The position numbers and the translations under genes are program-made. A stretch of 64,000 nucleotides of DNA from an uncultured Aliiroseovarius sp. GTDB taxonomy: Bacteria; Pseudomonadota; Alphaproteobacteria; Rhodobacterales; Rhodobacteraceae. Shown piece by piece: positions 1-64,000 of the stretch. The DNA is taken from contig NZ_CANLNB010000004.1 of assembly GCF_947492455.1 (NCBI RefSeq), positions 248,001-312,000 of the forward strand, written 5' to 3'. The notes below the pieces were generated by a model. The model worked only from the letters and a program-made list of their open reading frames with translations, was not told the DNA's origin and did not search any database. Each line of letters begins with the position of its first letter. Within the stretch, counting starts at the first letter, position 1.

Positions 1-77
1 CGATTTCGGACGTTCGGTCAAACACGACTAGGTGTGCATAAGACGCGATCGCGGCGGCGCTTGCTGCCGCTGAAGGC

Positions 78-1079
78 TTAGCGGATCTTGATGATCGGGG
101 CCGCGCCGATGGGGATCGGTCCAAGGAAGACCGCCCCACCGGACAGGCGCAGGGTCACGTCCAAAGTTTCCGAATTGCCCGACAGACCCGCCACGAACTG
201 AAGTGCGCCGGTAACCGTGCTGACCAGCTCGGGTGCGATGGCGCCCGAGGCTTCGGCGATTTCGATCATCTTGCGCCAGTTCTTGGCCTTGATGGCGACT
301 TCGCCCGTGGGAATGCCGCGCTCGTCCACGTCCACCGCGCCGACTGCTTTCAGCCCCAACTCGCCCCATGTGGCGTCCAGCTCGCTGATCTCGATCCGGG
401 TGATCTGCGGACGTGCTGTTTCGACAGCATGCCGGTCCCACGGCCCGGTGAAATCGACGCTGGCTTTCAGCAGCGCGCGTTCAAACACCGGAGGCAGTAG
501 GTTGCCATCTCCAAAACTCTGAACAAAGGACGAGGCTGGCAGCAGCCCGGTGGCCTCGAAATGTATGTCGTGCCGGTTTGGCGCGGCCGAGGATTTGCGC
601 GTCGCGATCTGCCCGGCCTCAAGCCCGGCGGTCCAGCCCGCGTTGGACTGCATGGTCAGGTTCTCGATCACGATTGAACTGCGGTCCAGCGGAAGGTCGG
701 GGGTGGGATCGAAGACCAGCGATCCTTTGAAACTGTCGGCTTGAAAACTGATGTTTTGCAGCGGCGACGACAGGATCTGCTGCCCCGGCCACACCGCGAT
801 CACGTGATTGGGCTGATAGGACAGCGCAAGGACCTTGAATTCATCCGCCCGCCACGCGAGGCCCGTTTCCGGATCGGCGAGCTCTAACCCCGTAAAGATC
901 GTGTCGAACCGGTTGGGAAACCCTTGGGTCGAGATGTCCTCGGCCTGCGATACCCAGCCCTCGGCGCGGCGATCCTCGATCCAGGCAGTAAACGCGCTTT
1001 CGACGCCCTTTGCCCCGATAAACCAATATCCGGACCAAAGCCCCGCCAGAACCACTGCAATCACAACCAGCTTACGCAT
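78..1079 (-). CDS. DUF2125 family membrane-anchored protein
   Basis: Protein of 333 residues with an N-terminal hydrophobic segment (about residues 4-20, VVIAVVLAGLWSGYWF) that acts as signal peptide or membrane anchor, followed by a soluble domain rich in beta-strand-like repeats. The pattern and length fit the uncharacterised DUF2125 family of alphaproteobacteria, which I recognise from overall character only. An upstream in-frame extension exists, but the ATG at 1079 has a purine-rich ribosome site (AAGGGA, 7 nt away) and puts the hydrophobic segment at the N-terminus, so it is preferred. It diverges from the ChaC-like gene with 72 nt between the starts. No function is known; it is probably periplasmic and tethered to the inner membrane. 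Confidence 0.7.
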   Translation of the reverse strand: MRKLVVIAVVLAGLWSGYWFIGAKGVESAFTAWIEDRRAEGWVSQAEDISTQGFPNRFDTIFTGLELADPETGLAWRADEFKVLALSYQPNHVIAVWPGQQILSSPLQNISFQADSFKGSLVFDPTPDLPLDRSSIVIENLTMQSNAGWTAGLEAGQIATRKSSAAPNRHDIHFEATGLLPASSFVQSFGDGNLLPPVFERALLKASVDFTGPWDRHAVETARPQITRIEISELDATWGELGLKAVGAVDVDERGIPTGEVAIKAKNWRKMIEIAEASGAIAPELVSTVTGALQFVAGLSGNSETLDVTLRLSGGAVFLGPIPIGAAPIIKIR

Positions 1080-1151
1080 CTTCAATTCCCTTTTTGCACG
1101 ATACATGCTTATAGGCGTGTGTACTGCGCGAAGGACAGAAGGGCGAGTGAA

Positions 1152-1691
1152 ATGAGCAACGGCGATTTGTGGGTTTTCGGCTATGGGTCGCTGATGTGGA
1201 ACCCGGGCTTTGACCATGACGAAGCGCTGGTCGCCACGCTGCCGGACTATCACCGCAGCTTCTGCATGCGTTCGATCCACCACCGCGGCACGGAAGACCA
1301 TCCGGGGCTGGTGCTGGCGCTGGACGAACTGGCCGGTGCGCATTGTCAGGGGCTGGCCTTCCGCGCCCGTCCCGGCACCTATGATCAGACCATGGCCGAT
1401 CTGCGCGAACGCGAGCTTGTATCCTCGGCCTATCTGGAAAAACGGCTGATGATCGACCTGCGCGATGGCCGCCGGGTCGAGGCCGTGACCTATGTGATTG
1501 ACCCCGATCACGTGCAGTATTGCCAGATTGAACTGGACGAACAGGCCCGCATTATCTCGACCGCGGTTGGGGGCAGGGGGCCGAATACCGAGTACCTGTA
1601 CAACACCGCCAGCCACCTGACCGAGCTGGGCATCGAAGACGAAGATTTGTCGTGGTTGTCACGCCAGGTCCGCGCGTTGACGGGCGGTTAA
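1152..1691 (+). CDS. ChaC-like gamma-glutamylcyclotransferase
   Basis: Protein of 179 residues opening with the family signature FGYGSLMWNPGF (residues 8-19), the loop that binds the gamma-glutamyl moiety in ChaC and GGCT proteins. Family members cleave glutathione or other gamma-glutamyl amines to release 5-oxoproline in the cytoplasm. Length matches bacterial ChaC. The start at 1152 was chosen because the family begins just before the WVFGYGSL motif; longer in-frame extensions are unsupported. It is divergent from the DUF2125 gene and stands alone ahead of the ion-channel pair. Substrate specificity cannot be read from the sequence. Confidence 0.88.
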   Translation: MSNGDLWVFGYGSLMWNPGFDHDEALVATLPDYHRSFCMRSIHHRGTEDHPGLVLALDELAGAHCQGLAFRARPGTYDQTMADLRERELVSSAYLEKRLMIDLRDGRRVEAVTYVIDPDHVQYCQIELDEQARIISTAVGGRGPNTEYLYNTASHLTELGIEDEDLSWLSRQVRALTGG

Positions 1692-1774
1692 ATTCTGCGG
1701 ACAGAAAGCTTGGCAGAAAATAAAAACCTGCCTATCCTGACGCCAATAACAATGGCGACAAGGACTTACCCCGC

Positions 1775-2971
1775 ATGGATCACCCGGATCGCGGGACGCT
1801 GACTGCGCCCAGAAGAAAAGGCATCGAGCCGTCTTTCACTCAACCCGTGCGTCAGATCTTTCTGATGCTGGTGGCCTTGGGCCTTGTGGGCTTTGGCACG
1901 TTCGTGGCGTTGCCGCATGTCTTGCCCGTGTTCATGGCGAACCTGTATCTGAACGGGTTCATCCTGTTTGTCTTCATCATCGGGCTCTTGGCCTGTTTCT
2001 GGCAGGTTTGGCAGGTTTTCGCCTCGGTCAGCTGGATCGAGGGCTTTGTTCAACAGCGCGAGGCACACGACCCCGATCGCGCCCCGCGTCTGCTGGCATC
2101 TCTGGCGGCGTTGATGCGGTCGAACCGGGGGACGCAGTTGCAAATTGGCGCGTCGTCGTCCCGCTCGATCCTTGACAGTATCGCCACTCGGATTGATGAA
2201 GCGCGCGACATCACGCGCTATATCGTCAACCTTCTGATTTTCCTTGGCCTTTTGGGCACGTTCTTTGGCCTTGCGACAACCGTGCCTGCGGTGGTCGAAA
2301 CCATCCGCTCGCTTGCGCCGGGGGAAGGCGAAGGCGGGGTCGAGGTGTTCAATCGCCTGATGACCGGGCTGGAAGAGCAACTGGGCGGTATGGGCACGGC
2401 GTTCTCGTCCTCGCTTCTGGGGCTTGCCGGGTCGCTGGTTGTCGGATTGATGGAGCTGTTTGCGGGTCACGGCCAGAACCGCTTTTATCGCCAGCTGGAA
2501 GAGTGGCTGTCGACCATTACCAAGCTTAGCTATGCGTCGGGCGACAGTGAAGACGCGTCCGAGGCCGGGGCCTATCTGGGCATTCTGGCCGAGCAGATCG
2601 AAACCATGCAGACCATGTTTGTCCAAGCGGATGCGCAGCGCACGATGATGGATGAACGGCTTCGGTCGCTTGCGGACAATGTCGAAGCGTTGACAAGCCA
2701 GTTGGCGCAGGATGACGGACAGACCCAGGCGTTGATGCAGATCGCCGAAAGCCAAGAGGCCGTGCGCCAAATCCTCGAAGCGAACTCTGTCACCGACGAG
2801 GATCAAGTGGACGCCGAAAGCCGCATGCGCCTGCGCTCGATCGACGTGCAGATGCTGCGTATTTTGGAAGAAATGCAAGCCGGACGGCAGGAAAGTCTGG
2901 CCGATTTGCGCGGCGATCTGGCAACTTTGACCCATGTGATTCGCGTCGCCTCGGGTCAGGAGCAGGAATAA
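1775..2971 (+). CDS. MotA/TolQ/ExbB-type proton channel protein with long cytoplasmic tail
   Basis: Protein of 398 residues. Two hydrophobic segments lie near residues 25-50 and 60-80. A MotA/TolQ/ExbB-like pair follows: one helix near residues 150-175 (NLLIFLGLLGTFFGL) and one near 210-230 (SLLGLAGSLVVGLMEL), with the GTFFGL and LGLAGS motifs of the channel family. The last ~150 residues are charged and predicted coiled coil. The stop is three bases before the start of the OmpA-domain partner, so the two are one operon. By analogy with MotA/MotB, ExbB/ExbD and TolQ/TolR, it would form the stator ring of an ion-driven inner-membrane motor. It is not flagellar by context: no flagellar genes are nearby. 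The cellular task is unknown. Confidence 0.8.
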   Translation: MDHPDRGTLTAPRRKGIEPSFTQPVRQIFLMLVALGLVGFGTFVALPHVLPVFMANLYLNGFILFVFIIGLLACFWQVWQVFASVSWIEGFVQQREAHDPDRAPRLLASLAALMRSNRGTQLQIGASSSRSILDSIATRIDEARDITRYIVNLLIFLGLLGTFFGLATTVPAVVETIRSLAPGEGEGGVEVFNRLMTGLEEQLGGMGTAFSSSLLGLAGSLVVGLMELFAGHGQNRFYRQLEEWLSTITKLSYASGDSEDASEAGAYLGILAEQIETMQTMFVQADAQRTMMDERLRSLADNVEALTSQLAQDDGQTQALMQIAESQEAVRQILEANSVTDEDQVDAESRMRLRSIDVQMLRILEEMQAGRQESLADLRGDLATLTHVIRVASGQEQE

Positions 2972-2974
2972 GCC

Positions 2975-4711
2975 ATGGCGCTGACCCGCCGATCCACCCA
3001 ACGCGTCAGCGGGTCCATCTGGCCCGGCTTCGTGGACGCCATGACCGCACTTTTGCTGGTGTTGATGTTCGTCCTGACCATCTTCATGATCGTGCAGTTC
3101 ATCCTGCGCGAGACGATCTCGGGGCAGGCGAGCGAGCTGGACGAGCTGTCTGCGCAGGTGTCCGAATTGGCCGATGCGCTGGGGCTGGAGCGCAACCGGA
3201 CCGAGGCCCTTCAGGGCGAGATCGGCACGTTGAATGCGACCCTGACCGAAGCGCGCTCGATATCCGACGCGCAGGCGGCATTAATTGCGCAGCTGACGAC
3301 GCAGACAGAAAGCCAAGCGGCTGAGCTGGCTGCGCAGGCCGCGAAGATCACCAGTTTCGAAGCGCAGGTGGCCACGCTTCTGTCTGAACGGGACCGTGCG
3401 TTGGCCGAGGGTGAGGCGCTGAGTGCGACGGTGGAAGAACTTGAAACCGCCCGCACCAAATTGCTGAGCGAACAAGAGGCGTTGCAACTGGCCCTCGCCA
3501 AAGCGCGTGACGAGGTCGATGCCGGTGCCGAGGCCGCGCGCCTTGCTGCTGCCAAGCGCGAGGCGTTGGAGGCTTTGGTCGCTGATCTGGAAGTGAAGGT
3601 CACCGAAGGCCAGACAGCGCTGGATGAAGAAGAGGCCGGACGCTTGGCCGAGGCTGCGGCCGCCGAAGCCTTGCGCGAGCGGCTGCAGAACGCAGATACC
3701 GAACTGACCGCCATGACCTTGGCGCTCGAAGAAGAACGCAAGCGGGCCGAGGAAACGCTGACCTTGTTGGCCGCCTCCAAGGCGGCGGGTGTGGATCTGG
3801 ACAAGCGCTTGGCGGCGGCGTTGTTGCAGCTTGAAGAACAGACCGCCGCCGGTGCGGATTCCGCTGAACTGCGCGACCGGCTTGAGGCCGAACTTGCGGC
3901 GCGCCTGAATGCTGAGCGGATCGCGACCGAGACACTGACCCAAGCCGAAGAGCGCGCACGTCTGCTGGCCGCCGCCAATCTGGCGCTGGCCGAGGAAGAA
4001 GCCGAAAGCGCGGAAAGCCAACGCAAGATCGCGTTGCTGAACGAGCAAGTCGCTGCTCTCCGGACGCAGTTGGGTGGGCTTCAGGCCATTCTGGACGAAG
4101 GCTCTGCCCGTGATCAGGCCGCACAGGTGCAGATCCAGAAATTGGGGTCCGAGCTGAACGCCGCCCTTGCGCGCGTCGCAGCCGAGGAACGTCGCCGCGC
4201 GGAACTGGAAGAGGCCGAACGCAAACGTCTGGAAGCCGAAGCCAAAGAGCTATCCGCCTATCGGTCGGAATTCTTCGGCAAACTGCGCGAGGTTCTGGGC
4301 AACCGCGAGGGCGTTCAAATCGTGGGCGACCGGTTCGTGTTCTCGTCCGAGGTGCTGTTCGAAAGCGCCCGCGCCGAGCTTCAGCCCGAAGGGCGGGCGC
4401 AAGTTGCGCGTGTGGCGTCGCTGCTCTCGGAAGTGGCGGGCGAGATTCCCAATGAGGTGGATTGGGTAATCCGCGTCGATGGGCACACGGACAACGTGCC
4501 GCTGTCCGGGCGCGGGGCGTATCGCAACAACTGGGAGCTCAGCCAGGCGCGTGCCCTGTCGGTGGTCGAATATATGATCGACGCGCTGGATTTCCCGCCG
4601 GATCGACTGGCCGCGACGGGCTTTGGTGAATACCGCCCGGTAAATCCAGCGGATACGCCCGAAGCGCGCGCCGAAAACCGCCGGATCGAGTTGAAGCTGA
4701 CCGAACGCTAA
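2975..4711 (+). CDS. MotB-like protein: TM helix, very long coiled coil, C-terminal OmpA domain
   Basis: Protein of 578 residues. One transmembrane helix lies at about residues 20-45, with an acidic residue at its cytoplasmic end (Asp21 in FVDAMTALL) at the place of the proton-binding Asp of MotB and ExbD. An Ala/Glu/Leu-rich coiled coil follows from about 45 to 420. The C-terminal OmpA/MotB peptidoglycan-binding domain (about 430-578) contains VDGHTDNVPL, NWELSQARA and NRRIELKL. It is the partner of the channel protein three bases upstream. The coiled coil is far longer than in MotB, so the peptidoglycan anchor could sit a long way from the channel. Some database entries call such proteins peptidoglycan-binding. 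A stator-like, force-transmitting role is inferred. Confidence 0.82.
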   Translation: MALTRRSTQRVSGSIWPGFVDAMTALLLVLMFVLTIFMIVQFILRETISGQASELDELSAQVSELADALGLERNRTEALQGEIGTLNATLTEARSISDAQAALIAQLTTQTESQAAELAAQAAKITSFEAQVATLLSERDRALAEGEALSATVEELETARTKLLSEQEALQLALAKARDEVDAGAEAARLAAAKREALEALVADLEVKVTEGQTALDEEEAGRLAEAAAAEALRERLQNADTELTAMTLALEEERKRAEETLTLLAASKAAGVDLDKRLAAALLQLEEQTAAGADSAELRDRLEAELAARLNAERIATETLTQAEERARLLAAANLALAEEEAESAESQRKIALLNEQVAALRTQLGGLQAILDEGSARDQAAQVQIQKLGSELNAALARVAAEERRRAELEEAERKRLEAEAKELSAYRSEFFGKLREVLGNREGVQIVGDRFVFSSEVLFESARAELQPEGRAQVARVASLLSEVAGEIPNEVDWVIRVDGHTDNVPLSGRGAYRNNWELSQARALSVVEYMIDALDFPPDRLAATGFGEYRPVNPADTPEARAENRRIELKLTER

Positions 4712-4734
4712 GGCGCGATAGCCGCGAACAAGAA

Positions 4735-4763
4735 AATGCGCCGCTCCCGGGGGGCGGCGCATT
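4735..4763. terminator. Bidirectional terminator between the MotB-like gene and clpA
   Basis: A 10-bp perfect stem (AATGCGCCGC / GCGGCGCATT) with a 9-base loop sits between two convergent genes. Read on the minus strand the stem is followed by TTTTC, so it best serves clpA. Confidence 0.6.
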
Positions 4764-4793
4764 GTATCAGTGCAGTACTCCAGCGGCCGTGTA

Positions 4794-7121
4794 TCAATCG
4801 GCGGGCAGAAGCGGGGGCTTCTTGCGGCGGCCGATGCGCGGGGCTTTGGGCTCTTCGTAGCGAAGTTCCAGATTGCCAGCTTTGACGCCAACCTGCACCA
4901 AGCCACCTTTCGCCAGCTTGCCGAACAGGAGCTCTTCGGCCAGCGGCTTCTTGATGTGCTCTTGGATCACGCGGCCCAATGGGCGGGCGCCCATGCGATC
5001 GTCATAGCCCTTGTCGGCAATCCATTCGGCAGCGGCGCGGGTCAGTTCGATATGCACGCCGCGGTCCATCAGCTGGGCCTCAAGCTGCAGTACGAATTTT
5101 TCGACCACTTGCAGGATCACCTCTTTGCCCAGCGGCGCGAAGCTGATCACCGCGTCCAGACGGTTGCGGAACTCCGGCGTGAATGTGCGTTCGATGGCTG
5201 CGGTGTCTTCGCCCTCGCGACGGTCACGGCCAAAGCCGATCGCGGCCTTCGCCTGTTCCGAGGCGCCAGCGTTCGAGGTCATGATCAGAACCACGTTGCG
5301 GAAGCTGACGGTACGGCCGTTATGGTCGGTCAGTTCGCCATTATCCATCACCTGCAGCAGGATATTGTAGACGTCCGGGTGTGCTTTCTCGATCTCGTCC
5401 AGCAGCAGCACGCAATGCGGATGCTGGTCAACGCCATCGGTCAGAAGACCGCCCTGATCAAACCCGACATAGCCCGGAGGCGCACCAATCAGACGGCTGA
5501 CGGCGTGTTTCTCCATATATTCGGACATGTCAAAGCGCAGAAGCTCGACGCCCAGGTTGTCGGCCAGTTGCTTGGCAACCTCGGTCTTGCCCACACCGGT
5601 GGGACCGGCGAACAGATAGTTGCCGATGGGCTTTTCAGGCTCACGCAGACCGGCACGCGCCAGTTTGATCGCCGAGGACAGCGCCTCGATCGCGGTGTCC
5701 TGACCGAACACGACGCGCTTCAGAGACTTCTCAAGGTCGCGCAGGGTTTCCGCGTCGTCCTTCGAGACGTTCTTCGGCGGGATGCGGGCGATCTTGGCCA
5801 CGACAGCCTCGATTTCCCTGGTGCCGATTGTTTTCTTCCGCTTCGAGGCGATCAGCAAATGCTGGGCCGCGCCCGCTTCGTCGATCACATCGATGGCCTT
5901 GTCGGGCAGTTTGCGGTCGTTGACATAGCGGTCCGACAGCTCGACAGCCGATTTGATCGCATCGGCGGTGTATTTCACGCCGTGATGTTCCTCGAAATAG
6001 GGTTTCAGACCCTGCAGGATCTTCACTGCATCCTCGACTGTCGGCTCGTTCACGTCGATCTTTTGGAAACGGCGCGACAGGGCGCGGTCTTTTTCGAAAT
6101 GTTGGCGGAATTCCTTGTAGGTGGTCGAGCCCATGCAGCGCAGCTTGCCGCCCTGAAGTGCAGGCTTCAGCAGGTTCGAGGCATCCATCGCTCCGCCCGA
6201 AGTCGCCCCGGCACCGATCACCGTGTGGATCTCGTCGATGAACAGCACCGCGTCGGGATGCTCCTCAAGCTCTTTCATCACAGCTTTCAGACGTTCCTCG
6301 AAATCACCGCGATAGCGGGTGCCCGCCAAAAGCGCGCCCATGTCGAGCGAGTAGATGGTGGTTTCCGACAGAATCTCGGGTGTTTCGCCCGCCACGATCT
6401 TGGTGGCCAGACCTTCCGCGATGGCGGTCTTGCCCACGCCGGGATCGCCCACCAGAAGCGGGTTGTTCTTGCGGCGGCGGCACAGAACCTGAATGCAGCG
6501 TTCAACTTCGTGGCCGCGGCCGATCAGCGGGTCAATGTCGCCCTCACGCGCCTTGGCGTTCAGATCGACGCAGTATTTCCCAAGTGCGCTATCATTTTCT
6601 TCGGCGGGCTGGGCGTCTTGCACATCCTCGTCATCGAAGTCCGGCGTGCCCGAAATCGGGCGCGCTTCGCCAAAGCCCGGCTCTTTCGCGACGCCGTGGG
6701 CGATGTAGTTCACCGCGTCATAGCGCGTCATGTCCTGTTCTTGCAGGAAGAAGGCCGCGTTCGATTCGCGTTCGGCGAAGATGGCGACCAGCACATTGGC
6801 GCCTGTCACTTCGGTCCGGCCCGAGCTTTGGACGTGGATCGCAGCGCGCTGGATCACGCGCTGGAACGCGGCGGTCGGGACCGCTTCGTTGCCTTCGATG
6901 TCGGTGATCAGGGTGGTGAGTTCTTCATCGATGAATTCGATCAGCACTTTGCGCAGCACGTCCAGATCGACCGAACACGCCTGCATCACCCGCGTCGCGT
7001 CTGGTTCGTCCAGAAGCGCGAGCAGCAGATGCTCAAGCGTTGCAAGCTCGTGCTTGCGGTCGTTTGCCAAAGCCAATGCCTGATGGATGGCTTCTTCGAG
7101 GGGTTTTGAAAAAGATGGCAT
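4794..7121 (-). CDS. clpA: ATP-dependent Clp protease ATP-binding subunit ClpA
   Basis: Protein of 775 residues with the full ClpA layout: N-domain (about 1-145, repeats that bind ClpS), first AAA+ module with Walker [10 protein letters not shown], second AAA+ module with Walker [10 protein letters not shown], and the IGF tripeptide (in AAIGFGRD) that docks on ClpP. It unfolds substrates, including N-degron proteins delivered by ClpS, and feeds them to ClpP in the cytoplasm. The ATG at 7121 is preferred over the GTG three codons upstream because AGGAG lies 8 nt before it. clpS and clpP are not in the window. Monocistronic, between a terminator and gloB. Confidence 0.96.
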
Positions 7122-7280
7122 GTTGCGCACTCCTCGTAAGTTCAGCGGTGGACATCGCTGGCGATTTCTTCGCCTTTTTACCGTTGCCTCATAGTATTAA
7201 GGTTCGGTTGTCCTTGCGTCGCTATCAAGACCCTTTTGGTCAATTTCTGCTCGCACAAGCGTGATTTCTTGAGATTTGCC

Positions 7281-8045
7281 TTAGAAATCGTCTTTCCTGG
7301 CGCGGATCTCGGCAAAGACCTCGGCGTCGGATGCGGTCTCTTTATGTAGGGCAGCTTTGACCGACGACAAGTGCGCGCGCAGAAATGGGTTGGTTTCCAG
7401 CTCGTCTGACAGAAGGGATGGGACGGTGGGCTGGCCCTCGGCGCGGGCGGCCTCGACCCGTTCGCGGCGGGCGCGTAGAGCGGCATTGTCCGGCTCGATG
7501 GTCAGCGCAAACGAGATATTGCCACCGGTATATTCATGGCCCGAGCAGATCAGCGTGTCGGCGGGCAGCGCCATCAGGCGTTGCAGGCTATCCCACATCT
7601 GTTCGGGGCGCCCTTCAAACAGGCGACCACAGCCCATCGCCATCAGGCTATCGCCGGTGAAGGCAGCCTTGGCGGCGGGGACATAGAACGCGATGTGGCC
7701 GATTGTGTGGCCGGGGACGTCCAGCACCTGAACCTCGTGGCCCGCAAAGTCGAAACTCGTCCCGGGGGTGAGCGCCTGATCCAGTGGGGGCAGGCGGTGC
7801 GCATCGGCCTCGGCTCCGATCACGCGGGCGCCGGTGGCGGCAACCAGATCGGCGACCCCGTCAATATGGTCCCAATGGTGATGGGTCAGCCAAATCTCGG
7901 ACAGGGTCCAGCCGCGCTGTTCCAGTTCGCCTTCGATGGGCAGGGTCTCGGGCGCGTCGATCAGCGCAGTTTTCTCTGACTTGGCGTCATGCAGCAGAAA
8001 TGCATAATTATCCGAAAGGCAGGGAATTGTGACAAGTTCGAGCAT
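7281..8045 (-). CDS. gloB: Hydroxyacylglutathione hydrolase (glyoxalase II)
   Basis: Protein of 254 residues of the metallo-beta-lactamase fold, with the binuclear metal motif THHHWDH at residues 54-60 and later metal ligands in GHTIGH, FTGDSL and CSGHEYT. Length matches GloB. It hydrolyses S-lactoylglutathione to lactate and glutathione, the second step of methylglyoxal detoxification. Start at MLELVTIPC matches the family; the 12-residue upstream extension is not conserved in character. It diverges from a methyltransferase gene, and a second methyltransferase follows that one. Confidence 0.95.
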   Translation of the reverse strand: MLELVTIPCLSDNYAFLLHDAKSEKTALIDAPETLPIEGELEQRGWTLSEIWLTHHHWDHIDGVADLVAATGARVIGAEADAHRLPPLDQALTPGTSFDFAGHEVQVLDVPGHTIGHIAFYVPAAKAAFTGDSLMAMGCGRLFEGRPEQMWDSLQRLMALPADTLICSGHEYTGGNISFALTIEPDNAALRARRERVEAARAEGQPTVPSLLSDELETNPFLRAHLSSVKAALHKETASDAEVFAEIRARKDDF

Positions 8046-8125
8046 GTTGGTTCTCCGTGGTGGTGCAACAGTCTTGCCCAAACGGTCCTAAGCCTCAATA
8101 CTGGTAATGCGCCCGAGGGATAAAA

Positions 8126-8770
8126 ATGGCGGGAGAAAAACCACATTCGATCGCGCAAGAGCGCGGAGATGGCCGGATGTCTGCGCCATCTGCGGCCCGT
8201 AATTTGTTTCCGATTCTAGATGCCATGAAGCCCTTCGTGCCGAAGCACGGGGTCGCGTTGGAACTTGCCTCGGGCACGGGCGAGCATATCGTGGAATATG
8301 CCGGGCATTTTCCCGATGTGATTTGGCAACCGACCGATATCGACCCTGATCGCCTGAACAGCATCGACGCGTGGCGCGCCGAAAAAGGGGTCGAGAACAT
8401 GCGCTTGGCGCAATGGCTGGATGCCAGTGCCCCATCGTGGCGCACGGGGCCGATGTCGATGATCGTAACCGTGAACCTGATGCACCTGATCGACGCGCCC
8501 ACCGCGCGTGCCGTGATTGCGGGCGTCGCGCGCAATCTGGCCCCCGGTGCACATTGGTTCCTGTATGGTCCGTTCAGAACCGGAGGCGCATTTCGCAGTG
8601 AAGGGGACAAGAGTTTTCATGCGGCTCTGACAGATCATGACCCTCAGATCGGTTACAAGGATCTTGAGAAGGTCGAGGCGTGGGCGGCGGAAGCCGGGTT
8701 GCGCCGTGCCGATCTGATCGAGATGCCCGCGAACAATCTGGCCTTGGTTCTGCGCCGAGCCGCACACTGA
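8126..8770 (+). CDS. DUF938 family SAM-dependent methyltransferase-like protein
   Basis: Protein of 214 residues with a class I methyltransferase core. The SAM-binding loop is ALELASGTGEH (about residues 44-54), followed by an acidic strand end (PTDIDP) and a later NLMHLID. It fits the DUF938 family, conserved in proteobacteria with no known substrate. The ATG at 8126 gives the full length; an internal ATG at MSAPSAARN is an alternative start. Divergent from gloB with 80 nt between them. Confidence 0.85.
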   Translation: MAGEKPHSIAQERGDGRMSAPSAARNLFPILDAMKPFVPKHGVALELASGTGEHIVEYAGHFPDVIWQPTDIDPDRLNSIDAWRAEKGVENMRLAQWLDASAPSWRTGPMSMIVTVNLMHLIDAPTARAVIAGVARNLAPGAHWFLYGPFRTGGAFRSEGDKSFHAALTDHDPQIGYKDLEKVEAWAAEAGLRRADLIEMPANNLALVLRRAAH

Positions 8771-8852
8771 CCGCGCATTGAAGATGGGCATTCCAATTTA
8801 TCAGCGTTCGGGTAGTCTCGGCACTGAACTGACAGGGGCCCGTTGACGCGTC

Positions 8853-9620
8853 ATGCATCTTGATGTGCAGGATCTGAGGAACTTTTACTACCGCAGCATG
8901 TTGGGGCGCGCGGCGCAAAAGGCGATCCGTGACAAGGTGGTCAGCCTGTGGCCTGAAGCACAAACCAAGGGGCAAACTGTTGCGGGTTACGGATTCGCTG
9001 TGCCGTTGCTGCGCCCCTATCTGCCGACAGCGCGCCGGGTCGTCGGTTTGATGCCCGCGCCGCAGGGCGTGATGCCGTGGCCTGCCGGGATGCCCAATGT
9101 CTCGGTTCTGGTCGAGGACACTTTGTGGCCCTTGGATACGGGGGTCGTGGATCGGCTGGTGGTGATGCACGGGCTTGAGACGTCCGAGACGCCTAGCCAA
9201 CTGCTTGAAGAATGCTATCGCGTACTTGGCCCCGGCGGGCGTGCCATGTTCATCGCTCCGAACCGGGCCGGTTTGTGGGCGCGGTCGGATGCGACACCGT
9301 TTGGGTACGGACGACCCTATTCGCTTGGGCAGCTCGAAGGTCAATTGCGCGAGCATGGCTTCAAGGTCGAACGGCACCTGTCCTCTTTATATCAACCGCC
9401 GTCAGGAAAGCGGTTCTGGCGCAAGACTGGTACCTTCTGGGAACGGGCCGGGCACCAGTTGCCAGTGATCCTTGCTGGCGGGGTCCTGATGGTCGAGGTG
9501 ACCAAGCAGGTGCCCGCCCCGAAACGCCCGGGGCTAGCGCAGGCCGTGCGTCGACCGCTGAAGGTTTTGGAAGGGCTGGGCGTCCCCGAGCCCAGTACGC
9601 CGAGGCAAGGACGGCCTTAG
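8853..9620 (+). CDS. Class I SAM-dependent methyltransferase (type 11 family)
   Basis: Protein of 255 residues with a Rossmann-type methyltransferase fold: [11 protein letters not shown] near residue 45 in place of the usual glycine-rich loop, then a motif II-like region and [14 protein letters not shown] (about residues 128-141), which is typical of type 11 enzymes. The family is found beside gloB in related genomes as I recall it, but the substrate is unknown. The gene follows the DUF938 gene by 82 nt and may be co-transcribed. The start has no strong ribosome site; the best purine run (AGGGG) is about 15 nt upstream. Confidence 0.75.
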
Positions 9621-9983
9621 GTATAGAATCAGTCCAGTGCCGACCTTGGAAATTTGGCTATCAGAACGCCAAACCACCTTTGATTCTTTCGTAAACGTTA
9701 TTTCGGTATGCAAATGTATTCCGTTTTCAACGGCTCGAGTTTCGCCCCCTGATCCGCAAATTGTCCCTAGGGTTAAGGGGTATGCGCGGATTGGTGGCGA
9801 AATCTAACGAAACCTAAGCAGGAAATGTTGGCGATAAACCCGCGCAAGCCTGTTGCGAGGTGGGGTATTCCCTGCTACATGCGACGACGATTTAGATAGT
9901 GCGCGCGAAAGTGCGGCTTCTGTAGGCCGCCCCGGTTTGTCCAAACAAACCACAAAGGGGCATAGTACATCGGAAGGGTGGAC
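9621..9983. other. Intergenic region upstream of the F1 operon
   Basis: 363 bases without a convincing gene, AT-richer than the flanks in its first third. It must carry the promoter of atpHAGDC. I see only weak sigma-70-like hexamers (for example TTGCGA at 9853 with CTACAT 16 nt downstream) and do not claim a defined promoter. No terminator hairpin was found for the upstream methyltransferase. Confidence 0.5.
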
Positions 9984-10544
9984 GTGTCCGAACCAGTCTC
10001 GATCTCAACTGGCATTGCCCAACGTTATGCCACGGCCATCTTTGATTTGGCCAAAGAGGGCAAAGAACTGAAAGCAGTTGAAGCGGATGTTGCCGCTCTT
10101 GATGCTGCTCTCGCCGATAGCTCTGATCTTGTCGATCTGATCAACTCGCCGGTAGTTACCCGCGATGAACAGGCCGCCGTGATTGCAGCTGTCGCCAAGA
10201 AAATGAAACTTTCGTCAACGGTCGCAAACGCCCTGAGCTTGATGGCTCAGAAACGTCGTTTGTTCGTGCTGCCTCAGCTTCTGGACGCCATGCGCGCCCT
10301 GATCGCCGAGGATAAAGGTGAAATCACCGCAGAGGTGACTGCAGCCAAAGCCATGACCAAGGCGCAACAAGACAAACTTGCCAAGGCTTTGAAAGCCTCG
10401 ACTGGCAAGGATGTAAAAATCAACCTGGCCGTTGATGAAGCTCTTATCGGTGGCCTGGTCGTGAAAGTGGGCTCGCAAATGATCGATACGTCGGTCAAGG
10501 CCAAGCTCGATGCACTTCAGAATTCCATGAAAGAGGTCGGATAA
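9984..10544 (+). CDS. atpH: F1 ATP synthase subunit delta
   Basis: Protein of 186 residues, starting [20 protein letters not shown]. The segment with RYATA..DLAKE near the N-terminus is typical of the delta subunit, and the C-terminal part ([17 protein letters not shown]) is the conserved delta signature. It forms the peripheral stalk link between F1 and F0. Two in-frame GTG codons lie at 9978 and 9984; the second is preferred because GGAAGG ends 6 nt before it. First gene of the F1 operon. Its TAA overlaps the atpA ATG by one base (TAATG), so the two are translationally coupled. Confidence 0.95.
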
Positions 10545-12082
10545 TGGGTATCCAAGCAGCAGAAATTTCTGCGATCCTGAAGGACCAGATCAAGAACTTC
10601 GGCCAGGAAGCCGAAGTGGCCGAAGTTGGCCGCGTTCTGTCGGTCGGTGACGGTATTGCTCGTGTATACGGTCTGGACAATGTTCAGGCTGGTGAAATGG
10701 TCGAATTCCCCGGTGGTATCCGCGGGATGGCTCTGAACCTTGAAGCTGACAACGTTGGTGTTGTTATCTTCGGTTCCGACCGCGACATTAAAGAAGGCGA
10801 CACTGTTAAGCGCACGAACTCGATCGTGGACGTTCCCGCTGGTGACGAGCTTCTGGGTCGTGTTGTTGACGGTCTGGGTAACCCGATCGACGGCAAAGGT
10901 CCGATCAAAACCAAAAAGCGCAACGTTGCTGACGTTAAAGCACCGGGCATCATCCCGCGTAAATCGGTTCACGAGCCGATGGCAACCGGCCTGAAATCGG
11001 TTGACGCTATGATCCCGATCGGCCGTGGCCAGCGCGAGCTGATCATTGGCGACCGTCAGACCGGTAAAACCGCCGTTGCTCTGGACGCGATCCTGAACCA
11101 GAAATCGTACAACGACGCCGCTGGCGACGACGAATCGAAAAAGCTGTACTGTGTGTACGTGGCCGTTGGTCAGAAGCGTTCGACCGTTGCGCAGCTGGTG
11201 AAGAAGCTGGAAGAAACCGGCGCGATTGAATACTCGATCGTTGTTGCTGCAACCGCTTCGGACCCCGCTCCGATGCAGTTCCTGGCACCCTATGCCGCAA
11301 CCGCCATGGCCGAGCACTTCCGTGACAACGGCCGCCACGCCCTGATCATCTATGATGACCTGTCGAAACAGGCTGTTGCTTATCGTCAGATGTCGCTGCT
11401 GCTGCGCCGCCCGCCGGGCCGTGAAGCTTATCCGGGTGACGTTTTCTATCTTCACTCGCGCCTGCTGGAGCGTTCGGCAAAGCTGAACGAAGACTTCGGT
11501 GCCGGTTCGCTGACCGCTCTGCCGATCATCGAAACCCAGGGTGGCGACGTGTCGGCCTTTATTCCGACCAACGTGATCTCGATCACCGACGGCCAGATCT
11601 TCCTGGAAACCGAACTGTTCTACCAGGGTATCCGCCCCGCTGTGAACACCGGTCTGTCGGTATCGCGTGTTGGTTCGTCGGCACAGACCAAAGCCATGTC
11701 GTCGGTTGCCGGTCCGGTTAAACTGTCGCTGGCTCAGTACCGCGAAATGGCAGCATTTGCTCAGTTCGGCTCGGACCTCGACGCCGCAACCCAGCAGCTG
11801 CTGAACCGTGGTGCACGTCTGACCGAGCTGATGAAACAGTCGCAGTACTCGCCGCTGACCAACGCCGAAATCGTTTGCGTCATCTACGCAGGCACCAACG
11901 GCTATCTCGACAAGGTTGACGTGAAAGAAGTTGGCCGTTTCGAGGAAGGTCTGCTGAACCACCTGCGTCAGAAACACGCCGATCTTCTGGACGACATCAC
12001 CAACAACGACCGTAAGGTTAAAGGTGAGCTGGAAGACAAGGTCAAAGCAGCGCTGGATGCGTTCGCCGCAGACTACGCATAA
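10544..12082 (+). CDS. atpA: F1 ATP synthase subunit alpha
   Basis: Protein of 512 residues with the P-loop GDRQTGKT (about residues 170-177) and the alpha-subunit signature [14 protein letters not shown]. It makes up the non-catalytic nucleotide-binding positions of the F1 hexamer. It starts on the last base of atpH. Codon use is strongly biased (GTT, GGT, CTG, TCG), as expected for a highly expressed gene and unlike neighbouring metabolic genes. Confidence 0.98.
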
Positions 12083-12096
12083 GGGGGCTCTGAACG

Positions 12097-12975
12097 ATGC
12101 CCAACCTTAAGGACCTCAAAAATCGGATCGAAAGCGTCAAGTCGACGCGGAAGATCACGAAGGCCATGCAGATGGTGGCCGCCGCAAAACTGCGGCGGGC
12201 ACAGGAAGCGGCCGAAGCAGGTCGTCCCTACGCAGAACGGTTCAACGCCGTTCTGGGTGGGCTGGCTGCTTCTTCGGGGGGTGATAGCGCTCCGAAACTG
12301 CTTTCGGGCACGGGTTCCGATCAAGTCCACATGCTTGTGGTCATGACCGCTGAACGCGGCCTGTGTGGTGGCTTCAACTCGTCCATCGTAAAGATGGCGC
12401 GTGCCAAGGCTGAAGAGCTGATCGCTTCGGGCAAGACGGTTAAAATCTTGACCGTCGGCAAGAAGGGTCGTGAACAGCTGAAGCGTGATTTCGCAGACAA
12501 CATGGTTGACCATGTGGATCTGTCGGAAGTGCGCAACGTGGGTTACGACAACGCACAAGGCATCGCGAACGATCTGATCAACCGTTTCAACAACGGTGAG
12601 TACGACGTTGCGACGATCTTCTACAACAAGTTCGAAAGCGTGATCAGCCAGATCCCGACGACGCAACAGGTCATCCCGGCCAGCTTCGACGCCCCTGCAG
12701 AGGGCGCGGAAGAAGTGTCGACCGTGTATGACTATGAGCCGTCGGAAGAAGGCATTCTGGCAACGCTGCTGCCTTCGGGCGTGGCCACCCAGATCTTTAC
12801 CGCTCTGTTGGAAAACGGCGCGTCCGAGCAAGGTGCGCGTATGTCCGCCATGGATAACGCAACCCGCAACGCTGGCGACATGATCGACAAGCTGACCATC
12901 GAGTTCAACCGCTCGCGTCAGGCCGTGATCACCAACGAACTTATCGAAATTATTTCGGGCGCCGAGGCGCTCTAA
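12097..12975 (+). CDS. atpG: F1 ATP synthase subunit gamma
   Basis: Protein of 292 residues beginning with the conserved helix ([21 protein letters not shown]) and ending with the signature [14 protein letters not shown]. The two terminal helices form the rotating coiled-coil shaft. It lies 14 nt after atpA, with GGGGG before the start. A short insert around [15 protein letters not shown] is common in alphaproteobacterial gamma subunits. Confidence 0.97.
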
Positions 12976-14418
<1,443 letters not shown>

Positions 14419-14444
14419 GCTGAACCGCTGAAGGAGGGCCTCTG

Positions 14445-14855
14445 ATGGCTGATACGATGCAATTCGACCTGGTGTCGCCCGAACGGAGCCTCGCTTCGCT
14501 TCAGGCGACTGCGGTCCAGCTGCCGGGTGCCGACGGTGACCTGACGGCGATGCCGAACCACGCACCGACGATCACGACGCTGCGTCCCGGTATCGTTCGC
14601 GTCGAGTCCCCCGAAGGCAATGCCGAGTTCGCAGTCACTGGCGGTTTCGCCGAAGTGACCGCCAACGGCACCTCGGTTCTGGCTGAACGTGCCCTGCCTG
14701 TTTCGGAAGTGACACAGGACGTTCTTGATGGCTTCGTTTCGGATGCGGCTGCCGCATCGGAAAATGCAACCGCCGAGAACTTGGACGAACTGGCCAAACG
14801 CACGGTAGATATCGCTGCTATGGCAAGTGAACTGGGTCTGTCCGTGAAAGGCTAA
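14445..14855 (+). CDS. atpC: F1 ATP synthase subunit epsilon
   Basis: Protein of 136 residues: N-terminal beta-sandwich (QFDLVSPERSL, ADGDLTAMPNHAPTI) and a C-terminal helical part. It links the gamma shaft to the c-ring and regulates hydrolysis. Last gene of the F1 operon, with AAGGAGG 8 nt before the ATG and a strong terminator 21 nt after the stop. Confidence 0.96.
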   Translation: MADTMQFDLVSPERSLASLQATAVQLPGADGDLTAMPNHAPTITTLRPGIVRVESPEGNAEFAVTGGFAEVTANGTSVLAERALPVSEVTQDVLDGFVSDAAAASENATAENLDELAKRTVDIAAMASELGLSVKG

Positions 14856-14876
14856 GCCCACGGAACATGAGTATTG

Positions 14877-14907
14877 AAAAGCCCCGCCGGTTCAGGCGGG
14901 GCTTTTT
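14877..14907 (+). terminator. Rho-independent terminator of the atp operon
   Basis: Stem GCCCCGCC / GGCGGGGC with a 6-base loop, extended by AAAA/TTTT pairs and followed by TTTTTGTTT. Confidence 0.93.
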
Positions 14908-14938
14908 GTTTGTCTGGAGAAGGGATCTCCGAAACCGT

Positions 14939-15865
14939 TTAATCAACTGGTTTCGCGCCCGCAGCTTCCAACACGCGGATGTCCACCTGTGCACGGCTTT
15001 TGCCATAGCGCATTTCATCGTAGTACACGACCTGCGTGGGCAGCTTTACACCCCAGTCGTATGCGAAGGGAGTAGAGCTAGCGCTGTTTGAAGTTTTTGA
15101 GGATCCGGTTCGTGTCGTGTGTTGGTCCTTGAACGGAATAGCCGTGACGGTCTGTGTTTTGTTACGGTCAAGCCAACGGCTTACATAACTGTTGTATAGT
15201 CCGTATTTGAAGAACAATTTCTGTTGGCTCTGGTCCAACATATGCCTTGTAACCATTGGCTTATTGCGACTGCAGACCTGTTTTCCATTGAGGTACATGA
15301 TGAAACTTGGACCTTTTGGAGACAGGCTGTAGTCTGCAAATATCAAGATATCCTGCCATCTTCCACGCAGCTTAGATACCCGACCAACGGTGCAGCCGCC
15401 ATCGGCACCAAACCACATCATCGCCTTGTCATCGCGCATGTTGAAATGCCACAGCGGCATGAGCCAGTCTTGCATTTTGACCTGCCCTAGTGTGATATTG
15501 CCAGGACCAATGTCGCGGAAATCCGGGTTCAGATAGAATGACCAGCCATACCACGTCTGGCTGTTGACCTTCTGTATCCGATCCTTCGGATCCTCCTTGC
15601 GCTCAATCCGCTGGCGGTCGCTTGTACAATCACTCCAATATTTGTTGCCACCACAATCGCCGTGACGCAGCTCGAACCGCTGGGCTTTCTGTCCGGCGCG
15701 GCTGTGGCCTCTAACCAGCGCATAGCCGTATTTGGTTTTGGCGCGCAGTTCTTTTTCAATCCGGGTTGCTTTTAGAATGGGTTTTCCGGGTTTCTCTGCA
15801 GCAAACACAGCAGGAGCCGGAAGGCTGCACAGAGCAATCAGGCCAGCGAGGAGAGTATGTTTCAT
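14939..15865 (-). CDS. Secreted heparin-lyase-I-like polysaccharide lyase family protein
   Basis: Protein of 308 residues with a classical signal peptide (MKHTLLAGLIALCSLPAPAV, cleavage near AFA-AE). The mature part has the look of the heparin lyase I / polysaccharide lyase jelly-roll family: RFELRHGDC near residue 63, a SQTWYGWSFYLN strand, a WHFNMRDDKAMMWF segment and YYDEMRYG at the end. The fold and family name are inferred from these segments. Family members cleave uronic-acid polysaccharides outside the cytoplasm, but the substrate here is unknown. AGGACC precedes the ATG. GC is lower than in the flanking atp and MFS genes, suggesting acquisition. No sugar transporter lies beside it. 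Confidence 0.72.
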   Translation of the reverse strand: MKHTLLAGLIALCSLPAPAVFAAEKPGKPILKATRIEKELRAKTKYGYALVRGHSRAGQKAQRFELRHGDCGGNKYWSDCTSDRQRIERKEDPKDRIQKVNSQTWYGWSFYLNPDFRDIGPGNITLGQVKMQDWLMPLWHFNMRDDKAMMWFGADGGCTVGRVSKLRGRWQDILIFADYSLSPKGPSFIMYLNGKQVCSRNKPMVTRHMLDQSQQKLFFKYGLYNSYVSRWLDRNKTQTVTAIPFKDQHTTRTGSSKTSNSASSTPFAYDWGVKLPTQVVYYDEMRYGKSRAQVDIRVLEAAGAKPVD

Positions 15866-16081
15866 GAAGGTCCTATAATTTATTTTTATGAAGACTGCCT
15901 GCGCCTAAGTGAGGTGTCAAAATTAATTTCAAGTTACGATTGTATTGCGTCGAAAGGAGCAACTTCTCAGTCTGCAAGATTTCGCAATGGAAGAGAGTTG
16001 GACCATTTGAGATTGCAACCATGGTCACTTCCGGTCAGTACTTTTCCAGCTAAATTCGTTTGTATCCTTGGATCGCCTCAC

Positions 16082-17284
16082 ATGAAACATCGCTCTGCCA
16101 TCTGGTTCATTCTGGCCACTATTCTTCTGGATGCGGTGGGCATTGGCATCGTATTCCCCATCATGCCCGACCTGATGGAGCGTGTGGGCGCGGCCAATAC
16201 GGCGGACGGCGCGTTCTGGGGCGGTATTCTGATGGCGTCCTATGCGGCGATGCAGTTCCTGTTTGCGCCGGTGATTGGCGGGATCTCGGACAGTTTGGGG
16301 CGCAGGCCTGTGCTGCTATTGGCGCTTGTCACCTTGGCGGTGGACTATGTGGTCATGGCCTTGGCGACCACGTTCTGGTGGCTGTTGATCGGGCGCGTGC
16401 TGGCGGGGATTGCCGGGGCGACCTATATCACCGCGACCGCCTATCTTGCGGACATCTCGAAACCTGAAGAACGCGCTGCGAATTTCGGCCTGATCGGCGC
16501 CACGTTCGGCATCGGTTTCGTCATGGGCCCCGCGATTGGTGGTCTGGTGGCCAGCGTGCACATCACCGCTCCGTTCTGGCTGGCGGCGGGGCTGGCCGCT
16601 TTGAACGTGGTGTTTGGCCTGTTCCTGTTGCCCGAAAGCCTAGCGCCCGAGAAGCGCCGCGCCTTCACGAAACGCGACCTGAACCCGTTCGGCTCGATCC
16701 TCGACGCCTTCCGTCTGCCCGGCTTGATGCTGCCCTTGATCCTGATCTTCGCCTTCGAGTTCGCGAACATGGTCTATCCGACCCTCTGGGCCTTCTGGAC
16801 ACGCGAGGTGTTCGGCTGGGGCACGGCTTTGATCGGGATCTCGCTGGCATCCTACGGGATCGCGGTCGCCTTTACGCAAGGTGTCGTCATGCGGTTTATG
16901 CTGCCTAAGTTGGGTGAGTACCGCACCTTGATCTTCTCGATCGTCTGTTCGATAGCTGCATTCATAGCGTTCGGGCTGACGGGAAGCGCTTGGGTGATGT
17001 TTACGTTCATCCTTGTGGCGGCGCTGGCCGACATGGCGCCCCCTACGATGACTGCCATGATGGCGAACATGGTTTCTGAGGATCGACAGGGGTTGCTGCA
17101 GGGCGTCATCGCCAGCCTTGGATCGATCGCAGCCGTGATCGCGCCGATTGTGGTGACAGGTGTTTTTCAGTTTTTCGCAGATGCGGACGCTCCAGTCTAT
17201 TTGCCCGGCGCGCCGTTCTTGCTGTCCGGACTGATGGTTTTGATCCTTCTGCCCTTCTTTTTACGTTTGAAAACTCAGCCTTAA
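16082..17284 (+). CDS. MFS exporter of the Tet/DHA1 type
   Basis: Protein of 400 residues with 12 predicted membrane helices. Motif A of drug exporters, GGISDSLGRRPVLLL, lies after helix 2, and DAVGIGIVFPIMPDL in helix 1 is characteristic of TetA-like proton antiporters. The open frame extends 75 codons upstream through low-GC DNA with no membrane character, so the ATG at 16082 is chosen although its ribosome site is weak. No TetR-type regulator is adjacent, so a tetracycline role is not implied. It would export an unknown small molecule. Confidence 0.85.
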   Translation: MKHRSAIWFILATILLDAVGIGIVFPIMPDLMERVGAANTADGAFWGGILMASYAAMQFLFAPVIGGISDSLGRRPVLLLALVTLAVDYVVMALATTFWWLLIGRVLAGIAGATYITATAYLADISKPEERAANFGLIGATFGIGFVMGPAIGGLVASVHITAPFWLAAGLAALNVVFGLFLLPESLAPEKRRAFTKRDLNPFGSILDAFRLPGLMLPLILIFAFEFANMVYPTLWAFWTREVFGWGTALIGISLASYGIAVAFTQGVVMRFMLPKLGEYRTLIFSIVCSIAAFIAFGLTGSAWVMFTFILVAALADMAPPTMTAMMANMVSEDRQGLLQGVIASLGSIAAVIAPIVVTGVFQFFADADAPVYLPGAPFLLSGLMVLILLPFFLRLKTQP

Positions 17285-17344
17285 CTTGTTTTGGGCATAG
17301 TTTTTAGGCAACAATTGTCTAAATTTTATGGACGACGTTAAATT

Positions 17345-17692
17345 ATGAAACGAATTCGACCCCAAATGATGGGCGTGGACCAAGGCAGTAAAGTGCTGTT
17401 CTCGGATTTCGAGGACGATGGCGAAATGTGGACTGGCAGCGGGCCGCGCAAAATTCTGAGGACGATCCGTTTCTCTGAACCCTTCCTGACACCGCCCACC
17501 GTCACCGTGTCGATGTCGATGTGGGACATTGCGGGTGAAAGCAACCAGCGGGCGGACATTACAGCCGAGAATGTGACGGAAGACGGGTTCGACATCCTGT
17601 TTCGCACATGGGGAGATACGCGAGTTGCCCGTGTGCGCGCCGATTGGCTGGCGATCGGGGAAGTTCAAGATGACGAGATGTGGGATGTGTGA
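17345..17692 (+). CDS. H-type lectin domain protein
   Basis: Protein of 115 residues that is almost entirely one H-type lectin domain: ILRTIRFSEPF, PPTVTVSMSMWD, ITAENVTEDGFDILFRTWGDT and ADWLAIGE are the ordered strands of that fold, which in slime-mould discoidin and snail agglutinin binds N-acetylgalactosamine. There is no signal peptide, so it is either cytoplasmic or exported by another route. It lies 60 nt after the MFS gene and may share its transcript. A hairpin terminator lies just downstream. Sugar binding is inferred from the fold only. Confidence 0.75.
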   Translation: MKRIRPQMMGVDQGSKVLFSDFEDDGEMWTGSGPRKILRTIRFSEPFLTPPTVTVSMSMWDIAGESNQRADITAENVTEDGFDILFRTWGDTRVARVRADWLAIGEVQDDEMWDV

Positions 17693-17706
17693 CCCCAGAT
17701 CTGACC

Positions 17707-17734
17707 AAAAAAAAAGGGCCCCGCGGGGCCCTTT
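17707..17734. terminator. Bidirectional terminator between the lectin gene and prs
   Basis: Perfect 16-base palindrome GGGCCCCGCGGGGCCC flanked by nine A on one side and TTT on the other. On the minus strand it gives a stem followed by nine T, a strong terminator for prs. Confidence 0.9.
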
Positions 17735-17758
17735 CGTGTCTCTGATCTTCAGATGGGA

Positions 17759-18772
17759 TCAGGAATACATGCCTTCGTATAGCGGCTCCAGCGTGTCGTG
17801 GTCGAACAGCGACGACACAGATGTGCCACCCCAGATGTTCAGGATCGCTTGGGCAAACATCGGCGCGGTCGGGACCACGCGGATGTTCTTGGTTTCCAGC
17901 ACCGGTTTGGTCGGCTCGATCGAGTCAGTGATGACCAGCGATTTCATGACCGAGTTCTGGACGCGCTCAACTGCCGGTCCGGACATGACGCCGTGGGTAA
18001 TGTAGGAATGCACTTCCTGCGCGCCGTTCTCCATCAGCACCTCGGCCGCTTTGCACAGCGTGCCAGCGGTGTCGCAGATGTCGTCCACGATGATGCAGCG
18101 CTTGCCTTCGACGTTGCCGATCACGGTCATCTCGGCCACTTCACCGGGCTTCTCGCGACGTTTGTCGACGATGGCCAGCGGCGCACCGATGCGTTTTGCC
18201 AGTTCGCGTGCACGGGCCACGCCACCCACGTCGGGCGAAATCACCATCACTTCGTCCAGACAATCCTTGAAGTGATGTTTTACGTCCAGCGCGAAGATCG
18301 GGCTGGCATAGAGGTTGTCCACCGGAATGTCGAAGAAGCCCTGGATCTGGGCCGCGTGCAGGTCCATGGTCAGAACCCGCTCGATGCCCGATTGGGCGAT
18401 CAGGTTGGCGACCAGCTTGGCCGAGATCGGCGTGCGGGCCTTGGTGCGGCGATCCTGACGGGCATAGCCGAAGTAGGGGATCACGGCGGTGGCGGACCGC
18501 GCCGACGAGCGGCGCAGCGTGTCGGCCATGATCAAGAGTTCCATCAGGTTGTCATTCGCCGGGTTCGAGGTCGACTGAATGATGAACATATCCTCGCCGC
18601 GGACGTTCTCGTAAATCTCGACGAATACCTCTTGGTCGTTGAAGCGTTCGACGCGTGCATCCACCAGCCCGACATTGGCGCCGCGATGCATGGACATGCG
18701 TTTGGCGACGGCTTCGGCCAGCGGGCGGTTGGCATTGCCCGAGATGAGTTTCGGTTCGGTGATGGAAGGCAT
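17759..18772 (-). CDS. prs: Ribose-phosphate pyrophosphokinase
   Basis: Protein of 337 residues with the PRPP-binding loop [10 protein letters not shown], the catalytic-flexible-loop region YARQDRR and the metal-binding stretch [12 protein letters not shown]. It makes PRPP from ribose 5-phosphate and ATP for nucleotide, histidine, tryptophan and NAD synthesis. The frame runs 31 codons further upstream, but the family starts at [13 protein letters not shown], so 18772 is used. It is divergent from the isomerase gene with 107 nt between them and is ended by the palindromic terminator. Confidence 0.96.
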
Positions 18773-18879
18773 GGCAGCAGATCCCAGAATTGCTCTGTAT
18801 GACAGAATCGTGACGTTGACACCCAATAGCATCGGGATAGATTTCGGGAAACAGCATTGGCGCAACAGGGGGCCGAAAA

Positions 18880-19479
18880 ATGAGCCATATTGACTATTAT
18901 TTCACAGTCCTTTCACCGTGGGCTTTCTTTGGCGGCAAGCGGTTCGCGCAGATTGCGGACAAGCACGGCGTATCCGTCACTTTCAAACCAGTGGATATCG
19001 GGCAGCTCTTTACCCGCACTGGGGGACAGTTGCCCAAGGATCGCCATCCCTCGCGCATGGAGTATCGCATGCAAGAGCTGAAGCGTTGGTCCAAGGCGCT
19101 GGACATGCCGATCAACCTCAACCCCGCGCATTGGCCCACCAATGGCGCGCCTGCGTCTTACGCGATCATTGCGGCTCAGAATTCGGGTGCGGGCGATGTC
19201 GGCGTGCTGGTGAACGCTCTGATGCGCTCGATCTGGATGGACGAAAAAGACATCGCCGAAGACGTGGTGATCAAGAGCTGCCTGGCCGAGGCCGGGTTTG
19301 ATCCGTCGCTGGCAGACAGCGGTCTTCTGATGGGGGCCGAGACCTATGCAAGGAACACAGACGACGCGGTGAATGCGGGCGTCTTTGGCTCGCCCTTCTA
19401 TGTCTGTGATGACGGCGAGAAGTTCTGGGGTCAGGACCGTCTTGACCTGCTGGACGCCTATCTGGCCGAGCGGGGCTGA
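18880..19479 (+). CDS. 2-hydroxychromene-2-carboxylate isomerase family protein (DsbA-like fold)
   Basis: Protein of 199 residues of the thioredoxin-fold family that includes 2-hydroxychromene-2-carboxylate isomerase and kappa-class glutathione transferases. Visible signatures are [15 protein letters not shown] at the N-terminus (the glutathione-site serine region), [13 protein letters not shown], and [23 protein letters not shown] at the C-terminus. It probably uses glutathione to isomerise an aromatic or other small molecule; no naphthalene pathway is nearby, so the true substrate is unknown. An alpha/beta hydrolase starts two bases after its stop. Confidence 0.88.
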
Positions 19480-19481
19480 CT

Positions 19482-20303
19482 ATGATGGAAGATCTGGGCG
19501 GCTGCCCGACCTATTGGGACCGGCACGGCACGGGCCCGCACGAGGCGCTGTTCATCCACTGCTCGCTGGCGCATTCCGGCGCGTGGCGCGGTGTGCGGAC
19601 CGTGTTTGAGCACGAACTGACAACGCTTGCCTATGACCTTCCGGGGCACGGGCGCAGTGCCGATTGGGACGAGCAGGGCGACTATCAGGATACTGCGACG
19701 CAGGCCGCGTTGGATCTGCTGGACCGCCACGCGCATGGGCCGGTCGATCTGGTCGGGCACAGCTTCGGCGGCACGATTGCTTTGCGCGTGGCGCAGATGG
19801 CACCTGACAAGGTGCGCAGCTTGACCCTGTTCGAACCGGTTCTGTTTGCGACCGCCAAGGACGACCCGGCCTATGTCGAGAACAACACCTATATGAATGG
19901 TGTTTTCGCGGATGCCATGCGCGCAGGCGACCGGATGGAGGCCGCGCGTCTGTTCAATTGCCAATGGGGCAGCGATGCCGGGTGGGAAGCGCTGCCCGAG
20001 CGTTTGAAAGCCGATATGGCAAAGCAGATCCACCTGATTCCAGCGGCACGCAACGTGACCCATGAAGACGTACACGGGCAGGTCGCGCCGGGTGCGCTAG
20101 AAAAGGTGACGCTGCCGGTTCTATTGCTGGAAGGCGAACGCTCGCCTGATCTGGTACGCGCCGTGCATGACCGGATGGAGGCGCGGTTCCCGAATGTGCG
20201 CCGCAAGGTGATTGTCGGGGCAGGGCATATGGGGCCGATCAGCCACCCGCGCGAGGTCGCAGCATGCATTCGCGGGCATATTCTGCACGAAACGCTGGCC
20301 TAG
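19482..20303 (+). CDS. Alpha/beta hydrolase
   Basis: Protein of 273 residues with the nucleophile elbow GHSFGG (about residue 92), an acid in the strand VLLLEGERSPD, and the histidine in GAGHMGP near the C-terminus. Fold and triad fit a small-molecule esterase or hydrolase in the cytoplasm. The start could also be the next codon, a second ATG at 19485. It is two bases downstream of the isomerase gene, so the two likely act on related substrates. It converges on the threonine aldolase gene, nine bases away. Confidence 0.85.
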   Translation: MMEDLGGCPTYWDRHGTGPHEALFIHCSLAHSGAWRGVRTVFEHELTTLAYDLPGHGRSADWDEQGDYQDTATQAALDLLDRHAHGPVDLVGHSFGGTIALRVAQMAPDKVRSLTLFEPVLFATAKDDPAYVENNTYMNGVFADAMRAGDRMEAARLFNCQWGSDAGWEALPERLKADMAKQIHLIPAARNVTHEDVHGQVAPGALEKVTLPVLLLEGERSPDLVRAVHDRMEARFPNVRRKVIVGAGHMGPISHPREVAACIRGHILHETLA

Positions 20304-20312
20304 GCCACGCGC

Positions 20313-21362
20313 TTAGCCGCGTACAAGCTCGATGAAACGGTCTACGTTTTCATCCGACATGGACCAGTCCGCGACCATGCGGGCGGTCAGGATCTCGTTG
20401 GGGTCGTCGCCCTCAAGCTGGCCTTCCCAGACATAATACGCCGCGCCCGCGTCATGCAGGCGCTGATGGCCTGCGCGGGTCCAACCGGCGAAGCTCATAT
20501 TGGCCTGCGGGTCGTGCAGGAAGGTCACGCCGTCGATCTGCTTTAGCCCGCGCACCAGACGGGCGTTAGCTGCATTTGCGCGGCCTGCCAGGTCCAGCCA
20601 CAGATCACCGTCCAGATAGGCCAGCATCTGCGCCGCCAGATAGCGGTTTTTCGAGAACAGATGCCCGCCACGCTTGCGGCGCAGCTCGAATTCCCAGGCG
20701 TGTTTGGGATCGAAGAAGATGACCGCCTCGACACCCATGCAGCCATTCTTGGTGCCGCCGAAGCTGACCACGTCCACGCCCGATTTCCACGTCATCTCGG
20801 CAGGGGTGCAGCCCAAGCCGACCAGCGCGTTGGCAAAGCGCGCGCCATCCAGATGGACGGGCAGATCGAAAGACTTGGCGACGTCGCACAGGGCTTTGAG
20901 TTCGGCCACGGAATAGACCGTGCCGCGTTCGGTCACGTTGGTAATCGACACCGGGCCGCGCTGCGGGCCATGTACACCGCGGCTTTCCTCGCCCGCGATG
21001 GACGCGCTCAGCGCATCAGGCGACATCTTCGCGTGTTCGGCAGGAACCAAAGTCAGCTTAGCGCCACCGGTATAGAACTCGGGCGCGTTGCACTCATCCT
21101 CGTGGATATGCGCCTCGGGCGAGCAGAAGATCGTGTCGAAAGGGCGTGTCAGTGTCGCCAGCGAGATCGAGTTCGCCGCAGTACCAGTGGCCACGAGATA
21201 CACCGCCGCCTCGGGCGCTTCAAAGATTTCGCGAATGCGGGCGGTGACCTGCGCCATGATGTCGTCAGCCCCATAGGGCATGGCGTAACCTTCGTTGGCG
21301 CGTGCCAAGGCGTCCATCACATTCGGGTGCACGGGCCCCGTGTTGTCAGAGGCGAAAAACAT
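20313..21362 (-). CDS. ltaE: Low-specificity L-threonine aldolase
   Basis: Protein of 349 residues, a fold-type I PLP enzyme. The PLP lysine is Lys205 in SFGGTKNG, and HLDGARFANAL (about residues 170-180) holds the cofactor aspartate. It cleaves threonine and allo-threonine to glycine and acetaldehyde and may act on other beta-hydroxy amino acids. The start at MFFASDNTGP overlaps the YcgN stop (TGATG), so it is the last gene of a coupled minus-strand run. An 11-residue upstream extension would run into YcgN and is rejected. Confidence 0.92.
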   Translation of the reverse strand: MFFASDNTGPVHPNVMDALARANEGYAMPYGADDIMAQVTARIREIFEAPEAAVYLVATGTAANSISLATLTRPFDTIFCSPEAHIHEDECNAPEFYTGGAKLTLVPAEHAKMSPDALSASIAGEESRGVHGPQRGPVSITNVTERGTVYSVAELKALCDVAKSFDLPVHLDGARFANALVGLGCTPAEMTWKSGVDVVSFGGTKNGCMGVEAVIFFDPKHAWEFELRRKRGGHLFSKNRYLAAQMLAYLDGDLWLDLAGRANAANARLVRGLKQIDGVTFLHDPQANMSFAGWTRAGHQRLHDAGAAYYVWEGQLEGDDPNEILTARMVADWSMSDENVDRFIELVRG

Positions 21363-21814
21363 CAGTGAGGCTCCTCGATCAGGTGGTCTTCCCATTCGTC
21401 TTCAGGGATTTCAAATTCCGGCACCGTCCAACCCTGTACGCTGCGCCCAGCCTTATGCACGCTGTCCGGATCGCCCGACACCAGCGGGTGCCAGTCATGA
21501 AGCGGCTTGCCTTCATGGCGCAGTCGATAGGCGCATGACGCGGGCATGAAATAGGCCGTTTCGCCGATGTTTTCGGGCGTCAGGTGGATACATTCCGGCA
21601 CGAATTGCAGGCGGATCTCATATTGCGAGCACTGGCAGGTCTCGCCATCCAGAAGGCGGCAAGCGACGCGGGTAAAGACGACCTCTCCGGTCTCTTCATC
21701 TTCCAGCTTGTTCAGGCAGCATTTACCGCAGCCATCACACAGCGCTTCCCATTCAGCTGGCGTCAGCTGATCCAGCGGGCGTTCCCAGAATTTTTTACGC
21801 AGGGACTTGCCCAT
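21362..21814 (-). CDS. YcgN/UPF0260 family cysteine-cluster protein
   Basis: Protein of 150 residues with the ordered cysteines CDGCGKCC (residues 26-33), CQCSQYE and ASCAYRL, which mark the UPF0260/YcgN family and probably bind zinc or an iron-sulphur centre. No function is established. It overlaps both neighbours by TGATG junctions (Dabb upstream, threonine aldolase downstream), implying translational coupling. Confidence 0.9.
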   Translation of the reverse strand: MGKSLRKKFWERPLDQLTPAEWEALCDGCGKCCLNKLEDEETGEVVFTRVACRLLDGETCQCSQYEIRLQFVPECIHLTPENIGETAYFMPASCAYRLRHEGKPLHDWHPLVSGDPDSVHKAGRSVQGWTVPEFEIPEDEWEDHLIEEPH

Positions 21815-22104
21815 CAGTCAGCCAGAAAATCGGCGGCAATCCGCATCTCGCGCAGGGGGCGGACGCGGGCAATCGATTCCTGATAGATCGGGTGCGCCTT
21901 ATAGGCGGCCAACTGGGCTTCGTCCTCGAATTCGCCATAGACGACGACGTCGGGCGAGGGGCCGGGGATCGGGTCTTCAAACCGGTTCTCGGCGATCTCA
22001 AGCCGGATGCAGTCGGGGATGCCTTTCAAGAGCTCCAACCCTTCGCGGACGCGGTCGACGTCTTCGGGGCGTTTGGCGGTGAAGAAAACGATATGACGGA
22101 TCAT
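21814..22104 (-). CDS. Dabb (stress-responsive A/B barrel) family protein
   Basis: Protein of 96 residues beginning MIRHIVFFTAKRP, the first strand of a dimeric alpha/beta barrel, with VVVYGEFEDEAQLAAYKAHP in the second half. The family is often stress-associated and without a known reaction. It overlaps ribF by four bases (ATGA) and YcgN by a TGATG junction. Confidence 0.88.
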   Translation of the reverse strand: MIRHIVFFTAKRPEDVDRVREGLELLKGIPDCIRLEIAENRFEDPIPGPSPDVVVYGEFEDEAQLAAYKAHPIYQESIARVRPLREMRIAADFLAD

Positions 22105-23051
22105 GGGCGGCTCGGAAGTTGAGAAAGAATGTCACGCGCGCGGGCGCAGTCGGCGTCCATCTGGGCGATCAGGGCGTCCAGCCCGTCGAACACCTCTTCC
22201 GGGCGCAGATAGTCGATCAGGGCAACGGACAGCTGTTCGCCATAAATGTCGCCCTTGAAGTCGAAAATAAAGCTTTCGATGTTGGGCAGGTTTTCCCCGA
22301 ACATCGGGCGGGTGCCCATCGAGGCCGCTCCGCCATAAACGCCCTGATGCGGGCCGGTCAGGATCTCGACCTCGACCACATAGACGCCGAATTTTGGCGG
22401 GTGCAGGCCAGCAATGGACATGTTTGCGGTGGGATAACCCAGATCGCGACCACGCTGGTCGCCCCGGATCACTTCGCCATCGATGCGGTGCCAGTGGCCC
22501 AGCATACGGGCGGCATCGCGCGGGCGACCTTCGGTCAGGGCGGTGCGGATCGCGGTCGAGCTGACCTCGCCCACGTCATCCGACATGAGCGGCGCGACGG
22601 TGACGCCAAAGCCAAGCTCTTTGCCAAGCGCTTCCAGCACCTCGGGGGTGCCCGCACGGTCCTTGCCGAAATGGAAATCTGCGCCGACGAAAACATGGGT
22701 CAGGCCCAGCCCTTCGACAATCACATCGCGGGCGAATTCTTCGGGTGTCAGGGCCGACAGAGTATCGTTGAAGCTGAGTTCAAACAGCGCCTCAACCCCC
22801 AGCTTCTCAAGCCGGTGCGCGCGCGTGTCGGCGTTCATCAGGCGAAAAGGCGGGGCTTTCGGCGCGAAATACTCGCGCGGGTGGGGTTCGAACGTCATCA
22901 CGCCCAAAGGCGCGCCCAGCTCGGCTGCTTTCTGGCGGGCAATGTCGATGACATACTGGTGGCCCAGATGCACGCCGTCAAAATTGCCGATGACAGCCGT
23001 GGCGCCTCGGTCAGATGGGTCTACAAACTGATAGTCACGAATGATCCGCAT
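22101..23051 (-). CDS. ribF: Bifunctional riboflavin kinase / FAD synthetase
   Basis: Protein of 316 residues. The N-terminal FAD synthetase half carries GNFDGVHLGHQ (about residues 22-32). The C-terminal flavokinase half carries GRDLGYPTANM (about residues 201-211) and a later ESFIFDF. It phosphorylates riboflavin to FMN and adenylylates it to FAD. It follows the MaoC-like gene by 75 nt and is coupled to Dabb downstream. Confidence 0.96.
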   Translation of the reverse strand: MRIIRDYQFVDPSDRGATAVIGNFDGVHLGHQYVIDIARQKAAELGAPLGVMTFEPHPREYFAPKAPPFRLMNADTRAHRLEKLGVEALFELSFNDTLSALTPEEFARDVIVEGLGLTHVFVGADFHFGKDRAGTPEVLEALGKELGFGVTVAPLMSDDVGEVSSTAIRTALTEGRPRDAARMLGHWHRIDGEVIRGDQRGRDLGYPTANMSIAGLHPPKFGVYVVEVEILTGPHQGVYGGAASMGTRPMFGENLPNIESFIFDFKGDIYGEQLSVALIDYLRPEEVFDGLDALIAQMDADCARARDILSQLPSRP

Positions 23052-23126
23052 ATGCTGGCCTTAGCGGTCCAGCGGGGCCTGTGCAAGCCCAAGGCGGCTT
23101 GCAGGCCGAATTCGTGAATGCGGCGT

Positions 23127-23570
23127 TTAGTCCAGCTTGGCGGACGGCGCCAGAACCTTGGCCTCGCCCTTCAGGACGGGCTTGCCGTCGACCAGACATT
23201 CGGTCTTCAGCGTCACGCGGCGTTTGGCGTGGTCGATGTCCATCACGGTCACCTCAGCGCGCACGACGTCACCGGGGCGCACAGGGGCCAAGAAGGTCAG
23301 TTGCTGGCCCATATAGATGGTGCCATGTCCGGGAAGCTGTTCGCCGATTACGGCCGAGATCAGGCCGGCACTAAGCATCCCGTGGGCGATACGCCCCTGA
23401 AAGATCGTGTCTTTCGCAAAGTCGTCATCCAGATGCACCGGGTTGCGGTCGGTCGAGACCTCGGCAAACAGTTCGATGTCACGGTCGGTCACCTCTTTGG
23501 TGATGTGGCGCGACATACCGATTTCCAGCTCTTCAATGCAGATCGTTCCGCGCGGGAAGTTGTCCAACAT
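23127..23570 (-). CDS. MaoC-family (R)-enoyl-CoA hydratase
   Basis: Protein of 147 residues with the hydratase 2 motif: Asp and His in STDRNPVHLDDDFA (about residues 39-52), followed by GRIAHGMLSAGLISAVIG. Single hot-dog fold, length as in PhaJ-type hydratases that convert trans-2-enoyl-CoA to (R)-3-hydroxyacyl-CoA. No PHA synthase is in the window, so a PHA role is only possible. First gene of the ribF run. Confidence 0.88.
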   Translation of the reverse strand: MLDNFPRGTICIEELEIGMSRHITKEVTDRDIELFAEVSTDRNPVHLDDDFAKDTIFQGRIAHGMLSAGLISAVIGEQLPGHGTIYMGQQLTFLAPVRPGDVVRAEVTVMDIDHAKRRVTLKTECLVDGKPVLKGEAKVLAPSAKLD

Positions 23571-23757
23571 TTTGTCCTCCGGGTAACAAATAGACGAATT
23601 GCCGTCCGTATCGGCAATAACATTACTTTGCAGTTGCAGAAAAAATCAAGGGGTAATCTGCGTAGAAATACCACGTGACCGCCACGTTAAGTGGACACAA
23701 CTGTGCTGACTTCGGTCGGGTGAGGCCGAATTAATGGCGGTAAAACAAGCATTTATG

Positions 23758-24633
23758 TCAGCGGAGATAGCCGATCGCATATGTCGGGGTGATCATCTGC
23801 GACTGGATATATTGATCCAACGCGTCTGGATCGGGCTGCGTGCGGGTTTTCGTCTCTTCCCGTGCAAGGCCACCTGTGATGAAAAGAGAATCGATATCCT
23901 CGCCCAAGGCACCTTTGATGTCGGTCGCGATGCCGTCGCCAATGGCCAGAATGCGGTTGTCCGGCACCGATTTGCCCTCGGCCAACATGCGGCGGCGGGC
24001 AAGGTCATAGATCGGCGGGTGGGGCTTGCCGAAATAGAGGCTCTCGCCGCCCATCTCGGTATACATCTGCGCGATTGCACCCGCGCACCATTCGCGGGCT
24101 TCGCCGCGATCCACAATGATGTCGGGATTCGCGCAGAGCAGCTTCTGTCCCTTCTGTTTCGCCATCAGCAGATCTGCGCGCCATGTGTCAGGATCCGCCA
24201 TCGGGTCGAACGGGCCGCAGCAAACGATGCCCTCGGCCTCGGCCACGGGGACGCGGATGATCTCGACCGGGGTGTCGATCACCTCCATCGGTTCGAAGAA
24301 GCCCGCGTCGCGCTCCCATTCACCCATGAAGAAGACCTTGTTGCCCACCGCGCCCGTGAACATCGCCGCCCGTGCGCTGTCGCCCGAGGTGGCGATGGTG
24401 TCATAGCAATCTGAAGGCACGCCGAATTCCGGCAACTGCTCCATGACGCCAGCACGCGGTTTGGGTGAATTCGTGACCAGCACCACAAAGCCCCCATTCG
24501 CGCGGTAGGCTTGTAGGGCGGCGACCGCCTCGTCAAACGCGGTGATCCCGTTATGCAGACAGCCCCAAAGGTCGACGAACAAGGCGTCGTAGTTCGCAGA
24601 AATCTCTGAAAGGTTCTCGATGATACGGGTCAT
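23758..24633 (-). CDS. TIGR01459-type HAD superfamily hydrolase (NagD-like)
   Basis: Protein of 291 residues of HAD class IIA. Motif I is DLWGCLHNG (about residues 21-29), in which the usual second Asp is Trp-Gly as in this subfamily. Motif II VTNSPKPR follows, and motif IV is GDGIATDIKGA. A large C2-type cap lies between them. It is a cytoplasmic phosphatase of unknown substrate. It stands 187 nt upstream of the MaoC-like gene on the same strand and may be co-transcribed. Confidence 0.85.
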   Translation of the reverse strand: MTRIIENLSEISANYDALFVDLWGCLHNGITAFDEAVAALQAYRANGGFVVLVTNSPKPRAGVMEQLPEFGVPSDCYDTIATSGDSARAAMFTGAVGNKVFFMGEWERDAGFFEPMEVIDTPVEIIRVPVAEAEGIVCCGPFDPMADPDTWRADLLMAKQKGQKLLCANPDIIVDRGEAREWCAGAIAQMYTEMGGESLYFGKPHPPIYDLARRRMLAEGKSVPDNRILAIGDGIATDIKGALGEDIDSLFITGGLAREETKTRTQPDPDALDQYIQSQMITPTYAIGYLR

Positions 24634-24776
24634 GGCGCGGTCTCCTTGGGTGTCATGGGAGATATGGCAGAGGGGAGGCAGGGTGGCTAGGGGGAGTTGT
24701 ACGGAATGCGCATCCGGATCTATGCTGCTCTTTTGAGGATCTAATTCGATTGGGGTAGCAGTTAGGATTGCGCGGC

Positions 24777-25037
24777 ATGGAATATAGGCTGATCACTCTT
24801 TCGAATGGCCACTTATGTCTGGAATTTGAGGAGGTCGACTTGCCCAAGGTTGTGGGCACGATAGTGGAGCTGTTCGGAACACCAGCCGTGCGGAAGGAAA
24901 TTCTCTGCGAGCTTTGGGCGTTCGCCGGCGGGGAGTTCATGTACTATCGTGAATGGGATCCGTGCCTTGTAGCCCTGTCGGTCGACAGCAATGAAGTGCT
25001 ACAAAACCTCCATTCCACGTTGCGAAATCGACTGTAG
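24777..25037 (+). CDS. Small hypothetical protein
   Basis: I do not recognise this 86-residue protein. It is acidic and soluble, with no signal peptide or membrane helix, and contains CLEFEEVDLPKVVGTIVEL and LWAFAGGEFMYYREWD. The ATG at 24777 has AGGA about 10 nt upstream; a TTG three codons earlier is less likely. It lies in a lower-GC stretch (about 24.7-25.6 kb) together with the YdcZ-like gene, and could be recently acquired. It could be a real small gene or a fragment; coding is supported by the open frame and the ribosome site. Confidence 0.5.
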   Translation: MEYRLITLSNGHLCLEFEEVDLPKVVGTIVELFGTPAVRKEILCELWAFAGGEFMYYREWDPCLVALSVDSNEVLQNLHSTLRNRL

Positions 25038-25148
25038 GATAAAAGGCGCGCTAGACAGCGCCGAGATGCCCTCCAAGAGAGACCATCTTTCGTTTCCCTT
25101 CAAGGTTTATGCTAGAGTGGCGGTTATTTGATGGTGTGGGAGGGAATC

Positions 25149-25592
25149 ATGGCAATTCATCTAATAGGTTTGGCGCTGCTGATGGGCGCAATTATTTCAA
25201 TTTATCTTCCAATGATTTCGCAATCCGCAAAAATTTTGGGTTCGGGGCCAATGGCCAACATACCCTTTTTCGCCGTCGCACTTGTGTCGTCCATTGTTAT
25301 TGCGATCGGCACGGGGAGCCGGGGAGGAGAGTTCCAGAAAATTGGCGCTTTGCCGCTTGGGCTTCTAACTGCCGGTGTGATGAGTGCAGGAATGATTATC
25401 GGATCAAGCTATCTCATCCCGAGAATCGGCATAGGCGCGTTTTTTGTGCTTCTGGTTTCCGGTCAGGTTTTGGCAGGAATGGTGTTCGGCTATTTCGGCA
25501 TGTTCGGCGTGCCCGCAAGCGCAATGACAACGGGAAAGGTTTTGGGAGCGTTGCTCGTTATCGCCGGGGTGTATTTGGTAACTTTCAAATAG
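25149..25592 (+). CDS. YdcZ-type (DUF606) small DMT membrane protein
   Basis: Protein of 147 residues, nearly all hydrophobic, with about five membrane helices. The segments PFFAVALVSSIVIAIGTGSRGG and GQVLAGMVFGYFGMFG match the half-size drug/metabolite transporter proteins of the YdcZ family, which likely work as dimers. GGGAGGGAATC before the ATG is a strong ribosome site and decides the start against the in-frame ATG-like codons upstream. Substrate unknown. Lower GC than average. Confidence 0.8.
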   Translation: MAIHLIGLALLMGAIISIYLPMISQSAKILGSGPMANIPFFAVALVSSIVIAIGTGSRGGEFQKIGALPLGLLTAGVMSAGMIIGSSYLIPRIGIGAFFVLLVSGQVLAGMVFGYFGMFGVPASAMTTGKVLGALLVIAGVYLVTFK

Positions 25593-25694
25593 GCATTACA
25601 GGCACTTTCCCCGGTAATCGTGTACGCATGTCCGAGGTGGCGGGTACAGCCAAGTACGTATTTACCTGCTGTTTGCGGCTCGTAATACCCCGTT

Positions 25695-26276
25695 TCAATT
25701 CCCAGCGCGTTGCATCATCATCATGTGCACGGCGTGCATCCCCTGCAATACCATGGCGGACACTTCTTCAGCGTGGGTTTGCAAGGCGGATACGACCTCT
25801 GGATCGTCTGAGGTTTGCGTCACGACAATGCCCTCGTCCGTGACCTCGATGGTGTTGGAAATCGTCTCGGCGCGGTCAAAGAAGATGTCGAGCGTAGGGC
25901 TTTGAATGATGATTTTCGGATCGTCCTGACGCTCGACCCGGTCGATCATGCCCACCACATGGCTGACAAGCACTTCCATAACCTCGGGGTTGGTTGATCG
26001 CGTCACCGTGCGAATGCCGTCGGGCAGGTTTTCGACCGCGCGTTCAAGCGTTCTGAAGTTGCGGAACAGGATGGCCAGTTCCTGGCTTTCCTCGGGCGTT
26101 GCATTCTCGCCGCGTAGCCCGGGCATTCGCATCTCGTCATGTCCGGTGCCATCTGCGCCATGAAGGTGCCCGTGCCCGTGATTCATCTGAGCGTAGGCGC
26201 TGGCGCTGGACGCCACGCTGATCGTTGCGATCAGGGCGATGGTTCGGAGTGTCGGGTATCGCAAGGAAAAACGCAT
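25695..26276 (-). CDS. Periplasmic protein with His-rich N-terminus and Met-rich C-terminus
   Basis: Protein of 193 residues. A signal peptide (about residues 1-30) ends near ASAYA-QM. The mature N-terminus begins MNHGHGHLHG, and the C-terminus has HAVHMMMMQRAGN; both are possible soft-metal ligands (copper, nickel or similar). The middle is a helical and strand mix with no motif I recognise (VENLPDGIRTVTRS, VSHVVGMIDRVERQ). The start at MRFSLRYP has AAGGTG 7 nt upstream. Convergent with the YdcZ gene. Metal binding is an inference from composition alone. Confidence 0.7.
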   Translation of the reverse strand: MRFSLRYPTLRTIALIATISVASSASAYAQMNHGHGHLHGADGTGHDEMRMPGLRGENATPEESQELAILFRNFRTLERAVENLPDGIRTVTRSTNPEVMEVLVSHVVGMIDRVERQDDPKIIIQSPTLDIFFDRAETISNTIEVTDEGIVVTQTSDDPEVVSALQTHAEEVSAMVLQGMHAVHMMMMQRAGN

Positions 26277-26361
26277 TTGAGCACCTTCATTGGAATGTGC
26301 TGTGTGCCTATCACATTCGCATGTGTTCGGGAAATGAGCTTTCTGTGAGGTGGCCCCAAAC

Positions 26362-26388
26362 AAAAAGGCCCGCGCGATTGCACGGGCC
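26362..26388 (-). terminator. Terminator of the pyrophosphatase gene
   Basis: Stem GGCCCGCGC / GCACGGGCC (one mismatch, 4-base loop). On the minus strand it is followed by TTTTTG. Confidence 0.85.
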
Positions 26389-26410
26389 AGTTTGAGAGTT
26401 TTTGAACGGC

Positions 26411-27331
26411 TTAGACAGCCAGGTTCGGAATGATCTGCTTTTTGCGGCTCATGATGCCGGGCAGGACAACGGCGTCGCCCTCGACAGTGGCGCCAAAGCT
26501 CTTTTCAGCCACGCCCTTCACAACGTCGTTCGGGATCAGCAGCGTGGCTTCTTCCTTCAGGATGTCCACGACGAACAGCAGAACCTCGTCCACGCCGTCT
26601 TCGGCGGCAACGGTTTTGAAGGTCTCGATCAGGCTTTCTTTACGGCCCAGCGGGATTTCCGGCGCGGTGGTTTCCAGAACCGACACGCGGAACTTGGTGC
26701 CCGACACTTCGTATTCTTTCGAGTCCATGCGGATCAGTTCCGCGTCCGAGAATGCCGATACGTCCGACTTGGCGGCAAACATCTCGGCCGCGTATTCGGT
26801 GACGTTGATGCCCAGATCAGCGGCCAGAGCAGCAACCACTTCGCGGTCGCGGTCGGTCGTGGTGGGCGAGCGGAACTCCAGCGTGTCCGACAGGATGCAG
26901 GTCAGGGCGGCACCCTTGATGTTTTCCGGCATCTTTGCGGCGTCGTCACCCATCAGGTCGTACATGATGGTCGCGGTGCAGGCCAGCGGACGGATGGTGA
27001 TGTCGATCGGGCCCTTGGTTTCCAGGCCGCCAACCAGCTTGTGGTGGTCGATGATGGCCTGAACGTCTGCGCCATTGATGTTGGCGGGCAGCTCGGCCGG
27101 GTTGTTGGTGTCGACGATGACGCAAGGCTGGTCGTCGGCCACGTCCTCGATGATGTCCAGCATGTCAAAGCCCCAGCGCTCCAGCATGAAAGCGGCTTCG
27201 GTGTTGGGCTGGCCCAGCAGAACCGGCTTGGCGTCAACGCCTTTCACTTCATTCAGGTACCAAGCCCAAACCAGCGGCGAGCCGGTCGAGTCGGTGTCAG
27301 GGGATTTGTGGCCGAATACGAGGGTGGTCAT
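26411..27331 (-). CDS. ppaC: Manganese-dependent inorganic pyrophosphatase (DHH family)
   Basis: Protein of 306 residues. Metal-binding motifs in order are GHKSPDTDS (residues 7-15), VDTNN, IIDHHK (the DHH motif), and SRKKQIIP at the C-terminus, the family II pyrophosphatase signature. It hydrolyses pyrophosphate to phosphate in the cytoplasm. The start at MTTLVFGHK is preferred over upstream in-frame codons because the family begins there. A terminator lies just beyond the stop. Confidence 0.95.
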   Translation of the reverse strand: MTTLVFGHKSPDTDSTGSPLVWAWYLNEVKGVDAKPVLLGQPNTEAAFMLERWGFDMLDIIEDVADDQPCVIVDTNNPAELPANINGADVQAIIDHHKLVGGLETKGPIDITIRPLACTATIMYDLMGDDAAKMPENIKGAALTCILSDTLEFRSPTTTDRDREVVAALAADLGINVTEYAAEMFAAKSDVSAFSDAELIRMDSKEYEVSGTKFRVSVLETTAPEIPLGRKESLIETFKTVAAEDGVDEVLLFVVDILKEEATLLIPNDVVKGVAEKSFGATVEGDAVVLPGIMSRKKQIIPNLAV

Positions 27332-27517
27332 ATGCATCATCCGTCTATGTGTGATCGTGTTTGCGTGCCTTATAGGAAGGCCGATGCGCCTTGTCATCCC
27401 TGATAGGGCCAACATCTGTGCAGTTGCAGAAAACCTGTCATGTGTTGCGCGCAAGCCCCTTGCGTTCTTGTGTCGCGTGGCGAAACTGTCGGGACGTCCA
27501 ATTGAAAGCGTCCTCCT

Positions 27518-28168
27518 GTGAGCAAACCCGCCGAAACCGACTTGTATGCACCTGTCAAAACGTGGCTTGAGGGGCTTGGCTATGAGGCCAAAGCCGAAGT
27601 CGGGGCGGCAGATGTGGTGGCCCTACGTGATGGCGACGATGTGCCGGTGATTGTCGAACTGAAGGCGGGGTTTTCGTTGACCTTGTTGCAGCAGGCCGTT
27701 GCGCGTCAGGCGATTAGCGATCTGGTCTATGTGGCTGTGCCGCGTTGGTCCGGCAAGCCGGGGTGGCGGGCATTTAAGGGCAATGTCGGGTTGTGCAAAA
27801 GGTTGGGGCTAGGCGTTGTCTCGGTCCGCTTGAAGGATGGGTTTGTGCAGGTGCATGCCGATCCAGGTCCGTTTCAGCCGCGCAAATCCAAGGTGAAGGC
27901 CGGGCGATTGCTGTCCGAGTTCGCGCGGCGCGAGGGGGATCCGAACACCGGCGGCACCAACGGCAAGCTCGTCACCGCCTATCGTCAGGATGCCGAGAAG
28001 CTGCGCGCTTTTCTAGCCGAACATGGCCCCAGTCGTGGGGCCGAGGTGGCCAAGGCGACAGGGGTGGCGAAAGCCACCAACATGATGGCGATCAATCACT
28101 ATGGCTGGTTCGAACGGGTCGAGCGTGGGGTGTACGGTTTAACGCAGGCGGGGCGCGCGGCAGGATAA
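27518..28168 (+). CDS. DUF2161 protein: PD-(D/E)XK nuclease-like domain plus winged helix
   Basis: Protein of 216 residues starting at GTG with CCTCCT-rich DNA upstream. The N-terminal half has the PD-(D/E)XK core: Asp in GAADVVALRDG (about residue 32) and VIVELKAGF (Glu47-x-Lys49). The C-terminal third (LRAFLAEHGPSRGAEVAKATGV to GVYGLTQAGRAA) reads like a winged helix-turn-helix. This fits DUF2161, annotated as a putative phosphodiesterase; activity and target are unknown. It is unaccompanied by restriction or defence genes. Confidence 0.8.
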   Translation: MSKPAETDLYAPVKTWLEGLGYEAKAEVGAADVVALRDGDDVPVIVELKAGFSLTLLQQAVARQAISDLVYVAVPRWSGKPGWRAFKGNVGLCKRLGLGVVSVRLKDGFVQVHADPGPFQPRKSKVKAGRLLSEFARREGDPNTGGTNGKLVTAYRQDAEKLRAFLAEHGPSRGAEVAKATGVAKATNMMAINHYGWFERVERGVYGLTQAGRAAG

Positions 28169-28179
28169 ATCCGATAATT

Positions 28180-28193
28180 ATGATCAGGATCAA
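28180..28193. promoter_or_regulatory. FNR-like box upstream of the di-heme peroxidase
   Basis: ATGATCAGGATCAA, one mismatch from the FNR consensus TTGAT-N4-ATCAA, 54 nt before the peroxidase start. An FNR family regulator (fnrL) is encoded in the window. Confidence 0.65.
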
Positions 28194-28247
28194 GTTGCGC
28201 TTCCCGCACGCTGCGCTAGAAGGGCTGGGTAACCCAAGGATATTCCC

Positions 28248-29372
28248 ATGCGCCCGCTTCTGATTTCCGCCCTTCTGACCGCCACGGCGTCCCCCGTTTA
28301 TGCGTTCGATACGTTGGAAGAGCTGGGCGAGGCGCTGTTCTTCGACGTGAACCTCTCGAAGAACCGGACGCAGTCCTGCGCGACCTGTCATGATCCCGAG
28401 TTTGCTTTCGTGGACCCGCGTGAAACGGCTGCCGGGCGCGCCGTGTCGCTGGGGGATGACGGTGAAAGCCTTGGGGATCGCAGCGCGCCGACGGCAGGCT
28501 ATGCGATGTTCACGCCGGATTTCGAGCAGTTGGATCAGGCGGCATGGCGCGGCGGGATGTTCTGGGATGGCCGCACGGCGGGGCTCGCTGGGCAGGCGGG
28601 TGGTCCGCCGTTGAACCCGATCGAGATGGGCATGCCCGACAAGGCGTCTGTGGTTGCGCGACTGCAAGAGGATGCGGGTTATGTCACCGGGTTTAAGGCA
28701 CTGTTCGGCGAGGGGATTTGGGAGTCCGATGATGCGGCCTATGAGGCCATGACGCAAGCGATTGCGGCCTTCGAAAGCACCCCGTTTTTCGCGCCGTTCG
28801 ATAGCAAATACGACCGCTACTTGCGGGGCGAAGTCGAACTGACAGCAAAAGAAGAGCTTGGTCGCGTGCTGTTCACCTCGCAGCAATTCACCAATTGCAA
28901 CCTGTGCCACCAGCTGCGCCCGTCCCCCATCGCGCCGGACGAGACGTTCACGAATTACGAGTATCACAATATCGGCGTTCCGGTGAACGCGGCGGTCCGC
29001 GCTGTGAATGGCGCAACGTGGTCTGATACCGGATTGCTGTCCAATCCCGCGGTCGACGCGGCCTCGGCGGCGGGGCGGTTCAAAGTGCCCACGTTGCGCA
29101 ACGTCGCGGTGACCGGCCCCTATATGCACAATGGTGTGTTCAAAGACCTGCGCACGGTGGTGCTGTTCTATAACAAGTACAACTCGACGAACCCGGATCG
29201 GCAGATCAATCCGGAAACCGGCAAGCCTTGGGCGATGCCTGAAATCCCGCAGAACCTGTCCGTCATGGAGCTGACGGAAGGTCCTGCCTTAGATGATCGG
29301 CGGATTGATGCCCTGGTCGCGTTTATGAAAGCGCTGACCGATCAGCGGTACGAGCATTTGCTGGAAGAGTAG
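28248..29372 (+). CDS. Di-heme cytochrome c peroxidase / MauG-family protein
   Basis: Protein of 374 residues with a signal peptide (about residues 1-19, cut after VYA) and two c-type heme sites, CATCH (44-48) and CNLCH (217-221). VPTLRNVAVTGPYMHNG is the conserved methionine/histidine loop region of the family. In the periplasm such proteins reduce hydrogen peroxide with electrons from cytochrome c; MauG-like members do oxidations. Length suits a cytochrome c peroxidase. An FNR-like box upstream suggests low-oxygen induction, as is known for some bacterial cytochrome c peroxidases. Confidence 0.88.
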   Translation: MRPLLISALLTATASPVYAFDTLEELGEALFFDVNLSKNRTQSCATCHDPEFAFVDPRETAAGRAVSLGDDGESLGDRSAPTAGYAMFTPDFEQLDQAAWRGGMFWDGRTAGLAGQAGGPPLNPIEMGMPDKASVVARLQEDAGYVTGFKALFGEGIWESDDAAYEAMTQAIAAFESTPFFAPFDSKYDRYLRGEVELTAKEELGRVLFTSQQFTNCNLCHQLRPSPIAPDETFTNYEYHNIGVPVNAAVRAVNGATWSDTGLLSNPAVDAASAAGRFKVPTLRNVAVTGPYMHNGVFKDLRTVVLFYNKYNSTNPDRQINPETGKPWAMPEIPQNLSVMELTEGPALDDRRIDALVAFMKALTDQRYEHLLEE

Positions 29373-29414
29373 CGCGCTTGCTGCGCTGCGGCGACGAAAG
29401 TTGACCTGCCTTTG

Positions 29415-29443
29415 TTGACTCCCCCATTTCCCACCCCTAACTA
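29415..29443 (+). promoter_or_regulatory. Sigma-70-type promoter of groESL
   Basis: TTGACT at 29415 and TAACTA at 29438 with a 17-base spacer. The expected transcription start falls at about 29450, at the edge of the CIRCE element. Confidence 0.75.
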
Positions 29444-29450
29444 TGCGCCG

Positions 29451-29477
29451 TTAGCACTCGCAACGGGTGAGTGCTAA
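29451..29477. promoter_or_regulatory. CIRCE operator (HrcA binding site) of groESL
   Basis: Perfect TTAGCACTC-N9-GAGTGCTAA inverted repeat 33 bases before the groES ATG. HrcA repressor binds CIRCE and releases it under heat shock. hrcA itself is not in the window. Confidence 0.97.
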
Positions 29478-29510
29478 TGGAACGTTAACTGAGCTTAGGG
29501 AGTCTCAGAA

Positions 29511-29798
29511 ATGGCTTTTACCCCGCTGCATGACCGCGTGCTGGTACGCCGCGTAGAGAGCGACGAAAAAACCGCTGGTGGTCTGATCATTCCGGATAGC
29601 GCCAAAGAAAAACCTGCTGAAGGTCTGGTTGTGGCTGTTGGCGCTGGCGCCAAAGACGACGACGGCGATCGTATCGCAATGGACGTCAAAGAAGGCGACA
29701 AGATCCTGTTCGGCAAATGGTCCGGCACCGAAATCACCATCGACGGTGAAGAGCTGCTGATCATGAAAGAAGCCGACATCATGGGCATCCTGTCCTGA
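29511..29798 (+). CDS. groES: Co-chaperonin GroES
   Basis: Protein of 95 residues with [22 protein letters not shown] at the N-terminus, including the mobile loop, and a conserved [11 protein letters not shown]. It caps GroEL. Downstream of CIRCE, with TTAGGGAG before the start, followed by groEL 51 bases on. Strong codon bias. Confidence 0.98.
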
Positions 29799-29849
29799 TC
29801 GTCTGCTGACTGAATATCTGAATTACACGAATTTACTGGAGTAAGCTAA

Positions 29850-31498
<1,649 letters not shown>

Positions 31499-31499
<1 letters not shown>

Positions 31500-31556
31500 A
31501 CTGAATTCCGTCAGGAATTCAGTTGCGACAGGTGATTTCTCGACAGAGAAATCACC
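31499..31556 (+). other. Two perfect 11-bp hairpins downstream of groEL
   Basis: Hairpin 1: AACTGAATTCC-GTCA-GGAATTCAGTT (31499-31524), starting on the last base of the groEL stop. Hairpin 2: GGTGATTTCTC-GACA-GAGAAATCACC (31531-31556). Neither has a T tract, so they look like transcript-end stabilisers rather than terminators. Confidence 0.8.
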
Positions 31557-31585
31557 GAGAGCCAAACAGCCTAAAGATCTAGAAC

Positions 31586-31609
31586 AAAGGCGTCCTTCGG
31601 GGCGCCTTT
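31586..31609 (+). terminator. Terminator of groESL
   Basis: Stem AAAGGCGTCC / GGGCGCCTTT (one T-G wobble) with a TTCG tetraloop, followed by TTTG. Confidence 0.85.
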
Positions 31610-31625
31610 GTTGCGTTTAGAGCGT

Positions 31626-32060
31626 TCAGACAGTCACACGCACTGGGAACAAGCGATCATACCCCAATGTGAAGAGGTAGGTGTAGAAGACGACGAAAGT
31701 GGTCACGGTCAGATCGGTGGCAATGGCCTCGATCAGCCCAAGCTGCAGCCACCACATGTAGATCGGAAGAGATGTGACCAGCAGGGTCAGTTCGAACCCT
31801 GTGGCATGCATGATCCGACCGATGGCTGATCGATCCGATGATATCCGACCCGCACGCGCATCCACCCGATCAAAGACCCAGTTATAGACGAGATTTATCG
31901 CCATGGCCTTAAGCGACAGAATTAGCCCCAAGGCGCCGATCTCGTGCAGCGCCTTGTCGAAATAGATCGCGCCCACGGGGACAAGAAGCGCCATCAACAG
32001 CAGCTCGAAACTGATCGTGTACCTTAGCCGATCACGGCCGGTGCGCATGGGGGTGTCCAT
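31626..32060 (-). CDS. PACE-family multidrug efflux protein
   Basis: Protein of 144 residues with four membrane helices in two tandem bacterial transmembrane pair domains. The first repeat has YTISFELLLMALLVPVGAIYF and LKAMAINLVYNWVFDRVD. The second has the RIMHATGFEL segment of the family signature RxxHaxxFE. PACE proteins export biocides such as chlorhexidine and short diamines. Start at MDTPMRTGRDR; AAAGGG lies 7 nt before it. It diverges from a LysR gene, the standard arrangement for PACE genes. Confidence 0.88.
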   Translation of the reverse strand: MDTPMRTGRDRLRYTISFELLLMALLVPVGAIYFDKALHEIGALGLILSLKAMAINLVYNWVFDRVDARAGRISSDRSAIGRIMHATGFELTLLVTSLPIYMWWLQLGLIEAIATDLTVTTFVVFYTYLFTLGYDRLFPVRVTV

Positions 32061-32122
32061 CGGGTGCCCTTTCCTGTTCACCCTTCATCTATCAAAGAAT
32101 CTGCGATAAGAAAGTTCGTATG

Positions 32123-32139
32123 TATCTAATTATGAGATA
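32123..32139. promoter_or_regulatory. Palindromic operator candidate between PACE and LysR genes
   Basis: Near-perfect 17-base palindrome TATCTAATTATGAGATA, four bases before the LysR ATG. It contains a T-N11-A core as LysR-type regulators recognise, and its position would let the regulator repress its own gene. Confidence 0.6.
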
Positions 32140-32143
32140 GGTC

Positions 32144-33040
32144 ATGGTTTCCCAAGATGGTCTAACGGCGTTCTTGCTGGCTGCAGAACTCGGGTCTTTT
32201 TCGGCGGCGGCGCGGCGGATGGAGAAGGTGCAATCTGCTGTCTCCACCGCGATTGCCAATCTTGAAATCGACACGGGCGTAACGCTGTTCGACCGCTCGG
32301 GACGCTTGCCAGTGTTGACGGACGAGGGGCGGGCGCTCTTGCCTTATGCGCGTGCAATTTCCTTGGGGCAGAAAGAGCTGATGGCCAAGGCCGGGTCGCT
32401 GTCCGAAGGGATCGAACACCGGTTAAGCGTGGCCATCGAACAGGGATTGAGCCTGCCGCCGGTTCTGGATGCGCTTGCTGAATTTGCCCAGACCTTCCCG
32501 ACGGTCGAGCTTGAACTGCTGTCCCCGGGGATGAATGACACGCCCGAGCTTTTGATCTCGGGCCGTACCGATCTGGGCCTGATGACTGAACAGGAAAGCT
32601 ATCCGCTGGGGTTCCAGTTTCGCGGCGTCGGACATGCCGCGCACATTATTGTATGTGCGCCCGAACACCCGCTTGCCGGGGCGCAGCCTGTCGGTTTGGG
32701 TGCGCTGAGGGAGCATCGGCAGATTGTGCTCCACAGTCGTTCGCAGGGGCGGGACGGGGCCGTACTTGCCGCGAAAAGCCCCATGCTGTGGGAGGCTGAG
32801 AACCCCAACCTGATCGTCGAGATGGTGCTGTCTGGCCTCGGCTGGGCCGAACTTCCTTATGCCGTTGTCCACAACCAGATCGCGCAGGGGAAACTGATCC
32901 GGCTGGCGACCCGTTTTCAGCAGAGTGACGATTTGGCCGGTGTGGATGTGGTCTGGACGGAACGCCGCGGATTGGGCGCCGCAGGCAGCTGGTTGCGTGA
33001 TCGCCTGATGGCGCTACCGCAGGACGCGTGGCGCGGTTGA
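32144..33040 (+). CDS. LysR-family transcriptional regulator
   Basis: Protein of 298 residues with the N-terminal winged helix-turn-helix of LysR proteins (LTAFLLAAELGSFSAAARRMEKVQSAVSTAI split over residues 6-36; SFSAAARRM is the recognition region) and a C-terminal periplasmic-binding-protein-like effector domain. It faces the PACE exporter gene, so it likely activates the exporter in response to its substrate, as AceR does for aceI in Acinetobacter. Confidence 0.9.
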   Translation: MVSQDGLTAFLLAAELGSFSAAARRMEKVQSAVSTAIANLEIDTGVTLFDRSGRLPVLTDEGRALLPYARAISLGQKELMAKAGSLSEGIEHRLSVAIEQGLSLPPVLDALAEFAQTFPTVELELLSPGMNDTPELLISGRTDLGLMTEQESYPLGFQFRGVGHAAHIIVCAPEHPLAGAQPVGLGALREHRQIVLHSRSQGRDGAVLAAKSPMLWEAENPNLIVEMVLSGLGWAELPYAVVHNQIAQGKLIRLATRFQQSDDLAGVDVVWTERRGLGAAGSWLRDRLMALPQDAWRG

Positions 33041-33146
33041 GGTTCCGTCTGGAAATCCATTGGAATTCTCACGATCCTCTCTTACAAATCCAGTGACACC
33101 TCTTATGTTAAGGTTGATAACATCATTCAATTGGCAAGGGACAGCC

Positions 33147-34280
33147 ATGTTTCGTTCATTCCTTCTTCTGTGCGCCACACTGATCGCAACCCCCAGCCTC
33201 GCGGATGAGGTCTATCGCTTCGGCGACGACGCCTACATCGCGGGGGACAACGTCACCCTGTCAGGCGACGCCGTGGATGACGCCTTTGTTGTGGGCAACA
33301 CGATCGTCGTTTCCGCACCTGTAAGCGGCAGCGCCCATGCGGGGGGGCGCTCGGTCTCGATTTCGGCCCCTGTGGGGCAAAGCCTGTATGCGGCGGGGAT
33401 GAACGTAAATGTCTCGGCCCCGGTTGGCGGGGACGCGCAGCTTTTGGGCGATACGGTTTTGGTCACGGCGCCCATCTCAGGTGATCTGCGCCTTGGTGCA
33501 CAGCGGGCCGAGATCACGGCCTCGATCGGCGATGACGCGCTGATCGCGGCAGAACATATCCTTCTGACCGAAACCATCGCAGGCGATGCCAGCTTGTCGA
33601 CGAAAACCATTAGCTTTGGCGAGAACGCCCGCATCGAGGGCACGCTATATCTCTATGCGGACGACCCCGAGGCGATTGAGATCCCGGCCCATGTCGTGCC
33701 TGCGGATCGGATCGAGCGTCACGACGCCGATGCATTTGACCCGACGGCGGATCCTGAAGGTGGCGCGACCGTAGACACCAGCGGCGGCTGGATGTCGTGG
33801 CTGGGCGGCAAAGTGACCTCGATCCTGATCCTGACCGCACTGGCAACCCTGATCGCAGCACTGGCGCCGGGTTTCCTGATGAACCTACGTGAACGCACGT
33901 TGGAGACGCCGATGCGTGCCTTGTGGATGGGCTTTTTGTCGATTTCGGCGCTGGCCGGGTCGCTGTTCCTGTTCGCCTTGACGGGCTATGGCATCCTGTT
34001 GGTTCCGGCCTCGATCGTTCTGGCAGTTCTGCTGGGCGTCGCGGGCTATGTGATTGGCAGCTATATTCTGGGCGTCGGCGTGATGAGCGCGCTCAGCCGC
34101 CCGCTGCCGGAAACCTTGTCCGAACGCGCCATCGCGGCGTCTGTGGGTGCAGTGGCGGTAACGCTGCTGGCCCTGATCCCCGTGATCGGCTGGATCGGCG
34201 TGCTGGCCGTGGCGATTGCCGGGGCAGGGGCGTTGATCATCCGCTGGTTCGCGCCGGGCTTCCATACCGAGGTGCGCTAA
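33147..34280 (+). CDS. Membrane protein with bactofilin-like polymer-forming repeats
   Basis: Protein of 377 residues. A signal peptide (about 1-19, cut near SLA-DE) is followed by about 150 residues of short repeated turns (DAFVVGNTIVVSAPVSG, VSAPVGG, VTAPISG) typical of a bactofilin or polymer-forming beta-solenoid, then a linker and 4-5 membrane helices in the last 150 residues. AAGGGA lies before the ATG at 33147; the upstream frame has no coding look. Solenoid on the periplasmic side plus helices suggests an envelope scaffold, but no function is established. Confidence 0.68.
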   Translation: MFRSFLLLCATLIATPSLADEVYRFGDDAYIAGDNVTLSGDAVDDAFVVGNTIVVSAPVSGSAHAGGRSVSISAPVGQSLYAAGMNVNVSAPVGGDAQLLGDTVLVTAPISGDLRLGAQRAEITASIGDDALIAAEHILLTETIAGDASLSTKTISFGENARIEGTLYLYADDPEAIEIPAHVVPADRIERHDADAFDPTADPEGGATVDTSGGWMSWLGGKVTSILILTALATLIAALAPGFLMNLRERTLETPMRALWMGFLSISALAGSLFLFALTGYGILLVPASIVLAVLLGVAGYVIGSYILGVGVMSALSRPLPETLSERAIAASVGAVAVTLLALIPVIGWIGVLAVAIAGAGALIIRWFAPGFHTEVR

Positions 34281-34350
34281 ACCGCGCCCATCGGGCACGC
34301 GTCTGGCCTATCGGCTCGAACCCCTGTGTTGATACGAGTATCCTGAAGCC

Positions 34351-35109
34351 ATGAGAGTAACCGCTGTTATCGCCCTGCTGATGTCGTTCATCAGCGCGCT
34401 TCCCGCCCGTGCGGATTGCGTGGTGCTGCTGCATGGTCTTGCGCGATCCGCTTCGTCCATGTGGGTGATGGAGGAGGCGCTAGAGGCCGAGGGGTATAAG
34501 GTCGTCAACCTTGGCTACCCGTCGACCAAGGCCGAGATTCCTGTTTTGGCAAATACGGCCATCCCCCCTGCGGTCGCAGCGTGTGGGGACGAGCGGTTGC
34601 ACTTCGTAACCCATTCGATGGGCGGCATCCTTGTGCGCGTCTGGTTGGACGATAATCACCCTAAAAATCTAGGGCGCGTCGTGATGCTAGCCCCGCCCAA
34701 CCAGGGCTCGCAACTGGTGGATGAATTTGCCGAGCTCGAGCCGTTCGAGTGGATCAACGGCCCTGCCGGGTTGCAACTGGGCACAGGGCAGGACTCGGTG
34801 CCCAACCAAACGGGCCGCGCCCAGTTTGAACTGGGTGTGATCGCGGGGAACCGGTCGTTGAACCCAATCTATTCAGCGGTGATTGACGGAGCGGATGACG
34901 GGAAGGTCTCGGTCGAAAGCACGCGGGTCGAGGGGATGGATGATCACATCACCCTTCCCGTGACCCACACGTTCATGATGGTGAACCCGCTGGTCATCAC
35001 GCAGGTCGAAAGCTTCCTGCGCGATGGAAAGTTCGAACATGGGCTGACTCTGGCGGATGTACTGGACCGCATCGCAGTCGAAGCAGGCTATCGCAAGAAA
35101 ACACCGTAA
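34351..35109 (+). CDS. Exported alpha/beta hydrolase (lipase-like)
   Basis: Protein of 252 residues with a signal peptide (about residues 1-21, ending PARA-DC). LLHGLARS forms the oxyanion region, the nucleophile elbow is THSMGG (about residue 90), and APPNQGSQ follows, a motif of PGAP1/lipase-like hydrolases. VTHTFM near the C-terminus may supply the histidine. It acts in the envelope on a lipid or ester of unknown identity. It sits 70 nt after the solenoid-protein gene. Confidence 0.8.
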
Positions 35110-35147
35110 CGGGTTTTGCCGCCCGCGGAATTAGGGTCAGGCGGCGG

Positions 35148-36503
35148 TTACACCGCCTGACTATGTCCGCTTTCATTCATCTCGTAGGCGTCGAAGTGAC
35201 GCGCGATGATGCGTGCAAGCGGGCGGGAATCGTCACGGATGGTCAGGACGTTGTCGACCAGATCCGTGGTGCCGGGCATCGCAGCTTCCAGCCCATCGAC
35301 CCAGTCCAGCAGGGTCTCAATGGGAAGTGATTGCTCTTTTGCCAGCGCGGCCAGATCGGCGCGGAAATAGCACAGAAGCTCTTCGATCACGCGGCCCCGT
35401 GCGATGTCGTCGCCTTTGAACGCGTGGCCTTTGGCGGCGGTCAGCTTTCCGTCGCGTGCGGCGGCCTGATATTTCGCGGTGGCGGGTTGGTTCTGAACGT
35501 AACCTTGCGGATAGCGCGCGATCGAGCTTGCACCGACACCCATCAGCACCTCGGATGCGTCCTCGGTATAGCCTTGGAAGTTCCGCTTCATTGTGCCGGC
35601 TTTATGCGCTTTTGCCAGCCCGTCCGAGGGCAGGGCAAAGTGGTCGATGCCGATCTCGTCATAGCCTGCTTCCACGAACAGGTCGCGGGCGGTGTTGAAC
35701 AGATCCAAACGTTCTTCGGCCGAGGGCAAGGCCTCGGTCGGGATCAGGGTTTGGCGGCGCGCCATCCACGGAACGTGGGCATAGCCGAACAGGGCCACGC
35801 GGTCGGGGCCAAGGCTGATCAGCTTTTCAACCGAATCCGTGATCCGGGCGATGTTCTGATGCGGCAGACCATAGAGGATATCCATGTTCAGACTGTCGAT
35901 CCCACGCGCGCGCAGCCCATCGACAGCTTCTTTCGTCACTTCATAGCTTTGCGGACGGCCAATGACCTCTTGGATCATCGGATCGAAATCCTGCACACCG
36001 ATCGAGGCACGGTTCATGCCAGCGGCAGCCAGCGCGTCCAGACGGGCGTCGTCGACTTCGGAGGGATCAATCTCGACCGAGAACTGTGCGCCTTCGGCAA
36101 GCGGCATCGTGTTCAGGATGGCACCGGTCAGATCGGTGATCATCTCGGGTTGAAGCAGCGTAGGCGTGCCGCCACCCCAGTGCAGATGCTCGATCTCGAT
36201 CCCCGGGGCGAGCAGCGATTTGATCGTTGCAAGCTCGTCTTTCAGGCTGTCCACATAGGCGGCCACGGGTTCAGCGGTCGATGTGCCCTGCGTACGACAG
36301 GCGCAGAACCAGCACAGACGGCGGCAAAACGGGATATGGACATAAAGCGAAACCTTGTTGCCCGACGGGATCGCGCTGATCCATTTGGCAAGCGTTTCGG
36401 GGCCGAAGCCTGCCTTGAAATGCGGGGCGGTCGGGTAGCTGGTGTAGCGGGGCACGCGCGCGTCGAAAAGACCGAGGCGTTTGAGTTGCGTAAGTGTCTG
36501 CAT
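35148..36503 (-). CDS. hemN: Oxygen-independent coproporphyrinogen III oxidase
   Basis: Protein of 451 residues, a radical SAM enzyme with the HemN-specific cluster motif C-x3-C-x2-C-x-C at residues 60, 64, 67 and 69 (FCRRLCWFCAC) and HWGGGTPT. It converts coproporphyrinogen III to protoporphyrinogen IX without oxygen, supplying heme for the cbb3 oxidase in low oxygen. The start at MQTLTQLKRLG is chosen by family. A perfect FNR box lies 36 bases upstream. It is divergent from fnrL. Confidence 0.95.
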   Translation of the reverse strand: MQTLTQLKRLGLFDARVPRYTSYPTAPHFKAGFGPETLAKWISAIPSGNKVSLYVHIPFCRRLCWFCACRTQGTSTAEPVAAYVDSLKDELATIKSLLAPGIEIEHLHWGGGTPTLLQPEMITDLTGAILNTMPLAEGAQFSVEIDPSEVDDARLDALAAAGMNRASIGVQDFDPMIQEVIGRPQSYEVTKEAVDGLRARGIDSLNMDILYGLPHQNIARITDSVEKLISLGPDRVALFGYAHVPWMARRQTLIPTEALPSAEERLDLFNTARDLFVEAGYDEIGIDHFALPSDGLAKAHKAGTMKRNFQGYTEDASEVLMGVGASSIARYPQGYVQNQPATAKYQAAARDGKLTAAKGHAFKGDDIARGRVIEELLCYFRADLAALAKEQSLPIETLLDWVDGLEAAMPGTTDLVDNVLTIRDDSRPLARIIARHFDAYEMNESGHSQAV

Positions 36504-36538
36504 TCGAATACGCTGTAACACCAAACGCGCCGCATACT

Positions 36539-36552
36539 TTGATCAGGATCAA
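36539..36552. promoter_or_regulatory. Perfect FNR box between hemN and fnrL
   Basis: TTGATCAGGATCAA matches TTGAT-N4-ATCAA exactly. It lies in the 78-base gap between the divergent genes and could control both. Confidence 0.9.
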
Positions 36553-36581
36553 AGCAAGATACTTCTCTTGTTCAGGAAACC

Positions 36582-37322
36582 ATGAACGATACCAGTTTCA
36601 ACCCCAGGGATTGCGGGACGTGCCCGATTCGCCACCGCGCCGTGTGTTCACGCTGCGAACCGGATGAGTTGGAGCATCTGGACGACATCAAATACTACCG
36701 CACCTATGAAGCAGGCCAGCCTGTCATCTGGGCGGGCGACCCGATGGAGTTCGTGGCCAGTGTGGTCACCGGGATCGCAACCCTGAGCCAGACGATGGAA
36801 GACGGGCGGACCCAGATGGTCGGCTTGCTGCTGCCGTCGGACTTCATTGGCCGGCCCGGACGCGAGCAAGCGCCCTTTGACGTGGTTGCCGTCACCGACC
36901 TGACCCTGTGCTGTTTCCGCAAGAAACCGTTTGAGGATCTGATGGGCTCGACCCCGTCGATCGGTGGACGGTTGTTGCAAATGACGCTGGACGAGCTGGA
37001 CAGCGCGCGGGAATGGATGCTGGTTCTGGGCCGCAAAACCGCACGTGAAAAGATTGCCAGCCTTCTGATGATCATCGCGCGCCGCGATGCTGCGCTGCAC
37101 AAGCGTCTGCCCAAGGATGGGATGGAGTTCGATTTGCCGCTGACGCGCGAAGCGATGGCGGACTATCTTGGTCTGACGCTGGAAACGGTCAGCCGCCAGA
37201 TTTCGGCCCTGAAAAAGGCCGGGGTGATCATTCTTCAGGGTAAGCGCCAAGTGCAAATCCCCGACCTGCAAAGACTGGTGTCCGAGACCGGGGATGATGT
37301 GGACGGCGGTCACATTTTCTAA
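36582..37322 (+). CDS. fnrL: FNR-type oxygen-sensing regulator FnrL
   Basis: Protein of 246 residues of the Crp/Fnr family. The N-terminus has cysteines at 11, 14, 22 and 25 and a pair at 110-111 (TLCCF), candidate ligands for the oxygen-labile [4Fe-4S] cluster. The C-terminal helix-turn-helix has ETVSRQ, the E-xx-SR recognition pattern of FNR that reads TTGAT. It switches on anaerobic and microaerobic genes; five FNR-like boxes are in this window. A box just upstream suggests autoregulation. Confidence 0.93.
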   Translation: MNDTSFNPRDCGTCPIRHRAVCSRCEPDELEHLDDIKYYRTYEAGQPVIWAGDPMEFVASVVTGIATLSQTMEDGRTQMVGLLLPSDFIGRPGREQAPFDVVAVTDLTLCCFRKKPFEDLMGSTPSIGGRLLQMTLDELDSAREWMLVLGRKTAREKIASLLMIIARRDAALHKRLPKDGMEFDLPLTREAMADYLGLTLETVSRQISALKKAGVIILQGKRQVQIPDLQRLVSETGDDVDGGHIF

Positions 37323-37339
37323 CCGCCGCCTCGCTGTTC

Positions 37340-38179
37340 TTAGTGTGCCATCAGCACCGGAACCTCAGCAATTTCAAGCATATGCCGTGTCGCGCCGCCC
37401 AGAATGGATTCGCGGAAGCGCGAGTGGCCATAGGCGCCCATCACGATCAGGTCCGCGGCCTTGTCACTGGCGTGACGGTTCAGGATGTCTGCGATGCGCG
37501 GCATGGTTTTTGCCAGAACCGAGACTTCGGCCCGGACGCCGTGGCGCGCCAGCATTTGGCTGAGTGCGCCGCCCGGATCCGAGCGCTCGGGCCCGTGCTG
37601 CGGCGGGTCGATGACGGCGATCGAGATCGATTCGGCGGCTTTCAGGAACGGCATGGCGGCGCGAATCGCCCGCAGCGATTCGGGGCTCTCATTCCACGCG
37701 ATCACAACATTGGTCGGCGCCTGCGTCATGGACACGTCATCCGGCAGCACAAGAACCGGCACGCCGCCGTCAAACATAGCACTTTCGATGATCGCCTCGG
37801 CACTGTGGCCGCGGCCTTCGCCGTAAGGGCGGGGCAGGATCACAAGATCTGCAAATCTCGAGCGATGCGACACCACGTGGTTCAGCGTGACGGATTGCGT
37901 GGCCAGCGCTGTGGTCGACCAAGGCATTACGTTTGACGCTAGAATTTGCCGAATGTCTTGCTCTAGTGCCTCAATGTCTTCGCGGACCTGCGCCAGATTG
38001 TCCTGCACCACCATTGCGGAGGCACCAGCATAATAAAACCCTTGCTGAGAAGGGTCGATGCCAAGGCACAAAGCGTCAAGATGCGCGTCGAAACGCTCGG
38101 ACAGACAGCGGGCCGTGTCCAGCGCAGGGCGGAACAGCGTGTTGTCTGATATGATTGTCATAATCGTTTTGTAGTCCAT
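37340..38179 (-). CDS. Tandem universal stress protein
   Basis: Protein of 279 residues with two USP domains. The second carries the ATP-binding pattern VMGAYGHSRFRESILGG (G-2x-G-9x-G type), and the first is degenerate (ILPRPYGEGRGHSA). Such proteins are commonly FNR-controlled in low oxygen. GGAGG before the ATG at 38179 sets the start; the longer frame upstream is not used. It diverges from ccoN across two FNR-like boxes and converges on fnrL 17 bases away. Confidence 0.88.
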   Translation of the reverse strand: MDYKTIMTIISDNTLFRPALDTARCLSERFDAHLDALCLGIDPSQQGFYYAGASAMVVQDNLAQVREDIEALEQDIRQILASNVMPWSTTALATQSVTLNHVVSHRSRFADLVILPRPYGEGRGHSAEAIIESAMFDGGVPVLVLPDDVSMTQAPTNVVIAWNESPESLRAIRAAMPFLKAAESISIAVIDPPQHGPERSDPGGALSQMLARHGVRAEVSVLAKTMPRIADILNRHASDKAADLIVMGAYGHSRFRESILGGATRHMLEIAEVPVLMAH

Positions 38180-38234
38180 GTCGGGCCTCCAGCGAATGTC
38201 ACTAAAAGGGTGCCAAGCCTTCACCTGTGACGCT

Positions 38235-38248
38235 TTGACATGGGTCAA
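38235..38248. promoter_or_regulatory. FNR-like box near the universal stress protein gene
   Basis: TTGACATGGGTCAA, a symmetric TTGAC-N4-GTCAA variant, 56 bases upstream of the stress protein start; it likely controls that gene. Confidence 0.75.
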
Positions 38249-38278
38249 GCACCGAAATCTGCCCGGGTGCGGCAAGTT

Positions 38279-38292
38279 TTGACATGGATCAA
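38279..38292. promoter_or_regulatory. FNR-like box upstream of ccoNOQP
   Basis: TTGACATGGATCAA, one base from consensus, about 100 bases before ccoN. Confidence 0.8.
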
Positions 38293-38392
38293 GGCGAGGG
38301 ACTGGGGTTAAGTCCAAACCGACGAAAGTCGATAGGTGCCCCGAGTCTATTTAGGGTCAAGTGGGCATAAGACAATGACGAAGGGACGCAAA

Positions 38393-39994
38393 ATGTGGGA
38401 TTACCTCAAACTGGTGATTTTCGCGCTGATAACAGTATTGGCCGCAATCGCCGCTAGCTATGCCCGCGACGTAGCCTACCAAGTACACGCTATTCTGGTA
38501 GTTCTGATCGCGGCTGGCCTGTTCGTTTACACGCTGAGAGGCGTTGGAGGCGAAAAGGTCGTTGAAACCGGATATATGGATGGGCCTATTCGCGTAGGTG
38601 CTGCCTTGACTGCCTTCTGGGGCGTCGTAGGCTTTTTGGTCGGGACGTTCATCGCGTTCCAGCTGGCCTTTCCTGAACTGAACTTTGCCTGGGCCGAGGG
38701 TTATTTGAACTTTGGTCGCCTGCGCCCGCTGCACACCTCGGCAGTGATTTTTGCGTTTGGTGGTACGGCACTGATCACCAGCTCGTTCTACGTGGTACAG
38801 CGTACCTCGGGTGCGCGCCTTTGGGGCGGCAATCTGGCGTGGTTCGTGTTCTGGGGCTATCAGATCGTGATCCTGCTGGCCGCAACCGGCTATCTGCTGG
38901 GTGCTACCCACGGTAAAGAATACGCTGAACCCGAATGGTACACCGACCTGTGGCTGACCATCGTTTGGGTGGCTTATCTGCTGGTGTTCCTGGGCACGCT
39001 GATGAAGCGCAAAGAGCCGCACATCTACGTTGCCAACTGGTTCTTCCTGTCCTTCATCATCACCGTTGCCATGCTGCACGTTGTGAACAACCTGGCTGTT
39101 CCCGTGTCGATCTTCGGTTCGAAATCGGTACAGCTGTTCGCAGGTGTACAAGATGCGATGACCCAGTGGTGGTACGGCCACAACGCTGTGGGCTTCTTCC
39201 TGACCGCCGGCTTCCTGGGCATGATGTACTACTTCGTTCCGAAGCAGGCTGAGCGCCCGGTCTTCTCGTACAAACTGTCGATCATCCACTTCTGGGCTCT
39301 GATCTTCCTGTACATCTGGGCTGGTCCGCACCACCTGCACTACACCGCTCTGCCGGATTGGGCTTCGACCCTTGGTATGGTGTTCTCGATCGTACTGTGG
39401 ATGCCCAGCTGGGGTGGTATGATCAACGGTCTGATGACCCTGTCGGGTGCATGGGACAAACTGCGCACCGATCCGGTAATCCGTATGATGGTTGTGTCCA
39501 TCGGCTTCTATGGCATGTCGACCTTCGAAGGTCCGATGATGTCGATCCGCGCCGTGAACTCGCTGTCGCACTACACTGACTGGACCATTGGTCACGTACA
39601 CTCGGGTGCTCTGGGCTGGAACGGCATGATCACCTTCGGGATGCTGTACTTCCTGGTCCCCAAACTGTGGAACCGTGCAGGCCTTTACAGCCTGAAACTG
39701 GTCAGCTGGCACTTCTGGCTCGCCACCATCGGCATCGTTCTCTATGCCGCGTCGATGTGGGTAACCGGTATCATGGAAGGCCTGATGTGGCGTGAAGTTG
39801 ATGCGCAAGGCTTCCTGGTGAACTCGTTCGCTGACACCGTTGCCGCGAAGTTCCCGATGTATGTGGTCCGTGGCCTGGGCGGGGTTCTGTTCCTCGGTGG
39901 TGCTCTGATCATGTGCTACAACCTCTGGATGACCGTGAAGCGTGCACCGGCTGCTGAAGCAGCAGGCGACGCAGCTGCGGCTCCGGCCGAATAA
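38393..39994 (+). CDS. ccoN: cbb3-type cytochrome c oxidase subunit I
   Basis: Protein of 533 residues with about 12 membrane helices. [13 protein letters not shown] and [15 protein letters not shown] carry the CuB and heme ligands (including the His-His pair), and [19 protein letters not shown] is the low-spin heme region. It is the catalytic subunit reducing oxygen to water while pumping protons, with very high oxygen affinity. The ATG at 38393 has AAGGGA 7 nt before it and is preferred over the one six codons upstream. Strong codon bias (GGT, CTG) signals high expression. Confidence 0.97.
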
Positions 39995-40008
39995 GGAGGG
40001 AATGACTA

Positions 40009-40743
40009 ATGGGAATTCTCGACAAACACGTAGTTCTTGAAAAGAACGCAACGCTTCTTCTGGTCGGTAGCCTTCTGGTTGTGACCGTGGGTGGCATCGT
40101 AGAGATCGCACCGCTCTTCTACCTCGAAAACACCATCGAGGATGTGGAAGGCGTGCGCCCCTACTCGCCGCTCGAGCTTGAGGGCCGGAACATCTATATC
40201 CGCGAGGGCTGCTATGTCTGTCACTCGCAGATGATCCGCCCGATGCGTGACGAAGTAGAGCGTTACGGCCACTACAGCCTTGCAGCTGAAAGCCAGTACG
40301 ACCACCCGTTCCAGTGGGGCTCGAAGCGGACGGGGCCTGACCTTGCCCGCGTCGGTGGCCGCTACTCGGACGAATGGCATGTGGATCACCTTGTTGATCC
40401 GCAGTCGGTCGTGCCGGAATCGGTGATGCCGAAATACGCTTTCCTTTTGGATAAGCTGATCGAGCCGAAATACATCCAGGATGTGATGAAGACGAACCGG
40501 ATCGTAGGTGTACCTTACACCGACGAACAGATCGCAAATGCGGAAGCAGACTGGCTGAGCCAGGCTGACCCGGATGGCGACAATTCGGACGTCGACGCGC
40601 TCCAGGCACGCTATCCGAAAGCGCAGGCGCGCAACTTCGATGGCAAGCCGGGTGTGTCCGAAATGGACGCTCTGATCGCCTATATGCAGATGTTGGGTAC
40701 TCTGGTCGACTTCTCGACCTTCACGCCTGACGCAAGCCGGTAA
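40009..40743 (+). CDS. ccoO: cbb3-type cytochrome c oxidase subunit II (mono-heme)
   Basis: Protein of 244 residues anchored by an N-terminal helix, with a heme c site CYVCH (residues 68-72) and methionine ligands downstream. It passes electrons to subunit I in the periplasm. It follows ccoN by 14 bases with AAGGAGG before the start. Confidence 0.97.
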
Positions 40744-40752
40744 GGAGTAGGG

Positions 40753-40932
40753 ATGATGGATACCTATAGCATTATGCGAGCCTTCGCTGACAGCTGGTTC
40801 CTGATCGCGATGTTCGCCTTTTTCATCGGGGCAGCTCTGTTTGCGTTCCGCCCGGGATCGAACAAGGTCCACAAGGACATCGCGAACATCCCGTTCCGCC
40901 ATGAAGACAAACCTGCCGGTGACCGGGACTAA
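40753..40932 (+). CDS. ccoQ: cbb3-type cytochrome c oxidase subunit CcoQ
   Basis: Small protein of 59 residues with one membrane helix (about residues 15-33, WFLIAMFAFFIGAALFAF) and a charged tail (RPGSNKVHKDI). It stabilises the assembled complex. AAGGAG lies before the ATG; a second ATG follows immediately. It lies between ccoO and ccoP. Confidence 0.93.
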   Translation: MMDTYSIMRAFADSWFLIAMFAFFIGAALFAFRPGSNKVHKDIANIPFRHEDKPAGDRD

Positions 40933-40967
40933 GTTCCCGGGCGCTCAGCTCAAAAGGAGTTGCGGCA

Positions 40968-41840
40968 ATGAGTAAAAAACCTGTTGAAAAGAAAGATCCC
41001 GATACGACGGGTCACGAGTGGGACGGCATTCAGGAGTTCAACAACCCGCTGCCCCGTTGGTGGGTCTGGGTGTTCTACCTGACGATCGTCTGGGGTATCT
41101 GGTACACAATTGCCTATCCTGCATGGCCGTTGATCAAAGGGGCCACCGCTGGCTACCTTGGGTACTCGACCCGTGCGGAAGTTGCTGAAGAAATCGACCG
41201 CTTCAAGGGCATGAACAGCGAACTGGAGGCCCAACTGGCGTCCGCTGACCTGACCACGCTCACCCCCGGTTCGGATCTGCACAACTACGCCATTCAGTCG
41301 GGCCGTGCGACCTTCGCCACCTGGTGTTCGCAGTGTCACGGTTCGGGTGCAGCCGGCAACGTTGGCTACCCCAACCTCTTGGACAATGACTGGCTCTGGG
41401 GCGGTTCGTTGGAAGACATTCAGATGACGGTTGCCTACGGTATCCGCTCGGAAGACAACGATGATACCCGCTATTCGGAAATGCCAGCCTTCGGTGACGA
41501 CTATCTGAGCGACGAAGAAATCGCACAGGTTGTTGCCTACACCATGTCGCTGTCGCCGGTCACCAAAGACGCGGCTGACATGTCGTTGGTTGCTGATGGT
41601 GCCGTAGTCTTCGAGGACAACTGTTCGTCCTGCCACATGGAAGACGGCACGGGTGACCGTACCCAGGGTGCACCGAACCTGACCGACGCCATCTGGCTGT
41701 TCGGCGAGGACAAAGACACGATCGCTGGGATCGTTTCGGAAGGCCCCTACGGCGTTATGCCCGCTTGGAGCGGCAAGCTGACCGACAGCCAGATCAACGC
41801 TGTATCGGCTTACATCCACCAGTTGGGCGGCGGCGAATAA
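40968..41840 (+). CDS. ccoP: cbb3-type cytochrome c oxidase subunit III (di-heme)
   Basis: Protein of 290 residues with two N-terminal membrane helices (about residues 30-60) and two heme c sites, CSQCH (120-124) and CSSCH (219-223). It accepts electrons from cytochrome c and passes them to CcoO. GGGEE at the end is family-like. AAGGAG precedes the start. Confidence 0.97.
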   Translation: MSKKPVEKKDPDTTGHEWDGIQEFNNPLPRWWVWVFYLTIVWGIWYTIAYPAWPLIKGATAGYLGYSTRAEVAEEIDRFKGMNSELEAQLASADLTTLTPGSDLHNYAIQSGRATFATWCSQCHGSGAAGNVGYPNLLDNDWLWGGSLEDIQMTVAYGIRSEDNDDTRYSEMPAFGDDYLSDEEIAQVVAYTMSLSPVTKDAADMSLVADGAVVFEDNCSSCHMEDGTGDRTQGAPNLTDAIWLFGEDKDTIAGIVSEGPYGVMPAWSGKLTDSQINAVSAYIHQLGGGE

Positions 41841-41943
41841 GCCACTGGCCAACAGCTGAGATCCGGGGCCTCACTCCCCGGTCGAAGGCACCGACCTCTG
41901 ATCCTGTTCGCGCGTTTCTCCGAGGTCGGTGCCGACAAAATTC

Positions 41944-41978
41944 GAAACCCGGGTGCATTGCGCCCGGGTTTCTTTTTT
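41944..41978 (+). terminator. Terminator of ccoNOQP
   Basis: Stem GAAACCCGGG / CCCGGGTTTC with a 9-base loop, followed by six T. Confidence 0.93.
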
Positions 41979-42119
41979 GTTGGAGGGGAATCAGATCCCA
42001 TGCGGACGAACGAATTCGTTTGCCTTCCCCTGCGACCTTTTTGCACTGCGACACTGTGCAAACTCGTCCTTTCTCAGGGGCTTAGATAGGCAGTCGGTGA
42101 AAGCCTTCAGCGAAAAGTC

Positions 42120-42133
42120 TTGATCCACATCAA
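42120..42133. promoter_or_regulatory. Perfect FNR box upstream of ccoGHIS
   Basis: TTGATCCACATCAA matches the FNR consensus exactly, 65 bases before the ccoG start. Confidence 0.9.
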
Positions 42134-42197
42134 GGCTTAGATCTGGAATAGTTCCTAAGTGGAACCTCAAGCGAAACACAGGATCCGAGAAACAGTC

Positions 42198-43610
42198 ATG
42201 TCTGACGCCCCCGAACAGCTTTACGCCCCGCGCGAGCCAGTCTTCCCCAAACGGGTGAAAGGCACCTTCCGTAGCCTCAAGTGGTGGATCATGGGGATCA
42301 CCCTTGGCATCTACTATCTTGCCCCGTGGATCCGTTGGGATCGTGGCCCGAACCTGCCTGATCAGGCGATCCTTGTGGATATGGCAAACCGCCGCTTCTT
42401 CTTCTTCTGGATCGAGATCTGGCCGCATGAGTTCTATTTCATCGCGGGTCTGCTGATTATGGCGGGGCTTGGGCTGTTCTTGTTTACTTCGGCCGCAGGG
42501 CGTGTGTGGTGTGGCTATGCCTGCCCACAGACCGTCTGGACCGACCTGATGATCCTTGTGGAGCGCTGGGTCGAAGGCGATCGCAACGCACGCATCCGCC
42601 TGCACCGCCAGAAATGGAATGCCGAGAAAATCCGCAAGCGTCTGGTGAAATTCATCGCATGGATCCTGATCGCCGTCGCAACCGGTGGTGCGTGGGTGTT
42701 CTACTTTGCAGATGCCCCGACACTGTTGATGGACCTGCTAACAGGCCAAGCGCACCCTCTGGCGTATTCGACCGTGCTGGTGCTGACCCTAACCACCTTC
42801 TTCTTCGGCGGCATCGCGCGGGAACAAATCTGTATCTACGCCTGCCCCTGGCCGCGCATTCAGGCTGCCATGATGGACGAAGATACCATCACAATCGCCT
42901 ATCGCGAGTGGCGTGGCGAGCCGCGCGGCAAAGGTAAGAACCGTGATGATCTGGGCGATTGTATCGACTGTAATGCTTGCGTGAACGTCTGCCCGATGGG
43001 GATCGACATTCGTGACGGGCAGCAGCTGGAATGCATCACCTGTGCGCTGTGCATCGACGCTTGCGACGAGATGATGGCGAAGGTCGGTAAGGAACGCGGC
43101 CTGATCGACTATCTTGCGCTAAAGGACGAAACGCACGAGCGCGCCGGAAACCAGAAGATCCCGGTAATGAAGCACCTGCTGCGTCCGCGCACCATCCTGT
43201 ACACCTCGCTTTGGGCGCTGGTTGGGATTGCTTTGACCGTAGCCGTGTTTGCGCGTCCCAAGGTGGATGTCACCATTCGTCCGGTACGCAACCCCACCTA
43301 TGTGACGCTGTCGGACGGTGCGATCCGCAACACCTATGACGTGGGTGTGCGCAACCGTCACGGCGAAGAATGGCCCTATTACTTCACCCTGACCGATGGC
43401 AGCCCGCTGACGGTAGAACTGGAAGGCACCGACAAACTTGTGCTAGTAGCTCCCCCGGATACCGAGGCCAAACAGCGTGTCTATGTTGTTGCGCCTCCGG
43501 GTTCGGAAGCCGCCAAGCTGGACCGTACTGACCTGCGCATCTGGGTCGTGGATGGCGTGACCGGAGACCGTGCCCACCTTGACACTGTCTTTAACGGAAG
43601 AGGGCGCTAA
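42198..43610 (+). CDS. ccoG: cbb3 oxidase assembly protein CcoG (ferredoxin-like)
   Basis: Protein of 470 residues with four or five membrane helices and two [4Fe-4S] motifs: CIDCNACVNVCP and CITCALCIDAC. A C-terminal immunoglobulin-like domain follows. CcoG reduces copper(II) for cbb3 oxidase maturation. The start at MSDAPEQLY was chosen; a longer frame from 42159 is less likely. The next gene starts four bases after its stop. Confidence 0.94.
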   Translation: MSDAPEQLYAPREPVFPKRVKGTFRSLKWWIMGITLGIYYLAPWIRWDRGPNLPDQAILVDMANRRFFFFWIEIWPHEFYFIAGLLIMAGLGLFLFTSAAGRVWCGYACPQTVWTDLMILVERWVEGDRNARIRLHRQKWNAEKIRKRLVKFIAWILIAVATGGAWVFYFADAPTLLMDLLTGQAHPLAYSTVLVLTLTTFFFGGIAREQICIYACPWPRIQAAMMDEDTITIAYREWRGEPRGKGKNRDDLGDCIDCNACVNVCPMGIDIRDGQQLECITCALCIDACDEMMAKVGKERGLIDYLALKDETHERAGNQKIPVMKHLLRPRTILYTSLWALVGIALTVAVFARPKVDVTIRPVRNPTYVTLSDGAIRNTYDVGVRNRHGEEWPYYFTLTDGSPLTVELEGTDKLVLVAPPDTEAKQRVYVVAPPGSEAAKLDRTDLRIWVVDGVTGDRAHLDTVFNGRGR

Positions 43611-43613
43611 GCC

Positions 43614-44099
43614 ATGGGTGAGAAAACCGAGAAGAAAGAGTTCGAACTGACGGGCAAGCATGTGCTGGCCATCGTGGTTACGGCTTTCTCGATCATCATC
43701 GCAGTGAATGTTTTCATGGCCTATTCGGCCGTGGGGACATTCCCCGGGCTCGAGACCAAGAACTCGTATGTGGCCAGCCAGAAGTTTGACGCCCAGCGTG
43801 AAGCTCAAGAGGGGCTTGGCTGGGACGTCGCTGCCCGGATCGAGGGCGAGACACTGGTACTGGACATCAAGGACGTGAACGGCGCCCCCGTGACCGTCAC
43901 GTCGCTTTACGGCCTTCTGGGCCGGGCGACCCATGTGAACGAAGATCAAGAGACCGAGTTCACCCAAAGCTCGACCGGCGCCTATGTCGCGCAGGTGGGC
44001 CAGCTGGGCGAGGGCAACTGGAACCTGCGGATGAATGCGGTGGCGGAAGACGGCACCAGCTTTCAGCAGCGGATCCCGATCTATCTGAAGGCCAACTAG
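43614..44099 (+). CDS. ccoH: cbb3 oxidase assembly protein CcoH (FixH)
   Basis: Protein of 161 residues with one N-terminal membrane helix (about residues 13-32, HVLAIVVTAFSIIIAVNVFM) and a periplasmic domain; the MAYSAVGTFPGLETKN segment is characteristic of FixH. It helps assemble the cbb3 complex. It lies between ccoG and ccoI in the standard order. Confidence 0.93.
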   Translation: MGEKTEKKEFELTGKHVLAIVVTAFSIIIAVNVFMAYSAVGTFPGLETKNSYVASQKFDAQREAQEGLGWDVAARIEGETLVLDIKDVNGAPVTVTSLYGLLGRATHVNEDQETEFTQSSTGAYVAQVGQLGEGNWNLRMNAVAEDGTSFQQRIPIYLKAN

Positions 44100-44132
44100 G
44101 CTTTCATCTGACGCGCGAACAAGGAATACATC

Positions 44133-46328
44133 ATGGCTGCTCCGATCTCTGCCTGTCCGGCCTGTGACGCTGCCCCCCTTGCGGAAGAGCAAGCGGGCAA
44201 GGGCTATCGCGGCAATGGAATGGAAGCGAAGCGGATCATGCTGTCGCTGCCCCAGATTTATTGCGCGGCCTGTATTGCTGGCGTTGAACGTGGTCTGGCC
44301 AAGCAGGACGGTGTGCGCGCTGCACGCGTGAACCTGACCTTGAAGCGCGCCGTCGTGGATGTGGATCAGGATGTCGAGGCACAGACGCTGGCGGACTATC
44401 TGACCGGCATCGGGTTTGAAGCCTACGAACTGGACCCAGGGCAGCTAAAGGCAACCGCCACGGATAAGCACGGCAAAGACCTTCTGATGCGTCTTGGCGT
44501 GTCGGGCTTTGCAATGATGAACGTGATGCTGCTGAGCGTCGCGGTCTGGTCAGGCGCCACGGACGCCACGCGTGATCTGTTCCACTGGATCAGTGCGGGC
44601 ATCGCCATTCCGACCGTCGGCTTTTCAAGCCAGGTGTTCTTCAAGTCCGCATGGTCGGCCCTTCGGGTGCGCCGTCTGAACATGGACGTGCCGATCTCGC
44701 TGGCGATCCTTCTGGCGCTGGGCATGTCGATCTACGAGACGATGCACTCGGGAGCACACGCTTACTTCGACGCCGCCCTGTCGCTGACCTTCTTCCTGCT
44801 GGCAGGCCGCTATCTGGACTATCGCACCCGCGCTGTAGCGCGTTCGGCCGCTGAAGAACTGGCTGCCTTGGAAGTCCCGCGCGCGTTGCGGGTGGTGGAC
44901 GGCCAGGCCGATGAACAAGTGCCCGTGTCCGAGTTGGAGCCGGGTCACATTGTACGCGTCGTGCCGGGATCGCGTGTGCCTGTGGATGGCATCGTCACGG
45001 GCGGCGAAAGCGAATTGGACCGCTCGCTTCTGACTGGGGAAAGCCTGCCTGTGGCTGCATCACCGGACAGCATCGTGTCGGCGGGTGAAGTCAACTTGAC
45101 TGGCCCCCTGACCGTGCGCGTGACGGCTGCTGGGCGTGACAGCTCGCTGCACCGGATGGCCGATCTGGTCGCCATCGCGGAAACGGCGCGCAACCGCTAT
45201 ACGTCGCTCGCGGACAAGGCTGCAGCCGTCTATGCGCCGGTCGTGCACCTTCTGTCTTTCGCAGCCTTCCTGTTCTGGTTCTGGTATTCCGGCGACTGGC
45301 GCATGTCGATGAACATCGCCGTGGCTACGCTGATCATCACCTGTCCCTGTGCGTTGGGCCTTGCTGTGCCCGCTGTGACCACCGCAGCCTCAGGCCGGTT
45401 GTTCAAGCAAGGGATGCTGTTGAAATCCGCCACCGCGATGGAGCGTCTAGCCGAGGTTGATCACGTCGTGTTCGACAAGACCGGCACCCTGACCGAGGGC
45501 AAGCCCGCACTGGATGCGTTGACCCGTCACAAGGACCGCGACCTGCAAGTGGCGTTGGCTCTGGCCGAAGGATCGAGCCACCCGCTGGCGCAATCCCTGA
45601 CCCAAGCCGCCCGCGCCGCTGGCGTGCAACCCGCCGAAGTGGCGCAAGTGACCGAGGTTCCGGGCAAGGGCATCGAAGGGCAGTGGAACGGCAAAACCGT
45701 CCGCCTTGGTCGCGCCGAATGGCTGGGGGCCAATGCGGTGGGGCAGACGGCGACGTATCTGTCGATCTCGGGCGCCAAGCCTGTGGCCTTCACCTTCACT
45801 GATGCGCTGCGCCCCGGTGTGGAAGAGGCGATCACCGCCCTGAAAGCCAAAGGCATGGGCGTCACGTTGATTTCAGGCGACGTACCCGCCGCCGTGGCCG
45901 ACATCGCTGGCCGCGTGGGCATCGAGGATTGGCAGGCCGACACACTGCCTGAAGACAAGGCCGAGTTCGTAGCCCGTTTGGGCAAGTCGGGCCGCAAGGT
46001 GCTGATGGTTGGCGACGGCCTGAACGACACGGCGGCACTGGCCGCAGCGCACGTCTCGATCTCGCCCGCTTCTGCGCTTGAAGCTGCTCGCGTGGTCTCG
46101 GACATCGTGCTGCTGGGCAAATCGATGGAGCCGCTCTCGGGCGCGATCGACATGTCCAAATCGGCCACCCGCCGGATCAAGGAAAACTTCGCGATCGCCG
46201 CGGGCTATAACGCCATCGCCATTCCCGTGGCCTTGATGGGCTTCGCGACGCCTTTGGCAGCAGCCCTTGCCATGTCGACCTCGTCGGTGACAGTATCGTT
46301 GAACGCTTTGCGTCTGAAGAAAGGCTAA
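44133..46328 (+). CDS. ccoI: Copper-transporting P1B-type ATPase CcoI
   Basis: Protein of 731 residues. An N-terminal Cys cluster (ACPACD) precedes a metal-binding domain with YCAAC (44-47). Six to eight membrane helices include the ion-binding CPC (TCPCALG). The phosphorylation motif DKTGT, the HP motif SSHPLA and the hinge GDGLND are present. It exports copper to the periplasm for the CuB centre of cbb3 oxidase. Third gene of ccoGHIS. Confidence 0.95.
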   Translation: MAAPISACPACDAAPLAEEQAGKGYRGNGMEAKRIMLSLPQIYCAACIAGVERGLAKQDGVRAARVNLTLKRAVVDVDQDVEAQTLADYLTGIGFEAYELDPGQLKATATDKHGKDLLMRLGVSGFAMMNVMLLSVAVWSGATDATRDLFHWISAGIAIPTVGFSSQVFFKSAWSALRVRRLNMDVPISLAILLALGMSIYETMHSGAHAYFDAALSLTFFLLAGRYLDYRTRAVARSAAEELAALEVPRALRVVDGQADEQVPVSELEPGHIVRVVPGSRVPVDGIVTGGESELDRSLLTGESLPVAASPDSIVSAGEVNLTGPLTVRVTAAGRDSSLHRMADLVAIAETARNRYTSLADKAAAVYAPVVHLLSFAAFLFWFWYSGDWRMSMNIAVATLIITCPCALGLAVPAVTTAASGRLFKQGMLLKSATAMERLAEVDHVVFDKTGTLTEGKPALDALTRHKDRDLQVALALAEGSSHPLAQSLTQAARAAGVQPAEVAQVTEVPGKGIEGQWNGKTVRLGRAEWLGANAVGQTATYLSISGAKPVAFTFTDALRPGVEEAITALKAKGMGVTLISGDVPAAVADIAGRVGIEDWQADTLPEDKAEFVARLGKSGRKVLMVGDGLNDTAALAAAHVSISPASALEAARVVSDIVLLGKSMEPLSGAIDMSKSATRRIKENFAIAAGYNAIAIPVALMGFATPLAAALAMSTSSVTVSLNALRLKKG

Positions 46329-46332
46329 GCCG

Positions 46333-46494
46333 ATGAACGTCCTTGTCTACCTGATCCCGATTTCCCTGCTGCTTGGCGGGCTGGGTCTGGCTGCGTTCTT
46401 CTGGACCTTGAAGACGGAACAATATGACGATCCCGATGGGGATGGTCAGCGTATTCTCAGCGATCGGTGGGACGACAAGCCGCCTGAAGAGTAA
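46333..46494 (+). CDS. ccoS: cbb3 oxidase maturation protein CcoS
   Basis: Small protein of 53 residues with one membrane helix (about 5-24) followed by an acidic tail (EQYDDPDGDGQRIL), the CcoS layout. Start five bases after the ccoI stop. It ends the ccoGHIS unit and converges on the LuxR-type gene. Confidence 0.9.
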   Translation: MNVLVYLIPISLLLGGLGLAAFFWTLKTEQYDDPDGDGQRILSDRWDDKPPEE

Positions 46495-46499
46495 GCGGG

Positions 46500-47105
46500 T
46501 CAAACAATCCCATTGCGCAGCGCGATCATCGCGGCATGGGTGCGGTTTTTCGCGCCCAGCTTGGTGATGATCGACCGCATATGCATCTTCACGGTGACTT
46601 CCTGAATGCCAAACATATGGGCGATTTCTTTGTTCTGACGGCCTGCGCACAGGCTGTCCAGAATCTGCATCTCGCGCCGCGACAGACCGGTCTCGCCCCG
46701 ATCAAGGTTTGGCTTGTGCGCGATGGGATAGACCATCAGGCCAAGATCTTCGCCGATCAAGGTCAGGATGCTGGCCAACGCGGTTTCCGAGATCTCGACC
46801 GGCGCCCCCGCACACGCCCCCGTGCGAAGCGCCTGCCTAAGCAGATCCACTTCTTTCTCGGGCAGCAACAGTGCGACCGCCAAACGTTTGTCGCGCCGAC
46901 ACAGTTTTTCGATGGTCTTCAGACCTCCGAGATCGGGAAGCCGATAGTCGATGATGGCACAATCATACCCTGGCGCTTTTCCAAGTGCGTCCAAGGCGCG
47001 CTGCATGGTGTCAAACCCGGATGGGGTCGGAATGTCGCAAATGCCTGCGGCAGCAAGCACCGTGCGCCGGAGTGCAGGATCGTCTGTGGCAAACAATAGT
47101 TTCAT
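46500..47105 (-). CDS. Orphan response regulator, receiver plus LuxR-type helix-turn-helix
   Basis: Protein of 201 residues. The receiver-like domain (1-115) has the acidic pair DD at 8-9 and a phospho-acceptor Asp53 (IIDYRLPDLGG), but the beta-5 lysine of the conserved KP is replaced by Ala-Pro (101-102), so phosphotransfer may be altered. The C-terminal domain (about 138-201) is LuxR-type (LSRREMQILDSLCAGRQNKEIA, then VTVKMHMRSIITKL). No histidine kinase is adjacent. GGAG before the ATG at 47105 sets the start; the frame upstream is longer. Confidence 0.85.
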   Translation of the reverse strand: MKLLFATDDPALRRTVLAAAGICDIPTPSGFDTMQRALDALGKAPGYDCAIIDYRLPDLGGLKTIEKLCRRDKRLAVALLLPEKEVDLLRQALRTGACAGAPVEISETALASILTLIGEDLGLMVYPIAHKPNLDRGETGLSRREMQILDSLCAGRQNKEIAHMFGIQEVTVKMHMRSIITKLGAKNRTHAAMIALRNGIV

Positions 47106-47279
47106 AGCGGCGCTCCGCCCCTTGGCAGCGGCAAGAATGGCCCGACCTGCCATAACGGGTCGCTGTACTGGCAATGCCAACAAGACCCGCATAGGTGTCT
47201 CGAAAATTAGGAGTTATGCGGATCGCCCGTCAGAAAAACCGCGAATTTACGTGCGCCAAGCACGTGCGCAGTCAGTGAA

Positions 47280-47933
47280 TTATCGCACTAAGGATACCAC
47301 AGAAGGGACTATTTTGTCCACAATCAGGGCGACGCCTTGCGGGTTCGGGTGCAACCCGTCTGCCTGAAGATACAAGCGCCGCGCGTCGGCAAATGACCCG
47401 GCCGAGGCAATGCCTTCCAAGAAGTTCGGGAACAGATCGACGCTGAATTCCTGCGCAAGATCCGGGAAAACCTGCGCGAAATCAGCGCGATAGCCTTCGC
47501 CGAAATTGGAGGAGGCCAGTACGCCAATCAGCAGGGTGGGGATGCCCTTGTCCTGCAGCTCGGTCAGGATCGAGGCAAGATTGCGCCGCGTTTCTTCCGG
47601 CGAGATCCCGCGCAGCATGTCGTTGCCGCCAAGCGCAACCATCGCGACGTCGATGTCATCTGTCAGGATCCAGCCAAGGCGCGCGGCTCCTCCGGCTGAG
47701 GTGTCCCCGGATACGCCCGCATTGACCACTTGGACGTCCAGACCTTGCTGGATCAGCGCGGCTTCCAGTTGGGGAACGAAGCCTTCACCCTGCGGCAGGC
47801 CATAGCCCGCAGTCAGGCTGTCCCCCAGCGCCAAAATCTTGGTGGTTTCCGCTTGCGCGGCGCTGGTCATGAAAACTGTCACGAAAAGCCCCTTGAGACC
47901 GCGGGCGAAAACCCCATATGCAGCTGATATCAT
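47280..47933 (-). CDS. tesA: SGNH/GDSL arylesterase / thioesterase I
   Basis: Protein of 217 residues with a signal peptide (about 1-28) and the SGNH blocks: GDSLTAGYGL (Ser39), GVSGDTS, GGNDM and DGLHPN (the Asp and His of the triad). It is a periplasmic esterase or lysophospholipase. It diverges from the ABC transporter operon with 27 bases between the starts, a common neighbour arrangement. Confidence 0.93.
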   Translation of the reverse strand: MISAAYGVFARGLKGLFVTVFMTSAAQAETTKILALGDSLTAGYGLPQGEGFVPQLEAALIQQGLDVQVVNAGVSGDTSAGGAARLGWILTDDIDVAMVALGGNDMLRGISPEETRRNLASILTELQDKGIPTLLIGVLASSNFGEGYRADFAQVFPDLAQEFSVDLFPNFLEGIASAGSFADARRLYLQADGLHPNPQGVALIVDKIVPSVVSLVR

Positions 47934-47960
47934 GCCATTCTCCTAAAGAAGGTCCGCCCC

Positions 47961-48629
47961 ATGACGACCCCGGTTCTTTCCCTGCGCGACGTGCGCCTGA
48001 CGCTTGGCAATAATGCAGGCCGGACCGAGATCCTCAAGGGCATTGACCTAAATGTGACCACCGGCGAGACCGTGGGGCTTACCGGGCCGTCCGGCTCGGG
48101 AAAATCCTCGCTTCTGATGCTGATGGGCGGGTTGGATCAGGCCACAGGTGGGGCCGTTCATGCGCTGGGTCAAGACCTTGGCGCGATGAATGAAGACCGG
48201 TTGGCGCGGTTCCGGCGCGACCACATGGGGGTGGTGTTTCAATCCTTCCACCTGATCCCCACAATGACCGCAGTGGAAAACGTCGCGACCCCTTTGGAAC
48301 TGGCGGGCGTATCCGACGCGTTCGACCGCGCCACGCAAGAGCTTGAAGCCGTAGGCCTGTCCCATCGTCTGCATCACTATCCCAGCCAGATGTCTGGCGG
48401 CGAACAGCAGCGTGTCGCGCTTGCCCGCGCCGCGGCCCCCCGTCCCGAAATCCTGCTGGCCGACGAACCTACCGGCAATCTGGACGGGGCGACCGGGGCG
48501 GCGATCATGGATCTTCTGTTTGGCCTGCGCGACCGTCATGGCTCGACCCTGATTCTTGTCACCCACGCGTCCGAACTGGCCGAGCGCTGCGACCGCGTGG
48601 TTCATATCCAAGACGGGCGGCTTGCATGA
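47961..48629 (+). CDS. ABC transporter ATP-binding protein (LolD/MacB type)
   Basis: Protein of 222 residues with Walker [10 protein letters not shown] (about residue 41), the ABC signature [14 protein letters not shown] and Walker B ILLADEPT. It belongs to the subfamily that works with FtsX-like permeases, as YbbA does beside TesA. It overlaps the permease start by four bases (ATGA). Confidence 0.95.
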
Positions 48630-51148
48630 TCCAGAATGTAGCAATGGCGTGGCGCCTAACCCGGCGCGAGCTGCGCGGCGGGATCAAGGGCTTCCGCATC
48701 TTCCTTGCCTGCCTGATCCTGGGTGTCGCCGCCATCGCCGCCGTCGGTTCGGTGCGCGAGGCGTTGCGCGCGGGGCTCTCCAGCCAAGGCGCGGTGCTGT
48801 TGGGGGGCGATGCCTCGATTTCCTTCACCTATCGCTTTGCCGATGAGGCCGAGTTGGCCATGATCACTGACGCGGCCGAAGATGTATCCGTTGTCGCGGA
48901 TTTCCGATCGATGATCGTGCTGGGCGAGGAGCGCGCCTTGACACAGGTGAAGGCCGTCGATGACGCCTATCCGCTCTATGGCACGGCGAAATTGGATCCA
49001 CCCATGCCGATGGCGACGGCGCTGGACGGTATGAACGGGCAGCCGGGGATCGTTATGGATGATCTGCTGATTGACCGTCTGGGGCTTCAGGTCGGAGACA
49101 GCCTGATGCTGGGCGAAATCCCCTTCGTCCTGATGGCCGAGCTGGTCAGCGAACCGGACAACGCCACCGGCGGGTTCGGCCTTGGCCCACGCTCGATCCT
49201 GCGGCGCTCGGCGCTGGAGGGATCTAGCCTGCTTTCCGAAGGCACGCTGTTTGACAGCCACTATCGCCTGCGCCTGCCGGAAGGCGGTATCGGCCCCGCC
49301 TATGGTGCGCTGATGCCGGATCTCGAGCCCAACGGCGCGCGGTGGCAAGACGCCCGCGACGGCGCGCCCGGGATGCGCCGCCTGATCGACCGTCTGGGTG
49401 CGTTTCTTGTGTTGGTCGGACTGGCTGGGTTGGCCGTCGGAGGTGTCGGTATCTCCGCCGCGATCCGGTCTTATCTGGACGAAAAAACCGGCACCATCGC
49501 GATCCTGCGCGCGCTTGGCGCCGAACGCCGTGTGATCTTCCTGACCTATTTCCTTCAGATCGGCATCCTGACCCTTCTGGGCCTTACGCTGGGCGTGATC
49601 CTTGGTGCGTTGATCCCGGCACTTCTGGTCCCCGTCATCGCGCAATCGCTACCCGTGTCGGCCGAGCTGACCGTCTATCCCCGCCCTCTGGCCGAGGCCG
49701 CGCTGTACGGTGTCCTTGCGGCGCTCCTCTTCACCCTCTGGCCGCTCGCCCGCACGGAAGAGGTCAAAGCCGCGGATCTGTTCCGCGACGCGGCCCTTGG
49801 TTCAAACCGCCTGCCGCGTCCGCTGTTCATCGGGCTCTGCGTCGCCATTCTGGCGCTGCTGGTCTGGGTGGCCGCGCGGTTCTCGGGCATGGCGCCCTTG
49901 GCAATGTGGAGCTTCATTGGCCTTGGCGGTGCCTTCGCCACGCTGGTCCTGACGGGCATCGCCGTGAAATACGCCGCCCGCTGGCTGGGCCACCGCCAGA
50001 TCTTGCGTCGTGTGCCGACACTGCGCATGGCCTTCACCGCTGTCGGCGGCCCGGGGGGCGAGGCTGGGGCGGTGGTCCTATCGCTTGGTCTTGGGCTGGC
50101 GGTACTGGCCGCCGTCGGGCAGATCGACAACAACCTGCGCGGAGCGATCTCGCGAGACCTGCCGGACGTCGCCCCCAGCTTCTTTGTCGTAGACATCCAG
50201 CCCGACCAGATCGACGCCGTCAAAGCCCGCCTAGACGGCGATCCCTTCGTCAGTCGTATCGACACCGCCCCCATGCTACGCGGCGTGATCACCCAGATCA
50301 ACGACCGCCCCGCGCGCGAGGTGGCCGGCGGTCACTGGGTCATCCGGGGTGATCGGGGGTTGACCTATTCTGCCCAGCCCACCCGCACGACGGTGGTCGA
50401 GGGCGAATGGTGGCCCGAAGACTACCAGGGCCCGCCCCAAATCAGTTTCGCCGCCGAAGAAGCACGCGAGATGGGGATCGGCATCGGAGACCAGTTGACC
50501 ATCAACATTCTGGGCCGCGATATCACCGGTGAAATCACATCACTGCGCGAGGTGGATTTCAGCCAAGCGGGCATGGGCTTTATCCTGACCATGAACCCCT
50601 CGGCGTTGGCCGGGGCACCGCACAGCTATATCGCCACGATTTATTCCAAGCAGGAAGGCGAGGCCGCAATCCTACGAGACCTCGGCAATGCCCACCCGAA
50701 CATCACCCTGATCTCGGTCCGTGATGCGATCACCCAGATCACGGGGCTGATGGGGCAGGTGTCTGCCGCCATCACTTATGGTGCGCTCGCCACGTTGGTC
50801 ACCGGGTTTGTGGTGCTCATGGGCGCCGCCGCTGCGGGGGAACGTGCCCGCACCTACGAGGCGGCGATCCTGAAGACCCTCGGCGCAACCCGCGCAGGCA
50901 TCCTTGTGAACTTCGCCATCCGTTCGGCCGTTTTGGGTGCCGCTGCTGGTCTGGTGGCCGTGGTCGCTGGCGGCATCGCTGGCTGGGCCGTGACCCACTA
51001 CATCATGGAAGAAAGCTTCGCGTTTGACCTGCCCAATGCCCTTGCGATCGTGTCTGGCGGCGTCCTCGCCACCGTCCTCGCGGGTCTTTTCTTCGCCTAC
51101 CGCCCGCTATCCGCGAAACCCGCCCGCGTCCTGCGCGCCCGTGAATAA
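48626..51148 (+). CDS. ABC transporter permease with FtsX-like domains (YbbP type)
   Basis: Protein of 840 residues with about ten membrane helices, two FtsX-type halves (first helices near residues 255-400, second set near 715-840) and large periplasmic loops. Partner of the upstream ATPase, as in YbbA-YbbP, which sits beside tesA in E. coli. Substrate unknown; MacB-like proteins move lipids or toxins. The next ATG (MAWRL, 48644) is an alternative start. Confidence 0.92.
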   Translation: MIQNVAMAWRLTRRELRGGIKGFRIFLACLILGVAAIAAVGSVREALRAGLSSQGAVLLGGDASISFTYRFADEAELAMITDAAEDVSVVADFRSMIVLGEERALTQVKAVDDAYPLYGTAKLDPPMPMATALDGMNGQPGIVMDDLLIDRLGLQVGDSLMLGEIPFVLMAELVSEPDNATGGFGLGPRSILRRSALEGSSLLSEGTLFDSHYRLRLPEGGIGPAYGALMPDLEPNGARWQDARDGAPGMRRLIDRLGAFLVLVGLAGLAVGGVGISAAIRSYLDEKTGTIAILRALGAERRVIFLTYFLQIGILTLLGLTLGVILGALIPALLVPVIAQSLPVSAELTVYPRPLAEAALYGVLAALLFTLWPLARTEEVKAADLFRDAALGSNRLPRPLFIGLCVAILALLVWVAARFSGMAPLAMWSFIGLGGAFATLVLTGIAVKYAARWLGHRQILRRVPTLRMAFTAVGGPGGEAGAVVLSLGLGLAVLAAVGQIDNNLRGAISRDLPDVAPSFFVVDIQPDQIDAVKARLDGDPFVSRIDTAPMLRGVITQINDRPAREVAGGHWVIRGDRGLTYSAQPTRTTVVEGEWWPEDYQGPPQISFAAEEAREMGIGIGDQLTINILGRDITGEITSLREVDFSQAGMGFILTMNPSALAGAPHSYIATIYSKQEGEAAILRDLGNAHPNITLISVRDAITQITGLMGQVSAAITYGALATLVTGFVVLMGAAAAGERARTYEAAILKTLGATRAGILVNFAIRSAVLGAAAGLVAVVAGGIAGWAVTHYIMEESFAFDLPNALAIVSGGVLATVLAGLFFAYRPLSAKPARVLRARE

Positions 51149-51160
51149 CCCCGCATTTTC

Positions 51161-51225
51161 TTGTCATATATATCCCGGGGGAGCCTGAGCGGACATCGTC
51201 CGGTCAGGCGGGGGCAGCGCCCCCT
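51161..51225. repeat. GC-rich tandem palindrome, REP-like element
   Basis: Between two convergent genes lies CATATATATCCCGGGGGAGC followed by two hairpins: CCTGA(G)CGGAC-ATC-GTCCG(G)TCAGG and GGGGGC-AGC-GCCCCC ending in TTT. It resembles the extragenic palindromes I recall from other Rhodobacterales, but only one further related copy is seen here. Confidence 0.6.
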
Positions 51226-52506
51226 TTACCCCAGCAGCTCTTTCAACACCAAAGCCATCACACCCGCACTATCGATCATGTCCTGCACACCGACCCATTC
51301 GTCAGGCTGATGCGCCAAATCCAGAATGCCCGGCCCATAGGCGATGCAGTTCTTCAGCTTACCGATCCGGTCGATATGCTTCTGGTCATAGGTGCCCGGG
51401 CTGACCACATAAGACGGCTGCGCACCCAGCACCTTCTCGATCGCCGCCGCGGTCGAGGTCACCACAGGCGCGTCCTTGTCGGTCATCGTTGGGATGACCT
51501 CGTGCATGTCGCGGATTTCGTACTCGAAATTGGGACGTTCGGCGCGGATCGCTTCCAGCATCCGGCTGACCTCGGCCTTCACCTCGGTGATGTCCTCTTC
51601 CATCAGAAAACGTCGGTCGATCACGATGCGGCAGCGGTCGGCCACACAGGGCGCGGGTAGGCCGGTGAAGCCGGGGTCTTGCTCTGGCTCGCCACCGTGG
51701 ATCGAGTTGATGTTCAGCGTCGATTGCTTCGCACCTTCGGGCACAACGGGCATATCCGTGTGCTTGGTGGCCAGAAGCGGGAACAGGTGGCGTTCCATTT
51801 CCTCCAGCACTGCGCCCATGTGGCGAATGGCGCTGTCGCCAAGGAACGGCATGGAACCGTGGGCAATCCGCCCCTTGGTTTCGATTTCAGCCCACCAGAC
51901 CCCGCGATGGCCCAGACAGATGCGGTCTTTGTTTAGGGGTTCCGGGATGATCACATGCTGTACGCGGTCCGGGTTGAAATAGCCCTTCTCGGCCAGATAG
52001 GCGACACCGCCATAGCCGCCGGATTCCTCGTCGGCTGTGGCGCTGATTTCCACCGCACCCGCATGGTCGGGATAAAGTGCCACAAACGCCTCGGCTGCGA
52101 TGATCGACGCCGCCAGTCCGCCCTTCATATCGCATGCTCCGCGCCCATAGACCTTGCCGTCTTCCAATTCGCCGCCAAACGGGTCCTTGGTCCAGCCGTG
52201 ACCCACCTCGACCACATCATGGTGGCTGTTGAAATGCACACAGTCTCCCGGGGTTTCGCCCTCGTGGCGGCAAATCACGTTCCAGCGGGGATAGTCCACA
52301 CTGTCCCCCGGTGTGCCCTCGGCGCGGATAAGTTCGACCGTCCAGCCCTGCGCGCCCATGCGTTCGGCGATATAGGTGCAGATCGTGCGATATTCGCGCC
52401 CCGGAGGGTTCAGTGTCGGGATGCGGATCAGGTCTTGGGTCAGCCGGATCAGGTCATCCTGACGCCGCGCGATTTCGGTCAGAAGTGGGTCGATTTTGTC
52501 GGTCAT
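51226..52506 (-). CDS. M20-family ArgE/DapE-type peptidase or deacylase
   Basis: Protein of 426 residues with the metal ligands in NSHHDVV (about residue 92), GRGACDMKGG and ATADEESGG. It fits the ArgE/DapE family, zinc-dependent amidohydrolases acting on N-acylated amino acids. No arginine or lysine genes flank it, so its substrate is unknown. Its family name cannot be narrowed from the sequence. Confidence 0.9.
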   Translation of the reverse strand: MTDKIDPLLTEIARRQDDLIRLTQDLIRIPTLNPPGREYRTICTYIAERMGAQGWTVELIRAEGTPGDSVDYPRWNVICRHEGETPGDCVHFNSHHDVVEVGHGWTKDPFGGELEDGKVYGRGACDMKGGLAASIIAAEAFVALYPDHAGAVEISATADEESGGYGGVAYLAEKGYFNPDRVQHVIIPEPLNKDRICLGHRGVWWAEIETKGRIAHGSMPFLGDSAIRHMGAVLEEMERHLFPLLATKHTDMPVVPEGAKQSTLNINSIHGGEPEQDPGFTGLPAPCVADRCRIVIDRRFLMEEDITEVKAEVSRMLEAIRAERPNFEYEIRDMHEVIPTMTDKDAPVVTSTAAAIEKVLGAQPSYVVSPGTYDQKHIDRIGKLKNCIAYGPGILDLAHQPDEWVGVQDMIDSAGVMALVLKELLG

Positions 52507-52708
52507 GCCAAGACCCTAGGCCCCCCACGCGCGCATCTCAATGGCAGAGTTTCCCCCCGTCGAATTTCGCCGAAAACGCGAAGGAAAACGCTGTTGCGGG
52601 TCTTTAAATCGCGGTAAGCTCAACCTAAATGCTAATGTAACAGTGATTAACATCTTTCGCGCGGGCAACAAGACCTGACCGAAGATTTGGTGGATAGAAG
52701 GAGGGCAC

Positions 52709-53785
52709 ATGTCCAGTTTTGATAAGCAGATTCGTGAAAGCCAGACGCAAGTTGAAGAGGCGCAGGCCAAAATTTCCGAACTGACCACACGGATCGAAAC
52801 CGCGCGTGCGAAAGCGGCCAGCGGCGAAGATATCTCGATCGACATTGAAAACGCGACGCTGGACGACGTGCACGCCCACACCAAAGCGATGAATGCCAAC
52901 ATCGCCGAGCTGATCATGGGACTGGACGACGTGACCTCGGGCTTTTCAACCGATTTCGACCAGATGCGGTCGAAGACGGGCTGGGAAAGCTTTGTGGGCA
53001 TCTTCTCGAAAGCGAAATCGGAAAGCATGCGTCAGGAACGGATGCGCACGGCGTCCATCGACGATAAGTTGCAAGAGCTGATCGCGCAGTCCGACAGCAT
53101 CGTGAACCTTCTGGAAGGCCAACTGGCGATGCTGAACGAGCAGAAGGAAAAGGTGGGCGCGAACCTGTCCACCACGCTGGACGAGCGCGAAATGACCGTA
53201 GGCGAGCTGGAAAGCCTGCGCGCCGAGATTCTGGGTATGGACCCCAAGATCATCGAGCTTGAGAACAAGATCGCCAACGAACAGGACGCCGCCAAACGTA
53301 CGCAGCTTGAGACTGAACTGGCCGATCTAAACAGCCAGTACAACGAGATGGTGCAGGAAGAGCAAGTGAAGCTCGCCAAATCGCAGACGTTGGAGCGCTA
53401 TATCGAGAAGGGCAAAACATGGGTCGACAGCTTGCAAAACCAAGCCGCGACGCAGATGGTGTTGATCAACAAGCTGCAGACAGACACCAAGCAGCGCGTG
53501 GTGCTGTATGATGCGCTGACCAAGTCGTTGAAAACCGCGCAGCAGCAGGATGTGGCGCACCGGATCAACGAGATTGGCGTCGAAACCGACAAGGAAGCCC
53601 AAGCCGCGATGGCCGCGATTGGCACGGCGACGAACCAGCGCATGGCCGATATGATGGAAGCCCACGAAGACCAGATGGTCTTTGCCCGTGACGTGCTAGA
53701 GCAGAAAGCCAAAGCCGACGAACGCTTCGCCCGCCGCTTCGCCGAGATCGTCGAGAAGCACGACAAGAACCTGTATGGGGGCTAA
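52709..53785 (+). CDS. Coiled-coil protein, first gene of the AAA+ run
   Basis: Protein of 358 residues, soluble, with no signal peptide or membrane helix. Long heptad-like coiled coils lie at about 1-40 and 110-330, broken by a segment GWESFVGIFSK (about 91-101). It starts with AAGGAGG. A weak resemblance to TelA-type proteins, which are also mostly helical, comes to mind but I cannot support it. It is 108 nt upstream of the next gene, with a hairpin-rich gap. Probably a structural partner or adaptor of the ATPase encoded two genes downstream. Confidence 0.7.
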   Translation: MSSFDKQIRESQTQVEEAQAKISELTTRIETARAKAASGEDISIDIENATLDDVHAHTKAMNANIAELIMGLDDVTSGFSTDFDQMRSKTGWESFVGIFSKAKSESMRQERMRTASIDDKLQELIAQSDSIVNLLEGQLAMLNEQKEKVGANLSTTLDEREMTVGELESLRAEILGMDPKIIELENKIANEQDAAKRTQLETELADLNSQYNEMVQEEQVKLAKSQTLERYIEKGKTWVDSLQNQAATQMVLINKLQTDTKQRVVLYDALTKSLKTAQQQDVAHRINEIGVETDKEAQAAMAAIGTATNQRMADMMEAHEDQMVFARDVLEQKAKADERFARRFAEIVEKHDKNLYGG

Positions 53786-53789
53786 GGTC

Positions 53790-53843
53790 TTTCGCCCGGC
53801 GGACACGCCGGGCAGCGCCCGACCCTCCCCACGGGAGGGCGCT
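53790..53843. repeat. GC-rich tandem palindromes between the first two genes of the AAA+ run
   Basis: GCCCGGCG-GACA-CGCCGGGC (53794-53813) and CCCTCCC-CAC-GGGAGGG (53823-53839), with an overlapping GCGCCC/GGGCGC pairing. It resembles extragenic palindromic repeats of this order. It has no T tract, so it need not end transcription. Confidence 0.65.
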
Positions 53844-53893
53844 TCGCACCCACCCAGGGTCAGGCGCCACCCTTTTCGGTTTGATTGGAAGTA

Positions 53894-55063
53894 ATGACGA
53901 ACGACATCAAAACCTCCGAACGTGCCTCGGCCGGTTTCGCCCCGCGCGACCATGCCGAACTGACGGACACGCAGATCACGCGGCGGTACTTCTCGAAATT
54001 CGAGAAGATCACCGCGCATTTGGCCCGTGTGGCGGGGCAGATGGAGGTCGAGGGCAAGCTGAGCCGCGACGAGGTCGATGTGCTCGCGCGCTACCTGATC
54101 AAGCTGGGTCTCAGCTTCAAGGCGCTGGCGAACAAGTATCACATGTCCGAAACGGCCTATGGGTTGGGCGGGGCGACGCTAACCTTTGATCGCCGCGACA
54201 GCGGGTTTCCGATCCATGCGGAGCTGTTGCAGATGGCCTCGGACGCCGCGCAGGCGGGCACGCATCTGAAGGGCATGGCCTCGGTCGAGGACCTGAAAAG
54301 CCAGATGGTTAGCCAGATCGTCGGCGATCTGACGGTCCCGAAACGGCTGCAATACGCCCTGTCGCAGCGGCTTTATTACGAAGAGCTTCAGCGCGGTGAT
54401 CTGTTCTGGCCGCAGATGCATCCCGACGTGATCTGGCGCCACAACAAGGGCGAGGGCCGCGATCCCCGCCGCGTCTATCTGGCCCATTGGGCGGTCTATG
54501 ATAGCGAGGTGAACCTGCCCACCATCTATCTGATGGAGCTGGAAGACACCGGCCGTACCGCGCTGCCCAAAGACGAACGCCGTTGGCCTCAGGTTCAGTC
54601 GCATCTGATGGCGCAGTCGATGGCGGGGCTTCAGCTGGTGACCATCGCCACCGGGTTCGACAAGGATTTCGACGACCTGCACCCTAAACGCCTGCGCCGC
54701 TTCCATGTCGGCCCGATGTACAGCCACACCTTCACCCGTCAGACCGGCCCTCTGCGCGAGGTGTTGGAGCAGGCGAAAAGCCCGCCCGGTGAAGACTGGG
54801 CGCTGGCCTGGACCGTAGAGGAGCTGAAAAGCGCATCGGTGAAGCAAGAGAAATCCGGTTGGTTCGGCAAGGTCGAACGTCAGGTCTTCGCGCTCGACCC
54901 GTTTGCGGGCGCGGGCTCGACCATCGGTGCGACCAGCATGGAACGCGCCATCATCATGCCCGAGCGCCCCTTTCAGGTGCTGGCCGAAAAGAACCCCGCC
55001 GGGTTCCACGACGTACGTAAATTTGTTGTCAGCCCGGGTGGCCGGGTTCTGTCCTACCGTTGA
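53894..55063 (+). CDS. Unknown soluble protein of the AAA+ run
   Basis: Protein of 389 residues with no signal peptide or membrane helix and no motif I recognise. Landmarks are LKALANKYHMSETAYGLGGATLTF (about 70-95), QRLYYEELQRGDLFWP, RWPQVQSHLMAQSM and DPFAGAGSTIGATSMERAI. The last has a glycine-rich DPFAGAGS like the SAM motif of some methyltransferases, but the rest does not fit one and I make no claim. The start at 53894 was chosen over a TTG three codons upstream. Fourteen bases before the ATPase gene. Confidence 0.7.
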   Translation: MTNDIKTSERASAGFAPRDHAELTDTQITRRYFSKFEKITAHLARVAGQMEVEGKLSRDEVDVLARYLIKLGLSFKALANKYHMSETAYGLGGATLTFDRRDSGFPIHAELLQMASDAAQAGTHLKGMASVEDLKSQMVSQIVGDLTVPKRLQYALSQRLYYEELQRGDLFWPQMHPDVIWRHNKGEGRDPRRVYLAHWAVYDSEVNLPTIYLMELEDTGRTALPKDERRWPQVQSHLMAQSMAGLQLVTIATGFDKDFDDLHPKRLRRFHVGPMYSHTFTRQTGPLREVLEQAKSPPGEDWALAWTVEELKSASVKQEKSGWFGKVERQVFALDPFAGAGSTIGATSMERAIIMPERPFQVLAEKNPAGFHDVRKFVVSPGGRVLSYR

Positions 55064-55077
55064 TTTAGGAGTATTCG

Positions 55078-57009
55078 ATGTCTTTACCCGCTGACCTGAT
55101 GGAGCTTCGCGAAGAAGAAATCCGCGCGCATTACGTGGCCGCTGCGGGGCATCTGGATGGGTTTGATCACACGCCCCGGATCGCCAAGCCGAAGGACGCG
55201 CCCAAGGCGGAACGCAGCCCGGGTATCGGGCGCGCGCGGCGGTTCCGGTCGACCACGCCGGGGCTGGTGACACGCTCCACCGCGCGGCCCGAAGGAGTAC
55301 ATCTGGTCGAACGGATCGAAAGCTCGGACGGGGATGATCTGCTGGTCTCTCCCATGCAGGCGACCGTCCTACACACCCTGCGCCGCGCCATCGCGATTGC
55401 GCTGGCGGTGGGTGAGGGGTTCGCGGAGCAGACTGAACTCGCCGCTCTGCGTCGCGCAAACCTTGAAGGGCGTCTGGGCGCGGACAAATCCACTGCCTTC
55501 TCGGAACTCCTGACCGCCGAAGCGCTGATCGTCCTGTACGTCTTCGGCAACGCGACCTCGTACCTGCTGGCCGACCACGCCAGCGAAACCCCGATCGAGG
55601 TCGGCGCGGTCGAGGAAATCCTGACCGACAACGCGCCCCTTGCCCTGAACGGGGCGCTGTGGGAGCTGGATCAGGAACTGGCCACCTTCGTGACCTCGGA
55701 AGACAAGCTGGTCCCAACCGTTCTGGCCTTCGTCGAACAGTTGATGGAGAAGGTTGCCCTGCGCGCCCAAACCGCTAGCCATCTTGGTCCGTTCACCTCG
55801 GCCAACTACCGTGTCGAGGCCGATGATCTGACCATTTCCGGCTTCACGCCGTCGCGCGCGCATCGCGGGTCAAAGATCACGATGACCTTCAAGAAACCGA
55901 ACGAGGTCGTGGGTAACCACATCGCCAAGTACCAAGCGATGAAGCTGGCCAAGATGCTGATGGCCTATGACTTCGACCGCAAGCTGAACCCGTTCGCGGA
56001 ACTTGGCGGCTTCATCTTCACCTTCATGGGCGACGGCAAGCCGGGCACCGGGAAAACCACGCTGATCCAGATGATGGCCGGGCTGATCAATGACTACTGC
56101 GCGGTGGCGGGCTATCCGTTCCGCTATCAGAACTTCGGCATCGACAATATCGACAGCTATCAGGGCAAGTCGGGCCAGAACGCGAAGGCCTTCATCAACA
56201 ATGTGCTCGACCCCAATGTGATCGGCTTTGGCACCGTGGATGACATTGACCAGATCGCGGGCAAGCGCGGGGATCGCCAATCCAGTGCGGGCCAGCAAGA
56301 GGTCACGGCGGTCCTGATGGAAAGCTTCGCGGGCGCCAACACCGTGGTGCGCGGCAATTGCACCTTCGGCATGTTCTCGAATTACCCCGAGAATGTGGAC
56401 GACGCCCTGCGCCAACGCGCCGGCGCGCGCTTCTTGGTGGACGGTCCCCAAACGCGCGAGGACTATATCGACATCCTGCATCTGCTCATGGGTAAGAACC
56501 ACGACATCCCGCTGGGCAAGCATGATCTGTACGGTGCGCAGGAAATCAAATCCGCCGTCGCGCGCAGTTTCGAGGCGCATAACAAGCCGCAGGAATCGGG
56601 GCTGATGAACGTGTTCGACCGCGTGCATGCCAAGATCGGAGAACTGGATGACATCGCCAAAATCGGCACCTATCTGAAGGGCATTCAGGAGGCCGACCCG
56701 CGTTTCACGGGCCGCTCGATCAAGAACATCACCGACGCGGTGAAAGTCCGCGCGATGGACTTTGAACTGCCCGACGAATGGATGGAAAACCCCGAGCTGT
56801 TCTTGGTCAAAGACTATGACACCAAGAAAGACATGATTTCTGAGCTGCGCGTGCCCATCACCACCGACATGGTGATCCAAGAGGTTAACCGCTACGCCGA
56901 TTCAGAATTCCGCTATGCCGACAAATCCGACGAGGTCGCCATCGAGGCGATGGTCCGCGACTTCGGCCGTCAGGAAGAGGCGAAGAAGCGGTATTTGGAG
57001 GGGAAGTGA
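55078..57009 (+). CDS. AAA+ ATPase, core of the uncharacterised run
   Basis: Protein of 643 residues. The first ~300 residues form a helical non-AAA region. The AAA+ core has Walker A GDGKPGTGKTT (319-328), Walker B GFGTVDDID (384-391), a sensor-1-like Asn in FSNYPENVD (about 435) and ALRQRAGARF (444-452) as a possible arginine-finger segment. It lacks a membrane helix and a protease domain, so it likely remodels or moves a partner. A GGAGT precedes the ATG. The interloper gene starts on the base after its stop. Confidence 0.85.
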   Translation: MSLPADLMELREEEIRAHYVAAAGHLDGFDHTPRIAKPKDAPKAERSPGIGRARRFRSTTPGLVTRSTARPEGVHLVERIESSDGDDLLVSPMQATVLHTLRRAIAIALAVGEGFAEQTELAALRRANLEGRLGADKSTAFSELLTAEALIVLYVFGNATSYLLADHASETPIEVGAVEEILTDNAPLALNGALWELDQELATFVTSEDKLVPTVLAFVEQLMEKVALRAQTASHLGPFTSANYRVEADDLTISGFTPSRAHRGSKITMTFKKPNEVVGNHIAKYQAMKLAKMLMAYDFDRKLNPFAELGGFIFTFMGDGKPGTGKTTLIQMMAGLINDYCAVAGYPFRYQNFGIDNIDSYQGKSGQNAKAFINNVLDPNVIGFGTVDDIDQIAGKRGDRQSSAGQQEVTAVLMESFAGANTVVRGNCTFGMFSNYPENVDDALRQRAGARFLVDGPQTREDYIDILHLLMGKNHDIPLGKHDLYGAQEIKSAVARSFEAHNKPQESGLMNVFDRVHAKIGELDDIAKIGTYLKGIQEADPRFTGRSIKNITDAVKVRAMDFELPDEWMENPELFLVKDYDTKKDMISELRVPITTDMVIQEVNRYADSEFRYADKSDEVAIEAMVRDFGRQEEAKKRYLEGK

Positions 57010-57648
57010 ATGTGGACTCTTCCTGAGACCCCTGATGTGATCGTCGCGTTCGGGACGCTTCTTGCTGGCTCAGCAGCAGTATGGGGCGCATATTCGGCGC
57101 ACCGTGGGGTCGATGCGTGGAAGAAAGAGAAAAGATGGCAAAGTGATCACGAGCTAGCTCGTAAAATCCTGATGCTCATCTTCAGGCATCGGGACGCGCT
57201 TGCAACAGTTAGGCACCCAGCAATTTGGAGTGCGGAAACAAAAGAAGCGATGGCAGGGAAAGAAGCGTTTTCAGACTACAGCGAGAAACGCTTTTCGGAA
57301 ACCGCCGCCGTCTACGAGAGGCGTTGGGACAAAGTAACTGAGGTCCGTGCGGAGCTGTACCCAGCTTTGTTGGAAGCGGATGTGATTTGGGGGTCTACAC
57401 TCAAGGATCTCGTCGCTCCTGTTTTCGAGCTTGAGTTTGAGCTGAAGATTGTTTTGCAGACTTACCTTAGGGCGATTAATCCAAACGGTTCCGAAGCGAC
57501 TAGGGAAGTCGCACAACAGTCTCTCAGAGAGAAACGCGACATTATGTACGATACGCTAAGCGAAGATGATGAATTCAGAAGGGACTACGAGAAAGGCCAA
57601 CAGCCGTTGGAAATACTCCTACGAGCAAAAATGGGAGGCGCAACATGA
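57010..57648 (+). CDS. Membrane-anchored hypothetical protein of foreign character
   Basis: Protein of 212 residues with one N-terminal membrane helix (about 10-28) and a charged helical cytoplasmic part (WKKEKRWQSDHELARKIL to DYEKGQQPLEIL). Base composition is visibly AT-richer than its neighbours: 57541-57600 holds 25 GC of 60 against 34 of 60 at 57721-57780. It abuts the ATPase stop and overlaps the next start by four bases (ATGA), so it is fully integrated in the transcript. I recognise no family; it could be a late insertion of a small accessory gene. Confidence 0.7.
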   Translation: MWTLPETPDVIVAFGTLLAGSAAVWGAYSAHRGVDAWKKEKRWQSDHELARKILMLIFRHRDALATVRHPAIWSAETKEAMAGKEAFSDYSEKRFSETAAVYERRWDKVTEVRAELYPALLEADVIWGSTLKDLVAPVFELEFELKIVLQTYLRAINPNGSEATREVAQQSLREKRDIMYDTLSEDDEFRRDYEKGQQPLEILLRAKMGGAT

Positions 57649-59006
57649 AACGCCTCATCCAACGCGGCCTCATGTTTGGCAATCTGATCCGGGTCGACAG
57701 CCCGGCGCTGATCGAGCGGTATAACCGTGCGCTCAAGGGGCTGGCGGGCAAACAGACGAAGCTGAAAGAGTTCCACATCGATATTTCCGGCTTCTCGCCC
57801 GAGATCGGGGAAGAGTTCAAAGACCCGCTCTACCTCAACCCCAATGGCTGCAACCGGCAGTTTATCATTCTGACGGTGGACCAAAAGAAGGCGCCGCTGT
57901 TGGGTGCCATGTTCTCGACCTCGCGCGGCATCCTTCGCCAGTTCATTGCGGATAACGAGGCGAAGCTGTTCGCGCTAACTGCCCATGACGCGGTGGCGGG
58001 CGAGTTGATGAACTCGGTCTATGACATTTCGGATCCCGCGCGGCTGTTCGACATTCGCAAGATCCTGATCGAGGCCGACACGACCCAAAGCCACGTCAAA
58101 AACGCCCGCGAACTGGCCGAGAAGATCGACCATTTCCAGACCGCCGAAAACGCCTGGTATGACGACGATCTGATCGCCGAGATGATTGAACTGGCCCGCG
58201 AAACCGGGGACGTGACGCGCGTTCCTGTCGATCTGGGCGTGCAAGAATTTGAGCAGGGCAATTTCTGGACCGTGCATTTTGGCGGGCTCTACATCTTCCG
58301 CGATGTGGAAAGCCCTTGCGTGGTGGTCTCGGGCGACAAGGACCGGATGGAGCGCTTCCCGCGTCTGCCCGTCATCGACACGACCGAACCCAACCGCATC
58401 GCCAGCTTCCTGCGCAAGAACGATCTAGTCGAGCCTTTGGTGAAAGAACGCGGCGCGTCGGGCGCACGGATCCTGCGCCAGAAGATGGAGTTCATTTTGG
58501 TGGACGCCGCGACCTCGGCCGGGATGGAGCTGGGCGACATGTCCTCGCGCACTTTGCGGCACGTGGCGCAGCGGATGGGGCGTAACCTGCCGCAGGCTTT
58601 CCACGGACTGGCCGCGCTGGTGCGCTGGGCTGAAGCGGGTGGGCAGTGGCCCCGGATCGACAGCCGTCACCCGGCCTATTTCTACACTCTGCGCGCGCGG
58701 CCTGATCACCCGGACCGCGACCTTATAAACCAATTGCTGTCCGAGCTTGCCCCGATGGACTTCCGCCAACTGTTCATCTGCCACAAGGAACTCTTCTATG
58801 CTTCCTACGCCACATGGCCGGACGAAAAGCGCGAGTTTGTGGCAGAATTCCTGCATCGTGACTATATGGCTAATAAGGCCGGTGCCCGTGATAAGCTGTT
58901 TGGCGGGCGCAAAGACGCGCTGAAAGTGCCGACGACAACGCGCAAACGCACCCGCGAGCAAGTGATTGAAATGGTTGGCCCTTGGGGTTCGGTGAAAGGA
59001 AGATAG
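57645..59006 (+). CDS. Unknown soluble protein of the AAA+ run (DUF6638-like)
   Basis: Protein of 453 residues with no signal peptide or membrane helix. Landmarks are KEFHIDISGFSPEIGEEF (about 42-59), QFIILTVDQKKAPLLGAMFST and RNLPQAFHGLAALVRWAEAGGQWP. It has the length and feel of DUF6638, which I name only from memory and with low confidence. The strict operon position suggests a partner of the ATPase. Confidence 0.72.
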   Translation: MKRLIQRGLMFGNLIRVDSPALIERYNRALKGLAGKQTKLKEFHIDISGFSPEIGEEFKDPLYLNPNGCNRQFIILTVDQKKAPLLGAMFSTSRGILRQFIADNEAKLFALTAHDAVAGELMNSVYDISDPARLFDIRKILIEADTTQSHVKNARELAEKIDHFQTAENAWYDDDLIAEMIELARETGDVTRVPVDLGVQEFEQGNFWTVHFGGLYIFRDVESPCVVVSGDKDRMERFPRLPVIDTTEPNRIASFLRKNDLVEPLVKERGASGARILRQKMEFILVDAATSAGMELGDMSSRTLRHVAQRMGRNLPQAFHGLAALVRWAEAGGQWPRIDSRHPAYFYTLRARPDHPDRDLINQLLSELAPMDFRQLFICHKELFYASYATWPDEKREFVAEFLHRDYMANKAGARDKLFGGRKDALKVPTTTRKRTREQVIEMVGPWGSVKGR

Positions 59007-59008
59007 GG

Positions 59009-59275
59009 ATGGGATTTCTACGACTGATCATTTTCGGCTTTATCGGGCTGAGCATCATCTATGTGCTCGTCAGCCTGTATTCCCGTTCGGTCCGTCTGGA
59101 GAAGCTCGAAGAGCAATGGGCCGAAGAACATCCCAACGGCAATGAAAGCGACCGCGAAGCGTGGTTGCGCGAGGGGATGGAGGACTATCAGAAAAGCTTC
59201 CGCCCGAAGCTGATTTTGCTGGTTTATGTGGTGCCCGCGCTGCTGGTGCTGCTGTCGATTATACTTATTAACTGA
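59009..59275 (+). CDS. Small two-helix membrane protein
   Basis: Protein of 88 residues: helix 1 (about residues 3-22, LRLIIFGFIGLSIIYVLVSLY), a charged soluble loop with EEQWAEEHPNGNESDREAW, and helix 2 (about 68-86, LILLVYVVPALLVLLSIILI). AGGAAGATAGGG before the ATG at 59009 sets the start. Both ends in the membrane and a negative loop suggest a bitopic hairpin, perhaps a membrane tether of the ATPase system. Related small proteins are sometimes mislabelled as efflux pumps; it is too small for that. Confidence 0.75.
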   Translation: MGFLRLIIFGFIGLSIIYVLVSLYSRSVRLEKLEEQWAEEHPNGNESDREAWLREGMEDYQKSFRPKLILLVYVVPALLVLLSIILIN

Positions 59276-59283
59276 GGTTCAAT

Positions 59284-59964
59284 ATGCGCCGTTTCCGTAT
59301 CATCATCCGCAGCCTAATCGCGCTGATCCTGTTTGGCGTGCTACATTACACGCTGCCGCAACATGACGTGGTGCGTGTTGTGAACACCTATCAGGAACGT
59401 CAGGATCTGGACGACTGGACCCGGATTTTCTGGTCGAAACCGGATGACCAATCCGCGGGCCTGATCAACCGTGATGTGCAGTTTGTGCAGACGGTGAAAA
59501 AGAAGACCTACCTGCTGGGCTTCATCCGCACGGATGCGGAAGAGGTGATGGTCTATCGCAACGAAGACACCGGCTGGTCTTGGCCGTTCTATTTCAAGTT
59601 CGATACCGCCAGCTTGCAGACCGAGGTCGACGATTTGCGCTCGACCGCCGAGGAGCCCAAATGGGCGGTGATCACGCATTATGGTTGGCGGAACGAGCTG
59701 ATCTCGGTCTTCCCCAACGCGGTCGGCATTCGCCCCGTGGCTGGGCCGGACGTGACGATCATCCCGTGGTTTAACATCGCGTTCTTCCTGTTCCTCGCTG
59801 TGGCTGTCGGCTTTGCGCGCGCGCTGTGGGTGCAGTTCCGCCAACGCTCGATCGACCCCGCGCTTGAGGACGCAAGCGAGGCGTGGGACGCCGTAGATGC
59901 CCGCGCGGATGAGGCCAAGGGCCGCGTATCCCGTTGGCTGGGGACGTGGCGCAAGAAGAAGTAA
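59284..59964 (+). CDS. DUF1523 family membrane protein
   Basis: Protein of 226 residues with an N-terminal helix (about 6-24, IIIRSLIALILFGVLHYTL), a periplasmic domain containing VMVYRNEDTGWSWPFYFKFDTASLQ, and a second helix (about 158-180) before a charged tail. The YRNEDTG-WPFYFKFD core is typical of DUF1523. It closes the run and is followed by a strong terminator. No function is known for the family. Confidence 0.82.
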   Translation: MRRFRIIIRSLIALILFGVLHYTLPQHDVVRVVNTYQERQDLDDWTRIFWSKPDDQSAGLINRDVQFVQTVKKKTYLLGFIRTDAEEVMVYRNEDTGWSWPFYFKFDTASLQTEVDDLRSTAEEPKWAVITHYGWRNELISVFPNAVGIRPVAGPDVTIIPWFNIAFFLFLAVAVGFARALWVQFRQRSIDPALEDASEAWDAVDARADEAKGRVSRWLGTWRKKK

Positions 59965-59981
59965 GTGCTTCCGCTGGAATG

Positions 59982-60021
59982 AAAAAAGCGCCGCGCGAGG
60001 GACCCTCACGCGGCGCTTTTT
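59982..60021. terminator. Bidirectional terminator between DUF1523 and aldehyde dehydrogenase genes
   Basis: Stem AAAAAGCGCCGCG / CGCGGCGCTTTTT with a loop of about 12 bases. Strong in both directions. Confidence 0.93.
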
Positions 60022-60036
60022 GATTTATCGGCTGGG

Positions 60037-62388
60037 TTACTCGCCGTAGGGCACCCAGACGGTTTTGACCTCGGTCGCGTGGCTTAGGAACTCGCGGCCT
60101 TCACCTGCGGCCCCCATCCAGTCACGCGCGTGGGCGTTGTTGACCCAGCTGCGTTTCAGATTGCCCGCACTTTCCAGCTCGACCGTGGCCGAGATGTCGG
60201 CGCCCGAATGCGACCAGACCGCATCCACGCCCAAGTGACCGGCCAAGGGTGCGGCCAGCGTGGCGTGATCTCCGGTGACGATGTTCACCACGCCGCCGGG
60301 GACGTCCGAGGTTTCCAGCACTTGATAGAAGTCGGTAGCCGCCAGCGGGAAGGGTTGTGACGCTGCCAGCACCACGCGGTTGCCCATCGCAATCGCTGGT
60401 GCCATCAAGGACACCAGTCCAAGCAGCGGCGCCTCGTCCGGGCAGAACCCACCGATCACGCCGACCGGTTCGTTCATCGCCAGCGCCACGCCGCGCATCG
60501 GCACGGGTTTGGCGGCGCCGTCGAACTTGTCGGCCCATGCGGCATAGGTGAACAGACGCGAGATGGCCGCGTCGACCTCTTTTGCGCCGCTGCGTCCGCC
60601 CGTCATGGCGTCGATCCGGGCGGCGAACTCACCTGCACGGGCCGAGAGGTTTTCGCCGATGTAATAGAGGATCTGCGCGCGGGCATGGCCGGTGGTCTTG
60701 GCCCAGCCGCTTGCTGCCGTCGCGGCCTCGACCGCGTTGCGGATGTCCTTGCGGTTGGCGATGCCTACATGGCCCAGAAGGGCGCCGGATTTCGACCAGA
60801 TTGCTTGGCTATAGCCTCCGTCCGGGCGTGCCTGCTTGCCGCCGATATAGAATTTGGCGGTGCGGTCCAGCGCGTCGACTTTGGCGTCTTTCGGCGCGGA
60901 TACGGGGGCAATCGGCTTCAACGCAACCGATTTCCCGCGCGGCTTGGTATAGGCCTGCAGCCCTTCCCATCCGCCTTCGCGCCCAAAGCCGCTTTCACGC
61001 ACGCCTCCAAATCCGGCAGCGGCGTCAAACATGTTGGTGCCGTTTACCCAGACCACGCCAGCGACCAGTTTCGGGGCGATGTCCAACGTCAGGTTCACGT
61101 TCTCGGACCAGACAGACGCCGCCAGTCCGTAACGAGTGTTGTTGGCAATTTCGACCGCTTCAACCGGGGTGCGGAAGGTGGTCGCGGCCAGTACGGGGCC
61201 GAAGATCTCTTCCTGCATCAATGTGGATGCCGAGGACAGCCCGGTGATCAGCGTGGGCGGATAGAAGCAACCCTGATCGGGAAGCGGGCAGGGGGCTTGG
61301 TAAAGCTCGCCCTCGCTGGCACCGGCATTCACCATATCGGCGATCCGCTGGTGCTGGATCGGGTCGACCACGGCGCCCACGTCGATGGATTTGTCCAACG
61401 GATCACCAATGCGCAGCTTGCCCATGCGGGCCTTCAGCTTGGCATAGAACCGATCCGCGATGCCTTCCTGAACGATCAGGCGCGAGCCTGCACAGCAGAC
61501 TTGGCCCTGATTGAACCAGATCGCATCGACCAGCCCTTCGACCGCTGAATCAAGATCCGCGTCGTCGAAGACGATGTAGGGCGACTTGCCGCCCAGTTCC
61601 AACGTCAGGGACTTGCCCGATCCGGCGGTCGCGCGGCGGATTTGGCGACCTACATTGGTCGAACCGGTGAAGGCGATCTTGTCGATGCCCTCATGCGTCA
61701 CGATGGCTTCGCCCACGCGCCCGTCACCGGTCACGATGTTCACGACACCTTTGGGCAGACCGGCCTCGTCACAAATCTGCGCGAACAGGAGTGCGGTCAG
61801 CGAGGTGTATTCCGCAGGCTTCAGCACCACCGTGTTCCCCATCGCAATCGCGGGCGCGATTTTCCACGCCAGCATCAGAAGTGGGAAGTTCCATGGGATG
61901 ATCTGGCCGCAGACGCCCAGTGCCTCGCGATCCGGCAGTTCGGCGTCCTGAAGCTGCGCCATGCCAGCGTGGTAATAGAAATGCCGCGCGACCAGCGGAA
62001 TGTCGATGTCGCGGCTTTCGCGGATCGGCTTGCCATTGTCCATGCTCTCGAGCACAGCAAAGAGGCGCGCGTGCTTCTGCACCAGACGTGCCAGCGCATA
62101 GAGGTATTTTGCGCGGGCATGGCCGGGCAGCGCGGCCCAGCTTTTCTGTGCCTTGCGCGCGGCAATCACCGCCACGTCTACATCATCTGCGCTGGCCTGT
62201 GTCACCTGCGCCAGAACCTCGCCCGTCGCCGGGTTGCGGCTGTCGAACAACTCGCCCGGCTTGGTCATCGCGCCATTGATATAGAGGCCAAACGCGCCGT
62301 CGCGCGCCGCGATCCACTCCAGCGCTTCGCCCGCGCTTTCCGGGGCCGGGCCATAATCCATGCTGTCGAATTTTTCTTTCACGGTCAT
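60037..62388 (-). CDS. Aldehyde dehydrogenase with a second, catalytically degenerate domain
   Basis: Protein of 783 residues. Domain 1 (about 30-500) is a full ALDH with Glu264 in LTLELGGKSP, catalytic Cys in GQVCCAGSR (298-299) and the cofactor sites IIPWNFP and GSTNVG. Domain 2 (about 515-783) repeats the cofactor-binding half (GVIGGFCPDEAP, GVVNIVTGD) but stops soon after the general-base region (VELESAGN) and lacks a catalytic cysteine. It probably oxidises an aldehyde, perhaps acetaldehyde from deoC, the next gene upstream. Double-domain forms occur in related bacteria; the second half's job is unclear. Confidence 0.92.
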   Translation of the reverse strand: MTVKEKFDSMDYGPAPESAGEALEWIAARDGAFGLYINGAMTKPGELFDSRNPATGEVLAQVTQASADDVDVAVIAARKAQKSWAALPGHARAKYLYALARLVQKHARLFAVLESMDNGKPIRESRDIDIPLVARHFYYHAGMAQLQDAELPDREALGVCGQIIPWNFPLLMLAWKIAPAIAMGNTVVLKPAEYTSLTALLFAQICDEAGLPKGVVNIVTGDGRVGEAIVTHEGIDKIAFTGSTNVGRQIRRATAGSGKSLTLELGGKSPYIVFDDADLDSAVEGLVDAIWFNQGQVCCAGSRLIVQEGIADRFYAKLKARMGKLRIGDPLDKSIDVGAVVDPIQHQRIADMVNAGASEGELYQAPCPLPDQGCFYPPTLITGLSSASTLMQEEIFGPVLAATTFRTPVEAVEIANNTRYGLAASVWSENVNLTLDIAPKLVAGVVWVNGTNMFDAAAGFGGVRESGFGREGGWEGLQAYTKPRGKSVALKPIAPVSAPKDAKVDALDRTAKFYIGGKQARPDGGYSQAIWSKSGALLGHVGIANRKDIRNAVEAATAASGWAKTTGHARAQILYYIGENLSARAGEFAARIDAMTGGRSGAKEVDAAISRLFTYAAWADKFDGAAKPVPMRGVALAMNEPVGVIGGFCPDEAPLLGLVSLMAPAIAMGNRVVLAASQPFPLAATDFYQVLETSDVPGGVVNIVTGDHATLAAPLAGHLGVDAVWSHSGADISATVELESAGNLKRSWVNNAHARDWMGAAGEGREFLSHATEVKTVWVPYGE

Positions 62389-62398
62389 GTCTTTGTCC

Positions 62399-63451
62399 TT
62401 ATCCCATCGGATGGCGGTAGGTGGCCGAGTAATGGCCGGTCACGTGATGTTCCAACTGGCGTTCAATGTCACCCAGAAGCGAGCTGGCACCGAAGCGGAA
62501 CAAATGTGGGTCCAACCAGTCATCGCCCAGCTCTTCCTTGATCAGCGACAGATAGGTGATCGCGTCCTTGGCTTTCGATATCCCGCCTGCGGGCTTGTAG
62601 CCGACCTTGTATCCGGTGGCGTCAAAATAGTCGCGAATGGCGCGGATCATGACCAGACTGACGGGCAGGGTGGCGTTCACGCTTTCTTTGCCGGTCGAGG
62701 TCTTGATAAAGTCAGCGCCGGCCATCATGCAGACAAGCGAGGCACGCGCGACGTTGCGCAAAGAGCCAAGCTCGCCAGTCGCAAGGATGGCTTTCACGTG
62801 GGCCTCACCGCAGGCTTCGCGGAAGTCGCGCATCTCGTCATAGAGCGCTTGCCAGTTGCCGGTCAGCACGTGGCGGCGCGAAATCACGATATCGATTTCT
62901 TCTGCCCCGGCGCGCACGCTTTCGCGGATTTCCTCGACCCGCAGGTGGTAAGGGCTAAGGCCAGCCGGGAAGCCGGTCGATACGGCAGCAACCGGCATGG
63001 TCACGCCAAGCGACTTCAGGGACGATACGGCGGTTTCGATCATGTCGTGATAGACGCAGACAGCGCCCGTGGTCACAGGCTCCATCCCAAGGGCCGACAT
63101 GATCTCGGGCCGGACGGGCTGGGCTGCCTTGGCGCACAGACGGCGCACGCGGCCCTCGGTGTCATCGCCCGACAGGGTGGTCAGGTCAATCATGGTGATC
63201 GCCTTCAACAGCCACGCGGCCTGATAGTCCTTCTTCACGCTGCGCCGTCCCGACAGGGTCGCACAGCGGCGTTCGATGGCGGATGTATTGGCCTGCACGG
63301 CCCGCACCCAGTTCATGTCCAGATCCATCCCCGGATTGCGGGGCAAGGCCAGTTGCGGCAGCTGGTCAGACGACGCTTTCAGCCCCTCGTCCGAGGTTGT
63401 CTGCGGTTCGCTTTTCACGGAATTCACCCCTTGGGCAATTGATGTGTTCAT
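62399..63451 (-). CDS. deoC: Deoxyribose-phosphate aldolase
   Basis: Protein of about 350 residues, a class I aldolase. The Schiff-base lysine lies in ADFIKTSTGK, a second lysine in YKVGYKPAGGISK, and an Asp in MIDLTTLSGDD. It cleaves 2-deoxyribose 5-phosphate to acetaldehyde and glyceraldehyde 3-phosphate. An N-terminal extension of about 60 residues precedes the usual barrel. It lies 10 bases upstream of the aldehyde dehydrogenase, which would take the acetaldehyde product. The start at MNTSIAQGVNS has no strong ribosome site and is uncertain. Confidence 0.92.
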   Translation of the reverse strand: MNTSIAQGVNSVKSEPQTTSDEGLKASSDQLPQLALPRNPGMDLDMNWVRAVQANTSAIERRCATLSGRRSVKKDYQAAWLLKAITMIDLTTLSGDDTEGRVRRLCAKAAQPVRPEIMSALGMEPVTTGAVCVYHDMIETAVSSLKSLGVTMPVAAVSTGFPAGLSPYHLRVEEIRESVRAGAEEIDIVISRRHVLTGNWQALYDEMRDFREACGEAHVKAILATGELGSLRNVARASLVCMMAGADFIKTSTGKESVNATLPVSLVMIRAIRDYFDATGYKVGYKPAGGISKAKDAITYLSLIKEELGDDWLDPHLFRFGASSLLGDIERQLEHHVTGHYSATYRHPMG

Positions 63452-63754
63452 AGTTTTACCAAATGGTCGCACGGGCGACCGCGAATGGCAATAATCACCG
63501 TGACGTCAGGGGTGGTGACGCAAACAATCGACGTTTTGACGAAGGTTGCCGTGATAATGACGGAAGACTACATGAATTTCGCTGAAAAAGCGGGGGAGTC
63601 GGGTAGATGGCTTGCCGCGCCGTAAATGGTTGTTTCCCGCTTTGCGTTGCGCTTAGGATGCTCCATCGACAGGAGAAGATGGACTGAGTCTTTCGCGGTC
63701 CGAACTAGACCAAAATCAACCTGTCCCACCGCATAAATGACTAGGGAGAATTTT
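63452..63754. other. Intergenic region between deoC and the binding-protein gene
   Basis: 303 bases with no convincing gene. It carries the divergent promoters of deoC and the transporter binding protein. TAGGGAG lies just before the binding-protein ATG. I see no clear hexamers or operator. Confidence 0.5.
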
Positions 63755-64000
63755 ATGAATATCTCGATCAAAGCTGCCCTGCTGGGCTCGGCCCTTGCAC
63801 TTGCTGGCCCGGCCTTCGCAGACATGATGCACCCGAAAACCGGAGAGAAGCTGGCCGAAGACCAGACCTTCACCTATCGCGTGCTGGACGAGCATACCTC
63901 GGTTGACCCGCAGATCGTGGAAGACGTTTCCGGTTCGGAAATCGTACGCGACCTGTTTGAAGGCCTGTACAACCAAAACCGCGCAGGCGAGCTGGTCCCG
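63755..64000 (+). CDS. Peptide/nickel-type ABC transporter substrate-binding protein, N-terminal part
   Basis: First 82 residues; the gene runs off the window edge. A signal peptide (about 1-22, ending AFA-DM) is followed by the start of an OppA-like solute-binding fold (SVDPQIVEDVSGSEIVRDLFEGLY), including the SVDPQ and DLFEGL landmarks typical of dipeptide/oligopeptide binding proteins. It would bind peptides in the periplasm. Permease and ATPase genes should follow outside the window. Confidence 0.88.
   Translation, partial: MNISIKAALLGSALALAGPAFADMMHPKTGEKLAEDQTFTYRVLDEHTSVDPQIVEDVSGSEIVRDLFEGLYNQNRAGELVP

Follow-up and report, generated by a model that had tools for sequence, protein, structure and literature searches.

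MoxR-vWA ternary systems and their relatives combine a conserved NTPase-centered core with variable effectors, as set out in the available part of PMC7159879; that part names no gene set like the one considered here, which comprises a coiled-coil protein (g1), a soluble protein (g2), an AAA+ ATPase (g3), and a DUF6638 protein (g5). The likeness lies in a fixed NTPase-centered gene set that is combined with many effector domains. However, the cores are different, being MoxR-vWA or a GTPase in the described systems and a classical AAA ATPase with the coiled-coil protein, g2, and DUF6638 here. In contrast to the MoxR-vWA systems, the putative effector of the present locus is confined to one bounded gene slot.

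The prrC gene lies within a conserved operon, that of a type I restriction-modification system. According to the accessible portion of PMC2610378, its product, an anticodon nuclease, is silenced by the linked type I restriction-modification enzyme. Similarly, a candidate effector gene is found here inside a conserved operon, as PrrC is encoded with its silencing enzyme complex. In contrast to PrrC, the core harbors no restriction-modification genes, and many unrelated effectors take the place of one. The known families PD-Lambda-3, type IV Mrr-like, AbiJ, and putAbiC match single cargo genes of the slot and not the core. A literature search returned no mention of DUF6638 and, on the evidence of titles and abstract openings, no description of such an operon.

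On the basis of observed co-occurrence and turnover, we infer, with a probability of roughly 0.45, that the AAA+ chassis carries exchangeable defense-type effectors.

Organization of the Operon

The window is the whole stretch of DNA analyzed, 64,000 nucleotides from an uncultured Aliiroseovarius sp. By ORF reading, its positions 52709-59964 contain a real run of seven ORFs on one strand (Table 1). The sequence-only reading had described seven same-strand genes with short gaps or overlaps after the first and a terminator at the end, and both the coordinates and the hairpin (−30.4 kcal/mol, z −5.3, equaled by 0 of 200 shuffles) agree with it.

Table 1. Features of the seven-gene run (positions in the window)
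Feature	Position	Strand	Remarks
g1, coiled-coil protein, core	52709..53785	+	358 aa
g2, soluble protein, core	53894..55063	+	389 aa, without family
g3, classical AAA+ ATPase, core	55078..57009	+	643 aa, unnamed N-terminal region
g4, cargo of variable slot	57010..57648	+	212 aa, hydrophobic stretch near N-terminus
g5, DUF6638 protein, core	57645..59006	+	453 aa
g6, small protein	59009..59275	+	88 aa, hydrophobic stretches at both ends
g7, DUF1523 protein	59284..59964	+	226 aa, hydrophobic stretches close to each end
Terminator hairpin closing the run	59983..60021	+	fold energy compared with shuffles

As read from the sequence, ATG 53894 is preferred over TTG 53885 as the start of g2, and ATG 59009 over TTG 58982 as that of g6. 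The revised starts leave gaps of 108 nt (g1-g2), 14 nt (g2-AAA+), 2 nt (DUF6638-g6), and 8 nt (g6-DUF1523). The coding sequence of g4 begins directly after the AAA+ stop (0 nt) and shares a 4-nt ATGA overlap with the DUF6638 start. A sigma-70 scan of positions 51500-61000 yielded no sigma-70-type promoter-like site. The run forms an operon-like unit that combines a conserved chassis with exchangeable cargo.

The AAA+ ATPase

The g3 protein matches Pfam AAA (PF00004; E 3.5e-11, 44.1 bits against a cut-off of 21.2), and its closest match among sequences of solved structures is an i-AAA ATPase domain. Across 14 aligned rows, the G318-T328 segment, N435, R447, and R451 are invariant; we take these to be Walker A, the sensor-1 Asn, and the two arginines of the second region of homology, features held in common with the classical AAA ATPases (i-AAA, Vps4, fidgetin, katanin, and AFG2). 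The Walker A and sensor Asn proposed earlier agree with this. At the position of the Walker B, also proposed earlier, the alignment reads GT-V/I-DD in 14 of 14 rows, with Asp in place of the usual Glu. In addition to ending its Walker B in DD rather than DE, g3 is unlike the classical enzymes in its unnamed N-terminal region and in showing no recognized partner domain. Neither the Pfam search nor the alignment revealed a protease, helicase, or other known partner domain, and the earlier picture of an AAA+-centered multigene set with membrane partners and no recognized protease or helicase domain is supported. The AAA+ protein has no match in phage records and 10 matches in plasmid records.

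Partner Proteins

The Pfam profile search placed g1, g2, g4, and g6 in no family above its cut-off. The g5 protein belongs to DUF6638 (PF20343; E 8.7e-209, 694 bits against a cut-off of 27), so that the partner list of the sequence-only reading, which had a second unknown protein, requires correction: g5 is already in a named Pfam family, albeit one whose label carries no function. DUF1523 (PF07509) accounts for g7 (E 2e-66, 223 bits against a cut-off of 23).

Assignment of g1 to PspA/IM30 or to TelA was rejected, as hhalign gives probabilities of 3.5% and 4.2%, respectively, against four-sequence alignments of these families; g1 has no Pfam match to PspA/IM30, and comparison with PDB sequences shows no PspA-like kinship. 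A separate TelA gene is present elsewhere in the same genome.

In its structural model, g2 is predicted to be helical in its N-terminal part and to contain a domain rich in beta structure. Of the 50 VIA-align matches listed for its middle domain, 39 are, by hand count, T-fold enzymes, but with Z values of at most 5.1, and Foldseek found no match to the model at E <0.001. The fold searches with the g2 and DUF6638 models returned no convincing relative, a result that is not evidence for a new fold. A duplication linking g2 and DUF6638 was also considered and rejected, the two having no profile similarity. Judged by their hydrophobic stretches, g6 and DUF1523 appear membrane-like; such stretches in these two proteins and in much of the cargo are the one basis of a putative membrane link of the run.

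Conservation and Distribution

Six genes (coiled-coil, g2, AAA+, DUF6638, g6, and DUF1523) constitute a conserved module, and g4 lies outside it. AAA+ and DUF6638 are found in the identical 20 of 299 genomes, phylum-wide. Rhodobacteraceae, Sinorhizobium, Halomonas, and Vibrio all keep the order coiled-coil, g2, AAA+, DUF6638, and in Rhodobacteraceae the core is followed by g6 and DUF1523. The core is patchy (63/149 genomes), and the Halomonas AAA+ is 73% identical. The shared occurrence, conserved order, patchiness, and Halomonas identity all count for a chassis with exchangeable effectors. Counting against it is the single core site of the 20 genus members, unlike many defense systems. In this comparison of 20 genomes of the window's genus, which leaves out one (G011) with the operon split over contig ends, the flanking genes and the six core genes are orthologous and occupy one syntenic site.

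The gene order that the sequence-only reading put forward for checking across relatives holds for coiled-coil, g2, AAA+, and DUF6638 and fails for g4 as a fixed member; one fixed seven-gene unit is not what the genomes contain. Separation of the genes in relatives, or a match to a characterized family, either of which would have undone the proposal, was looked for and not found.

The Variable Slot

Between AAA+ and DUF6638 lies a hypervariable slot, and g4 is its cargo in the window rather than a fixed component of the run. Among the 20 genus genomes, g4 is present only in the window's own, with no match in the 19 others. Of 126 loci, a set cleaned of the few duplicates and partial loci that had entered earlier counts, 114 have a slot longer than 250 nt. 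The longest ORF of these filled slots is co-directional in 100, opposite in 12, and absent in 2. Cargo often overlaps both neighboring genes, and the 4-nt overlap with the DUF6638 start occurs in 60 of 106 cases. The G+C content of the slot is lower than that of AAA+ in 96/114 loci. Slot genes turn over faster than species diverge: only 7 of 70 locus pairs with AAA+ proteins at least 95% identical have cargo in common.

Since Halomonas, Vibrio, and a few others retain the core with an empty slot, cargo is not obligatory for core retention, which counts against a chassis built around effectors. Within the genus, no common motif is visible by eye at the slot edges, where several rows are out of register; the AAA+ ends differ in length and shift the rows, and the identity bins of shifted rows were not used.

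What the Cargo Encodes

Pfam and PADLOC identify Mrr, AbiJ, putAbiC, Hypoth_Ymh/PD-Lambda-3, DUF2971, and PIN proteins among the cargo. Many others are unnamed membrane proteins, and most cargo is unnamed, which counts against a defense-type effector role, as does the lack of a PADLOC match for 4 of 10 soluble cargo proteins. For the cargo alignment, 65 of 76 references were kept, one duplicate and ten likely shadow ORFs being dropped; some shadow ORFs persist among the 60 cargo clusters, and the real number of families is therefore lower. A best E below 1e-10 is reached by 10 of 23 PADLOC families matched by cargo versus none of the 9 matched by 65 flanking genes of corresponding size (from 76 drawn), an imperfect control because accessory genes in general carry defense families. 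The best relatives of g4 sit in the slot in 3 of 5 cases and those of a second cargo protein (L155) in 4 of 8, the strongest ones among them in both.

The core proteins have no strong PADLOC system match, which again counts against the defense reading. Their weak matches include LmuB for g1 (3.7e-6, coiled-coil) and TRIP13 (7e-4) and IetA (3.8e-3) for AAA+.

Proposed Mechanism and Alternatives

A hypervariable slot suggests a conflict or defense role no less than envelope remodeling. The chassis would be a conflict system, probably anti-phage, in which an AAA+ oligomer, with the coiled-coil protein and g2 serving as its adaptors or sensors, would act near the inner membrane via g6 and DUF1523. 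This assembly would either keep the cargo effector (a nuclease, HEPN- or Abi-type protein, toxin, or small membrane protein) inactive or switch it on at infection, and the effector would then damage the invader or arrest the cell. Tight gene coupling could fix the effector-to-chassis ratio, and swapping of effectors under phage pressure may account for slot turnover. In its fullest form, a modular immune chassis whose AAA+ machine, made up of the four core proteins and membrane parts, controls the effector of one precisely bounded slot, roseobacters would share the machine and not the weapon, with effectors swapped faster than species diverge; this is advanced tentatively, at somewhat less than even odds. 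If cargo and chassis do work together, an immune platform with plug-in effectors exists in an abundant marine group, the slot of each new genome supplies a new effector candidate, and DUF6638 and DUF1523 gain a first functional context.

It is also quite possible, if at somewhat less than an even chance, that the AAA+ protein is a resident housekeeping or stress machine and its operon a permissive hotspot, in which accessory genes, including defense genes, are expressed harmlessly with no working link to the core. Persistence of the core beside empty slots, its fixed site across the genus, the absence of a domain common to the cargo, and an IS element within the Sinorhizobium slot fit a hotspot, as does variation at other junctions: the g1-g2 gap ranges from 108 to 739 nt, with small membrane-like ORFs there in many loci, and ~1.3 kb is present after DUF1523 in 3/20 genus genomes. 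However, the start/stop coupling of cargo is exact on both sides, the strand bias is strong, most slots are filled, and the best relatives of the g4 and L155 families reside in the slot. Even as a hotspot, an intra-operon gene-swapping site that keeps such coupling on both sides needs explanation.

The remodeler put forward in the sequence-only reading, here taken as one of the envelope or of membrane proteins, with AAA+ and the coiled-coil protein handling membrane proteins and membrane-like cargo as substrates or adaptors, is improbable. It would suit the membrane-like g6 and DUF1523, the 93 of 130 slot ORFs that have membrane-like stretches (a crude hydropathy count that includes a few duplicate or partial loci), and the predicted membrane protein DUF2333 after DUF6638 in Sinorhizobium, but g1 is unrelated to the PspA and TelA profiles, numerous cargo proteins are soluble ones of nuclease, HEPN, or Abi type, and replacement at such a rate is unexpected for substrates. 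That slot variability is an ORF-calling artifact of G+C-rich DNA is very improbable, even though 11 of the 12 opposite-strand slot ORFs and about 10 co-directional ones, left out of the cargo alignment, look like shadow ORFs by reading; the slot itself varies widely in length (within the genus, 377-1413 nt), and many cargo ORFs match a family strongly or have homologues outside their own genus and fit exactly between two stop/start overlaps.

Literature Leads

The S. meliloti tag SMc02733 presumably belongs to the Sinorhizobium copy of the operon, judging by its neighborhood, and is to be taken as a lead only; a literature search for the tags neighboring it found nothing. DUF1523 is mentioned in four papers. 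In the available parts of two of these, a mycobacteriophage protein with DUF1523 at E 0.77 is marked not cytotoxic, and a 112-aa mycobacteriophage protein tagged DUF1523 is among growth inhibitors (+++), neither being established kin of g7. DUF2333 adjoins a T6SS locus in the accessible text of the one paper that the search returned for it, and a ChvI-binding screen, likewise available in part, includes a fragment inside S. meliloti SMc02733.

Gene Content of the Run

The sequence-only reading had described seven co-directional genes closed by a terminator, and this is confirmed. Pfam assigns the third gene to the classical AAA ATPases (AAA+), the fifth to DUF6638, and the seventh to DUF1523; the first (coiled-coil), second, fourth, and sixth (small, membrane-like) have no Pfam family above its cut-off, and an NCBIfam scan of the run gave zero matches above a cut-off. 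PADLOC and PHROGs return weak matches only. The coiled-coil protein weakly matches LmuB (3.7e-6), and the weak matches of the AAA+ include TRIP13 (7e-4) and a clamp-loader family (5.8e-6).

Coordinates of the run and of associated features
Feature	Position	Strand	Remark
Seven-gene run	52709-59964	+	ORFs all in one direction
Terminator hairpin	59983-60021	+	closes the run
Junction of first and second genes	53786-53893		108 nt, empty
TelA gene	G000:C4:401324-402319		window's genome, same contig, ~93 kb from the operon
Sinorhizobium meliloti slot	L247 10106-11851		endonuclease-domain gene and IS4-like element

The nearest AAA+ copies among named genomes are from Aliiroseovarius (98-83% identical). 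The protein has an N-terminal region without a named family and, in an alignment of 14 rows, Walker A, a sensor-1 asparagine, two invariant arginines, and a Walker-B-like motif reading DD in 14/14. The predicted model of the second protein is a good one (pTM 0.83) and bears a weak but recurrent likeness to T-fold enzymes in residues 186-352 (Z at most 5.1); that of DUF6638 is fair (pTM 0.77), and a fold search with it gave no convincing match. Profile comparison shows no relationship of the coiled-coil protein to PspA or TelA; PspA was searched for and not found in the window's genome, which does encode TelA.

Distribution and Order of the Core

The core, i.e., the six genes other than the fourth, is a single module. 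The AAA+ occurs in 20/20 other genus members searched (as two pieces in the fragmented G011) and in 63 of 149 genomes of the family, one drawn per genus. Class-wide draws recover the AAA+ in 5/289 genomes and DUF6638 in 4/240. A phylum-wide draw of 299 finds both in the identical 20 genomes; the coiled-coil protein accompanies them in all 20, and five further genomes give weaker matches to it (E 2e-34 to 1e-3). By tblastn, the coiled-coil, second, AAA+, DUF6638, and DUF1523 genes keep this order at 24/25 loci, the sole exception (L076) being a short stretch without upstream genes from the same genome as L078; the sixth gene was undetected in L055, L076, and L078. By profiles, all six are in order at 100 of 113 long loci, a set in which some genomes are counted twice and most were chosen as AAA+ carriers. 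The exceptions have the first four core genes only (5, of which L115 and L154 stop where the sequence ends) or lack the sixth gene (2), the first (2), or the AAA+ (4).

Vibrio has the first four core genes only, and in Sinorhizobium these are followed by DUF2333 instead of the sixth gene and DUF1523. Two Halomonas records carry an AAA+ 73% identical to that of the window, which suggests transfer between classes. Three rhizobial genomes (L188, L189, L190) hold a diverged coiled-coil gene alone, without the AAA+; at L189 it lies directly upstream of a DUF2333 gene, an arrangement resembling a degraded version of the module.

A Variable Slot Between AAA+ and DUF6638

The fourth gene is cargo. In the genus comparison (the window and 19 genomes; G011 omitted), the upstream M20 peptidase, the downstream aldehyde dehydrogenase, and the six core genes are each orthologous in 20/20, yet the fourth gene has no match in the 19 congeners. 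Of the order put forward for testing in the sequence-only reading, the core is conserved, and this gene is not a fixed member. Among the 149 family genomes, relatives of this gene turn up in 5 others, inside the slot for the three strongest matches and elsewhere for the two weakest.

Slot length in the genus ranges from 377 to 1413 nt. Cargo is common to G001 and G019 (98%), one slot ORF to G007 and G020 (90%), and one short slot ORF to G008 and G014 (62%); one cargo family recurs at 29-60% in G003, G006, G008, G010, and G013.

In the cleaned, family-wide set of 126 unique loci, 114 slots exceed 250 nt, 8 measure 61-250 nt, and 4 are 60 nt or shorter. Of the 114 long slots, 100 have their longest ORF of 80 aa or more in the operon's direction, 12 have it on the opposite strand, and 2 have no such ORF; 11 of the 12 opposite ORFs read like shadow ORFs. 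The longest ORF (412 aa) of the 2.4-kb slot at L136 is on the opposite strand and unlike a shadow ORF. A co-directional slot ORF is present at 106 loci. At 78 of these, the first such ORF starts within -30 to +15 nt of the AAA+ stop, either adjoining or overlapping it; at 60, the last one runs exactly 4 nt into the start of DUF6638. The slot is poorer in G+C (median 0.527) than the AAA+ (0.601) at 96/114 loci.

The 127 cargo ORFs from 105 loci form 60 clusters, 43 of them singletons. Cluster sharing hardly depends on host closeness: 7/70 pairs share at AAA+ identities of at least 95%, 18/90 at 90-95%, 48/409 at 80-90%, 327/4505 at 70-80%, and 13/386 below 70%. There is evidence of transfer for one cargo, which weakly matches a histidine-kinase-type ATPase: its copies in two genera share 86.6% identity, against 78.7% for the AAA+ proteins of the same two hosts.

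Nature of the Cargo

The majority of cargo has no name. A Pfam scan of 65 cargo proteins (E up to 0.001) gives DUF559 (2), Mrr_N (2), Mrr_cat (1), AbiJ_NTD4 (2), and DUF2971 (2), as well as Hypoth_Ymh, putAbiC, PIN_10, DUF433, DUF3825, HATPase_c_2, and a few others. PADLOC matches include PD-Lambda-3_B (5.7e-77) and mREase_IV (9.2e-33) and, among candidate models, PDC-S02 (1.6e-31) and PDC-S31 (1.2e-23). Scanned singly, six of ten cargo proteins have a PADLOC match (0.001 or better) and four have none. The control of 65 flanking genes matches nine PADLOC families (best E 4.6e-9); families with a best E below 1e-10 number 10/23 for cargo and 0/9 for the control, an imperfect one, matched by size, since accessory DNA such as the cargo tends to carry defence families anyway. 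A crude hydropathy count places membrane-like stretches in 93/130 slot ORFs. The L155 cargo protein occurs in 8/149 genomes, its four best matches inside the slot and its four weakest elsewhere.

Possible Roles

A resident AAA+ chassis may carry an exchangeable effector, a reading to which we assign a probability of about 45%. The data fit it, and start/stop coupling at both slot edges argues that joint expression matters; the arms-race step is one we infer, from cargo types and a turnover that resemble such a contest. Core-plus-variable-effector systems are a known kind (PMC7159879), and PrrC is a known case of an effector that a linked complex keeps silent (PMC2610378). Searches of open-licence literature turned up no description of this core and slot.

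The main rival, a permissive hotspot within a housekeeping operon, is nearly as probable as the effector chassis, because the core persists free of cargo in Halomonas, Vibrio, and a few others and has no close likeness to any defence protein. The ATP-driven remodeller of the envelope or inner membrane proposed in the sequence-only reading appears unlikely as an account of its own and can be combined with either the effector or the hotspot reading.

Other Variable Junctions

The remaining junctions vary less than the slot in the genus, though some are not constant: the gap between the first and second genes spans 108-739 nt, and that between the second gene and the AAA+ spans 14-229 nt. The DUF1523-aldehyde dehydrogenase junction is ~1.3 kb in three genus genomes and 52-113 nt in the 17 others. 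Lipoprotein-like short ORFs occasionally lie between the second gene and the AAA+ (L111, L121, L161). The junction of the first and second genes is a second, smaller variable position (L219, L221, L224, L228, L121, L168, and others), where membrane-like ORFs of 100-180 aa often start 2-12 nt past the first gene.
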